Source of the DNA: Bacillota bacterium
GTDB lineage: Bacteria; Bacillota; Dethiobacteria; DTU022
Assembly: GCA_012840855.1 (NCBI GenBank)
Contig: DUVX01000041.1
Span: forward strand, 1 to 45,726
Direction: 5' to 3'
DNA length: 45,726 nucleotides
Made by a program: the position numbers and the translations under genes. Position 1 is the stretch's first letter; each line of letters opens with the position of its first letter. Below are positions 1-45,726 of the stretch, piece after piece. The notes under the pieces are model-generated. The model saw nothing but the letters and a program-made list of their open reading frames with translations. It made no database searches and was not told the DNA's origin.

Positions 1-577
1 CCCCCACCAGCTCGGCCAGGCCGAGGGCGATAAGCCCTGCAACAATGGTGGCATCGAAGATTCCCGCCCCGCCGATGGTCAGATTGCTTTTGGCACCTCG
101 GGCAAAGAGCTCGATGCGGGTAAAGATATCGTTGAGCACGATGGCGCTTACTCCGGCGATAAAAGCAGTCCGACGCGATCGCCCGGCCAGGTAACCGGCC
201 ACCCCGGCGATAAGTGCCACCAGGTAAAGAGGATCGACTAGAAAAGCGTAGGTGGGCTCCAGGGGGAAGATCTTGAGAACGACATAGGTTATCACTGCCG
301 TAGCCAGCAGTGCCACGGCCGCACGGGTCCTTTCCTTTACGGTACCGGCCTTAACGAAGAGATAGACAACGAGAAAGATGGGGATCAACCCGCCCCCAAT
401 ATTGATGGAAAGGCTACCGGAGAGCGGTATATCTGGTAGAAATCCTCCCACGAGCATCGCTGCAATAAATAGCAGTGCAACCCGATCGGTCAGACCCAGA
501 CGGTCGAGAACCCGCTGGGCCAGGCCAAGAAATATGAGAATGGAGACGATGAGTAGAATAATCATACCTGCAGGCAT
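1..577 (-). CDS. DUF1614-like multi-pass membrane protein (partial, runs off window start)
   Basis: Minus-strand translation from ATG at 577 reads MPAGMIILLIVSILIFLGLAQRVLDRLGLTDRVALLFIAAMLVGGFLPDIPLSGS..., hydrophobic throughout; no stop before position 1. Confidence 0.6.
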   Translation of the reverse strand, partial: MPAGMIILLIVSILIFLGLAQRVLDRLGLTDRVALLFIAAMLVGGFLPDIPLSGSLSINIGGGLIPIFLVVYLFVKAGTVKERTRAAVALLATAVITYVVLKIFPLEPTYAFLVDPLYLVALIAGVAGYLAGRSRRTAFIAGVSAIVLNDIFTRIELFARGAKSNLTIGGAGIFDATIVAGLIALGLAELVG

Positions 578-689
578 CGGAGGCCCCTCCTCTGTAGTGA
601 ACATCTCGGCGACCTTTTTGCTTCTTACCCAAATATGTTCTCACACAAAAACATATTTATGCAGGCATGGTGAGACTGGTTAATGGTAA

Positions 690-712
690 AAGGCAGGCTC
701 AAGGCCTGCCTT
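690..712 (-). terminator. possible hairpin terminator downstream of fni
   Basis: Perfect 9-bp inverted repeat AAGGCAGGC-TCAAG-GCCTGCCTT followed on the minus strand by a short T tract (TTTTACC). Confidence 0.45.
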
Positions 713-767
713 CAGAGATGTATACCATAATCGCCTGTGGATATGGATCTGTATTTATGATGGACTG

Positions 768-1829
768 TTAAACGGGTGGGGACACCCGCTCTTCTCGCGA
801 AAGTCTGATGCCGCGCCGATCCATCCACTCCCCGGTGAATCCGGTGATCACCAGCGGGGCGCGGCGCAGCTCTCCCAGCGTAGATGAGCCCGTCATCAGC
901 ATGATCATACGCAGCTCCTCCTCCAGTCTCCTGATCGCCCTGACCAGGACCCGGCGGCCGCCGCGCAGGGCCAACCGAAGCGGGAGACCGGCAAGGCCGA
1001 TAGCATCAGCGCCCAGCGCCAGCGCTTTGGCGATATTGAGGCTGGAGAACATCCCCCCGCTTGCAATTATCCCGGCCCGGCCGCCCGCGGCGCTGATCAC
1101 CTCGAGAAGGCTTACCGCTGTGGGCAGGCCCCAGGAGAGCATCTCCCGGGAGAGCCTTCTTCGGGAGCGACGGCCTTCCAGGGCTAGAAAGTTGGTGCCC
1201 CCCCAGCCGCTCACATCGATGGCCGCCACGCCGGCTTCGACGAGCAGCAAAGCCTGTTCCCGGGCGATACCGAAGCCCACTTCCTTGACGATAACCGGTG
1301 TTGGGACCGCTGCAGCGATCCCGGCAATTCGCTTCAATGCGCCGCGAAAGCGGCGATCGCCTTCGGGCATAGCCAGCTCCTGCGGAATATTGAGGTGGAT
1401 CTGCAGCGCTTGAGCATCGATCATCGCTACGGCCCGCCGAGCCATCATAGGAGTGGCGTAGGAGCCTATATTTGCCCAGAGCGATCCATCCGGGTAGATT
1501 TTGCGGGCTATCTCGAAGGTCCCGACAACTCCGGGGTTCTCCAAGGCGGCCATCTGCGAACCTACCGCCATCGGCAGCCCGCATTCCCGGGCGGCGCCGG
1601 CAAGGATGGCGTTAACCCGCCTGGCCAGGGGGGTCCCCCCGGTGAGGGCATTGATAAAAAGAGGCGACCGGAGACTTGCCCCAAGTAGGGTTGTCTCCAG
1701 GGTCACCTCATCCAGATCGCGCTCCGGTAAACAGTTATGGATAAAATGAATGTCGGAAAAGTCCGCGAGGCCCGTGCTTTGTTTAAGTCTGTTAATTATA
1801 TGCTCGTCCTTGCGGCTGAGCCTCGGCAT
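768..1829 (-). CDS. fni: type 2 isopentenyl-diphosphate delta-isomerase (FMN-dependent)
   Basis: 353 aa; RKDEHI N-terminus, FINALTGGT, VKEVGFGI, DVSGWGGTN and GIIASGGM motifs typical of the Fni/IDI-2 family. Confidence 0.93.
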   Translation of the reverse strand: MPRLSRKDEHIINRLKQSTGLADFSDIHFIHNCLPERDLDEVTLETTLLGASLRSPLFINALTGGTPLARRVNAILAGAARECGLPMAVGSQMAALENPGVVGTFEIARKIYPDGSLWANIGSYATPMMARRAVAMIDAQALQIHLNIPQELAMPEGDRRFRGALKRIAGIAAAVPTPVIVKEVGFGIAREQALLLVEAGVAAIDVSGWGGTNFLALEGRRSRRRLSREMLSWGLPTAVSLLEVISAAGGRAGIIASGGMFSSLNIAKALALGADAIGLAGLPLRLALRGGRRVLVRAIRRLEEELRMIMLMTGSSTLGELRRAPLVITGFTGEWMDRRGIRLSREERVSPPV

Positions 1830-4196
1830 CTACTCCTCATCGCTCTCCTGGTCATTGTTTTTTTCTTCTGCGGAGTCACTGCCGGCATCCCTGGCGCCAG
1901 CGTTCTCAAAAAGATCGCCAAAAACATCGCCGATGGTTACCGAACCGCTGCTTTCGCTGTCGGTATCCCCGTTACCGGCGTTTTGCGTATAGGACTCGCT
2001 GCGGGCTTCCTTGATGCTCAGGCTGATTCGTTTCTTCGCCGGTTTAAGTTCCAGGATCTTTACGTCGATCGTTTCGCCCTCCTGTAAAACCTCCGAGGGA
2101 TGCTTTACATGATAGTCCGCTATCTGCGAAATATGAACCAGCCCCTCCACCCCCGGGCGCAGCTCCACAAATGCCCCGAAGTTGACCAGCCGGGTGATCT
2201 TCCCCTCCACGATCTCGCCGTCGTTCAGCTCCTGCATCGCTTTTGTCCAGGGATCTGGTTGGGTCCGCCGCAGGCTCAGGCTGATTCTTTCCCTCTCGGG
2301 GATCACATCGAGCACCTTTACCTCGATCTCCTGGCCCACCTTGAGCACTTCCTTGGGATGCTCAACGCGCTCCCAGGAAACCTCGGATATGTGCACCAGA
2401 CCGTCAACACCGCCGATATCAACGAAAGCGCCAAAATCGGTAAGCCGCCGGACCACGCCCGGAATGGTCGAGCCGATCTCCAGCGATTGTAGCGTTTCTT
2501 CTTTTTTGCGCAGGTTTTCTTCCTCGAGCACCTTCTTGCGCGACAGGATCACTTTATCCTTTTCACGGTTTAGCTCGATTACCTTGAATTTAATTGTTTC
2601 GCCGGAAAAGGGTTTGAAGTCGGGGATGTAACGCAGATCTACCAGTGAACCGGGCATGAAACCATCGATCCCTTCGCCTAGATCGAGCACCATCCCGGCG
2701 CTGACCACCTGTTTCACTCTACCCTCGGCGGTACTTTGCTCCTCCAGCGCCTGTTGCAGTTCCCGCCATCTGGCGTCACGGGAGAGTCGCCTGTGAGAGA
2801 CAACTACTTTGCTGTCCCGATCCTCTATATCGATAATTGTAACCTCGATCTCCTGCCCCGGTTCAAAGCGGTCAGCCAGGGTTTCTCCTTCCTGCAGATA
2901 GACCTCTTTTGCCGGCAGCAGGGCCTCAGTTTTGTAATTAATATCCAGGTAAACCTCATCCTCGGCGGCCCGGACTACCTTACCGGTAATCTGCTCGCCT
3001 ACCTGAACGAGATTGAGCGCTTCAGTAAAATCGAAGGCTTCTTCTTCCGCCTTTTCCAGCGCTTCTTCGGGATCGGCCGCCCCTGCAGCGTCTTCTGGTA
3101 CCGTCTCTTCGGGAACAACCTCTTCTGCTAATTTTTCTTCGGGTACAACTTCTTCCGCATCAGCCTCCGGGCCGGCGGTCTCCTCGGGCGCAGTCACTTC
3201 GGCAGCTGTTTCCCCTGGGATAGGCTCCTCGGAAACTGTCTTTTCCGGTATAATCTCTTCCGTCACCGCGGCCCCCTCCGGTCCGTTTCCCTCCGGGACA
3301 CCACCCTCTTCAGTTACCTCTTCCCGCTCAACCTTTTCACTGCTCAGCTCTGTCTCCATCTTTTCATTCTCCATTCTTTCCACTACCTCCTTTATCATCC
3401 ATTGGGGTGCTGACGCTCCTGCAGTAATCCCGATAACTTGGTATCTCTGCAAGAAATCAGGATCCAGCTCCCCCGCGCCCGCCACCATTAAAGTTGGTCT
3501 CAGGCGCTGGCAGGCCAGAGCAAGTGCCCTGGTATTGGCGCTGTCGGCGCTGCCGACTACTACCATGGCCTCCACCTCTTCGGCCAACCGGAGGGCCTCC
3601 GCCTGCCTTCTCCCTGTTTCAGGGCATAGTGTATTGTAAACCTTTCCACCGGGGCATAGCCTCAGGAATTCCTTCTCTATCTCGTGGTAAGCAGCTCGCT
3701 GCCCGGTAGTCTGGGCAATCAAAACAGCCGGAGCCTTGATCGTCAATTGCCTTAGCTCTTCCACTGAGCTAATGACATCAATTTTGGCATCCTCGCCGGC
3801 CCAACCGATAATCCCCTTTACCTCCGGATGACGGGGATCGCCATAGCAGATGATCTGTGTTCCAACCTTCCCCAGTTTTTGGGCCAATTTTTGAACCCGC
3901 CGTACTTTCGGGCAGGTTAGATCGATCACCGTCAAGTGTTTTTGCCGCTCCGCTTCTTCCATTACCGACGGGGCAACCCCGTGGGTTCGGATCAGCAAAA
4001 CACCCTTCGCTGCATCCCCCGGTTTATCTACCGATGCAATACCGTGGCGTTCCAGGCGGGCGATTACAGACTCATTATGAACCAGGGGCCCCAGAGTCGA
4101 CACCTTGCTACCCTGGGAAGTGAGCCTCAGGGCTGTCTCAACGGCTTTTTTTACCCCGGTGCAAAAACCGGCAAATTCAGCGAGGCGGATAGACAA
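1830..4196 (-). CDS. ispH-rpsA: bifunctional 4-hydroxy-3-methylbut-2-enyl diphosphate reductase / 30S ribosomal protein S1 (IspH-S1 fusion)
   Basis: 788 aa; N-terminal IspH (AEFAGFCTGVKKAVETA, RTHGV, DLTCPKV), an acidic low-complexity linker, then four S1 domains (e.g. GVVRRLTDFGAFVDIGGVDGLVHISEVSW). Confidence 0.95.
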   Translation of the reverse strand: MSIRLAEFAGFCTGVKKAVETALRLTSQGSKVSTLGPLVHNESVIARLERHGIASVDKPGDAAKGVLLIRTHGVAPSVMEEAERQKHLTVIDLTCPKVRRVQKLAQKLGKVGTQIICYGDPRHPEVKGIIGWAGEDAKIDVISSVEELRQLTIKAPAVLIAQTTGQRAAYHEIEKEFLRLCPGGKVYNTLCPETGRRQAEALRLAEEVEAMVVVGSADSANTRALALACQRLRPTLMVAGAGELDPDFLQRYQVIGITAGASAPQWMIKEVVERMENEKMETELSSEKVEREEVTEEGGVPEGNGPEGAAVTEEIIPEKTVSEEPIPGETAAEVTAPEETAGPEADAEEVVPEEKLAEEVVPEETVPEDAAGAADPEEALEKAEEEAFDFTEALNLVQVGEQITGKVVRAAEDEVYLDINYKTEALLPAKEVYLQEGETLADRFEPGQEIEVTIIDIEDRDSKVVVSHRRLSRDARWRELQQALEEQSTAEGRVKQVVSAGMVLDLGEGIDGFMPGSLVDLRYIPDFKPFSGETIKFKVIELNREKDKVILSRKKVLEEENLRKKEETLQSLEIGSTIPGVVRRLTDFGAFVDIGGVDGLVHISEVSWERVEHPKEVLKVGQEIEVKVLDVIPERERISLSLRRTQPDPWTKAMQELNDGEIVEGKITRLVNFGAFVELRPGVEGLVHISQIADYHVKHPSEVLQEGETIDVKILELKPAKKRISLSIKEARSESYTQNAGNGDTDSESSGSVTIGDVFGDLFENAGARDAGSDSAEEKNNDQESDEE

Positions 4197-4222
4197 ACTT
4201 TTTCACTCCAAAGAACACGTGG

Positions 4223-4867
4223 CTACAGAGAGCCTGTTTGTTTTAGGGTATTACTTTTCTCAGGATAAAGCGCTTCCAATTTATCCTGTATGATCCTGCT
4301 ACCCTCTCGCAGCTGCGTTTTCCTCTGATCTCTGCGGTCATAATCGAACCCGGGGATATGAAAAACAGATCCGATATGAACTTTCAGGGGCCCTCCCAGA
4401 CGGTACGGCCCCGTTATCAGGACAGGCAAAACGGGAGCACCACTGCGCGCTGCGATCAGGGCAGCCCCCTCCTGTAGTCTTTGTAAATTTCCCGATTTGC
4501 TGCGGGTGCCCTCGGGAAAAAGGCCGATCACCCCGCCTGCCTCCAGTATCTTAAAGGAAAGGCGGATGGCGCGATAATCAGCTTTCTGGCGATCGACGGG
4601 AAAGGCGCCCACCTGTTTCAAGATAAAGGCTGCCGCCCGGTTGCGAAATAACTCTTCTTTAGCCATGAATTTGATATTATAGCGGACCGGCAGAGCACTG
4701 CCGATAGAGAGAGGATCTTGCCAGTTGATATGATTGGAGCATATAATCAATGGCCCCTGCTGCGGTAAATATTCGTATCCATGGACCTGGCGACGGAAAA
4801 AAACGCGGTAGATTATTCGAAAAATAAAATGGCCCACTCGGTAGAGCAATAAAGCCCCCTCCTTCAA
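4223..4867 (-). CDS. plsC: lysophospholipid acyltransferase (1-acyl-sn-glycerol-3-phosphate acyltransferase family)
   Basis: 214 aa; NHINWQDP (NHxxxxD) and FPEGTRSKSG motifs. Confidence 0.92.
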   Translation of the reverse strand: MKEGALLLYRVGHFIFRIIYRVFFRRQVHGYEYLPQQGPLIICSNHINWQDPLSIGSALPVRYNIKFMAKEELFRNRAAAFILKQVGAFPVDRQKADYRAIRLSFKILEAGGVIGLFPEGTRSKSGNLQRLQEGAALIAARSGAPVLPVLITGPYRLGGPLKVHIGSVFHIPGFDYDRRDQRKTQLREGSRIIQDKLEALYPEKSNTLKQTGSL

Positions 4868-5538
4868 TCCCTTCCCCGGTTGATTTCCTGCAATATTCTA
4901 TCCACCACTTCGTCGATGCTCAGAGAAGTAGTGTCGATGACCACGGTGCCGGGGGTAACCGCCAGGGGCGAAAGAGCCCTTTCAGAATCGATGCGGTCAC
5001 GTTCTTTTATTTCATCTAAGATATTTTCGTAAGAAAGGGGCAATCCTTTGTCAAGCTGCTCTTCTAGCCTGCGGCGCGCCCTCACCGGTAAAGCCGCATC
5101 CAGATAAAACTTAAACGGTGCATCGGGCATCACCGTCGAAGCGATATCTCGTCCTTCCATGACAATACCTTCGGAAGCACCGGCGATCTCCTGCTGCTGT
5201 CGCACCATCTTTTGGCGGACTGCCAGCAACTCGGCCACTGGAGAGACCGCTGCATTGACAGCCGGCGTCCTGATGGCTTCGGTAACGTTCTCGCCATCAA
5301 GGATAACCTGGCCGCCGGGCAGCACCTGCAGCGTCGTTCCCGCCAACAGCGCCTCCACTCCGCTGGAATCGTCAAGATCACAGCGCGCCCGCAACAACTT
5401 TAGCGTTATTGCCCGGTACATTGCACCGGTATCCAGGTAGGTAATCTTCAGCCGGTTGGCGACTTCATGCGCTACCGTGCTTTTCCCCGATCCCGCCGGT
5501 CCGTCAATGGCAATTTTCAACAGCGAATTAGTCGACAT
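4864..5538 (-). CDS. cmk: (d)CMP kinase
   Basis: IAIDGPAGSGKSTVAHEVANRL P-loop, YLDTGAMYRAITL, EGRDIASTVMPDA. Start chosen at MSTNSLLKIAIDGP; the longer ORF to 5655 overlaps the upstream gene. Confidence 0.93.
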   Translation of the reverse strand: MSTNSLLKIAIDGPAGSGKSTVAHEVANRLKITYLDTGAMYRAITLKLLRARCDLDDSSGVEALLAGTTLQVLPGGQVILDGENVTEAIRTPAVNAAVSPVAELLAVRQKMVRQQQEIAGASEGIVMEGRDIASTVMPDAPFKFYLDAALPVRARRRLEEQLDKGLPLSYENILDEIKERDRIDSERALSPLAVTPGTVVIDTTSLSIDEVVDRILQEINRGRD

Positions 5539-5590
5539 CTCCCTATCTTTTTCGAGATCTTTGGGCAAATACCTTTTTTTCTCCAGAAAT

Positions 5591-5815
5591 TTAACCCCCA
5601 CCGTCTTTGCTCGTCCCGCCATGTGCCGGGTAAGGTCTGCCCTCAAGCGATTCAATCCTGTTAAGCAGAGAACGCGCGCGGCTGTTAACCATCAAAATCT
5701 GGCAGAAGATCAACAGCGCCAGTACAATTGCGGCAGAGCGGTAGAGGAATCGTTCCCATCTTCTGGTTTTCCGATAAAACCGCTGCGGTAAGTCCACCCA
5801 GATCCCCCCGACCAT
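5591..5815 (-). CDS. small single-pass membrane protein upstream of cmk (position analogous to Bacillus YpfB/DUF5359)
   Basis: 74 aa with one TM segment (FLYRSAAIVLALLIFCQILMV); location next to cmk. Confidence 0.6.
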   Translation of the reverse strand: MVGGIWVDLPQRFYRKTRRWERFLYRSAAIVLALLIFCQILMVNSRARSLLNRIESLEGRPYPAHGGTSKDGGG

Positions 5816-5852
5816 AATTTAAGCATGGCGGGGATTTTTATACCTCCCGCCC

Positions 5853-6356
5853 TTAAAGGCCCTCCTGCTCTCTCAAACTCTGCTTAAGCATTTCTCCAAA
5901 TCTAAAAAATAATTTTTCCAGATCCTGGTTGGTCAGGCTGATCCGGGACGGCTCGATAAATTCCACCCGCCGGAATTCGCTGCGGCAAACGAAGCGGAGG
6001 ATATCCTCCAATGAATCGAGGGTTGCTCTCAGCTCAACGGGGGCATAAACAGCCAGAGTCTCTTCAACTTCATCGTAAACGGAATAAAGTTCGATAAATT
6101 CGAGATCCTCAATCTTCACTCCCTGTATGGGAACATGGCGCCACATATTGGCCTGTTGCTGCCGGATCTCCTCGGCCACCTCTTTCGCTCCTTTACCGCC
6201 GAAAAAGAAACGGGCGGGTCGGGGCAGACCGCGGTAATCAAAACGAACCCGGACCTTAAATTTTACTGCCGGGGGCGTCTCCACCGGAGGCGGCGCTGCC
6301 AGGAGCTCGGTAACGTTTTGCTGGGGAATCTCTGTATCGGGATATGAGCGCAACAT
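5853..6356 (-). CDS. hypothetical protein
   Basis: 167 aa ORF in a gap between operons, on the coding strand; family not recognised. Confidence 0.7.
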   Translation of the reverse strand: MLRSYPDTEIPQQNVTELLAAPPPVETPPAVKFKVRVRFDYRGLPRPARFFFGGKGAKEVAEEIRQQQANMWRHVPIQGVKIEDLEFIELYSVYDEVEETLAVYAPVELRATLDSLEDILRFVCRSEFRRVEFIEPSRISLTNQDLEKLFFRFGEMLKQSLREQEGL

Positions 6357-6480
6357 GATGAACCTCCTTCTCTATGGCCGGCAGTATTCTACGTAAACGA
6401 CCTTTTGTCAATAGCTTCTCTTAAAATACGCTAATTCCTGCCGCTCCGGGGCTAAAATATGCCGGCAGGATAAAGGCGTT

Positions 6481-6493
6481 GCCGTTAAACGGC
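6481..6493 (-). terminator. possible weak terminator of the ABC transporter operon
   Basis: Palindrome GCCGTTAAACGGC just 3' of the ABC ATPase stop; poor T tract. Confidence 0.3.
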
Positions 6494-6516
6494 GGCTTTT
6501 AACAAAAGACGAATAA

Positions 6517-7815
6517 CTAGCTTTGGGGGAAGGGTGAAGACGCTGGAAGAAGAAGGCGGATGATCGCATCTACATCTAGTTCATTCTGGAAAAGAGCCCC
6601 CCGGCTGTGCAGGCGGCGATAAAGGGTTACCCCGCCGCCGCCGGCGAAATCCCGTGAAGCTGCCGGCGGGTTATCGATGACAAAAAGGGGCATCCCCTGC
6701 TCCAGGGCAAAGAGGGCCGCTTCTACATTGGGCAGGTTGCCGGGGCCGATATAGAGAGGAGCCAGCATCACCGCCCCAGCATCTCCGATCAGCTCCAGAT
6801 TCTGACGGTGGCGCAGCGGGCTGATGGGCGAGAAGGGAGATTCTTCGACCATGCGCAGCCCCAGACGTCGGGCGGTGACCCAGTCGCTGTCGCCAACGCT
6901 GAGAACGCCCGCTGAAAGTGAGAGCCCTTTTACAAAAAGCTCTTTCATTAATGGGGTGGCGCTGCCGCCCCCGCCGATCAGGTGAACCCGCTTTTTAAAG
7001 CTGTTTTCCGAACCTGCCGCCGGAGCGGCGGCTACGGGGATAACCTGTGGCTTCTCATCGAGGGGATGGGGCTCGATCAAAACCTCGGTCCGGTAAACCT
7101 CGAGGATATGCTCGCGGGTGAGCACCTCTTCGGGGCTGCCGCCGGCGTAGATCTGGCCCCGATACAACAGAAATAGCTTGCGGCAGTAGCGTGAAGCCAG
7201 GTTCAGGTCGTGCATTACCACGATGATGGTCAGCTTTTCGCGCTGATTCAAGCTCTGCAGGAGCTCCAACAGCTCCACCTGGTAGCCGAGGTCCAAAAAC
7301 GAAGTGGGCTCGTCCAGCAGCAGGCAGGGGGTCTCTTGAGCCAGGGCGCGGGCAAGGATCGCTCGCTGCCGCTCGCCGCCGCTGAGCGAAAAGATTTCCC
7401 GTTGTCGCAGATGATAGCACCCGGTGAGGTGCATCGCCCTTTCCACCGCTTGCCGGTCTGCGGGCTTGAAGGAACCGAAACGGTCCAGGTAAGGATAACG
7501 CCCCATCGCTACCATCTCTTCCACGGTGAAATTGAACCCGGCGCCGCCCCCCTGCCCCACCACGCCCATTCTGCGGGCCAGATTGCGACGCTTCCAATGC
7601 GCCAGCGCCTTTCCGTCGATAATGATCTCGCCGGAATCAGGCGTGAGCACCGCCGCCATATTTTTCAACAGGGTGGATTTTCCGCTGCCGTTGGGGCCGA
7701 TAATACCGATAAAATCGCCCTGCGCCAGAGAGAGGCTGACCCCGTCGAGCACTGTTTCTGAACCGTAACTGAAAACAAGATTTTTAACTTCTACATGTAA
7801 GCTCATTCTGTTCAC
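6517..7815 (-). CDS. FecE/BtuD-type ABC transporter ATP-binding protein with an additional ~165 aa C-terminal domain
   Basis: 432 aa; Walker A GPNGSGKST, signature LSGGERQR, Walker B CLLLDEPTSFLDLG; C-terminal extension KKRVHLIGGGGSATPLMKELFVKGLSLSAGVLSVGDSDW.... Confidence 0.93.
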   Translation of the reverse strand: MNRMSLHVEVKNLVFSYGSETVLDGVSLSLAQGDFIGIIGPNGSGKSTLLKNMAAVLTPDSGEIIIDGKALAHWKRRNLARRMGVVGQGGGAGFNFTVEEMVAMGRYPYLDRFGSFKPADRQAVERAMHLTGCYHLRQREIFSLSGGERQRAILARALAQETPCLLLDEPTSFLDLGYQVELLELLQSLNQREKLTIIVVMHDLNLASRYCRKLFLLYRGQIYAGGSPEEVLTREHILEVYRTEVLIEPHPLDEKPQVIPVAAAPAAGSENSFKKRVHLIGGGGSATPLMKELFVKGLSLSAGVLSVGDSDWVTARRLGLRMVEESPFSPISPLRHRQNLELIGDAGAVMLAPLYIGPGNLPNVEAALFALEQGMPLFVIDNPPAASRDFAGGGGVTLYRRLHSRGALFQNELDVDAIIRLLLPASSPFPQS

Positions 7816-8835
7816 CTAAAAACGATATTTTTCACGATGACGCCGCAGAAGGTAGACAAAAAAGGGTGCACCGAGAAAGGCGGTGACGATGCCCACCGGG
7901 ATCTCCGCCGGCGCGATGACAGTGCGGGCAAAGGTATCGGTAGCCACCAGGAAGATACCCCCGCCAAAGAGCGCTGCGGGAAAGAGATAGCGGTGATCAG
8001 GGCCGATAATAATGCGCATGGCATGCGGCACGATGAGGCCGACAAAGCCGATAAGGCCGCTCACAGAGACCGCTCCGGCGGTAATCAGCGAAGCTGCTAC
8101 AAGAATCCACCTTTTTGTCCGCTCCACCTCCACACCCAGGCTCAGAGCATCTTCTTCGCCAAGAAGAATGAGGTTTAGATCGCGGGCGAGGTAAAGCAGC
8201 ACGAGCAGCCCCACAATAAAATAGGGGGTAATCAATGCCAGATAGCCCCATCCCCTCTGTCCCAGTCCGCCGGCGAGCCAAAAGAAGATATTGCGCATCT
8301 GCTCCCCGGCAAGAAGCATCCCCAAAGAGATAACAGCCGAGAGAAAGGAGCTCACCACCACCCCCGCCAGGAGCACTGTCACCACGGGCAGGCGGCCCCC
8401 TACGCTGCCCAATTTATAGACGATAAAGAGAGCCAACAGGGCTCCGGCAAATCCGCACAAAGGGATGATAAAGCCCGAGGATGCTTCAGGAATGAGGAGC
8501 AACGCCGCCGTGGCCCCCACGGCGGCGCCACTGGATACACCGATAGTATAGGGGTCGGCCAGGGGGTTTTGTAGAAGCCCCTGAAAGGCCGTCCCCGCCA
8601 ATGAAAGCGAAGCACCGATGAGAAATCCCAGAAGGATGCGGGGAAGGCGAACCTGCAAGATGATCGTCTCCGCCGGAATTGAGGGCTGGGACAGGGTGCC
8701 GCGCAAAAAGCCCCCGATGATTTTTGCCACCTCTAGGGGCGGCACCGCCACGGCGCCGATCCCCACCGCCACAACGAGCGCTACAGCGGCGAGAAGGGGC
8801 AATATTGACAGCACAAGCAGGCGCTTTCCCCGCAC
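7816..8835 (-). CDS. FecCD/BtuC-type ABC transporter permease
   Basis: 339 aa; VRLPRILLGFLIGASLSLAGTAFQGLLQNPLADPYTIGVSSGA and GFVGLIVPHAMRIIIGPDHR are family hallmarks. Confidence 0.95.
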   Translation of the reverse strand: MRGKRLLVLSILPLLAAVALVVAVGIGAVAVPPLEVAKIIGGFLRGTLSQPSIPAETIILQVRLPRILLGFLIGASLSLAGTAFQGLLQNPLADPYTIGVSSGAAVGATAALLLIPEASSGFIIPLCGFAGALLALFIVYKLGSVGGRLPVVTVLLAGVVVSSFLSAVISLGMLLAGEQMRNIFFWLAGGLGQRGWGYLALITPYFIVGLLVLLYLARDLNLILLGEEDALSLGVEVERTKRWILVAASLITAGAVSVSGLIGFVGLIVPHAMRIIIGPDHRYLFPAALFGGGIFLVATDTFARTVIAPAEIPVGIVTAFLGAPFFVYLLRRHREKYRF

Positions 8836-8856
8836 GCCAGATCGCTCCCCTCCCCT

Positions 8857-9729
8857 TTATTGCCCCGGATAAAATATCCCGTAAAGCAGCTCCAACCCCT
8901 GGGCCAGGCGCGGCCCCGGGCGGTTGAGCAGATCCCCGTCGAGATCGTAGATTGCCTCGTTCATAACAGCGTTAAGGTTTTTCCATCCCTCTTTTTCCGA
9001 AAGAATCCTCTCTTTCAGGGGGAAAGTGCAGACAATGATATCGGGATTGCCCTCGATCAGCGCTTCTTCGCTGAGCTGAGCATACTGTTCCTCATCGACC
9101 ATATTGATCCCGCCGGCAGCGGCGATAAGCTCGTCCTCCAGTGTTCCGGCACCGGCCACATAAAGAGAATCGAGGTCCAGAAGCATGAGCACACGCGGCT
9201 TATTCTCCTCCGGCAGCGCGGCTGCCTTCTCCCTGATCGCTTCTATGGCCGCTTCCATATCCGAAGCCAGCTTCTCTGCTGCAGCTTCGCTGGCGGTGAG
9301 CTCTCCGATCCGCCTGATGCTGGCGTAGGTCTCTTCGAGGCTGGTCGGGGCGATAACCTCCGTTTTTATGCCCAGGTTATCGAGATTCTCAATAGCATCG
9401 GAAGCAAAGCCGAAGAGAACCAGATCCGGCTCCAGGCTTACCAACAGCTCCTCATTCAAGTTGAAAGAATCCCCGATACTCTTGATTGACCCGTCCTCCA
9501 CCGCCCCGGCGAGCTCCGGCGGGTAGTTGCAGAAATCGGTTACCCCCACCACGGCATCGCCCAACCCCAGGGCGAAGAGAATCTCGGTGTTGCTGGGCAT
9601 CACTGAAGCGATCCGTAGCTGCTCCCCATCCTCACCGCTGCCCTTTTCTGCCACCCCGCACCCTGCAGGTAGCAGCAACATCATCGATATCATCAGCACC
9701 AGTACCGGAAGCCAGTATCTTTTCATCAT
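8857..9729 (-). CDS. btuF: BtuF-like periplasmic-binding lipoprotein (cobalamin/Fe-siderophore ABC transporter)
   Basis: MMKRYWLPVLVLMISMMLLLPAGCG lipobox; RIASVMPSNTEILFALGLGDAVVGVTDFCNYPPE; DLVLFGFAS; cobalamin riboswitch upstream. Confidence 0.88.
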   Translation of the reverse strand: MMKRYWLPVLVLMISMMLLLPAGCGVAEKGSGEDGEQLRIASVMPSNTEILFALGLGDAVVGVTDFCNYPPELAGAVEDGSIKSIGDSFNLNEELLVSLEPDLVLFGFASDAIENLDNLGIKTEVIAPTSLEETYASIRRIGELTASEAAAEKLASDMEAAIEAIREKAAALPEENKPRVLMLLDLDSLYVAGAGTLEDELIAAAGGINMVDEEQYAQLSEEALIEGNPDIIVCTFPLKERILSEKEGWKNLNAVMNEAIYDLDGDLLNRPGPRLAQGLELLYGIFYPGQ

Positions 9730-9804
9730 CTTGAAACCTCCTATTTCGTCTTCTTGATCACGGGCGGATCTATCCCGTACCTTCCAGTTTAACCCTCCGG
9801 CCAC

Positions 9805-9832
9805 GAAAAAACCCGGCCTATGGTGGCCGGGT
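9805..9832 (-). terminator. rho-independent terminator in the riboswitch expression platform
   Basis: ACCCGGCC-ACCATA-GGCCGGGT hairpin followed by TTTTTT on the minus strand, between riboswitch and btuF. Confidence 0.85.
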
Positions 9833-9884
9833 CTGGTATGCGCCTATAAACACGCACCTCCCTCTCTCCACGAAGGCTTAGTAC

Positions 9885-10050
9885 GTCTTTTACAGGCAGG
9901 TTTCCTGGCTTCCGTTCATCCCCGGGAGCGGCCTTCCCACGCCTGACGGCGAAGTGGCTCTCTGTCGCTCCAGAGTCCCGGTTACAGTGGCGGGACCGCG
10001 CAGGACTTGCACCTGCTTCCCTTATAACCCTTAACTGGGCACCTGTAAAA
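9885..10050 (-). ncRNA. cobalamin (AdoCbl) riboswitch aptamer
   Basis: Minus strand reads GGGAAGCAGGTGCAAGTCCTGCGCGGTCCCGCCACTGTAACCGGGA...GGAAGCCAGGAAACCTGCCTGTAAAA, i.e. the canonical core and B12 box. Confidence 0.95.
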
Positions 10051-10225
10051 TTAATCTTTCAACTCAAGTGTAACCGATTACGTCGCAAAGGGCAAGCCCT
10101 TTCTAAACTTTCAAATTTGCTGACTTCTCTAAAATCGAGTACTGCCGCTTCGCTTCCCTTTATTTTTAAGACAGGGGAAGGCATCCAGTGTAAGCTCGCT
10201 TGGCGGTGTTAAATATAACTCATCT

Positions 10226-10882
10226 TTAGCACCGGTTTCTATTAACGCCTAGGATGGAATCGAAAAGGGGAATAATATTTGTCGTATCGGTGGCTGAATA
10301 ATCAGCTCCAACATATTCACAGGTCTGTTCATCGGCGGCATAACCCCCGATGATAACAGTGACTTTTTCCCGAAGCCCCTCATCATCCAGAGTATCGATG
10401 AGTTCTTTGACAACAGCGGTGCAATTTGTAAGCAAAAAGCAGATACCGATAATTCTTGCCCCGCTTTTCCTTGCTGCTTCCACAAACTTTTCTTTAGATA
10501 CGTCCACTCCAAGATCGATCACGCTGTAGCCCGAAGAGCGCAGAAGAAAGATGACTATATTCTTGCCCAAATCATGGATGTCACCCTCAATAGTACCGAT
10601 AACTATTTGCGGTTTATTGCTAATGCTGTTAACACCGCATTCCTCAACGGGCAAAAAGGGTTCGACTAATTCCGTTATTTCTTTGAGAATGAACTCGCTC
10701 ATGACCAGATCAGAAAGAAAGTACTCTCCATCCTGGTAACGTTTACCCACCATCTCGACACCGATGCGACAGCTTTCAATAATATCCACCACCGGGACCC
10801 CATCAGACAAGTATTGTTTGGTCAGGGAAGTAGCGCTATCGATCTCTAAAGAACTAATCGCCCTAATTAGCGGTTCAAACAT
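10226..10882 (-). CDS. methyltransferase cognate corrinoid protein (B12-binding)
   Basis: 218 aa; EGDIHDLGKNIVIFLLRSSGYSVIDLGVDV (DxHxxG B12 motif) plus N-terminal helical cap. Confidence 0.92.
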   Translation of the reverse strand: MFEPLIRAISSLEIDSATSLTKQYLSDGVPVVDIIESCRIGVEMVGKRYQDGEYFLSDLVMSEFILKEITELVEPFLPVEECGVNSISNKPQIVIGTIEGDIHDLGKNIVIFLLRSSGYSVIDLGVDVSKEKFVEAARKSGARIIGICFLLTNCTAVVKELIDTLDDEGLREKVTVIIGGYAADEQTCEYVGADYSATDTTNIIPLFDSILGVNRNRC

Positions 10883-11654
10883 CGCTCAGGCCCTCCTCCG
10901 ACTTCTTTAGTTCATCTAGGTTCCAGCCGCCATAACTGACAAAACGGTAGTGCTTACCGTTAAAAACAGATTTTCCCCAGGCGATCACCTTGTTATCCTG
11001 ATCGTAGATCGTCTCGGTCATGAAAAAGACGGGGTAATTATGCTCGATGTCAAGGACAGCCGCTTCATCTTTGCGGGCGCTGGAGGCCATCAAGATCCGC
11101 TTTGTTCGCGAGGGTAAATTCTCGCTGTGCTGCGAAGCGATGCGGGTGAGAGTCATATCCCTGAGCTGGTTTTCGATAAGGGGGGCTTTCTTAGTGTAGA
11201 TTGTATAATAGGTTTTGTAGATCAGGGGGATTCGTCCTGTCCTGGTAACTATACGGCAAAATAGGCAATGAGTCCCTTTATCTATCCGGAGGCGGGTGCT
11301 GATGGGTTCTTCAGCTTTGATAATTCTGCACTCAAGGAGATGTGTAGACATGGGTCTATCGTAACCCAGATCTTCAATGCGCTGATTCAGGCTAAAGGCA
11401 ACCTCATCCAGCTTAGGCTCGGCCACAAAGGTCCCCTTCCCCTTGACGGTGTAAACCATACCGGCCGCCGCCAGTTCGCTGATCACCCGGCGCACCGTCA
11501 TCCGGCTAATTCCGAGCTGCTCGGAAAATTCCATCTCTGTAGGCAGCATATCACCGGGAACAAGCTCACCAGAGAGAATCAAGCCCTCAAAATGCTTGAA
11601 TAACTGATGATAGATGGGGATAAAGGAGCCTTTGTCCAACTTCGGTTGCTTCAT
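10875..11654 (-). CDS. GntR family transcriptional regulator, HutC/UTRA type
   Basis: 259 aa; N-terminal wHTH (GDMLPTEMEFSEQLGISRMTVRRVISELAAAGMVYTVKGKGTFV) and UTRA-like effector domain; 8-nt overlap with the downstream corrinoid gene. Confidence 0.9.
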   Translation of the reverse strand: MKQPKLDKGSFIPIYHQLFKHFEGLILSGELVPGDMLPTEMEFSEQLGISRMTVRRVISELAAAGMVYTVKGKGTFVAEPKLDEVAFSLNQRIEDLGYDRPMSTHLLECRIIKAEEPISTRLRIDKGTHCLFCRIVTRTGRIPLIYKTYYTIYTKKAPLIENQLRDMTLTRIASQHSENLPSRTKRILMASSARKDEAAVLDIEHNYPVFFMTETIYDQDNKVIAWGKSVFNGKHYRFVSYGGWNLDELKKSEEGLSDV

Positions 11655-11805
11655 AACGCCTCCACAGGGCTTATGCCCTAACCTGTTTCATATGTTTAAT
11701 AGCAGCTTATGGTTCTGTCGCTATTTTTATCTTAATTGTAGGTTCCCTCTCTGTCAATGTGAGCCTTGAAAAGCATTCAAAGTATGAAAACAATATCCGG
11801 GAACA

Positions 11806-11837
11806 TGCCGGCGCTCCCGTGATTGAGAGCGCCGGCA
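11806..11837 (-). promoter_or_regulatory. strong intergenic hairpin without a T tract
   Basis: Perfect 11-bp arms TGCCGGCGCTC ... GAGCGCCGGCA with a 10-nt loop, between the methyltransferase and gntR genes. Confidence 0.6.
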
Positions 11838-11865
11838 AGAATGATTTCAGCAGATTTTAGATAAA

Positions 11866-13101
11866 CTAAGCACCAAATTCGCGAGTGGCATCGACCCAGG
11901 CTTGAAGCAGCTCCGGTTTGGCCTCATCTAGCACAGTGGAAGAAGCCATGATCAAACCCTTCCCTTCAAATATCTCAATGGCCTTTTTGGTCTGCTGACG
12001 CACCGTCTCCACAGTACCCGTTTGTAATAAAGAAACAGGCATGCCTGCAGCCACACACATAACGTCCCCTAATTTATTCTGGAGCATCTGCAAATTAGAG
12101 CGGTCGAAGTGGCCAATGATCTTGCCGGCAGGCAGTTCTCTAAGATAATCGAGGCGTTGCTCATAGATCCCTTCGAAAACAGGCATTGGGGTTAAGCCGG
12201 CATCGATAAGATCACAAATCATTTGCTTGAGATAAGGCCAGTAGAACTTTTCAAATTGCTTCATTGACATGAAACCATCTGAGCCGCGGTGCAGTGCGAT
12301 AAATACATGCTTGTTACCCGAAATTGTTGCCCCCTGTACTGCAGCACCCAGGAGCAAGGGGTAAAATTTTTCCATTGCAGCTATCAGCTTATCCGGCACC
12401 TGGAACATATCGATCATTGCTCCACGCATACCGCGTAGAAAATCAGAGATCACATCAAAGGGTACAACAGTGAGTGCACCGCCAGCGTAAAGTTGCCCCT
12501 CATCGAGCATTCCAGCGTGGGCTGCGCCTATCTTCATGACAAAATCCGCTGCCGGTTTGGACATCTCTAGTAATTTTTGCATTGCACCAGCAACTTCAGG
12601 GTCAAATATTGCCATCCCAAAAAGGTTTGGGCTGAGATGTCCAAGCGATAAAGCTTTTAGCGGAGGCAATTTAGCGAGGCCCTTCAAGTTACTAAAAATA
12701 CGTGGCACAAATACTCTGAGGAGATAATCCGAAGGATCATCAAGAAAATGATCGTATTCCTCTTGGAGCATATATTCTCCCTCTACAAACTGATGAGGAA
12801 GATTATCGGACAGTGAGCCTCCGGGCCACTTCACAGAGACAGTTCCTAGTATTTCATGAACGGTTGCATCCCCCTGATTCGGTTGGTCGATCATAAAGTA
12901 CATGTCGGGGTCATATCTTCTTACGAAATTACGGTTTGCTTCAATCCAACCATCGATATTATAGTGAGCATCCTTGTAAGTTAGTCCTTCTGTCCTAGCT
13001 GGCATGTAATTTTGCATAAGGAAAATGGGTACCCTGTCCGGCTTCTGCAGTGCAACGGCATCAGCAATTCGCTTTCTTTTTTCCTGAAGCTTTTTATTCA
13101 T
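11866..13101 (-). CDS. uroporphyrinogen decarboxylase (UroD)-family corrinoid methyltransferase
   Basis: 411 aa UroD-like fold motifs (KPDRVPIF, PMPVFEGIYEQRLDYLRELPAGKIIGHFDRSNL), flanked by cognate corrinoid proteins. Confidence 0.83.
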   Translation of the reverse strand: MNKKLQEKRKRIADAVALQKPDRVPIFLMQNYMPARTEGLTYKDAHYNIDGWIEANRNFVRRYDPDMYFMIDQPNQGDATVHEILGTVSVKWPGGSLSDNLPHQFVEGEYMLQEEYDHFLDDPSDYLLRVFVPRIFSNLKGLAKLPPLKALSLGHLSPNLFGMAIFDPEVAGAMQKLLEMSKPAADFVMKIGAAHAGMLDEGQLYAGGALTVVPFDVISDFLRGMRGAMIDMFQVPDKLIAAMEKFYPLLLGAAVQGATISGNKHVFIALHRGSDGFMSMKQFEKFYWPYLKQMICDLIDAGLTPMPVFEGIYEQRLDYLRELPAGKIIGHFDRSNLQMLQNKLGDVMCVAAGMPVSLLQTGTVETVRQQTKKAIEIFEGKGLIMASSTVLDEAKPELLQAWVDATREFGA

Positions 13102-13102
13102 C

Positions 13103-13744
13103 CTATTTGCCTCCCGTCCATGATTTTGCCAGGTTCACCGCATCTAAGGCGCTTTCACCATATGCATCAGCACCGGCGTAGGCAACGACATCATCTGTAA
13201 CTGTACCTCCGCCAATCATGATTTTTACGCTTTTACGCAAACCTGCTTCTTCGATACCGGCAATTGTTACTTTCATGGCATCAAAGGTTTTGGTTAAGAA
13301 ACCGCTCATCCCGACGATATCGGGTTTCTCTTCGCGGATCGCCTCCACAAACCTGGCGATGGGAACATCCACCCCCAGGTCGACAACTTCAAAATTGTTA
13401 GTCTCCAGCATGAAAATTACAATATCCTTGCCGATATCGTGGATATCTCCGAAAACCGTCCCGAATACCACTTTCCCTGCCTTTTCTCCCTTATCGCTAG
13501 CTTCACCCAACTCCAACCCGGGCTTGATCACTTCGGTTATACCTTTGAGAATCTCTCCGCTCATGATCAATTCCGGTAAAAAGTATTCGCCCTTCTCGAA
13601 CAGTTTTCCTACCTTCTCCATGGCCGTCTGACAATTGCCCAGGATTCTGTTTGCATCAATACCCTCGCCAAGCAACTGCCGCGCTATCTCGACTGCTTTT
13701 TCATCCTCCATGGCCACAATTGCATCGATAAACTTTTTTTCCAT
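13103..13744 (-). CDS. methyltransferase cognate corrinoid protein (B12-binding)
   Basis: 213 aa; FGDIHDIGKDIVIFMLETNNFEVVDLGVDV; MSGFLTKTFDAMKVTI. Confidence 0.93.
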   Translation of the reverse strand: MEKKFIDAIVAMEDEKAVEIARQLLGEGIDANRILGNCQTAMEKVGKLFEKGEYFLPELIMSGEILKGITEVIKPGLELGEASDKGEKAGKVVFGTVFGDIHDIGKDIVIFMLETNNFEVVDLGVDVPIARFVEAIREEKPDIVGMSGFLTKTFDAMKVTIAGIEEAGLRKSVKIMIGGGTVTDDVVAYAGADAYGESALDAVNLAKSWTGGK

Positions 13745-13766
13745 CTGTTACCCTCCCGCTCATTAA

Positions 13767-13790
13767 GGTATGCTGTATATACAGCATACC
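13767..13790. promoter_or_regulatory. perfect 24-bp palindromic operator candidate
   Basis: GGTATGCTGTAT|ATACAGCATACC, 23 bp upstream of the corrinoid protein start codon. Confidence 0.8.
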
Positions 13791-13922
13791 CAATTATACT
13801 GCCTTTCTCCGTACCTGTCAATACTTTGTGAAAGAGTTTCGATAATATTTATGCAACAACAGGGACGTACCTTCCTGTTGCAGAACCAGCCTTCCGCTGT
13901 CCTATCTTTGTGCCAAAAGAGT

Positions 13923-13944
13923 GCCGGGGTTCAAACACCCCGGC
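13923..13944 (-). terminator. probable terminator of the metF operon
   Basis: GCCGGGG...CCCCGGC hairpin followed by ACTCTTTT on the minus strand, about 100 bp 3' of the metF stop. Confidence 0.55.
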
Positions 13945-14044
13945 GGTTGATGCCGTTCCTTCTTCTGTCGAGGGACAAGCAAAACCTCCGCTACCGCGAC
14001 GGGCCTTTACCAGCCGCTAGAACCGTCCCCAGCCGGTTCAATTA

Positions 14045-14932
14045 TCAGAGCCCGGCAGCGGCGAGGATCTCGGGGACCACCTCTTCCCTGTTTATGGCCA
14101 TGATATGGACGCCGTCGCAAAGCGCCTCCTCTTTTAATGCTTTGATGGTCCGTCCGGCGATCTCGATCCCTTTTTCAAGCGCTTTACCTTTTGGAGCCGC
14201 CGCCATCTCGTCGATGAGCTCGCGGGGAACAAATATGCCCGGCACGTTTTCGTTCATGAACCGAGCCATCCGCGCCGATGAGAGCAGCACGATCCCGGCG
14301 AGAATCTTTACTGGAAACTGGCGGGCGTGCTCCATGAATCCGGCAAAGCGCTCCAGATCATAGATCGCCTGGGTCTGGAAGAACTCGGCCCCCGCATCTA
14401 TCTTCTTCTCGAACTTGATCAACTGCGGCTCCAGCGGCTCCGCCTCCGGGGTAACGGTGGCGCCGGCGCAGAACTCCACTGCACCCTGTAGTTCGTTTCC
14501 GCCAAAGTCGTAGCCCTCTTCCATCTGCCTGATGCCGTGCAACAGCTGAACTGAGTCAAGGTCGAAGATCCCCCTTGCTTCACCGTGATCGCCCACAGGC
14601 ACGGCGTCGCCGGTGAGGCAGAGCACATTCTTGATCCCCCTGCTATAGGCTAGGAGCAGCTCCGCCTGCAGAGCGATACGGTTTCGATCGCGGCAGGTCA
14701 TCTGCAGGACCGCCTCCCCACCCCTCTCCCGGACAGCCAGGCACCCGCCGATGGAGGGATAGCGCATCACCGAGCTCTGGTGATCGGTCACATTGAGTGC
14801 GTCAACCTTTCCCTTGAGCATCTCGATATGCTGGTACATCTTCTCTAAGGCGGTCCCTTTGGGCGGACCGATCTCGCTGGTAATCACAAACTTGTTGTTT
14901 CCCAGCGCTTTTTTCAGATCTGAAACCATCAT
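14045..14932 (-). CDS. metF: methylenetetrahydrofolate reductase
   Basis: 295 aa; FVITSEIGPPKGT, ALNVTDHQ, LCLTGD, GAEFFQTQAIYDLERF motifs. Confidence 0.93.
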   Translation of the reverse strand: MMVSDLKKALGNNKFVITSEIGPPKGTALEKMYQHIEMLKGKVDALNVTDHQSSVMRYPSIGGCLAVRERGGEAVLQMTCRDRNRIALQAELLLAYSRGIKNVLCLTGDAVPVGDHGEARGIFDLDSVQLLHGIRQMEEGYDFGGNELQGAVEFCAGATVTPEAEPLEPQLIKFEKKIDAGAEFFQTQAIYDLERFAGFMEHARQFPVKILAGIVLLSSARMARFMNENVPGIFVPRELIDEMAAAPKGKALEKGIEIAGRTIKALKEEALCDGVHIMAINREEVVPEILAAAGL

Positions 14933-14945
14933 GATCCCTCCTTTT

Positions 14946-15590
14946 TCACGAGATTCGCACTTCTCTGGGCCGGGGCAAAACCTGGTGATTCCGGGGAGGG
15001 TGATAGCGGCGCATCAGATCGAGCCGGCCCTGCTCCCTGAGCCTCTCGTAAATGAGGGTGAAAGCGCAATCCTTCTCCGGATCAACTTCACATTTGCCCT
15101 TATCAGTCCCGCCACAGGGGCCGTTGAGTAGGCCCTTGTGGCAGGCGGTGAGCGGACAGATCCCGGCAGTCTCGCCAAGAATGCACTGCCCGCACTGGTC
15201 GCAGGCTTCAAAAAAGTAACCGGGGCTCTTTTCCATGCCGATAAAAAGGGTGTCGAGAGCGGGGAGCACCGGCTTTGAGAGGTAAAGGTTAACCTGCTGG
15301 ACCCCCAGGGCGCAGGCCATGACGATAATGCACCGGGCATCCTCCACCGCTTTCTTGTTCTCTTCCAGAAGCACTGCGGTCATCTCGTCACAGGCTGTAG
15401 GGATAACTACCGCACCCGTCACCAGTTTGCCTGCCTCCTGCAGCCTCGCTTTCATGGCCCCCACCTCCTCGACACCCCCGGTTTTGGCCATAGTGGCGCA
15501 GGTGCCGCAGCCGATGATAAAAACACGATCGAGCCCGTCGCTCATACGTTTCACTTCTTCAAAACGTTTCTGCCTGGTCAGCGATTTCAT
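14946..15590 (-). CDS. metV: methylenetetrahydrofolate reductase C-terminal/Zn-FeS domain protein MetV
   Basis: 214 aa, Cys-rich (GCGTCA, CDQCGQCILGETAGICPLTACHKGLLNGPCGGTDKGKCEV), adjacent to metF. Confidence 0.9.
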   Translation of the reverse strand: MKSLTRQKRFEEVKRMSDGLDRVFIIGCGTCATMAKTGGVEEVGAMKARLQEAGKLVTGAVVIPTACDEMTAVLLEENKKAVEDARCIIVMACALGVQQVNLYLSKPVLPALDTLFIGMEKSPGYFFEACDQCGQCILGETAGICPLTACHKGLLNGPCGGTDKGKCEVDPEKDCAFTLIYERLREQGRLDLMRRYHPPRNHQVLPRPREVRIS

Positions 15591-15602
15591 AATCGTCCTC
15601 CT

Positions 15603-18600
15603 TTATCTTTCCAGGTCGCACCGCAGGCAACGACCGCTTTCCTGCCGGGCTTGCGCCTCTGCAAGGCCCAGTTCTGTCTCCCTGAAATTGTTGACCCGCT
15701 CTTCAAAAGGTAGCCGAGGAATCTCCGGGCGGAATTTTTCTTCCCAGGTCTCCTCTTCTTCGGGGCGGGTCTCCTCATCGTCAACGGTCTCTGGCTTTTG
15801 GTCGTACATCTCCACCCGGGATGGATCATCCCTTAAGTATTTATCGATCGCCAGAGCGCCTCTCCTGCCCGCGGCGATGGTCTCGATGACCATGCCCGGC
15901 CCGGAGACGAAGTCACCTCCGGCAAAGACGCCAGGTACATTGGAAATAAGGGTATTTTCATCGACCAGGAGCGTCTCCCAGCGCGTTCTTTCCAGGGCGC
16001 TGTCCGGCGGCAGGAAGGAGAGGTCCGGCGCCTGGCCCACGGCGGCGAAGATGGTATCGGCAGGCAGGAAAAATTCGGAGCCGGGGATGGGCCGGGGCCG
16101 CCGGCGGCCCCGGGCATCGGGCTCGCCCAGCGCCATACGGGTGCACTGCAGGCCCGTGACCTTCCAGTCTTCGCTGACAATCCGTGTCGGCGCCGCCAGA
16201 AAGAGGACTTGCGCGCCTTCAGCGAGGGTCTCCTCGTATTCCATCCGGGAGACGGGCATCTCTTCCCGGGAGCGGCGGTAGAGGATGATCACCTCCCCTG
16301 CACCGAGCCGCAGGGCGCTCCGGGCCGTATCGAGGGCGACATTGCCGCCGCCGATGACGACGACGCGGTCGCCGATATTGACATCCTTGCCCACCTTGAT
16401 ATCCCTGAGAAAGCGCAAGCCGTAGTGAAATCCTTCGAGATCCTCAAGCTCTCCGGGGATTCCGATACGCTGGCTTTTTTGGGCGCCGGCGGCGATAAAG
16501 ATAGCCCTGTAGCCCTCATTTTTCAGCTCTTCCACGGTGAAGTTGATATTGATCGGCGAGTTGTAGTTGATCTTCACGCCGCAGCGGGCGATATGGGCGA
16601 TCTCTTGCTCGATGACCTCGCGGGGCAGGCGAAAGTCGGGTATGGCTACCGAGAGCATCCCACCGCCCACAGGGAGTGCCTCGAAGACGGTGACGGGGTA
16701 ACCCATCCGGGCCAGAAAGTAGGCGCAGGAAAGGCCGCAGGGACCGGCGCCGATAACGGCGACCTTCTGGCGGTGGAGCACGGCAAAGGGCTCCTGCGGC
16801 GGCAGCTCGGCAATATTGTCAAAGTACCAATCAGCGGCAAAACGCTTCAGCGCTTTTATTGCCACCGGGTCGTCGAGCTCGCCGCGACGGCAGCGCTCCT
16901 CGCAGGGATGGTGGCAGATCCGGCCGCAGATGGCGGGAAAGGGGTTGCGCTCCCGGATTGTCTCCACCGCCTCCCTGTAGCGGCCCTCTTTGATCTGGGC
17001 CACATAGCGGGGAATATCGATGCCCACCGGGCAGGTATGCTGGCAGGGCGAGATCATCAGCGCATCGCAGACGGCGGCGGGACACTTTTTTTCCCTAATA
17101 TGAGCTTCATACTCATGGCGGAAATACTCCAGCGTGGTAAGAACGGGGTTGGGGCAGGTCTGGCCCAGGCCGCAGAGCGAAGTCTCCTTCACTGTCCGGG
17201 CAATGCTCAAAAGGGTGTCAAGATCCTCATCGCGACCCTGGCCCCGGGTGATCCGCGTCAGGATCTCCAGCATCTGCCTCGTACCCAGGCGGCAGGGGGC
17301 GCATTTACCGCAGGACTCTTCCTGCGTGAAGCTGATAAAGTAGCGGGCGATCTCCACCATGCAGGTGGCATCGTCCATCACCACCATCCCGCCGGAGCCC
17401 ATGATCGAGCCCAGCCGGGCCAGCGATTCGTATTCGACGGGAGTATCGATGAAGCGGGCGGGGATGCACCCCCCTGAGGGGCCGCCCGTCTGAACCGCTT
17501 TGAACTGCTTGTCGCGGGGGATGCCGCCCCCAATATCGAAGATGATCTTAGAGAGGGGTGTGCCCATGGGCACTTCGACGAGGCCGCTGTTGTTGATCTT
17601 TCCCGTCAGCGCAAAGACAGCCGTGCCCCTGCTCTTGTCGGTGCCGAGACCGGCGAACCACTCCGCTCCCCGCGCTAAAATGGCGGCGGCGGTGGCCAGG
17701 GTCTTGACATTGTTGATGATCGTGGGCCTGCCGTCAAGCCCCGATTGGGCGGGGAAGGGCGGGCGCGGGCGGGGCATCCCCCGGCGGCTCTCGATGGAGG
17801 CGATCAGCGCCGTCTCTTCGCCGCAGACAAAAGAGCCCGCTCCTTCCTGCACGTGGATTGTGAAGTTGAAGCCGCTCCCCAAGATGTTTTCTCCTAAAAA
17901 GCCGGCCGCGCTCGCCTGCTCCAGAGCGCGGCGCACGCGCTTTACCGCCAGGGGATACTCGGCGCGCACATAGATAAAACCTTCATCGGCGCCGGTAGCG
18001 TAACCAGCAATGGTGATCCCTTCGATGACAGCGAAGGGATCGGCCTCCAGAATGGAGCGATCCATGAACGCGCCCGGGTCGCCCTCATCGGCATTGCAGA
18101 TTACGTATTTTTTCTTCCCGGGGGCGCTGCGGCAGAACTGCCACTTGCGCGCCGTGGGAAAACCGGCGCCGCCACGGCCGCGCAGCCCTGCCCTTTCCAG
18201 GGTAGCGATCACTCCTGCGGGGTTCATTTTGAGGGCTTCTTTCAGGCCGTCGTAACCGCCCCACTCTACGCTGTCGTCAATGCTCTCTGGATTGATATGT
18301 CCGCAGCGCTGCAGGATCACCCGCTGTTGCTGCCGGTAAAAATTGATCTCCTCATAGCGCGGCAGCGACCGCCCGGTGACGGGATCGACATAGAAAAGCC
18401 TCGCCACCGGTTTGCCCCCCCGTAGGTGGGAGTGGACTATCTCCGGCAGATCTTCCACCTGCACTTCGGTGTAAAATATTCCTTCCGGCTCCACCACGAC
18501 GATGGGGCCCTGTTCACAGAAGCCATGGCATCCGGTGTAATCCACCGTCACTCCGGAAAGCCCCTGTCTTTCCACCTTGGCCTGAAGCGTCCGGAAAAGC

Positions 18601-18662
18601 TCTGCGGAGCCGCCGGCCTGACATCCCGTACCGCGGCAGATCAAGACCTTATGCCGGCTCAT
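15603..18662 (-). CDS. NuoF-like NAD(P)H dehydrogenase (51 kDa) fused to GltD/NfnB-like FAD-NAD(P) oxidoreductase
   Basis: 1019 aa; thioredoxin-like [2Fe-2S] domain, GRGGAGFPTARKW, ESCGKCAPCRLGT (NuoF), then CQHTCPVGIDIPRYV and VAVIGAGPCGLSCAYFLARMGYPVTVFEA (GltD-like). Confidence 0.93.
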   Translation of the reverse strand: MSRHKVLICRGTGCQAGGSAELFRTLQAKVERQGLSGVTVDYTGCHGFCEQGPIVVVEPEGIFYTEVQVEDLPEIVHSHLRGGKPVARLFYVDPVTGRSLPRYEEINFYRQQQRVILQRCGHINPESIDDSVEWGGYDGLKEALKMNPAGVIATLERAGLRGRGGAGFPTARKWQFCRSAPGKKKYVICNADEGDPGAFMDRSILEADPFAVIEGITIAGYATGADEGFIYVRAEYPLAVKRVRRALEQASAAGFLGENILGSGFNFTIHVQEGAGSFVCGEETALIASIESRRGMPRPRPPFPAQSGLDGRPTIINNVKTLATAAAILARGAEWFAGLGTDKSRGTAVFALTGKINNSGLVEVPMGTPLSKIIFDIGGGIPRDKQFKAVQTGGPSGGCIPARFIDTPVEYESLARLGSIMGSGGMVVMDDATCMVEIARYFISFTQEESCGKCAPCRLGTRQMLEILTRITRGQGRDEDLDTLLSIARTVKETSLCGLGQTCPNPVLTTLEYFRHEYEAHIREKKCPAAVCDALMISPCQHTCPVGIDIPRYVAQIKEGRYREAVETIRERNPFPAICGRICHHPCEERCRRGELDDPVAIKALKRFAADWYFDNIAELPPQEPFAVLHRQKVAVIGAGPCGLSCAYFLARMGYPVTVFEALPVGGGMLSVAIPDFRLPREVIEQEIAHIARCGVKINYNSPININFTVEELKNEGYRAIFIAAGAQKSQRIGIPGELEDLEGFHYGLRFLRDIKVGKDVNIGDRVVVIGGGNVALDTARSALRLGAGEVIILYRRSREEMPVSRMEYEETLAEGAQVLFLAAPTRIVSEDWKVTGLQCTRMALGEPDARGRRRPRPIPGSEFFLPADTIFAAVGQAPDLSFLPPDSALERTRWETLLVDENTLISNVPGVFAGGDFVSGPGMVIETIAAGRRGALAIDKYLRDDPSRVEMYDQKPETVDDEETRPEEEETWEEKFRPEIPRLPFEERVNNFRETELGLAEAQARQESGRCLRCDLER

Positions 18663-19143
18663 GGTCCTCCCCCTTTCTTTTGAGGATCTGGCCCACTTTT
18701 TTGGGATTCATCCGTCCAAATACTTGCTGATTGATCATCATGCTCGGCGCCAGGGCACAGACGCCTAGGCAGGCCACTGTCTCCAGGGTATACTCCAGAT
18801 CTGCTGTAGTCTCGCCTTCTTCGATATCGAGCCGTTCCTTGATGAGTTTAAGGATGGTTTTACCGCCCCGGACATGGCAGGCGGTCCCCCGGCAGAGTCG
18901 GATGGTATTGCGTCCCCGGGGCTCGGTATAGAGCTGGGCGTAGAAAGAGATGACCCCCTGCACCGCGCTGGGGAATATCTTCAGCTTTTCGGCAATCACG
19001 GGGATCACCGCAGGATCGATATAGCCGTTTTCCTCCTGGATCTCCTGGATCAGCGGTATTAGTGCCCAGCGTCCCCGGCGGCAGTGCTCTTCGATGATCT
19101 CTTCAAGCCGTGACCGGCTCATCTCATGATGCTCCCGATCCAT
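18649..19143 (-). CDS. nuoE: NuoE-like 24 kDa [2Fe-2S] subunit
   Basis: GYIDPAVIPVIAEKLKIFPSAVQGVISFYAQLYTEPRGRNTIRLCRGTACHVRGG...CLGVCALAPSMMINQQVFG; four conserved Cys; overlaps both neighbours. Confidence 0.93.
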   Translation of the reverse strand: MDREHHEMSRSRLEEIIEEHCRRGRWALIPLIQEIQEENGYIDPAVIPVIAEKLKIFPSAVQGVISFYAQLYTEPRGRNTIRLCRGTACHVRGGKTILKLIKERLDIEEGETTADLEYTLETVACLGVCALAPSMMINQQVFGRMNPKKVGQILKRKGEDHEPA

Positions 19144-21802
19144 CGTTCCCGCTCCTTTCTATGCGGACATAACATTTTTTCAGCGCTGAAGACAGTGCGT
19201 CCTCCTCTACCGGTGAACTGAAAAGAGCAGCCAGGGGGTGATCGATGCGGGAGCGGGGCAAAGAGAGAACCCCCTCGGGAAGGGCTCCGTCGCAGCTCAC
19301 CACCGCCGTCAGCCGTCCGTTCTCCGAAATGATCGCTACAACATCGCCCGACTGCAGCGCCAACCTGCGGGCATCGGCCCGGTTCATCTTCACAAAACAG
19401 TAGTGCGGGGTGAAGCGGCTCAAACGCGGCGAGCGGGCACTCCTGGAGCCGCTACCTGCATGAAACAGGGTGCTCTCCGCCAGCAGTATGAAGGGATAAT
19501 CCGGGTTCGGCGCCGGAGGGGGAAGCAGATCACCTATCGCCGTAAAGGCAGGAAATCTTTTCAGAGGCGGTTTCCGGTCGGGCCCGCTTTCCCAAAAAGC
19601 ATCTCCCTCGAGGTTCACTTCGCTCCCCTCATCTCTGTAGAAGGGGATCAGATCCTCGATCTCCTTGCGGATCTGCCCCGGAGAGGAGAAGGGCAGCGGA
19701 TGATCCATCGCCGCAGCCAGCTCCAGAATGATTTGCCAATCAGGCCTGCATTCTCCGGGCGGGTCGACGGCCCGCCGTATCTGGCGCACTCTTCCGTCCA
19801 GGCCGGTGAAAGCGCCTTCTTTTTCTGCAAAGGAGGCTGCCGGCAGGATTACATCAGCCAGCCCGGCGGTATCGGTCATGAAGATATCGAGGACCAGGAG
19901 AAAATCGAGCCCACCCAGTGCCTCTTTAACACGCGAGGATCTGGGGAAAGCAGCAGCGGGGTTCTCACCGGCCACGATCATCCCCCTGATTTCCCCCTTT
20001 TCGGCCGCAGTAATCATCTCCGCAGCGCCTTTTCCCGGAGCGGTGGGTAGGGTGCACCGCCAGCGCGCTTCGAATCTTTCCCGGGCCGGCGGATCCTGTA
20101 GATCTTGACGGCCAGGTAAAAAATTGGGCAGCATCCCCATGTCGCCGGCGCCTTGGGCATTGCATTCCCGGAGCAGCGCCCAGATCCCGCCCCCTTCTCG
20201 CCAGATATGCCCTGTCAGCAGGGCAAGGTTGAGCAGCGCCTTCACCGCTTCAACACCCCGGGCCTGCTGCATGATCCCCGTGCCAAAAACGATCGCCCCC
20301 TTGTCGGCGGTAGCATAAAGCCTGGCGGCGTCAACAATCTGCGCTGCGCTGATACCCGTTGCCGCTGCAGCGCTCTCCAGGGAAAAACCCTCCAGAGAGC
20401 GGAGCAGCGCCCGGTAATTTTCCGTTTTGCGGGCGATAAATTCCCGGTCCGTCAGATTCTCCTCAATAATCACCGCAGCCATCGCCTTCAGCAGGGCCAG
20501 ATCGGTGCCTACCGCGGGTTGTAACCGGCGGTGAGCGAAAAAAGCCAGCCCCGTTTCCCGGGGATCGATGACGATGAGCTTCGCTCCACCCGCTGTAACA
20601 GCCCTCCTGATCCCGTAATCGACGAGCGGCGCTGAGGCCGTTGGATCGGCGCCGATAACGATGATCAGATCGGCCAGGGCCAGATCGCCCAACGGGTAAG
20701 TCACGGTGGGGAAACCGACAACTTCATGGAAGCCCCGGCGGGCGGCAGCGTAATAGAGGCTGCTGCCATTGTCGAGATTATTTGTTCTTAGGACGGTGCG
20801 GGTAAATCTTTGGAAAAGGTAATTCTCCTCATTGGTGCAGTTCGCTGACCCGAAAAAAGCCAGGCTTTCTGCTCCCTGATCCTTCCTGATTCCCTGCAGG
20901 GCCGCTGCAGCCACCGCCAGCGCCTCTTTCCAGGAGGCTTCCCGGAAGCCCTCCCCCTCCCGGATGAGCGGTACAGTCAGCCTTTCAGGGCTATGGATGA
21001 AATCACAGCCGTAACTTCCCTTAACGCAGAGGCTTTCCGGCGCGCCCGGATCCTTTCCTGGCATGACGCGGACCACCCGGTTATCTTTCACCTCCAGAGA
21101 GATGCTGCAGCCGCAACTGCAATAGGGGCAGATCGATTCCACGGCGCTGCCCACGCTGCCCCGGTAGAGCGGCTCTTTCTCCATCAGAGCGCCCGTGGGG
21201 CATAAAGCGACGCAGGTTCCACAGAAAGTGCATGCCGAATTTTCCAGGGGGGCCTGAAAAAGGGTCGCCGCTTTGGTCTTGAAGCCCCGTCCGAAGTAAT
21301 CAAGGGCCCCCACTACCACCAGCTCCTGGCAGGCCCGAATACAGCGGGCGCAGAGGATGCACTTGCTCCCGTCCCTCACCAGGAAGGGGTTAAGCTCTTC
21401 GGTAACGGCCGCCTGCGGGATCCGGTCCAGCTCGATCAACCCGATCCCCAACTCCGCCGCCAGCTGGCGCAGCTCGCAGCGGTTGCCCTTGTCACAGACG
21501 AGACAGGAGTCAGGATGGCTGGCCAGCATCATCTTCAGGATCATCCGGCGGTGCTCTTGAACCCGCGGCGATCTTGTATTGATAATCATCCCCGGTGCGA
21601 TGGCCGTGACGCAGGAGGCCAGCAGGGCGCCGTTGGCTTCATTTTCGACAATGCAGATACGGCAGCCGCCCAGAGGGCTGAGCAAAGCATGGTGGCAAAG
21701 CGTGGGGATAGCGATGCCCGATTCCCGGGCCAGCTCCAGTATGGTCTGCCCTGGGGGTCCGCTTACCTCTTGCTGATTGATGGTTAACGTTACCGCTTGC
21801 AC
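19124..21802 (-). CDS. FdhA/NuoG-like molybdopterin oxidoreductase-family subunit with non-canonical active site
   Basis: GTG start at 21802 (MQAVTLTINQQEVSGPPGQTILELA); [2Fe-2S] and 4Fe-4S Cys motifs, CPYCSCGCS, CTNEENYLFQ, ECNAQGAGDMGMLPNFLPG; Tyr-Tyr at the Sec/Cys-His position. Confidence 0.9.
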   Translation of the reverse strand: MQAVTLTINQQEVSGPPGQTILELARESGIAIPTLCHHALLSPLGGCRICIVENEANGALLASCVTAIAPGMIINTRSPRVQEHRRMILKMMLASHPDSCLVCDKGNRCELRQLAAELGIGLIELDRIPQAAVTEELNPFLVRDGSKCILCARCIRACQELVVVGALDYFGRGFKTKAATLFQAPLENSACTFCGTCVALCPTGALMEKEPLYRGSVGSAVESICPYCSCGCSISLEVKDNRVVRVMPGKDPGAPESLCVKGSYGCDFIHSPERLTVPLIREGEGFREASWKEALAVAAAALQGIRKDQGAESLAFFGSANCTNEENYLFQRFTRTVLRTNNLDNGSSLYYAAARRGFHEVVGFPTVTYPLGDLALADLIIVIGADPTASAPLVDYGIRRAVTAGGAKLIVIDPRETGLAFFAHRRLQPAVGTDLALLKAMAAVIIEENLTDREFIARKTENYRALLRSLEGFSLESAAAATGISAAQIVDAARLYATADKGAIVFGTGIMQQARGVEAVKALLNLALLTGHIWREGGGIWALLRECNAQGAGDMGMLPNFLPGRQDLQDPPARERFEARWRCTLPTAPGKGAAEMITAAEKGEIRGMIVAGENPAAAFPRSSRVKEALGGLDFLLVLDIFMTDTAGLADVILPAASFAEKEGAFTGLDGRVRQIRRAVDPPGECRPDWQIILELAAAMDHPLPFSSPGQIRKEIEDLIPFYRDEGSEVNLEGDAFWESGPDRKPPLKRFPAFTAIGDLLPPPAPNPDYPFILLAESTLFHAGSGSRSARSPRLSRFTPHYCFVKMNRADARRLALQSGDVVAIISENGRLTAVVSCDGALPEGVLSLPRSRIDHPLAALFSSPVEEDALSSALKKCYVRIERSGNDGSGAS

Positions 21803-21896
21803 TTCAGAGCCCGCCTTTCTCTTTTGATAATCAGGATCTCCCGGCCGGCAGCACTGCTCATCCGGCCGGGCCGGCCAGATCGCTTTGACATAACCC

Positions 21897-22646
21897 TCAG
21901 CAGGCCATCCTGATCGCTTCGAGCAGCTGGGAGCTGACACTTTTCTTGGGAATAAAATCGAAGGCTCCCGCCTCCCTGCTGGCAGCAATATTACCCTCAT
22001 CATCGTACTGGCTCAGCACCAGCACTTTCACATCCTTGCAGCGCTCCGTGATTCGCCTCATCGCCTCGATCCCGTTCAGTACCGGCATGGCGATATCCAT
22101 AAGCACCACATTGGGAAGCAGCGCATCGGTCTTTTCGATAGCATCCTCTCCGTTCACCGCTTCACCGACAATGAGCATATCTTTTTGTAGATTCACCAGG
22201 GCGCAGATCCCCTCTCGCACCACGGCATGATCATCGGCGACAAGCACCCTGATTTTCCGCGTTGCCTCATCGAGCATCTTCTCGATAAAGGAGACGAGCA
22301 CGGTGAGCTTGAGCGGGCGGGCAAAATAATCGGCTGCGTCCAACCTCATCCCTTCATCCCTTCGCCAGCCGTGGAGAAGCTGTTTTTCGTGGGGAACATC
22401 GACGACGACGATGGGCACTGTACTCGTGACCGCTGTCCTCTTTAACCACTGGTGCAATTTAAAGGCATCGCCGCGGGGCCTGATGGAACCCAATACGATC
22501 AGCTGCGGTTTATCCCTTCGCACCGCCTCCCGGGCCTCCGTTTTCGTAGCGGTGACAGATACATCACTCCCTTTTTCCTGCAGCATCGCTCTCAGATCGG
22601 CGGTAAACTCCCGCTCATCATCGACAATAAGAATCCTCCTCGTCAT
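21897..22646 (-). CDS. double-receiver response regulator without output domain (first receiver degenerate)
   Basis: 249 aa; MTRRILIVDDE...LIVLGSIRPRGDAFKLHQW (Gly at the phosphoacceptor site) followed by a complete NarL-type receiver (VLVADDHAVVREG...VVLMDIAMP...PKKSV). Confidence 0.88.
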   Translation of the reverse strand: MTRRILIVDDEREFTADLRAMLQEKGSDVSVTATKTEAREAVRRDKPQLIVLGSIRPRGDAFKLHQWLKRTAVTSTVPIVVVDVPHEKQLLHGWRRDEGMRLDAADYFARPLKLTVLVSFIEKMLDEATRKIRVLVADDHAVVREGICALVNLQKDMLIVGEAVNGEDAIEKTDALLPNVVLMDIAMPVLNGIEAMRRITERCKDVKVLVLSQYDDEGNIAASREAGAFDFIPKKSVSSQLLEAIRMAC

Positions 22647-22843
22647 CTCATGAAGCCCCCTTTCGCAGATATTTCAAAACCTTCACACCCATCGTATGCT
22701 CCCACCGCTATTTTTAAAAGAGGGTAAAGACTGAACCTGCCCTCCCCTTTACCGGAAATTGTGCCCGGGGATCCCCTGATTTTTTTTGTACTGAAAAAAA
22801 AGCCGATTTAAAAACGGCAGGGTTTTGCCCTAGGAGAGGGGGA

Positions 22844-22870
22844 TAAAAAAAACCGCTCCTTGCGGAGCGG
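22844..22870 (-). terminator. rho-independent terminator for the ABC-2 transporter operon
   Basis: Minus strand CCGCTCCGCAAGGAGCGGTTTTTTTTATCC. Confidence 0.85.
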
Positions 22871-22929
22871 CGTGGGACAACGGGGACGGACGGTCCTTTA
22901 GGTCCCATCCTTTCTTTCTACCGGCACAA

Positions 22930-23745
22930 TCACTCCAAATTAAGCCTTCGATTCAGGATATGATTGGTGATGAAAAAGAAGCAACCAGAAAGGATGGCGG
23001 TGGGCAGCAGCCAAAACCAGGCGATTATGAGATTGATCCTGGTTGGATCTGCTGCTATATCAGCAAAATCAATCGACCACGTCTGGCTTAAAAACAAGGC
23101 CATGCTTATGCCAAGCAGTAGAGCCTTTAGGGCGAAACTGAGAACGGCGTACCAAGCTAAAGAAGCAAGAAGCCTGTATCTTGGGGAAAGATGGCCAAGT
23201 GCGATGGCGGCGTAGATCATCAAAATGCTCGAGACCAGGGTTAACAGGGCTGCGCCGGGAAACAGAAACAGCCCCGCTGAGCCAAAAATATCCCTGAAAG
23301 CGAAAAGAGTTTCCCAAACCCGCGGCCACGGGGCAGCCTTTGCGGAAAGAAGCAAGATCGAGCCTGTAGTGACAAGACCGCTTGCAATTACCCAGACCGT
23401 GGCCGTGATCAGTTTGCTTACAATATGCTGCCATAGGGGCACCGGAAGGGTGAGCATGAGATAGCCCTCATCACCGAACAGATTTTTGTTAAATCTCTGA
23501 ATCATAACCAGCAGGGTAGCGACGAGCACACCGGCAACCAGGATAAAATAGATCAACCGCAACAGCAGAACGAGGGAGCCCACCGCCCCGGCGATCCCGA
23601 AGGGAGGGGCCATCGACTCAAGCCTGGACAGCATCTCGAAACTGAGAAACCTGTTGATTAAAGCAAAAAGGATCAATACCAGGTAGAAGGGCAGAAATAT
23701 ACGGGCGGTAGCCCTGAATTCATGTTTTAAAAGCCTGGTCAACAT
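22930..23745 (-). CDS. ABC-2 type transporter permease
   Basis: 271 aa, about six TM segments; overlaps the ATPase gene start/stop. Confidence 0.85.
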   Translation of the reverse strand: MLTRLLKHEFRATARIFLPFYLVLILFALINRFLSFEMLSRLESMAPPFGIAGAVGSLVLLLRLIYFILVAGVLVATLLVMIQRFNKNLFGDEGYLMLTLPVPLWQHIVSKLITATVWVIASGLVTTGSILLLSAKAAPWPRVWETLFAFRDIFGSAGLFLFPGAALLTLVSSILMIYAAIALGHLSPRYRLLASLAWYAVLSFALKALLLGISMALFLSQTWSIDFADIAADPTRINLIIAWFWLLPTAILSGCFFFITNHILNRRLNLE

Positions 23746-24440
23746 CTGAATACCTCCCTGAAAAGAGCATCTACCGATTTCCCGCTTTCTTCACGAATTT
23801 TGTCTACGGTTTTATTCAGGATAATCCGACCCTCCTTGATAAAGATAACCTGCTCCAGGATTCTTTCGATGTCGGCAATAAGATGGGTGGAAAGAACGAT
23901 CGTCGCTGCCGGATCATAGTTGGCCAGGATGACATCAAGAATGAAATCCCGGGCGGCGGGATCAACGCCGCCGATGGGCTCGTCAAGCAGGTAAAGCTGC
24001 GCTTCGCGACTCATGACGAGGATAAGCTGAACCTTTTCTTTGGTCCCCCGGGACATGGTTTTGAGGCGATCACTCCTCTTGATATTGAGTTTCTGGAGCA
24101 TATTGCCGGCTTTATCCTTGTTGAAGTCCGGGTAAAAATCTGCAAACAAATCGATAATATCGCAGACCTTCATCCAATCATTTAGATAGGATCTTTCCGG
24201 AAGATAGGAGACTAACCTTTTACTCTCCATCCCGGGTTTATAGCCTGCGATACGTACCTCCCCGCTGGTAGGGCTGAGAAGTTTGTTGCAGAGTTTGAGA
24301 AAAGTGCTTTTGCCGCTGGCGTTGGGACCCAACAGCCCAACGATACTGCCGCAGGGAATATCCAGAGTGACCCCGTCTACCGCAGTGACGGCGCCAAATG
24401 TTTTGGTGAGGTTGCTGCATTCCAGGATGGCGCTGCTCAT
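23739..24440 (-). CDS. ABC transporter ATP-binding protein
   Basis: 233 aa; GLLGPNASGKSTFLKL, SRGTKEKVQL, LYLLDEPIGGVDPAARD. Confidence 0.95.
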   Translation of the reverse strand: MSSAILECSNLTKTFGAVTAVDGVTLDIPCGSIVGLLGPNASGKSTFLKLCNKLLSPTSGEVRIAGYKPGMESKRLVSYLPERSYLNDWMKVCDIIDLFADFYPDFNKDKAGNMLQKLNIKRSDRLKTMSRGTKEKVQLILVMSREAQLYLLDEPIGGVDPAARDFILDVILANYDPAATIVLSTHLIADIERILEQVIFIKEGRIILNKTVDKIREESGKSVDALFREVFRC

Positions 24441-24847
24441 TTTTTATTCTCCTTCGCTAATTTTGATAAGGCCGCCAGGATCTCTTCATAGTCAAATCCC
24501 AACCGATGCATCCGATCGAGGAATTTCCGAGCGTGTTCCCTGGCAAGCCTTTGTTTAACCTGCTTCACCAGTTTTTCATCCTTCGTAACGAACCTGCCGC
24601 TCGTGCGGATGGTAAACAGCAGACCGCTTTCTTCCAAACCCGCCAGCGCCCGCTGCATAGTGTTCGGGTTGACCGAAGCCTCCCGAGCCATCTCACGGAC
24701 TGGCGGCATCTTTGAACCCCGTGGATAGATTCCTGCACAGATCTTCAGTTCGATCTGCTCGGTTAGCTGAATATAGATGGGGCGATCCGGGGTCAACTCC
24801 CAGGGCAACTGTCTCTCCCCCCCTTTTTGTATTATTGTATTAATCAC
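24437..24847 (-). CDS. GntR family transcriptional regulator, YtrA-type
   Basis: 136 aa from GTG; IYIQLTEQIELKICAGIYPRGSKMPPVREMAREASVNPNTMQRALAGLEESGLL. Confidence 0.92.
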   Translation of the reverse strand: MINTIIQKGGERQLPWELTPDRPIYIQLTEQIELKICAGIYPRGSKMPPVREMAREASVNPNTMQRALAGLEESGLLFTIRTSGRFVTKDEKLVKQVKQRLAREHARKFLDRMHRLGFDYEEILAALSKLAKENKK

Positions 24848-24862
24848 CTAATACAATAATAC
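24829..24862. promoter_or_regulatory. perfect inverted-repeat operator overlapping the gntR start codon
   Basis: GTATTATTGTATTA-ATCACC-TAATACAATAATAC, 14-bp perfect arms with a 6-bp spacer. Confidence 0.85.
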
Positions 24863-24940
24863 AATACGAACGCTTTCCTGTCAACAGTTAATTTTGTTTG
24901 AGTGGGATGAAATAAAATCGTAGGAGGGTTGGCAATCCCC

Positions 24941-24971
24941 AAACCGGTGGGGGTGGTCTCCCCACCGGTTT
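24941..24971 (-). terminator. strong hairpin immediately 3' of the double-receiver gene
   Basis: AAACCGGTGGGG-GTGGTCT-CCCCACCGGTTT, perfect 12-bp stem; no long T tract. Confidence 0.55.
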
Positions 24972-24972
24972 C

Positions 24973-25761
24973 TCAGCAGCCTGGTGAGTAATGGCGGAGC
25001 CGCTGCCTTGACCGCCGCGCTGTCCTGATCGCCTTCAGAAGCTCGGTGCTGACGCTCTTTTTGGGGATAAATCCGAAAGCGCCCGCCTCCCAGCTGCTGC
25101 CGATATGGTCTTCATCATCGTGCTGGCTCAAGATCAAAACCCGGACATCTTTGTACCGGTCCTTGATCAGCTTCAGTGCTTCGATTCCGTCGAGCTGGGG
25201 CATCATGATATCCATGATCACAACGTGTGGCAGTAGCTGATCAGTTTTTTCAAGGGCTTCCCACCCGTCTGCCGCTTCCCCGACGATGAGCATATCTCTT
25301 TGCAGATCGAGCAGGGCGCGGATCCCTTCCCGGACAAGAGCATGATCATCGACTACGAGTACGCGGATCTTGCGGGAGCTGTGCACCAGCTGCGTTTCTA
25401 TAGCCGCCACGAGCTGGGAAAGATCTAAGGGCCGGCAAAAATACTCCTCCGCATCCAGCCTGATTCCTTCATCCCTGCGCCAGCCATATCCCTTCTTTTC
25501 GTCGCAGGGGAGATCGACTACGATCATCGGCAGGCTGCCCGTCACCGGCCTGCTTCTAATCCACTGGTGTAGTTTGAAAGCATCGCCGCGGGGGGTGAAC
25601 GCTCCCAGGACGATTAGCTGCAGGGTCCTGCTTTCGATGATCTGCTGCGCCTTGCACCGGTCGCAGGCGATAAAGATGCGGCAGCGCCTTTTTTTTAGCT
25701 CCTCGCGAAGCCCCACGGTAAACCGATCATCCTGATCCACTATGAGGATACTCCTTTTCAT
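24973..25761 (-). CDS. double-receiver response regulator without output domain (paralog of 21897..22646)
   Basis: 262 aa; same layout, LIVLGAFTPRGDAFKLHQW in the first receiver, VVIMDIMMP and PKKSV in the second; no HTH. Confidence 0.88.
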   Translation of the reverse strand: MKRSILIVDQDDRFTVGLREELKKRRCRIFIACDRCKAQQIIESRTLQLIVLGAFTPRGDAFKLHQWIRSRPVTGSLPMIVVDLPCDEKKGYGWRRDEGIRLDAEEYFCRPLDLSQLVAAIETQLVHSSRKIRVLVVDDHALVREGIRALLDLQRDMLIVGEAADGWEALEKTDQLLPHVVIMDIMMPQLDGIEALKLIKDRYKDVRVLILSQHDDEDHIGSSWEAGAFGFIPKKSVSTELLKAIRTARRSRQRLRHYSPGC

Positions 25762-25832
25762 ACTCGCTACCCCCTTTCACCAGGTTTTTTCAAGAGAGCA
25801 CCTCTATCTTAAACGTTTGCAGCGCGAGCTCT

Positions 25833-26507
25833 TTACATGGAGATAATTTTTTTGCGCAGGGCATATTTGATCAGCTCTGCGCGGTTTTTGAGCGCCAGTT
25901 TGGTCATGAGCCTGCTACGATGGCTATCTACTGTTTTGGGGCTGATTACCAGTATTTCAGCGACCTTTCGCGCCGTATGGCCCTCCGCCAGCAGGCGAAG
26001 CACCTCTTTTTCCCGCTCCGTGAGCTGTTCATAAGGATCGCTTCCTTTCTTTTGCTCGGTGCCCCGCTGGTAGCTTTCCACGAGATGCTTTGTCGCCGAG
26101 GGCGAAAGGTAAGAATCGCCGCGGTAAACAGCGCGGATTGCCGAGATCAGCTCGGTAGAAGCTGCCGACTTGTTCAGGAAGCCGTGGGCCCCGGCCTCAA
26201 GGATGGAGAGAACATGCTCCTTGTGATCATACTGAGTCAGGATGAGCACCTTTATCTCCGGAAATTCCCGGCAGATATTGCGGGTGGCCTCGAGCCCGCC
26301 CATTACCGGCATATCCAGATCCATCAGGATCAGATCGACGGGCTCCCTTCTGGCGATCTCCATCGCTTCGTTTCCGTTACCGGCCTCGCCCACTATCTCG
26401 ATGCCCGGCGAGATCTCCAGCAGGGCGGAGACGCCCTCCCGGACGATGGTATGATCGTCGGCTAAAAGCACCTTTATCGTTGCCACGCTTTTAGAAACCC
26501 CCTTCAC
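25833..26507 (-). CDS. NarL/LuxR-family response regulator
   Basis: 224 aa; receiver (LADDHTIVREG, LILMDLDMP) and LuxR HTH (LTEREKEVLRLLAEGHTARKVAEILVISPKTVDSHRSRLMTKL). Confidence 0.95.
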   Translation of the reverse strand: MKGVSKSVATIKVLLADDHTIVREGVSALLEISPGIEIVGEAGNGNEAMEIARREPVDLILMDLDMPVMGGLEATRNICREFPEIKVLILTQYDHKEHVLSILEAGAHGFLNKSAASTELISAIRAVYRGDSYLSPSATKHLVESYQRGTEQKKGSDPYEQLTEREKEVLRLLAEGHTARKVAEILVISPKTVDSHRSRLMTKLALKNRAELIKYALRKKIISM

Positions 26508-26545
26508 CGGTCTGTATGTTTCAAGAAGGCGCCTGGCAGCCCTTC

Positions 26546-27862
26546 TTAACTCAGGGGGATCATGGCGATGACCGTGGTGCCTTTGCCCGGCTGCGAGCGT
26601 ACCGAGCAGTCTCCCCCGATCAGCTTCATCCTCTCTTTGGCAATGATCAGGCCCAGGCCGTGCCTTCTCTTCTGATTATTCATCTGGCCTATTTTGGAGA
26701 CGTCAAAGCCGACGCCGTCATCATCGATGCGGAGCTCCAGCCGGTTACTTTTTCTCTGTAATGCGATCACCACATGGCGGGCCTGTGAGTGCTGGGCAAT
26801 ATTGCCGACGATCCCCTGAACCCAGCGAAACAGGTTCACCTCGTCTTCCGGTGAAAGCGGAGCCGTCACTCCGGCAAGATCGAAGGATATCTTGATATCC
26901 AGCGGTGAGAGAGAAGACTCGGCATAATGGCGAATAGCCGGGATAAAGCCCAGTGAATCCAGCAGGGTGGGGCGAAGATCGGAGATGATCCGGTTGACCT
27001 CGTTGTTGATCTGCACCGCAGCAGTATGAACCTTTGTCAGCAGGGTCATGAACCCCTCCTCCTTGAAACCGCTGATCCTGGCCATCTCGATAAGTGTTTT
27101 TAAGTTAAGCGTCAGCGCGGCGAGCATCTGGCTGGTTTCATCGTGGAGTTCCTGGGAAATTCTTTTCTTCTCCTTCTCCTGAGCGGTGATTACTTGGCGT
27201 GCCACATCACGATACCTCTCTCTTTTCTCTTGCAGGCGTTCGTGAAGCCGAAAATGCCCGATAGCGAAGCCCAGTTGATCGCCGATGGAGTGCAGCAGAT
27301 GCATATCATTCTCGGTAAAATGCCGCACCTGCGGGCTGGCACAGTTGAGCACGCCCAAAACTGCGCCCCTGAAGCGAAGGGGGACGCTGATAAAAGCGCG
27401 CAGACCCTCGGTTCTGATCAGATCGCTGTGCAAAACCTCCGGTTCCTCCGAAATATCGTCCAGCAGGATCGCTTTACCGGTGGAAGCGACCCTTCCGTTC
27501 ACCCCTTCCCCCAGTTTGACCGACATCCTCCGGGCAAACTCATCGGATAGCCCCTTGTAGACACGATAGGTCAGACTCTGATTCCCCTTATCGAGCAGCA
27601 TGATACCGCCGTAGCTGCCGCCAATAAATTCAAGGGTCTTCTCTACCCCCACCCCCAGGATAGCGTCCAGTTCGCTTAAAGCGCTCACCGTGGAGGTGAT
27701 CTGGCTTAAGATCAGGAGTGCATCGGAACTTTTTCTGGCATCGCTCTTTTCCCGCACCGCCGGATCCGTTAAAACGATCCCCCCCCCGGGATTTTTGCCG
27801 TGTACATCGCCCGTTGCAGGATGATCCTTTCCATTAAGCATCTTATTTACCCTCCCGCTCAA
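26546..27862 (-). CDS. GAF-domain sensor histidine kinase, NarX/DegS-like (HisKA_3)
   Basis: 438 aa; GAF region (GKAILLDDISEEPEVLHSDLIRTEGLRAFISVPLRF), RISQELHDETSQMLAAL, HATPase (LRIDDDGVGFD, GLGLIIAKERMKLIGG). Confidence 0.93.
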   Translation of the reverse strand: MSGRVNKMLNGKDHPATGDVHGKNPGGGIVLTDPAVREKSDARKSSDALLILSQITSTVSALSELDAILGVGVEKTLEFIGGSYGGIMLLDKGNQSLTYRVYKGLSDEFARRMSVKLGEGVNGRVASTGKAILLDDISEEPEVLHSDLIRTEGLRAFISVPLRFRGAVLGVLNCASPQVRHFTENDMHLLHSIGDQLGFAIGHFRLHERLQEKRERYRDVARQVITAQEKEKKRISQELHDETSQMLAALTLNLKTLIEMARISGFKEEGFMTLLTKVHTAAVQINNEVNRIISDLRPTLLDSLGFIPAIRHYAESSLSPLDIKISFDLAGVTAPLSPEDEVNLFRWVQGIVGNIAQHSQARHVVIALQRKSNRLELRIDDDGVGFDVSKIGQMNNQKRRHGLGLIIAKERMKLIGGDCSVRSQPGKGTTVIAMIPLS

Positions 27863-28124
27863 GATGACTGTTCCTCATGATGGTGACCTTTGGGAGTACT
27901 CAGAATATTGCCACCCTATCGTCATTATACTTTATGGGCCGCTTAACTGTCAACGCCAGTGGATAAAAAGAAGTTGTATTATCTTGCCGGATTTTGCGCT
28001 TACCCGGGTAATAAATATTATCCACACCCCAGTCCTATCATTCCGGGGGTAGAAGGAACAGAGAGCTCCACCGTAGATCCCCTCCCCCAGGGGAAGGATT
28101 AAAGAGAGGGGGGAAGTAGACCGA

Positions 28125-28847
28125 TCATTCAAAATGGAGGCCCACAAGACGATAGAGACGGTGGACTTCTTCGCCGCTGAGACGGCGGCAGGCACCGCTT
28201 TCCAGGCCCGCAGCGGTAAGGAAGGCAAACTCCGTCCGGCGCAGGCGGAGCACCGGATGACCTACGGCGGCGCAGATCCGTTTGATCTGCCGCTTACGCC
28301 CTTCGATAAGGGTGATCTCCAGGTGAGCGCTGTCCCGCTTGCGGCGGAGTAGCCGCACCCGGGCGGGGGCGGTGGGTCCCTCCTCCAGGCGTACCCCCCG
28401 GGCCAAACGACGCAGCGCCGCCGGCCCCGGGACCCCCTTCACCTGGACGCTGTATTTTTTCTCTACGCCGAAACGGGGATGGGTCAGGCGGTAGGCCAGC
28501 TCCCCATCGTCGGTGAGAAGGAGGAGCCCGGTGGTATCCAGATCGAGGCGTCCCACAGGGTAGAGCCGCGCGGAGCCCGCATTGATCAGATCGAGGACCG
28601 TGGGGCGGCCGTGGGGGTCGGTAACAGTGCAAAGAAAACCCGCCGGCTTGTCCAGGAGAAGATACTGTTTAACCTTCGCCGGCTGCACCGCCCGGCCGTC
28701 AACGGTAACCTCCTCTCCTTCCTTGACCCGGTGCTGCGGCAGGGTGATCACCTTTCCATCAATCGCGACACGCCCGGAAGCAATAATCTCCTCGGCTCTG
28801 CGACGGGAGGCTACCCCGGCCGTGCTGAGGTATTTAGATAGACGCAT
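28125..28847 (-). CDS. rluB: 23S rRNA pseudouridine synthase (RluB/RsuA family)
   Basis: MRLSKYLSTAGVASRRRAEEIIASGRV S4 domain; LYPVGRLDLDTTGLLLLTDDGELAYRLTHPRF. Confidence 0.92.
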   Translation of the reverse strand: MRLSKYLSTAGVASRRRAEEIIASGRVAIDGKVITLPQHRVKEGEEVTVDGRAVQPAKVKQYLLLDKPAGFLCTVTDPHGRPTVLDLINAGSARLYPVGRLDLDTTGLLLLTDDGELAYRLTHPRFGVEKKYSVQVKGVPGPAALRRLARGVRLEEGPTAPARVRLLRRKRDSAHLEITLIEGRKRQIKRICAAVGHPVLRLRRTEFAFLTAAGLESGACRRLSGEEVHRLYRLVGLHFE

Positions 28848-29054
28848 CGTACCACCATCCCTGATCTGCTCATGATTAATTAGTGTACACTGTTTCGATC
28901 TTCTCCAAAAGATCGTCGGAATCCTACGAAACAGGACTGCCCGGTACTCCCTTAAAAAACTCTGATCCAATTCCCCGGTTTTGCTGTGAAGCCATTTTAG
29001 TAGCAAGTGGGGCAAAAAAGATCAGCGAGTCAAAGTGTCCGTCCCCATTACTCA

Positions 29055-30350
29055 CTAGGGCTTGCCGAATATCTGCAGCAGTCCCAGAGCTCGGAGGCGG
29101 CGGGCGATGACCCGACGATCGGTGCTGTAGAGTTTATGCCGCTGCAGGCGCTCCCAGAGCGGCCCGCCCGAGAGGCTGTAGACGACACCCGCAGCGCCGC
29201 CGGGAAGGTTCCCCGGTGCGGTGAAGGCGATCATCTCACCGCAGGCGGTACTGCGGGGCAGCTCCAGCAGTTCGCGACCCCTTAGCAGGCGCTGGGCATT
29301 GTATCCGGCCAGAGTGCCGGTAACGATCGCCTCAGTATGGCCCAGGCTCAGCCCCGCCCTCTCACCGGCGACAAATAGATTTTTTAGCGGGGGGACCATC
29401 ATTTTGCCGTCGCGTTCGATAAGGCCGCTGAAACGGATCGAATTGCCCCGGCTCCCGCCTAGAGGGTCGCGGAAGATCGCTCTTTCGAAGCCTTTCAGAC
29501 GGCGCAGGATCGGCAGGGGCAGGTAAGGAACCATCATCTTTACGGCACCGGTATCGAGCAGGATCAGGTTGTGCGAATAGGTCTCGGAGCTGTATTGGCG
29601 GCAGGCTTTTATCTGCACCATCAGCTCTTTCTGCTCACTGAAGGCCTCAGGTGGTAGCGGTATGACGATCAACCCATCCTCCCGGATCCGCCGGCGCAGC
29701 GGCGGGGAAAGCGAGGTCGGCTCCAGTTCGCAGGAGCCGCTGAAATAACCGGGCGCACCGCTCTGACGCAATATCGCTTTCTCATGCGCACCGGCCCTGA
29801 CAGAGATGCTTACCCGGGGGCCGAAGGTGGGGCAGCGGTAGATACACATGGCACAGCCATTGCCGAAGCGTCTGCAGTTGGCCTGGGGGCCCGCCGTCCC
29901 GCTGGCGTCGATAAAGCAGTCTCCCGGGATCAGCGTCTCCCCCCCCTCTCCGCGCGCTACTTTTACCGCCTCGATCCCGCTGTCGCCAGTGATGACGTCG
30001 ACGGCGCGGTGCTGACGCAGCAGCCTTACCCCGTGGCGCTGCAGCAGGCGTTCCACCGGCAGCTCCACTCTTTCCACATCGTAGAGGGAGGCATGGCGGT
30101 GCCCGGGAAAATCGAGATTGCGATGGCATGCCGCAGCATCGGCCACTTTGATGAGCTCACCCGCCCCCATCAATTTTAGCTCTTCGGCAGCGGTAAAGCG
30201 GCCGTTGTTGCGCATGATCCCTCCCACCAGCCCCGAGGCGAGCAGGCGGTCCGTCCTCTCGAGCAGGGTCACGGCCAAACCTGTTTTGGACGCCGCCAGC
30301 GCCGCGGCGCAGCCTGCCCAACCGCCGCCCACTACCACAACCCCTTCCAT
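29055..30350 (-). CDS. FAD-dependent oxidoreductase
   Basis: 431 aa; GGGWAGCAAALAASKTGLAVTLLE dinucleotide-binding motif, internal Cys cluster NGCAMCIYRCPTFGP, C-terminal LFVAGERAGLSLGHTEAIVTGTLAG. Confidence 0.88.
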   Translation of the reverse strand: MEGVVVVGGGWAGCAAALAASKTGLAVTLLERTDRLLASGLVGGIMRNNGRFTAAEELKLMGAGELIKVADAAACHRNLDFPGHRHASLYDVERVELPVERLLQRHGVRLLRQHRAVDVITGDSGIEAVKVARGEGGETLIPGDCFIDASGTAGPQANCRRFGNGCAMCIYRCPTFGPRVSISVRAGAHEKAILRQSGAPGYFSGSCELEPTSLSPPLRRRIREDGLIVIPLPPEAFSEQKELMVQIKACRQYSSETYSHNLILLDTGAVKMMVPYLPLPILRRLKGFERAIFRDPLGGSRGNSIRFSGLIERDGKMMVPPLKNLFVAGERAGLSLGHTEAIVTGTLAGYNAQRLLRGRELLELPRSTACGEMIAFTAPGNLPGGAAGVVYSLSGGPLWERLQRHKLYSTDRRVIARRLRALGLLQIFGKP

Positions 30351-30375
30351 CTTTCCTCACCGCCTCCAGGGTAAT

Positions 30376-30912
30376 TTAAAGGAACATAAGCCGGCAGACG
30401 AGCACCGCCGCGACGAACCCGCCCAGATCCGCCAGTAACCCCGTGGGCAGGGCATGGCGGGTGCGGTAGACCCCGGCGGCTCCGAAGTAGACGGTGAGGA
30501 CATAGAGCGTTGTCTCCGTGCTGCCGATCATCGTTGAAGCGATCCGGCCGATCAGCGAATCAGCCCCCAGCCGCTCCATGATCTCAGCGCCGATAGCCAG
30601 AGAGGCGCCGCCGGAAAGGGGGCGCATTACCGCGAGCGGCAGCACTTCTACCGGCATCTGCAGGCGCTCCAGAAGGGGAGCGAGGCCCCGGGAGAGGAGC
30701 TCCATCGCCCCTGACTCCTGGAAGAGCGTTACCGCCACCAGCATCGCCACCAGGTAGGGGATCAGCCGCACCGAGAGAGTAAAACCCTCCCGGGCCCCCT
30801 CGATGAAACGATCGAACAGATTGACCCGCTGCAGAAGCGAACCGATAATGGCCACGGCGATCAAAAACGGTACCACCCAGACAGCGACAAAAGAGGCCAG
30901 CCGGAATAACAT
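30376..30912 (-). CDS. spmB: spore maturation protein SpmB
   Basis: MLFRLASFVAVWVVPFLIAVAIIGSLLQRVNLFDRFIEGAREGF...GSTETTLYVLTVYFGAAGV; downstream of spmA. Confidence 0.92.
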   Translation of the reverse strand: MLFRLASFVAVWVVPFLIAVAIIGSLLQRVNLFDRFIEGAREGFTLSVRLIPYLVAMLVAVTLFQESGAMELLSRGLAPLLERLQMPVEVLPLAVMRPLSGGASLAIGAEIMERLGADSLIGRIASTMIGSTETTLYVLTVYFGAAGVYRTRHALPTGLLADLGGFVAAVLVCRLMFL

Positions 30913-31493
30913 CAATCGACAACCTTCCCGCGCAGGAGGCGATCCGCAATCAGAGCCACGACGGTGGAGCAGAGAGTGGCCACAACGGTGCTTCCCAGGA
31001 TATCGGCGGGATTGGCCGAACCGGCCGAAGCCCGCAAGGCCATCACCGTGGTGGGGATCAGGGTAATGCTCGATGTGTTCAGGGCGAGGAAAGTGCACAT
31101 CTCATTCGAGGCGGTGCTGCCGTGGGGATTGAGTTTTTGCATCTCCTCCATGGCCTTGATCCCGAAAGGGGTCGCCGCATTGCCCAATCCCAGGATATTG
31201 GCGCTCAGGTTCATCAGGATAGCGTTCATCGCCGGGCCTTCTGCCGGTATCCCAGGAAAGAGCAGACGCGCCGGCAGCCGCAGCGCACGGTTGAGAAGCT
31301 TGATCGCCCCTGAAGATTCCAACAGTTTCATGATCCCCAGCCAGAACGTCATCGTGCCGATAAGGCCGAGAGCCACGGTGACACCGCGCCCGGCGGCGGT
31401 GAAAATCGCCGGGGTGAGCGCGGCCATATCACCGCGTAGCGCAGCGATTAAAAAGGACAGCAGGATCAGCGCCGCCCAGAGATAACCGATCAC
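30912..31493 (-). CDS. spmA: spore maturation protein SpmA
   Basis: 193 aa; NLSANILGLGNAATPFGIKAMEEMQKLNP, LNTSSITLIPTTVMALRA. Confidence 0.95.
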   Translation of the reverse strand: MIGYLWAALILLSFLIAALRGDMAALTPAIFTAAGRGVTVALGLIGTMTFWLGIMKLLESSGAIKLLNRALRLPARLLFPGIPAEGPAMNAILMNLSANILGLGNAATPFGIKAMEEMQKLNPHGSTASNEMCTFLALNTSSITLIPTTVMALRASAGSANPADILGSTVVATLCSTVVALIADRLLRGKVVD

Positions 31494-31494
31494 T

Positions 31495-32664
31495 CTACCA
31501 ACCCTCCTGCAGCATTAGAATGAAAAGATCGTGGAGATAGTCTGAATATTCCTTCCTTGATACGGGCCGCAGGGCACATAGATCTACGCAGCAGATCAGC
31601 TCTTTTTGCAGGTAGACCTCCACCTCCCCGAGCTTCTCTCCCTGCGTCAAAGGAGCCCTGATCGAATCATGGAGTCGGATCCGATAGTTCAATCTTTTCT
31701 GTTCAGACGGCAGCAGCGGATAATGGTACGCTTTACACACAGCTATTTCCGCCCTTTCGCGTCCTTCCATCACTTCGGCGGTGCAGAGGACCTGGTTCTT
31801 TGAAAAAAGCTTTTGGTGGCGGTAACGCTGAAACCCATAATCGAGCAGCGCTACGCTGTCCTCCCAGATCTCGGAAGACTTTAAAACCACGGCGACGAGC
31901 TGCCAGCGCTGTTTCGTCGCCGATCCGACGAAACAGCGGCCTGCTTTCTCCGTCCAGCCTGTCTTCACCCCATCGGCTCCGGGATAGAGCTCAAGGAGCC
32001 TGTTCTGGTTGACTAGGAGCCGATCCCAGGGTTGGCCGGGCCAGGAGATCGTCCTTGCAGGCGTGCTGATTATCTCGCGGAAGCGCTCGTTCTTAAGTGC
32101 TTCGCAGGTGATGAGCGCCAGATCGTAGGCAGTGCTGTAGTGGTTTTTCGCCGGCAGGCCGTGAGGATTGGCAAAATTGGTGTTCTCAGCACCCAGCGCA
32201 CGGGCGCGCTCGCTCATCAGGGCAACAAATTTTTTCTCTGATCCCCCGATATGTTCGGCGATGGCCGCAGCGGCATCGTTTCCCGAGCAGAGCATGAGGC
32301 CGTAGATTAGCTCACCTAACTTTTTCTTTTCGCCCTTTTCCAGCCAGATCGAGGAACCTTCCGTCGCTGCCGCCGCCCCGCTCACTTTAACCCTTTCCCC
32401 CTCAGCGCCGCGCTCCAGCGCCAGCAGCGCTGTCATGATCTTTGTGGTCGAGGCGATAGGCCTGCGGCGATGCTCGTTTTTTTTCCAGAGTACACGGCCG
32501 CTGTCGCGATCCATCAGGACAGCGGAGCGGGCGCTGACGGAGGGTTCTTCCGCCGCCTCCAGGGGTAGATGCAGGAGTGCGATCAGAAGAAAAAGCCCGA
32601 TCAGAACGGTCCGCCGTGTTTTTTGCATAATTCTCGCTCCCGCAGAGAAAGGTTTTGCCGGCAT
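31495..32664 (-). CDS. dacB: D-alanyl-D-alanine carboxypeptidase (DacB/DacF family)
   Basis: 389 aa; signal peptide, RPIASTTKIMTALLALE (SxxK), CSGNDAA (SxN), GVKTGWTEKAG (KTG). Confidence 0.93.
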   Translation of the reverse strand: MPAKPFSAGARIMQKTRRTVLIGLFLLIALLHLPLEAAEEPSVSARSAVLMDRDSGRVLWKKNEHRRRPIASTTKIMTALLALERGAEGERVKVSGAAAATEGSSIWLEKGEKKKLGELIYGLMLCSGNDAAAAIAEHIGGSEKKFVALMSERARALGAENTNFANPHGLPAKNHYSTAYDLALITCEALKNERFREIISTPARTISWPGQPWDRLLVNQNRLLELYPGADGVKTGWTEKAGRCFVGSATKQRWQLVAVVLKSSEIWEDSVALLDYGFQRYRHQKLFSKNQVLCTAEVMEGRERAEIAVCKAYHYPLLPSEQKRLNYRIRLHDSIRAPLTQGEKLGEVEVYLQKELICCVDLCALRPVSRKEYSDYLHDLFILMLQEGW

Positions 32665-32726
32665 TGTTCATAATTATTCTGGCGGGCCTTGGTTTATGTT
32701 AGACAGGCGCCTTACGGCTCAAACTT

Positions 32727-33179
32727 CTAGCGGTAGCGCCTCCCCCCATGTTCTTCGGACCCGCTGTCGCGGTGTTCGCCGCGTCGGTTGAAGAGCTCCT
32801 GGATCTTCTCCACGAGCTGGGGGGCGAGATCGATGAGCCGATCGAGCATGGCGTGGTGATCGACGGGGAGAAGCCGGACCTGCCCCTGCCCTGCTACGAG
32901 GAAAGCAACAGGCTGTACCATGACGCCGCCACCGCTACCGCCGCCGAAAGGGAGCCCGGTAGGGGCGGGGCTGTTGCGGCCGTTTCCTTCCGCCTGATGC
33001 TCAAACTCGGTTCCCCCGGCGGCGAAACCGAAAGAAACCCTGGAGATAGGGATAATCACGCTCCCGTCCGGCGTCTCCACTGCGTCGCCGACAATCTTGT
33101 TTACATCGACCATCTCTTTAAGATTTTCCATGGCGGTTTTCATGAGACTTTCAATGGGATGATGCTCCACCGGCCACAC
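32727..33179 (-). CDS. ytfJ: YtfJ/GerW family sporulation protein
   Basis: LMKTAMENLKEMVDVNKIVGDAVETPDGSVIIPISRVSFGFAAGG...GGGSGGGVMVQPVAFLVAGQGQVRLLPVD. N-terminal start uncertain. Confidence 0.9.
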   Translation of the reverse strand: MWPVEHHPIESLMKTAMENLKEMVDVNKIVGDAVETPDGSVIIPISRVSFGFAAGGTEFEHQAEGNGRNSPAPTGLPFGGGSGGGVMVQPVAFLVAGQGQVRLLPVDHHAMLDRLIDLAPQLVEKIQELFNRRGEHRDSGSEEHGGRRYR

Positions 33180-33825
33180 CTCCTATTATTTTAAGCATGC
33201 GGCGCAGGCTCAACAAACGGTAAAGGGAGAGCACCGCTTCCCCCTCCCAGCGTAGCCTTAACCCCGCAGGCCCAAACTGGGGCTCAACCTGAAAACGGGG
33301 CCTCGACTTGAGGGTAAAATATCTTGTTAACAGCGCCGTCAGGAGGGCGCCCAGAGCGTGGCAACCGCCCGCCGCTATCGCGGTGAGGGCCGGATCTTCG
33401 CCCCCCCAGGTAAGTTCCAGATTAAAATGGGAGAGCGTGATCCTTTTTAGCTGCGTCCTCTCCTGCCGGACCAGCGCCATCCTTCCCACCGTAGCCGCAA
33501 GATCTAGGAGCTCTCGCTTCCACCGTTCCGGAAGCCTCAGGGCAGCGGCGTTTCTGCTCCGCCGCCCCTCCCCCCGGCGCCCTGATGACGCCGCTATCCC
33601 CAGCGGGCCGGCGCTGAGGCGCCAGCGGATACCGCTGTCTCCAGTATCCCCCGGCTCCGTCTCCAGACGCAGCTGCAACCCGCCCTGCCTTATGCGCAAG
33701 CTGAGCCGATCTATTTTATCTTCCCTAAGATATTGCACAAATATACGCAGCGGTAAAAGCAGGGCGGCAGCGACGGGCAGCACCAGGAGAAGGGCTGCGA
33801 GAAGCAGCCAGAGCCACCAGTTCAT
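33151..33825 (-). CDS. DUF2953-like protein
   Basis: 224 aa; N-terminal TM, DPALTAIAAGGCHALGALLTALL...FQVEPQFG; next to ytfJ as commonly seen in clostridial genomes. Confidence 0.75.
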   Translation of the reverse strand: MNWWLWLLLAALLLVLPVAAALLLPLRIFVQYLREDKIDRLSLRIRQGGLQLRLETEPGDTGDSGIRWRLSAGPLGIAASSGRRGEGRRSRNAAALRLPERWKRELLDLAATVGRMALVRQERTQLKRITLSHFNLELTWGGEDPALTAIAAGGCHALGALLTALLTRYFTLKSRPRFQVEPQFGPAGLRLRWEGEAVLSLYRLLSLRRMLKIIGGVAGGASSH

Positions 33826-33946
33826 GACACTCTCTCCGATCTTGATCTATTGCACCGGGACGATTGATCGTAGATATTTTGCCCTTTACTGGCAGATCCA
33901 ACACATTCTCACATAAAATACCCTTGCTTTGTGGGAGGCGGAGCGG

Positions 33947-34450
33947 CTATTGCTCCAGAGGAGGCAATTCTTTAAGATCTTTGAGACCAAAATATACCAG
34001 AAAATCCGGGGTGGTTTTGTAAATGAGGGGGCGGCCCGGCCCTTCTTTGCGCCCGCTAATCCGGATAAGCTTGCGCTTGATCAGATTATCCAAGATATGT
34101 TCGCAACGGACACCCCGGATCTCCTCTATCTCCAGGCGAGTCAGCGGCTGCCGATAGGCGATGATCGCCAGCGTCTCCAGCGCTGCGTTGGAAAGCTGTC
34201 CCGACTCTTCTCCACCGACGGCCTTTTCTAAGTACGGCGCCAGCGCGGGATCGCTGCCCATCTGGTAACCTCCGGCGACCTCTAATATGCGGAGGCCGCG
34301 CTGCTGTTCAATAAAATCATGCTGCAGTTCCTCAATGAACTCCTGCGCCTTCTCCTTTGTAAGGCCCAGCCCTGCGGCGATCCTGGACAGCCCCAGCGGT
34401 TCCTCCGCTAAAAAGAGAAGCGCCTCGATGACCGCTTTTGCATTTTCCAT
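33947..34450 (-). CDS. scpB: segregation and condensation protein B
   Basis: 167 aa; KAVIEALLFLAEEPL, ALETLAIIAYRQPLTRLEIEEIRGV. Confidence 0.94.
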   Translation of the reverse strand: MENAKAVIEALLFLAEEPLGLSRIAAGLGLTKEKAQEFIEELQHDFIEQQRGLRILEVAGGYQMGSDPALAPYLEKAVGGEESGQLSNAALETLAIIAYRQPLTRLEIEEIRGVRCEHILDNLIKRKLIRISGRKEGPGRPLIYKTTPDFLVYFGLKDLKELPPLEQ

Positions 34451-34453
34451 GGA

Positions 34454-35233
34454 TCAGCCACACTCCTTTTCCGCCGGGAGGACCAGAATGGGCCCGAAAA
34501 GCCGATCCTGCAGCAGCCTGACCCTGCGGCGTCGGGCCAGGTCCAGCAGGGCAATAAAAGTAACCAGGATCTCACGGATATTTTTTTGCTGCAGCAGCGA
34601 GCTGAAAGAGAGGGCGCCGCCGGATTTATCCAGCATGGCGCAGATATAGCCGCTGCGATCGCTGATCGGGATATCCTCGACAAGATCGATCGCCGGCGCC
34701 ATCGAACGGGCTGCCGCCAGCGCCTCGAAGCGGTTCATGATCTCGCCGAGAAGATGCGCTCCCTCCCAGTAGGTATAATAGGTCTTCTGCTGCTGCCGCC
34801 CTGAAAGGAGGATGAACTTCTCCCTCCCGCCGGTGGAGCGCAGATAGACTTTGCTCTGTGCTTCCGCTCTCTCCCGAAAAAATACGGCGGCCTCCTTGAA
34901 GCGGCGGTACTCCTCGAGCCTCTCAAAAAGCTCCTCGGGGCTCTTGAATTGAAAGAGATCTTCTTCATCCTCTTCCCCCGCCTCAAAGGGCCGCGGCAGC
35001 AGAAGCTTCGATTTCAGGCGCAACAGCGTCGCCGCCATCACCAGGAATTCACTGGCAATGTCGAGGTTCAGCTCCCGCATGGAGCGCAGGTAGGCGAGGT
35101 ACTGCTCGGCTACGGCGGCAATAGAGACATCCCAGATATCGAGCTCATCTTTCTTAATGAGGTGAAAAAGCAGATCAAAGGGCCCTTCGAAAACCGGGAG
35201 CCTGATCGTACAGGGATCCGGACGCGATGTCAT
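34454..35233 (-). CDS. scpA: segregation and condensation protein A
   Basis: 259 aa; FEGPFDLLFHLIKKDELDIWDVSIAAVAEQYLAYL, LVMAATLLRLKSKLLLP. Confidence 0.95.
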   Translation of the reverse strand: MTSRPDPCTIRLPVFEGPFDLLFHLIKKDELDIWDVSIAAVAEQYLAYLRSMRELNLDIASEFLVMAATLLRLKSKLLLPRPFEAGEEDEEDLFQFKSPEELFERLEEYRRFKEAAVFFRERAEAQSKVYLRSTGGREKFILLSGRQQQKTYYTYWEGAHLLGEIMNRFEALAAARSMAPAIDLVEDIPISDRSGYICAMLDKSGGALSFSSLLQQKNIREILVTFIALLDLARRRRVRLLQDRLFGPILVLPAEKECG

Positions 35234-36225
35234 AGCCCCATGGCTCCGCGGACCGCCTCCAAGGTGGCGCGTGCTTTTTCCCCAGCACTGCGTTCGCCCT
35301 CTACAAGGACCTCTTCGAGATAGGCGGGCCTCTCTTCCAGGGAGCGCCTCTTTTCATGCAGCGGCGCCATCACCTCGATCAATTTGCGAGCCAGGATATC
35401 CTTGCACTGAACGCAGCCGATCTCGGCTGTGCGGCATCCGGCCTCGATCCCCGGAACCGCTTCGGGATTGAAGATCTGCTGGAAACGGAAGAGGGTGCAG
35501 ACTTCGGGCCGGCCGGGGTCTTTCCTGCGGGCCCGCTGCGGATCGGTGATCATGCGGCGAACTTTCTCCCTGATTACCTCCGGCGGATCGGAGAGTGCAA
35601 TATAATTATCATAGCTCTTGCTCATCTTGCGGCCGTCGATCCCCGGCAACAGCGGAAACTTGCTCAGCAGCGCCTCGGGCTCGGGCAGGACCTTCCCATA
35701 CAGATAGTTGAACCGCCGCGCCGTATCGCGGGTAATCTCCAGATGAGGCAGCTGGTCTTCGCCTACGGGAACAGCGTCGGCGCGGTAGGCGAGGATATCC
35801 GCCGCCTGCAGCAGGGGGTAACCGAGAAATCCGTAGTTATGGATCTCCCTGCCCTCAAGCTCGCGCAGCTGCTCTTTGAAAGTGGGGCAGCGCTCCAGCC
35901 AGGAGAGCGGCGTGATCATACCGAGGAGCAAAAAAAGCTCGGCATGTTCCTTGACTCTGGACTGGCGAAAGAGAACCGCCCGCCCGGGGTCGAGCCCGGC
36001 GCTGAGCCAATCGATGAGCATCTCCCGGCTGTTCGCCTCGATCTCGTGAGATTCGGCGTAGCCCGTTGTCAGGGCATGCCAGTCGGCGATAAAATAGTAG
36101 CAGCGATAGCTTTCCTGCAGTCGCCGCCAGTTCTGCAGTGCACCGACATAGTTGCCCAGGTGCAGTCGGCCGCTGGGCCGGGCCCCGCTGACGATAACCT
36201 TCTGTTTACTTTTTTCGTGGACCAT
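35230..36225 (-). CDS. trpS: tryptophanyl-tRNA synthetase
   Basis: 331 aa; SGARPSGRLHLGNYVGAL (HIGH-like), KMSKSYDN (KMSKS). Confidence 0.97.
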   Translation of the reverse strand: MVHEKSKQKVIVSGARPSGRLHLGNYVGALQNWRRLQESYRCYYFIADWHALTTGYAESHEIEANSREMLIDWLSAGLDPGRAVLFRQSRVKEHAELFLLLGMITPLSWLERCPTFKEQLRELEGREIHNYGFLGYPLLQAADILAYRADAVPVGEDQLPHLEITRDTARRFNYLYGKVLPEPEALLSKFPLLPGIDGRKMSKSYDNYIALSDPPEVIREKVRRMITDPQRARRKDPGRPEVCTLFRFQQIFNPEAVPGIEAGCRTAEIGCVQCKDILARKLIEVMAPLHEKRRSLEERPAYLEEVLVEGERSAGEKARATLEAVRGAMGL

Positions 36226-36241
36226 TTCTTCACTCCAAATC

Positions 36242-36874
36242 TTATGCTATCCCCAGGATCAGAAACACAACTGCCTCCATGGCATTATATACGTACTGGA
36301 ATAAAGGCACAATAATCCGGCCGATGGCCCCGCTGAAGATCAATACCATCAGCAAGATCGGGGCGTATGGCTCGAGCTGCCGTATCAGCGCAGCGATATT
36401 GTCCGGCGCCAGCGCCGCCAGGATCTTGGAGCCGTCGAGCGGGGGAAGCGGGATCAGGTTGAAAACACCGAGAAGAATATTGAACGTAACCAGAATATGC
36501 ATAAATCTATAGTAGGGCGGCCAGATAAAGCCTGCCTTCATCGGCAGGTAGAGGAGAAAAAGTGAGGCCAGGGCGAGGGCAAAGTTGGCCAGCGGCCCGG
36601 CAAAGGAGACCCAGAGCATCCCGGAACGATAATCGCGAAAGTTGTAGGGATTAATCGGCACCGGTTTGGCCCAACCGAAGCCGAAGAGCAGCAGGGTTAT
36701 TGTGCCGAGAGGATCAAGGTGGCGCAACGGGTTCAGCGAGAGACGCCCGTAATATTTTGCTGTGGCATCGCCAAAATGATAGGCTACCCGGCCGTGAGCG
36801 TATTCGTGAAAGGTGATCGCCAGGAGCAGTGCAGGTATTCGCCAGAAGAGGTCAAGTATATTTTCCGGTAAGAT
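36242..36874 (-). CDS. site-2 protease family (M50) membrane metalloprotease; non-canonical start
   Basis: Frame reads [36 protein letters not shown]...[20 protein letters not shown] lies upstream of the first in-frame ATG (36727), and an in-frame stop precedes codon ATC at 36874. Confidence 0.82.
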
Positions 36875-36877
36875 CGC

Positions 36878-39541
36878 TCATCCCTCCTTTCGTCGCTGCA
36901 GGTAAGAGCGCACGAAGCGAAGCTCCTCATCCTCGCCGCGCAGCTCCCCGTCGAGCACGGCCCGGCGCAACTCCCCCATGATCTCGCCGTAAAGGGGGCC
37001 TGGCTGCAGGCCCAGCTCTTGTAAGGAGTTTCCTCGGAGCCTGGGGCGTACGAACTGCAGGCTCTCCAAGTATAGCCGCAGATTATCTTTCACCGCACTG
37101 CTCGTCGTCAAGGCATAGAGCAAGCAGAGCGCCTCGGGGCAGAGCGTATCGAGCCGGTCGACGAGGGCGCCGGGGCTAATTTTATGCCCTGCATCTTCGA
37201 GTTCTTTCAGTAGGGGCGGCACGGTCTCGCAACCCTGCAGCACCGCCCCCGCCCGCCGCCGGGAAAGGCCCAGGCGCCGGATTATGGCGAGCCGATCCTG
37301 TGGGGCCATCTCCAGCAGCATGGCGCTCAGGTAGAGCAGCTCCTCCTCGGGATGGCGGCTCCACTCCCGCTGCCGGGCCCCGGCGGTGGTCTCGCTAATT
37401 CTTCTAAGACGCTGCCAGAGCGCTCTGTCGGGAGAGAGCCGGGGATAGATCAGGCCGAGAATACCCAGTTCATCGAGCCGCTTCAATACCGCCACCGGAT
37501 CGCTTTCGGCATAGATAAGGCTGATCTCCTGGGCCAGACGGCTGCGGCTCACTCTTTCCAGGACTCGCTCCCGCACCGCCTTCTCGATGAGCGCCCGGGT
37601 ATCATCTTCTATGTGGAAACCGAAGCGCTGCTCGAAGCGAACAGCCCGCAGCAGCCGCAGCGGGTCATCGACGAAGCTGAGTTGGTAGAGTGTCCGGATG
37701 ACCCCTTTATGCAGATCCTCCCGCCCTTCGAAATAATCATATAACTCCCCGTACGACTCCGGCATGAGCGAACAAGCCAGGGTGTTTATCGTGAAATCGC
37801 GGCGGTAAAGATCGCGCTTCAGGCTTCCCACACCCTTCGCCCGGGGCAAAGCGCCTGGGGCATCGTAGATCTCCTGGCGGGCGGTAGCAAAGTCGAGGCG
37901 CAGCCCCTCCTTTAAAAACAGCGAAGCGGTACCGAAGCGTTCAAAAGTTTTCAGCTCCCCATCGAGGTAGCGCGCCATAGTGGCGGCAAAATCTACGGCA
38001 TCGGGAATCACCACAAAGTCGAGATCGCGGGAGGGTTCGCTTCCCAGGAGCATATCGCGGATCACCCCGCCTACAAGATAGATGCTCACCCCCATCTCTG
38101 AAGCCTTTTGCCCCATGAGCAGAAGAAAACTTTGCCAGCTGAAGGGCAGCAGGCAGGCGATGAGCCCGGCCAGATTATCTACCTCTGTTGGGACAAAGTC
38201 CTCCCTGATCCCCAAAATAGAGCCCTGCCCCAATTTAAGAGAGGGCCGCCTGTCGAGGCGGTAAAGAAATTGCAGGATATCAATGGGCGAAACCAACCCT
38301 AGAGGTCTGCCATCCCCGTCAACGAGGACAACTTTTTCGGCCCCACTTTCCGCAAAAAGCCGTCTCAGAGCTGTGGCGGTGATCTCCGGGGCGGCGGTGA
38401 CGGGCAGGTGCGATCCTATAAAATCCTTTACGGGGACATCGCCCAGGCCACTGCGCATCACCCTCTGCAGCTCCCGCCGGGTAATCACCCCCGCCACCCT
38501 GCCATCGCGCAGAACGGGGCCGCCGCCATACCCTTTATCTTCAAGATATTCATCGGCTTCCGCCACAGTGGCGTCGATATCGACAGCGGCAACAGGGGTC
38601 GAGGCCAGCTGCAGAGCTGTGACCGGCGGGGGTAGAAACTGCTCCAGAGACTCAAGGATCCTTTCCTTCATTGTGGGTAGATCCTCGTTCTCCCGGTACG
38701 CCATGACCTCGCGGCGTCCGCCAGTTCCCCCAAAGGGGGCAAAAAGAGACTTCAGATCCAGGTCATCTTCCGTAGTCCGGGCGAAAAAAGAGACGCCGCC
38801 GCGCGAAAGCCCGGCAAGGCGTAAAACCAAGTCATATTCTTCCACCTCCTGGATCCGCCGTAGCAGCGCCGCACCGCCACCGCTCTGCTCTCCCGCTGGA
38901 AGAACAGTAAGGAGGACACGTCGTCCGCTGATCTCGTAGAGTTTGCTCCTTCGCAGCAGCATCTCCAGAAGAGGCTCCTGTGAAGGAGCAGTGCTAAGAT
39001 ATTTTTGAAGGTGTGCGGGAACAACCCCCTGCTCCCAGAGAAAAGCGACGGCGGAGGCGTCCCGGGGCGTGGTGGCAGTGCTGCTCAGTGAGGCGGTATC
39101 CCGGTAGATCCCGAGCATAAAGAGCAGCACCTCTGCCTCGCTCAGCGGCAGCCGGCGGTGACGAATCTCTTCCACCAGCAGCGTGGTCACCGCGCCCACC
39201 TGCTCCACGCGGATCTCATTTCCCTCGATATCATCTTCCGCCGGCGGGTGGTGATCGAAGATATGGACCTCCGCCGCGCGCTCGAGAAGGGGTAAAAAGG
39301 GAGCGAGCTGCCTTTTCCGCCTGGTATCCACAACCACGGCGATCTGGAAAGCGGCAGCTCCGTCGATCTGTTCCTGTCTGTAAAGCGGGAGCCCCTCCCC
39401 ATATTCCTCAACAAAAAGAGCCGCCTCGGGCTCCATCCCTTCGGGCAGAAGGGCCTTGCTTTCGGGATAGATTTTTGCCGCCGCCACCAGGGCTGCCAGG
39501 GCGTCGAAATCAGCATAATCATGGGTTACAATAATCGTCAA
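36878..39541 (-). CDS. DHH phosphoesterase-like / tandem CBS / CCA tRNA nucleotidyltransferase multidomain protein
   Basis: 887 aa; VTHDYADFDALAALVAA and IFDHHP (DHH), two CBS-like repeats, then IYLVGGVIRDMLLGSEPSRDLDFVV and RDFTINTLA (nucleotidyltransferase). Confidence 0.92.
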   Translation of the reverse strand: MTIIVTHDYADFDALAALVAAAKIYPESKALLPEGMEPEAALFVEEYGEGLPLYRQEQIDGAAAFQIAVVVDTRRKRQLAPFLPLLERAAEVHIFDHHPPAEDDIEGNEIRVEQVGAVTTLLVEEIRHRRLPLSEAEVLLFMLGIYRDTASLSSTATTPRDASAVAFLWEQGVVPAHLQKYLSTAPSQEPLLEMLLRRSKLYEISGRRVLLTVLPAGEQSGGGAALLRRIQEVEEYDLVLRLAGLSRGGVSFFARTTEDDLDLKSLFAPFGGTGGRREVMAYRENEDLPTMKERILESLEQFLPPPVTALQLASTPVAAVDIDATVAEADEYLEDKGYGGGPVLRDGRVAGVITRRELQRVMRSGLGDVPVKDFIGSHLPVTAAPEITATALRRLFAESGAEKVVLVDGDGRPLGLVSPIDILQFLYRLDRRPSLKLGQGSILGIREDFVPTEVDNLAGLIACLLPFSWQSFLLLMGQKASEMGVSIYLVGGVIRDMLLGSEPSRDLDFVVIPDAVDFAATMARYLDGELKTFERFGTASLFLKEGLRLDFATARQEIYDAPGALPRAKGVGSLKRDLYRRDFTINTLACSLMPESYGELYDYFEGREDLHKGVIRTLYQLSFVDDPLRLLRAVRFEQRFGFHIEDDTRALIEKAVRERVLERVSRSRLAQEISLIYAESDPVAVLKRLDELGILGLIYPRLSPDRALWQRLRRISETTAGARQREWSRHPEEELLYLSAMLLEMAPQDRLAIIRRLGLSRRRAGAVLQGCETVPPLLKELEDAGHKISPGALVDRLDTLCPEALCLLYALTTSSAVKDNLRLYLESLQFVRPRLRGNSLQELGLQPGPLYGEIMGELRRAVLDGELRGEDEELRFVRSYLQRRKEG

Positions 39542-39676
39542 AGGTTAACCACCGTCAAATGTTTTCCCTGAATTGTGAATCGGCCTTATAAATTATACCA
39601 TAAAGACGCAGTCATTTGTTGGCATCGCCATCGTCGGGAAAAGGCCATCGAAAGGAGCACACCCTTTTTCCCCGCC

Positions 39677-41143
39677 CTAGCGCTTTTTATCGGTGCGATC
39701 GCGATCGCCTGTCTGCAGGAAATCGGGGCGGTAGAGCTGCATCGGGATGGGCCGCCGGTAAAAGAGGACCGAGATCGCTTTCCGATTAAAAGGGATAAGC
39801 GGCCAGAGATAGGGGAAACCGAAGGGCCGGGTAAAAAGCAGCCGTAACACGACGAGGGCAAAACCGAGAATCAGGCCAGGCAGGCGCAAAAGGCCTGTCA
39901 GCAGGATCAGGAGCAGAAGAAAGACCCGGTTGGCCATGCTCAGCTCCCAACTGGGCGATGAAAAGACGCCCAGAGCAACGAGCCCGGTGTAGAGGAGGAT
40001 CTCGGGAGTAAAGAAGCCGACCTCAACAGCGATCTGGCCGATGAGAAGCGCCCCTACCAGACCTAAGGCGGTGGCGAATGGCGAGGGGGTATGGATGCTG
40101 GCCAGGCGCACCAGGTCGAGTCCAAAATGGGCAAAGATAAACTGCAGGTAGAGCGGAATGCTGGTCTTCTCCTTGGGACCGATGAATTTTAGCGATTCCG
40201 GCAGGTGCTGCGTCTCCATCGCCAGCAGCAGCCAGAACGGGATGAGCAAAAAAGAGAGGAGCACTCCTGCAGAGCGGATCCAGCGGATATAGGTACCGAC
40301 AATGGGATTATGCCTGAACTCTTCAGCGTGCTGAAAAAGATGAAAGAAGGTGATCGGGACGATCATTACCGAGGGCGAGGTGTCGACAATAATGATGATG
40401 TGACCCTCGAAAAGATGGGTGGCGGCAACATCGGGGCGCTCGGTGTAGCGGACCTGAGGAAAGGGATTCCAGAAAGAGCGCGTGATGAATTCTTCTACCG
40501 TCTTCTCCGCCATGGGCAGGGCGTCGATGTCAATCTTTTTGATCCGGGAGCGAACGTTCTCCAGGATCTGCGGGTTGGCGATATCCTTGATATAGAGGAG
40601 TGCGATATCGCTGACGGAGCGGCGCCCTGCGTTATGCATCTCGCAGCGGAGCTGGGGATCACGGATGCGCCGCCTGATCAGAGCTACATTGAATACCAGC
40701 GTCTCCACGAACCCATCCCGCGACCCCCGGGTGATCTTTTCGATATCAGGCTCCTGGGGATCGCGTACCGGATATTCCCGGGTATCGATGAGCAGCCCCT
40801 CTGTTTCGCCGTCGATGAGGAGCAGCATGGGCCCTGCCAGCACCTCCCGCAGGGCCTCCTCAAAATCGTCGACAAGATCTATCTCGGCAAAGGGGATCAC
40901 CCTGTTCATCAGCTTCTCCACTGGCGCAACGGCGATCTGCTCCCGGCTTGTCTCTAACAGTGAACGGAGGACCAAGACAGTGATCTCATTGTTGTTCAGG
41001 CCGTCCACAAAGAGCAGCACCGCCTTCTTATCCCCGATTACCATCTCTTTTAATATGATATCGAAGTTTTCCGCTCCAAGATCGAGCCGTTTCTGAAGAT
41101 ATTCCTTGTTATCTTCCAGTTTTTTTTGAATCGGCGTGGACAT
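39677..41143 (-). CDS. spoVAF: GerA-family spore germination protein (SpoVAF-like)
   Basis: 488 aa; RGSRDGFVETLVFNVALIRRRIRDPQL, ERPDVAATHLFEGHIIIIVDTSPSVMIVP; downstream of spoVAE. Confidence 0.92.
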   Translation of the reverse strand: MSTPIQKKLEDNKEYLQKRLDLGAENFDIILKEMVIGDKKAVLLFVDGLNNNEITVLVLRSLLETSREQIAVAPVEKLMNRVIPFAEIDLVDDFEEALREVLAGPMLLLIDGETEGLLIDTREYPVRDPQEPDIEKITRGSRDGFVETLVFNVALIRRRIRDPQLRCEMHNAGRRSVSDIALLYIKDIANPQILENVRSRIKKIDIDALPMAEKTVEEFITRSFWNPFPQVRYTERPDVAATHLFEGHIIIIVDTSPSVMIVPITFFHLFQHAEEFRHNPIVGTYIRWIRSAGVLLSFLLIPFWLLLAMETQHLPESLKFIGPKEKTSIPLYLQFIFAHFGLDLVRLASIHTPSPFATALGLVGALLIGQIAVEVGFFTPEILLYTGLVALGVFSSPSWELSMANRVFLLLLILLTGLLRLPGLILGFALVVLRLLFTRPFGFPYLWPLIPFNRKAISVLFYRRPIPMQLYRPDFLQTGDRDRTDKKR

Positions 41144-41176
41144 CTGTAATCACCCCTGAAAACCCCAGTATAAAAG

Positions 41177-41530
41177 TTACCCCCGGGGCTCGAAGATAAG
41201 TGCGGCGAAAAAAGCAAAAACAATTGCTGCGGTGACCCCGGTACTGGTGAGCTCAAACATCCCTGTGAGGACACCGATGATCCCCTTATGCGCCGCTTCG
41301 TTCATAGCGCCCTTGACCAGAGCATTGCCGAAACTGGAGATGGGCAGGTTGGCACCGGCGCCGGCAAAACGGATCAGCCGGTCATAGAGGCCGAGCCCCC
41401 CCAGAATACCGCCGGCGACGACAAATCCCGAAAGGATATGGCCCGGCGTAAAAGGGGTGAGATCAAAAAGAAGCTGCCCGATGAGACAGAAAAGCCCCCC
41501 CACCAGAAAGGCTGTCAGATAGCTGCCCAT
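41177..41530 (-). CDS. spoVAE: stage V sporulation protein AE
   Basis: 117 aa; FAGAGANLPISSFGNALVKGAMNEA. Confidence 0.94.
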   Translation of the reverse strand: MGSYLTAFLVGGLFCLIGQLLFDLTPFTPGHILSGFVVAGGILGGLGLYDRLIRFAGAGANLPISSFGNALVKGAMNEAAHKGIIGVLTGMFELTSTGVTAAIVFAFFAALIFEPRG

Positions 41531-41566
41531 AAATTCATCCCGTCCTTTCTGTTCCTTTAAACAGCC

Positions 41567-42574
41567 CTACATCTCCAGGGCGACGGCATGGGCTACCGCC
41601 GGAATGGTTTCGCCCTGGGCCAGGGTGGTGGTGCTGTGTAGCGCCCCCGTGGAGACAACGAGCACCTTGTTCAGCTCACCCTGCTTCATCCTCCTCCAGA
41701 GATGGCCCAGCACCACGATCCCCGAGCAGGCGCAACCGCTCCCCCCCGCGCCGATCTTCTGGAGATGGGGATTGTAGATCATGAGCCCGCAGTCGTTGAG
41801 ATTATCCTCCGGGTAGTAACCGCTGCGGCCAAGGAGCTGCCGCAGAAGCTTCGATCCCACCGCGCCTAAGTCGCCGGTGACGATAAGATCGTAATAATCG
41901 GGGCTGCGCTGCAGCTCCTCAAAGTGGCGGAGCAAGGTTGAAGCCGCCGCAGGGGCCATCGCCGCCCCCATGTTGAAACTATCCTGTTCCCCAAGATCGA
42001 CCACCTTGCCCGTGGTTACCGCAGTGATCCATGGTCCTTCCCCGGTGGCGCTGATCACCGCCGCCGCCGCGCCTGTTACGGTCCATTGCGCCTGCGGGGG
42101 CCGCTGAAAACCGTATTCCGTGGGGTAGCGGAACTGGCGTTCGGCGCTGCTGTGATGGCTCGAAGTGGCCGCCAGGACATTTGCAGCGAAACCGCCCGCC
42201 ACCAGCATGCTTCCCAGGGAAAGCGCCAGGGCCAGGGTAGAGCAGGCCCCATAAAGCCCAAAAAAGGGCCGTCCCAGGACAGCCGCGCTGTATCCGGAGA
42301 CGGTGATCTGGTTTAAAAGATCGCCGGAGAGGAAGTACTCGATCGTATCGAGCCCGAAGCTGCCCTTCTCCAGCGCCCTCGAGCAGGCCTCCAAAAGCAT
42401 TTTTCGTTCTGCAGCCTCAAAGCTTTTCTCGCCGGCCCGCTGATCCTTGTAAAGAAAGTCAAAATCGCTTCCCAGGGGCCCTGCTCCTTCCATCGGTCCG
42501 GCCACGGTGGCCGTGGAAGCCAGTGAAGGGGCCGGATCGAGGAAGATGCTCTGCTGCGCTACCTTTACGCTCAC
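41567..42574 (-). CDS. spoVAD: stage V sporulation protein AD
   Basis: 335 aa; thiolase-like SpoVAD motifs (GLYGACSTLALAL, ATSSHHSSAERQFRYPTEYG, YDLIVTGDLGAVG). Confidence 0.96.
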   Translation of the reverse strand: MSVKVAQQSIFLDPAPSLASTATVAGPMEGAGPLGSDFDFLYKDQRAGEKSFEAAERKMLLEACSRALEKGSFGLDTIEYFLSGDLLNQITVSGYSAAVLGRPFFGLYGACSTLALALSLGSMLVAGGFAANVLAATSSHHSSAERQFRYPTEYGFQRPPQAQWTVTGAAAAVISATGEGPWITAVTTGKVVDLGEQDSFNMGAAMAPAAASTLLRHFEELQRSPDYYDLIVTGDLGAVGSKLLRQLLGRSGYYPEDNLNDCGLMIYNPHLQKIGAGGSGCACSGIVVLGHLWRRMKQGELNKVLVVSTGALHSTTTLAQGETIPAVAHAVALEM

Positions 42575-42611
42575 TGCCGCTCACCCCCCCCTTACCATCC
42601 TTGTCATGTCA

Positions 42612-43067
42612 TTAAAACAGAGCAGAGATCAGCCCTACCACAAAAGCCGTCACCACGCCGAAGAGGAGCACACTCCCGGCCAGTGAAAATATCCTGGCGC
42701 CGATGCCGAGCACCGCTCCCTCTTTTTTGAACTCCAGCGCCGCCGCAGTAAGAGAATTGGAGAAACCCGTTACCGGCACGGCGGTGCCGGCGCCGGCGAA
42801 GAGGGCCAGCCTATCAAAAAGACCGAGCCCTGTAAAGAGCGCCGCAAAAAAGATCACCGTAACCACCGTAGGGTTGGAGGCATCTTCGGGGCTGAAACCG
42901 AAAGCGATATAGATATTTTGAATAACCTGCCCCAGAAGGCAGATCGTTCCACCGCTGAAAAAAGCTTTCAGCGCGTTTTGCAGCAGCGGAGGGGGCGGTT
43001 TCTCCCTTCCCACCATCCGGCGGTACTCTTCAGCAGTGACCTTCAGCTCATCTGGAACAGCGGCCAT
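42612..43067 (-). CDS. spoVAC: stage V sporulation protein AC
   Basis: 151 aa; NALKAFFSGGTICLLGQ, FAGAGTAVPVTGFSNSLTAAALEFKKEG. Confidence 0.95.
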   Translation of the reverse strand: MAAVPDELKVTAEEYRRMVGREKPPPPLLQNALKAFFSGGTICLLGQVIQNIYIAFGFSPEDASNPTVVTVIFFAALFTGLGLFDRLALFAGAGTAVPVTGFSNSLTAAALEFKKEGAVLGIGARIFSLAGSVLLFGVVTAFVVGLISALF

Positions 43068-43078
43068 GATAAGACCCC

Positions 43079-43501
43079 CTAGGCCCGGTCTTCGCGAACG
43101 CCAAAGGCCAGCTTCAGGTTAACTTTGTACTCTTCGATCTCACCATTGTCCAGGCTGGCGGTAAGGTTGACCACCTCTACGCCGGTGATCCCCTCGATCG
43201 TCTTCGAAGCTTCCTCGACGGCATTATGGACGGCATCCTCCCAGCCGATCTGCGATTCACCAACAAGCTCGATTACCTTTGCTACTGTAGTCAATCCAGT
43301 CATCCCTTTGCTTTTATTTGGGCAAGAGTACCCCGCCCGATGAACTTCAGCTCCCGCCTGTGATGAAACCGGATAAGAGCGGCGGGGCGGCTCTGGTGGA
43401 GCGGAAAAGATCAGGTAGAGCAGCAGACCTGAGAGCAGAAAAAAAAGCGACAGCCATAAAAAAACCGCGGTTGCTTTCCCGTCACCTCCCCTGGGCTTCA
43501 T
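43079..43501 (-). CDS. dodecin-domain protein with N-terminal transmembrane extension
   Basis: 140 aa; C-terminal TTVAKVIELVGESQIGWEDAVHNAVEEASKTIEGITGVEVVNLTASLDNGEIEEYKVNLKLAFGV is dodecin; N-terminus has TM segment FLWLSLFFLLSGLLLYLIF. Confidence 0.8.
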   Translation of the reverse strand: MKPRGGDGKATAVFLWLSLFFLLSGLLLYLIFSAPPEPPRRSYPVSSQAGAEVHRAGYSCPNKSKGMTGLTTVAKVIELVGESQIGWEDAVHNAVEEASKTIEGITGVEVVNLTASLDNGEIEEYKVNLKLAFGVREDRA

Positions 43502-43537
43502 CTTTGACCTCCCGGTGATTGGACTTAAACGCGGTTT

Positions 43538-43567
43538 TAGTATGCTGAAAACAATATTATTCTATTC
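43538..43567 (-). promoter_or_regulatory. candidate sigma-G/sigma-F-type promoter for the dodecin-spoVA operon
   Basis: Minus strand GAATA (-35, 43567..43563), 18-nt spacer, CATACTA (-10, 43544..43538); matches gnATR-N17/18-CATnnTA. Confidence 0.6.
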
Positions 43568-44265
43568 TACCGCACCTCCATATGAGCGCGCAGCCGCTTC
43601 AGTGTTCTCTTCTCCAGGCGGGAGACCTGGCGCTGCGAGAGCGCCAGGCGGCCGGCGATCTCCGCCTGGGTCAGTTCTTTGAAATAACGCAGGGTGATGA
43701 GGCGGCGTTCCAGCGGTGTCAGCTTACCCATCGACTCCTGCAAGGCGATCCGCTCAAGTACCCTCTCATGCTCGTCGATCCCCCCGGTGCTCACCGCTAT
43801 CTCTTCGTCGAGAGTGGAGGGCGGCAGAGACGACTCCATGATGAGAGCTACCTCTTCCGGGGCGACACCCATCTCCCCGGCGATCTCGCCCACGGTGGGC
43901 TCACGCTGCAGCGCCTGGGACAGCTTTTCACGACGCGAAGCCAGATCCCGGGACTGCTCCATGAGCGAGCGGCTCACCTTGAGCACGCTCTGTGTCCGCC
44001 TGCGGTAAAGGCGCATCTCCCCCTCGATCCAGGGAAGGGCGAAAGTAGTAAATTTTACTCCGCGATGGGAATCGAAGCGATCTATCGCTTTCAACAACCC
44101 CATCATCCCCGCCTGAAAGTAATCCTCTACTTCATCCGCCCGATAAGCCATCCGCCTGGCATAGGCGCTCACCAGGGGCTTCAGGCGCAAGAAAATGATC
44201 TCGCCAGCCCGTTCGTCGCCGGAGGCCCGTTCCTGCAATAGCACTTCCAGCTCTATTTCGCTCAT
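43567..44265 (-). CDS. sigF: RNA polymerase sporulation sigma factor SigF
   Basis: 232 aa; YFQAGMMGLLKAIDRFD, GVKFTTFALPWIEGEMR, LTQAEIAGRLALSQRQVSRLEKRTLKRLR. Confidence 0.95.
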   Translation of the reverse strand: MSEIELEVLLQERASGDERAGEIIFLRLKPLVSAYARRMAYRADEVEDYFQAGMMGLLKAIDRFDSHRGVKFTTFALPWIEGEMRLYRRRTQSVLKVSRSLMEQSRDLASRREKLSQALQREPTVGEIAGEMGVAPEEVALIMESSLPPSTLDEEIAVSTGGIDEHERVLERIALQESMGKLTPLERRLITLRYFKELTQAEIAGRLALSQRQVSRLEKRTLKRLRAHMEVR

Positions 44266-44276
44266 TAAGGCGCTCC

Positions 44277-44693
44277 TCAGCTTATTTTCGGGCGGATCTC
44301 CTTACTCATGGTCACCACGGTGCCCTCCCCCGGCGCGGAGCGCACGGTGAGCTCGTCCATGAAGTTCTCCATAATGGTAAAACCCATCCCCGAGCGATCG
44401 AGCTCGGGCTTACTCGTATAGAGCGGCTCGCGGGCCTTCTCCAGATCGATGATGCCGACCCCCTCGTCGGCCACCTCCACAGTAAAGCGGTTTCCTTCAA
44501 GCCTGGCGCTGATCACAATGACGCCGATGCGATCCTCGTAAGCATGGATGATCGCATTGGTCACCGCCTCCGACACCGCCGTTTTGATATCGCTAATCTC
44601 TTCCAGGGTAGGATCCAGGCGGGAGACAAAAGCGGCCGCAACGACGCGGGCAAAGGCCTCATTTTCCGAGCGGCTCTCGATCTCCAGTTTCAT
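44277..44693 (-). CDS. spoIIAB: anti-sigma F factor SpoIIAB
   Basis: [18 protein letters not shown]..., [20 protein letters not shown] (N box), [40 protein letters not shown]. Confidence 0.96.
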
Positions 44694-44715
44694 GAATGTG
44701 GATGATGACAAGAGA

Positions 44716-45081
44716 CTATGACCTCCTTGTTGGCGACGCCCCGAGGAGCAGATGCTGCAGGGCGGCGGCTTCATCTTCAAAAAAAGGGATCAGCCGGGCC
44801 AGCCCGGCGATCTCAGTAATCTTTGAAACAGGCGGCGGGACCTTGCAAAGAACCATACGGCCCCCTGCGGCGCAGACCCGGCGGTAACGCCCCAGCAACG
44901 CACCGATCCCGGAGCTGTCCATAAAGGTTAGCCCTCCCAGGTTAAAGATGAGAGAGCAGATCCGGAGACGGGCGAGCTCGCTGTCGACCGCTTCTCGCAT
45001 CTGCCCGGCCCAGTGGTGATCCAGCTCCCCTTTCAAGCGTACAACAAGGATGGAGTGGCGCAGAACAAACTCGATCTCCAT
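44716..45081 (-). CDS. spoIIAA: anti-anti-sigma factor SpoIIAA (STAS)
   Basis: 121 aa; [46 protein letters not shown]. Confidence 0.96.
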
Positions 45082-45119
45082 AACAACCTCCCAGTATGAT
45101 AATTTTTCCTACTGGAAAA

Positions 45120-45170
45120 TAGTTCTGCGTCTATCAGATATTCCCTGCCTGTACAAAAATAAATTCGACA
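45120..45170 (-). promoter_or_regulatory. candidate Spo0A box plus sigma-H-like promoter for the spoIIA operon
   Basis: Exact TGTCGAA on the minus strand (45170..45164); GCAGGGAAT (45148..45140), 11 nt, GCAGAACTA (45128..45120), close to the sigma-H consensus RnAGGAwww / RnnGAATww. Confidence 0.5.
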
Positions 45171-45180
45171 TGGGTTGATC

Positions 45181-45286
45181 CTGCAGCTGTTCCCCTTTCC
45201 CGCGAAGAAGCTCGACAGAAGCCTGACAGCAGGTGGAGTGATGAACTGGCGACGGTCCTGGGGGTAAGCGAGGGCCGGGTTCCCCC
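45181..45286. repeat. direct repeat copy 1 of a composite intergenic repeat
   Basis: CTGCAGCTG..CCCCTTTCCCGCGAAGAAGCTCGACAGAAGCCTGACAGCAGGTGGAGTGATGAACTGGCGACGGTCCTGGGGGTAAGCGAGGGCCGGGTTCCCCC recurs at 45616..45726. Confidence 0.93.
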
Positions 45287-45297
45287 TCTCCCTCTCC

Positions 45298-45441
45298 CTC
45301 TCCCTCTCCCGCGAGGGGAGAGGGAATATAGGAGAAAACCTCTCCCGCGAGGGAAGAGGGTTCGTGGGTGAAAACTTCTTCCACGAGGGGAGAGGGAACT
45401 TAGGTGAAAGCCTCTCCTACGAAGGGAGAGGGAACCTGACT
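45298..45441. repeat. four tandem 36-bp units, each with a CCTCTCC...GGAGAGG-type inverted repeat
   Basis: Units at 45298, 45334, 45370 and 45406, e.g. GAAAACCTCTCCCGCGAGGGAAGAGGGTTCGTGGGT / GAAAACTTCTTCCACGAGGGGAGAGGGAACTTAGGT / GAAAGCCTCTCCTACGAAGGGAGAGGGAACCTGACT; preceded by a (CCCTCT)n run. Confidence 0.9.
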
Positions 45442-45615
45442 AGGAAAGGCTCCCGGGAGATGGAACGCCTGTCTACCTGCTTCAGGCGACCTGGAGATTG
45501 CGTTGAGCGGCTGAAAGGACCGGCGAAGCAAAGAGCGGAGACGGACCGTCCTGCCGCAGGCGGGACGCCGAAACTAAGCCTGAAAGGCGGATGTTGAGGG
45601 CAGTCCGGCGCAGAG

Positions 45616-45726
45616 CTGCAGCTGAGCCGCTCCCCTTTCCCGCGAAGAAGCTCGACAGAAGCCTGACAGCAGGTGGAGTAATGAACTAGCGACGGTCCTG
45701 GGGGTAAGCGAGGGCCGGGTTCCCCC
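45616..45726. repeat. direct repeat copy 2 (reaches the window edge)
   Basis: Matches 45181..45286 apart from a short indel and two visible substitutions (GTGATGAACTGGCG vs GTAATGAACTAGCG). Confidence 0.93.

Follow-up and report, generated by a model that had tools for sequence, protein, structure and literature searches.

The gene at positions 21897..22646 (−) of the window, the whole 45,726-nucleotide stretch of DNA that was analyzed, encodes a 249-aa double receiver protein, RR2a, in which Pfam recognizes two Response_reg stretches and no other domain (PF00072, 121 bits for the whole protein against a curated cut-off of 30.2; 38.5 bits for the first domain alone). Receiver domains, pseudo-receivers and output-less regulators are all known kinds of protein. 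The first domain, Rec1 (aa 1–128; 22263..22646 (−); PF00072 E 1.4e-9 and an AlphaFold model), reads IVLGSIRPRGDAFKLHQW, with a glycine at the phospho-Asp position (Gly53; codon 22488..22490 (−)) that is followed by a PRGDAFKLHQW motif (aa 57–67; 22446..22478 (−)), an aspartate (Asp83) at the position of the switch Thr/Ser, and a GWRRDEG motif (aa 93–99; 22350..22370 (−)). The second domain, Rec2 (aa 130–249 plus stop; 21897..22259 (−); Pfam, conservation and fold match), has D138, D139, D184, S212 and K234 all present. According to Pfam, a GerE/LuxR helix-turn-helix (HTH) is absent from RR2a and from a second copy in the window, RR2b, and present in the neighboring NarL-type regulator; the assignment of either copy as a NarL-type transcription factor was rejected for want of a C-terminal LuxR/GerE HTH match. 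No GGDEF domain was matched by Pfam in RR2a either, which is therefore not a PleD-type Rec-PsR-GGDEF protein, and the DVU0259 family (NF045717) was discarded as well (Rec1 36.8 bits versus an NCBIfam cut-off of 160, profile positions 1–83 of 117).

RR2a heads a gene set for a methylenetetrahydrofolate reductase (MTHFR) complex. Its stop codon lies 94 bp upstream of the GTG start at 21802 (the start giving MQAVTLTINQQ) of an FdhA/NuoG-like molybdopterin subunit without the Sec/Cys residue (19124..21802 (−)), after which come a NuoE-like subunit (18649..19143 (−)), a NuoF-GltD fusion comprising an NADH module and an FAD/NAD module (15603..18662 (−)), MetV (14946..15590 (−)), which has no NCBIfam match and was assigned from its place in the gene set and its homology to the MetV proteins of related clusters, and the methylenetetrahydrofolate reductase MetF (14045..14932 (−)). 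Formate dehydrogenases carry Sec/Cys-His at a position where the FdhA/NuoG-like protein of the window and 36 homologues from related loci have Tyr (NN[ILV]DN..xLY), with a homologue in L164 that has Cys as the single exception. As the Sec/Cys residue is missing, the protein is probably not a formate dehydrogenase but a NuoG-like subunit for electron transfer.

The second copy, RR2b (24973..25761 (−), 262 aa), is a paralogue of RR2a, 57% identical to it and likewise a double receiver that bears both Rec1 motifs. It belongs to a kinase unit, in which it directly follows a NarL/LuxR-type response regulator (25833..26507 (−); Pfam) and a GAF-HisKA_3-HATPase_c histidine kinase (26546..27862 (−); Pfam) that has a strong promoter-like site upstream (27953-27924). 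This unit is parted from RR2a by genes for a GntR regulator, an ABC ATPase and a permease (22930..24847 (−); named by sequence inspection), an insert between RR2 copies that was not seen in other RR2 clusters, and by a terminator-like hairpin with a T tail (22852..22871 (−); pattern match only) between the GntR-ABC genes and RR2a.

An earlier note, made from the letters of the window alone, had described RR2a correctly throughout with respect to its position, the glycine, the motif, the intact second receiver and the 94-bp gap; it had missed RR2b, and its label “FdhA-like” is doubtful. The doubts that it had raised about its own reading came to nothing: the motif does not occur only once but recurs in RR2b and in homologues (a family of 72), the 94 bp that alone lie 3′ of RR2a hide no C-terminal HTH, and ordinary output domains were found in none of the double-receiver homologues.

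The Rec1 family and its closest known relatives

A search of 60 relatives with the RR2 sequence gave 16 further full-length homologues, and Rec1 profiles (A3, then A4) were used for family searches of genomes. Altogether 72 distinct members from Bacillota and Dehalococcoidia were kept, among them 65 double receivers, counts that include close relatives and stem from genomes that are nearly all apparently metagenome-assembled, many with short contigs. With the Rec1 profile, members were found in 21 of the 98 genomes of the window's class, in three distant Bacillota genomes, with four more in the class of genome G370, and, within the class to which a Dehalococcoidia genome belongs, in 46 of 393 genomes. 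Among 350 genomes drawn evenly from the phylum of that class (around G628), members occurred solely in two genomes that were already known. One match in the window's class (G014) proved to be an ordinary receiver on inspection and was left out of the 21, and three other candidates (L004, L085, L091) were rejected as ordinary receivers that keep the phospho-Asp and lack GW..EG. The 72 also exclude weak tandem matches to the Rec1 profile (about 90 bits) in L145, where two short receivers directly follow a second, paralogous MetF-like gene (G628:C51:42749-43614); these may be intermediate between Rec1 and receivers of the ordinary kind. Stand-alone Rec1 proteins of about 160 aa (L014:8189-8686, L153:2253-2729) are encoded divergently from a 39–40% identical MetF paralogue that has its own NarL regulator and kinase.

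Conservation separates the two domains of the 65 double receivers. In Rec1, Gly53, P57 and G93-W94 are present in 65/65, W67 in 64/65 and D83 in 63/65, and Rec1 still has D9 in 64/65 and K or R at position 110 in 65/65. In Rec2, D139, D184 and S/T212 are found in all 65, and D138 and K234 in 64 each. Rec1 is a pseudo-receiver that has lost key phosphotransfer residues and has receiver topology in the model, and Rec2 is, as judged by its residues, a catalytically intact receiver. Since Rec1 is consistently dead and Rec2 consistently intact across the double receivers, this state is the outcome neither of chance nor of decay.

The AlphaFold model of RR2a (65 sequences; mean pLDDT 88.5, pTM 0.69) consists of two receiver folds, with the final helix of Rec1 as the link between them; PRGDAFKLHQW maps to the β3-α3 loop and α3, and GWRRDEG to β4-α4. 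The tandem receivers of PleD were the best fold match, together with LiaR and DesR for Rec2. PleD from Caulobacter (Rec-PsR-GGDEF), the top match in both fold and sequence, also has a receiver and a pseudo-receiver in tandem, and phosphorylation of one of its receivers alters the contact with the other. However, the order is reversed in RR2, where the pseudo-receiver comes first, the GGDEF output is absent, and the whole-chain superposition of PleD on RR2a is poor (TM 0.40–0.45, rmsd about 15 Å). Rec2 fits the receiver structures of the NarL/LiaR/DesR/VraR family (LiaR rmsd 1.0 Å over 115 columns), but the LuxR-type HTH of that family is not part of RR2.

How bacterial pseudo-receivers work is described as largely open (PMC12632262). 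FrzS from Myxococcus resembles Rec1 in having no phospho-Asp (profile match to 2gkg, E 1.7e-13), and its pseudo-receiver binds SgmX through α3-β4-α4 (PMC12632262), the same face that bears both Rec1 motifs here; it differs from RR2 in its architecture, in its partner SgmX, which serves motility, and in having neither a second receiver nor a link to MTHFR. CmrT of Clostridioides difficile, like RR2, is a pseudo-receiver protein beside an otherwise normal kinase and regulator (CmrS/CmrR; PMC12632262), but it belongs to the OmpR family of regulators and carries a DNA-binding domain, whereas RR2 has no such domain and is tied to an enzyme. The Rec1 family as such is not present in NCBIfam or Pfam: NCBIfam matches to Rec1 fall far below cut-off, and Pfam, at the cut-offs applied, does not detect Rec1 in the MetF fusion proteins of L094 and L114. 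Literature searches returned no paper on the family and none that pairs a pseudo-receiver with the Wood-Ljungdahl pathway, so that the family is not described in the libraries or literature searched.

Linkage and fusion to MTHFR genes

Family members were collected by Rec1 profile or RR2 sequence and not by MTHFR, and 65 of the 72 have an MTHFR-complex gene on the same contig. Of the remaining seven, six are cut off where their contig ends, and the sole real orphan is L051 in genome G038, an RR2b without this MTHFR cluster. When gene types are assigned by best match to window proteins, two layouts can be distinguished: kinase, NarL regulator, RR2, FdhA/NuoG, NuoE, NuoF-GltD, MetV and MetF (type I), and kinase, NarL regulator, a GltD-Fer4-FlpD protein, MetV, MetF and RR2 (type II). 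RR2 is placed before the FdhA/NuoG-like gene or after metF, and remains linked to metVF as the electron-input module varies. Two loci (L182, L184) have RR2 after metF and no adjoining kinase, and a single clade (L110, L111, L113) has its genes for the kinase and the NarL regulator beyond metF on the opposite strand.

A MetV-MetF core with exchangeable electron-input subunits is likewise found in HdrABC-MvhD-MetVF of Moorella and RnfC2-MetVF of A. woodii (PMC5736913, PMC8760232), although, unlike in the RR2 clusters, no receiver subunit is described for these complexes. Two genome papers mention regulatory genes beside metF or a hydrogenase: a two-component system “phoBR” flanks metF_1 in the marine Chloroflexi cell DscP3 (PMC5736913), and in Syntrophaceticus schinkii a receiver gene adjoins a NiFe hydrogenase.

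Of the class's 98 genomes, 21 contain Rec1 and 21 a MetF of the window's type (identity of 71% or more); 20 contain both, and each is alone in one genome (Fisher p 1e-18, ignoring relatedness). Gene neighborhood as such may come from co-expression alone. Three genomes also have Rec1 fused to MetF, at the C-terminus in G370 and G482 and at the N-terminus in G373, whose fusion chain also holds a MetV-type C-terminal domain. The G370 fusion adjoins NiFe hydrogenase genes and metV, and neither it nor the G482 fusion contains Rec2 or is accompanied in its genome by an orthologue of the NarL regulator. Both C-terminal fusions keep G53, D83 and GW and have lost the PRG..F.LH motif, so their docking face may differ. 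A model of a natural MetF-Rec1 fusion (pTM 0.81 over 427 residues) hints, if weakly given its short linker, shallow alignment and lack of an error matrix, that Rec1 takes up a defined position on MetF; a fold search with it matched ordinary MTHFR barrels only.

At L095:5382-9737, genes for both subunits of a NiFe hydrogenase (small and large), for MetV and for a MetF-Rec1 fusion follow one another in a single run and constitute a hydrogenase-linked MTHFR with a built-in pseudo-receiver. In L094:7279-9826, Rec1, MetF and a MetV-type C-terminal domain form one chain, the start of which is overlapped by a second, free Rec1 gene.

The Rec1 family is very probably dedicated functionally to MTHFR. 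Because relatives of RR2 stand beside MTHFR or are fused to it, RR2 probably controls the enzyme by touching it. The earlier note had proposed control by protein contact rather than by transcription, and this claim now has strong comparative support in the MTHFR linkage across two phyla and the three Rec1-MetF fusions, from which the contact itself is what we infer.

Eukaryotic MTHFR has a C-terminal SAM-binding regulatory domain, and the C-terminal fusions place Rec1 after the MetF barrel. Rec1 could accordingly be pictured as a small-molecule sensor that would bind folate, flavin, quinone or a nucleotide and act as an allosteric MTHFR domain at the place of the eukaryotic SAM domain; the largely invariant G53, D83 and G93-W94 outline, with the retained D9 and K/R110, a former active site, and quinones bind near the β3-α3 loop of the KaiA pseudo-receiver (PMC12632262). 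We regard such sensing as very unlikely, as Rec1 bears no known ligand-binding signature and its charged conserved residues suit protein docking equally, and it would in any case be compatible with RR2 acting as an adaptor.

The neighboring kinase and a possible route of control

Rec2 resembles the receiver of the neighboring NarL-type regulator, with a mean identity of 53% within loci versus 41% to 11 other NarL-type receivers; the window pair is 42% identical (about 50% in related loci). The two have in common an unusual Gln at T+1 and 65–68% identity in the kinase-facing β1-α1 region. A tree of few columns and 11 outgroup rows groups Rec2 with the NarL receivers, which supports their kinship and not which of them came first. 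Tree distances of RR2 correlate with those of the kinase (r = 0.85, n = 49) and of MetF (r = 0.67, n = 37), values to which shared ancestry contributes as a confounder. The trees of the kinase and of MetF resolve types I and II, and that of RR2 almost does. Genome G038 (96% complete) has a GAF kinase beside RR2b, and the NarL regulator is without an orthologue there (best 38%); RR2 is therefore likely the partner of that kinase.

The likeness of Rec2 to the NarL receiver in the β1-α1 region and at T+1, and the usual adjacency of kinase, NarL regulator and RR2, would fit a phosphate sink or damper, in which Rec2 competes with the NarL receiver for the kinase and so shapes transcription, with Rec1 merely stabilizing or dimerizing the protein. 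The earlier note had offered this as an alternative; it has come out the weaker one and we consider it unlikely, because G038 has RR2 and the GAF kinase without a NarL orthologue, G370 and G482 fuse Rec1 to MetF with neither Rec2 there nor a NarL orthologue, and the position of RR2 against FdhA or MetF is left unexplained. The signal might also run in reverse, with Rec1 sensing the occupancy or redox state of MTHFR and RR2 altering the kinase or pairing with NarL in feedback on operon expression. The same linkage data fit this possibility, the likeness of Rec2 to the NarL receiver is enough for hetero-pairing, and there are proposals of pseudo-receivers that act on the two-component system to which they belong (PMC12632262); as it does not explain the G370 and G482 fusions without Rec2 or an orthologous NarL regulator, reverse flow is in our judgment distinctly unlikely.

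An MTHFR-dedicated adaptor, with Rec1 for the enzyme and Rec2 for the kinase, is the reading we prefer, because of the Rec1-MetF fusions without Rec2 or NarL, the kinase with RR2 without NarL, and the constancy of RR2 across electron modules; to its full mechanism we give an even chance. Points against it are the loss of PRG..F.LH from the C-terminal fusions, the RR2b of G038, which occurs apart from such an MTHFR cluster, the place of the window's RR2b in the kinase unit, and the clade whose kinase and NarL genes lie beyond metF on the opposite strand. Rec1 would use its α3-β4-α4 face to dock on the MTHFR complex, with MetF or MetV as the likeliest subunit to be bound, and Rec2 would be phosphorylated by the neighboring GAF-HisKA_3 kinase, which would also serve the NarL-type regulator. 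Once phosphorylated, Rec2 would change the seating of RR2 on the enzyme and so alter the activity or assembly of MTHFR. The methyl branch of the Wood-Ljungdahl pathway would in this way come under rapid control, alongside slower regulation of transcription through NarL. More tentatively, and with somewhat less than even confidence, we propose that in two phyla the MTHFR of the Wood-Ljungdahl pathway has Rec1 as a dedicated regulatory domain: a two-component kinase would act on the enzyme directly and post-translationally through the receiver/pseudo-receiver adaptor, at the structural site that the SAM domain occupies in the eukaryotic enzyme. No post-translational two-component control of the pathway was found in the literature searched.

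The family offers a pseudo-receiver for which a candidate target (MetF/MetV), a kinase and naturally occurring fusions can all be named. MTHFR makes methyl-tetrahydrofolate in CO2-fixing anaerobes, and the findings bear on how the methyl branch could be switched or throttled in acetogens and syntrophic acetate oxidizers that live near the energy limit.

Two further observations concern the surroundings of RR2 in the window. RR2b groups with the RR2 proteins of G001 and G038 (98–100% SH-aLRT) and the adjacent kinases group likewise, which suggests that kinase and RR2b split off or moved as one unit. After MetF, two corrinoid proteins, a GntR regulator and a methyltransferase-like gene (10226-13744 (−)) form a methyl-group input beside the MTHFR cluster, and an ordinary cobalamin riboswitch (RF00174, 114 bits; 9878-10061 (−)) lies upstream of a BtuFCD-like ABC transporter set.
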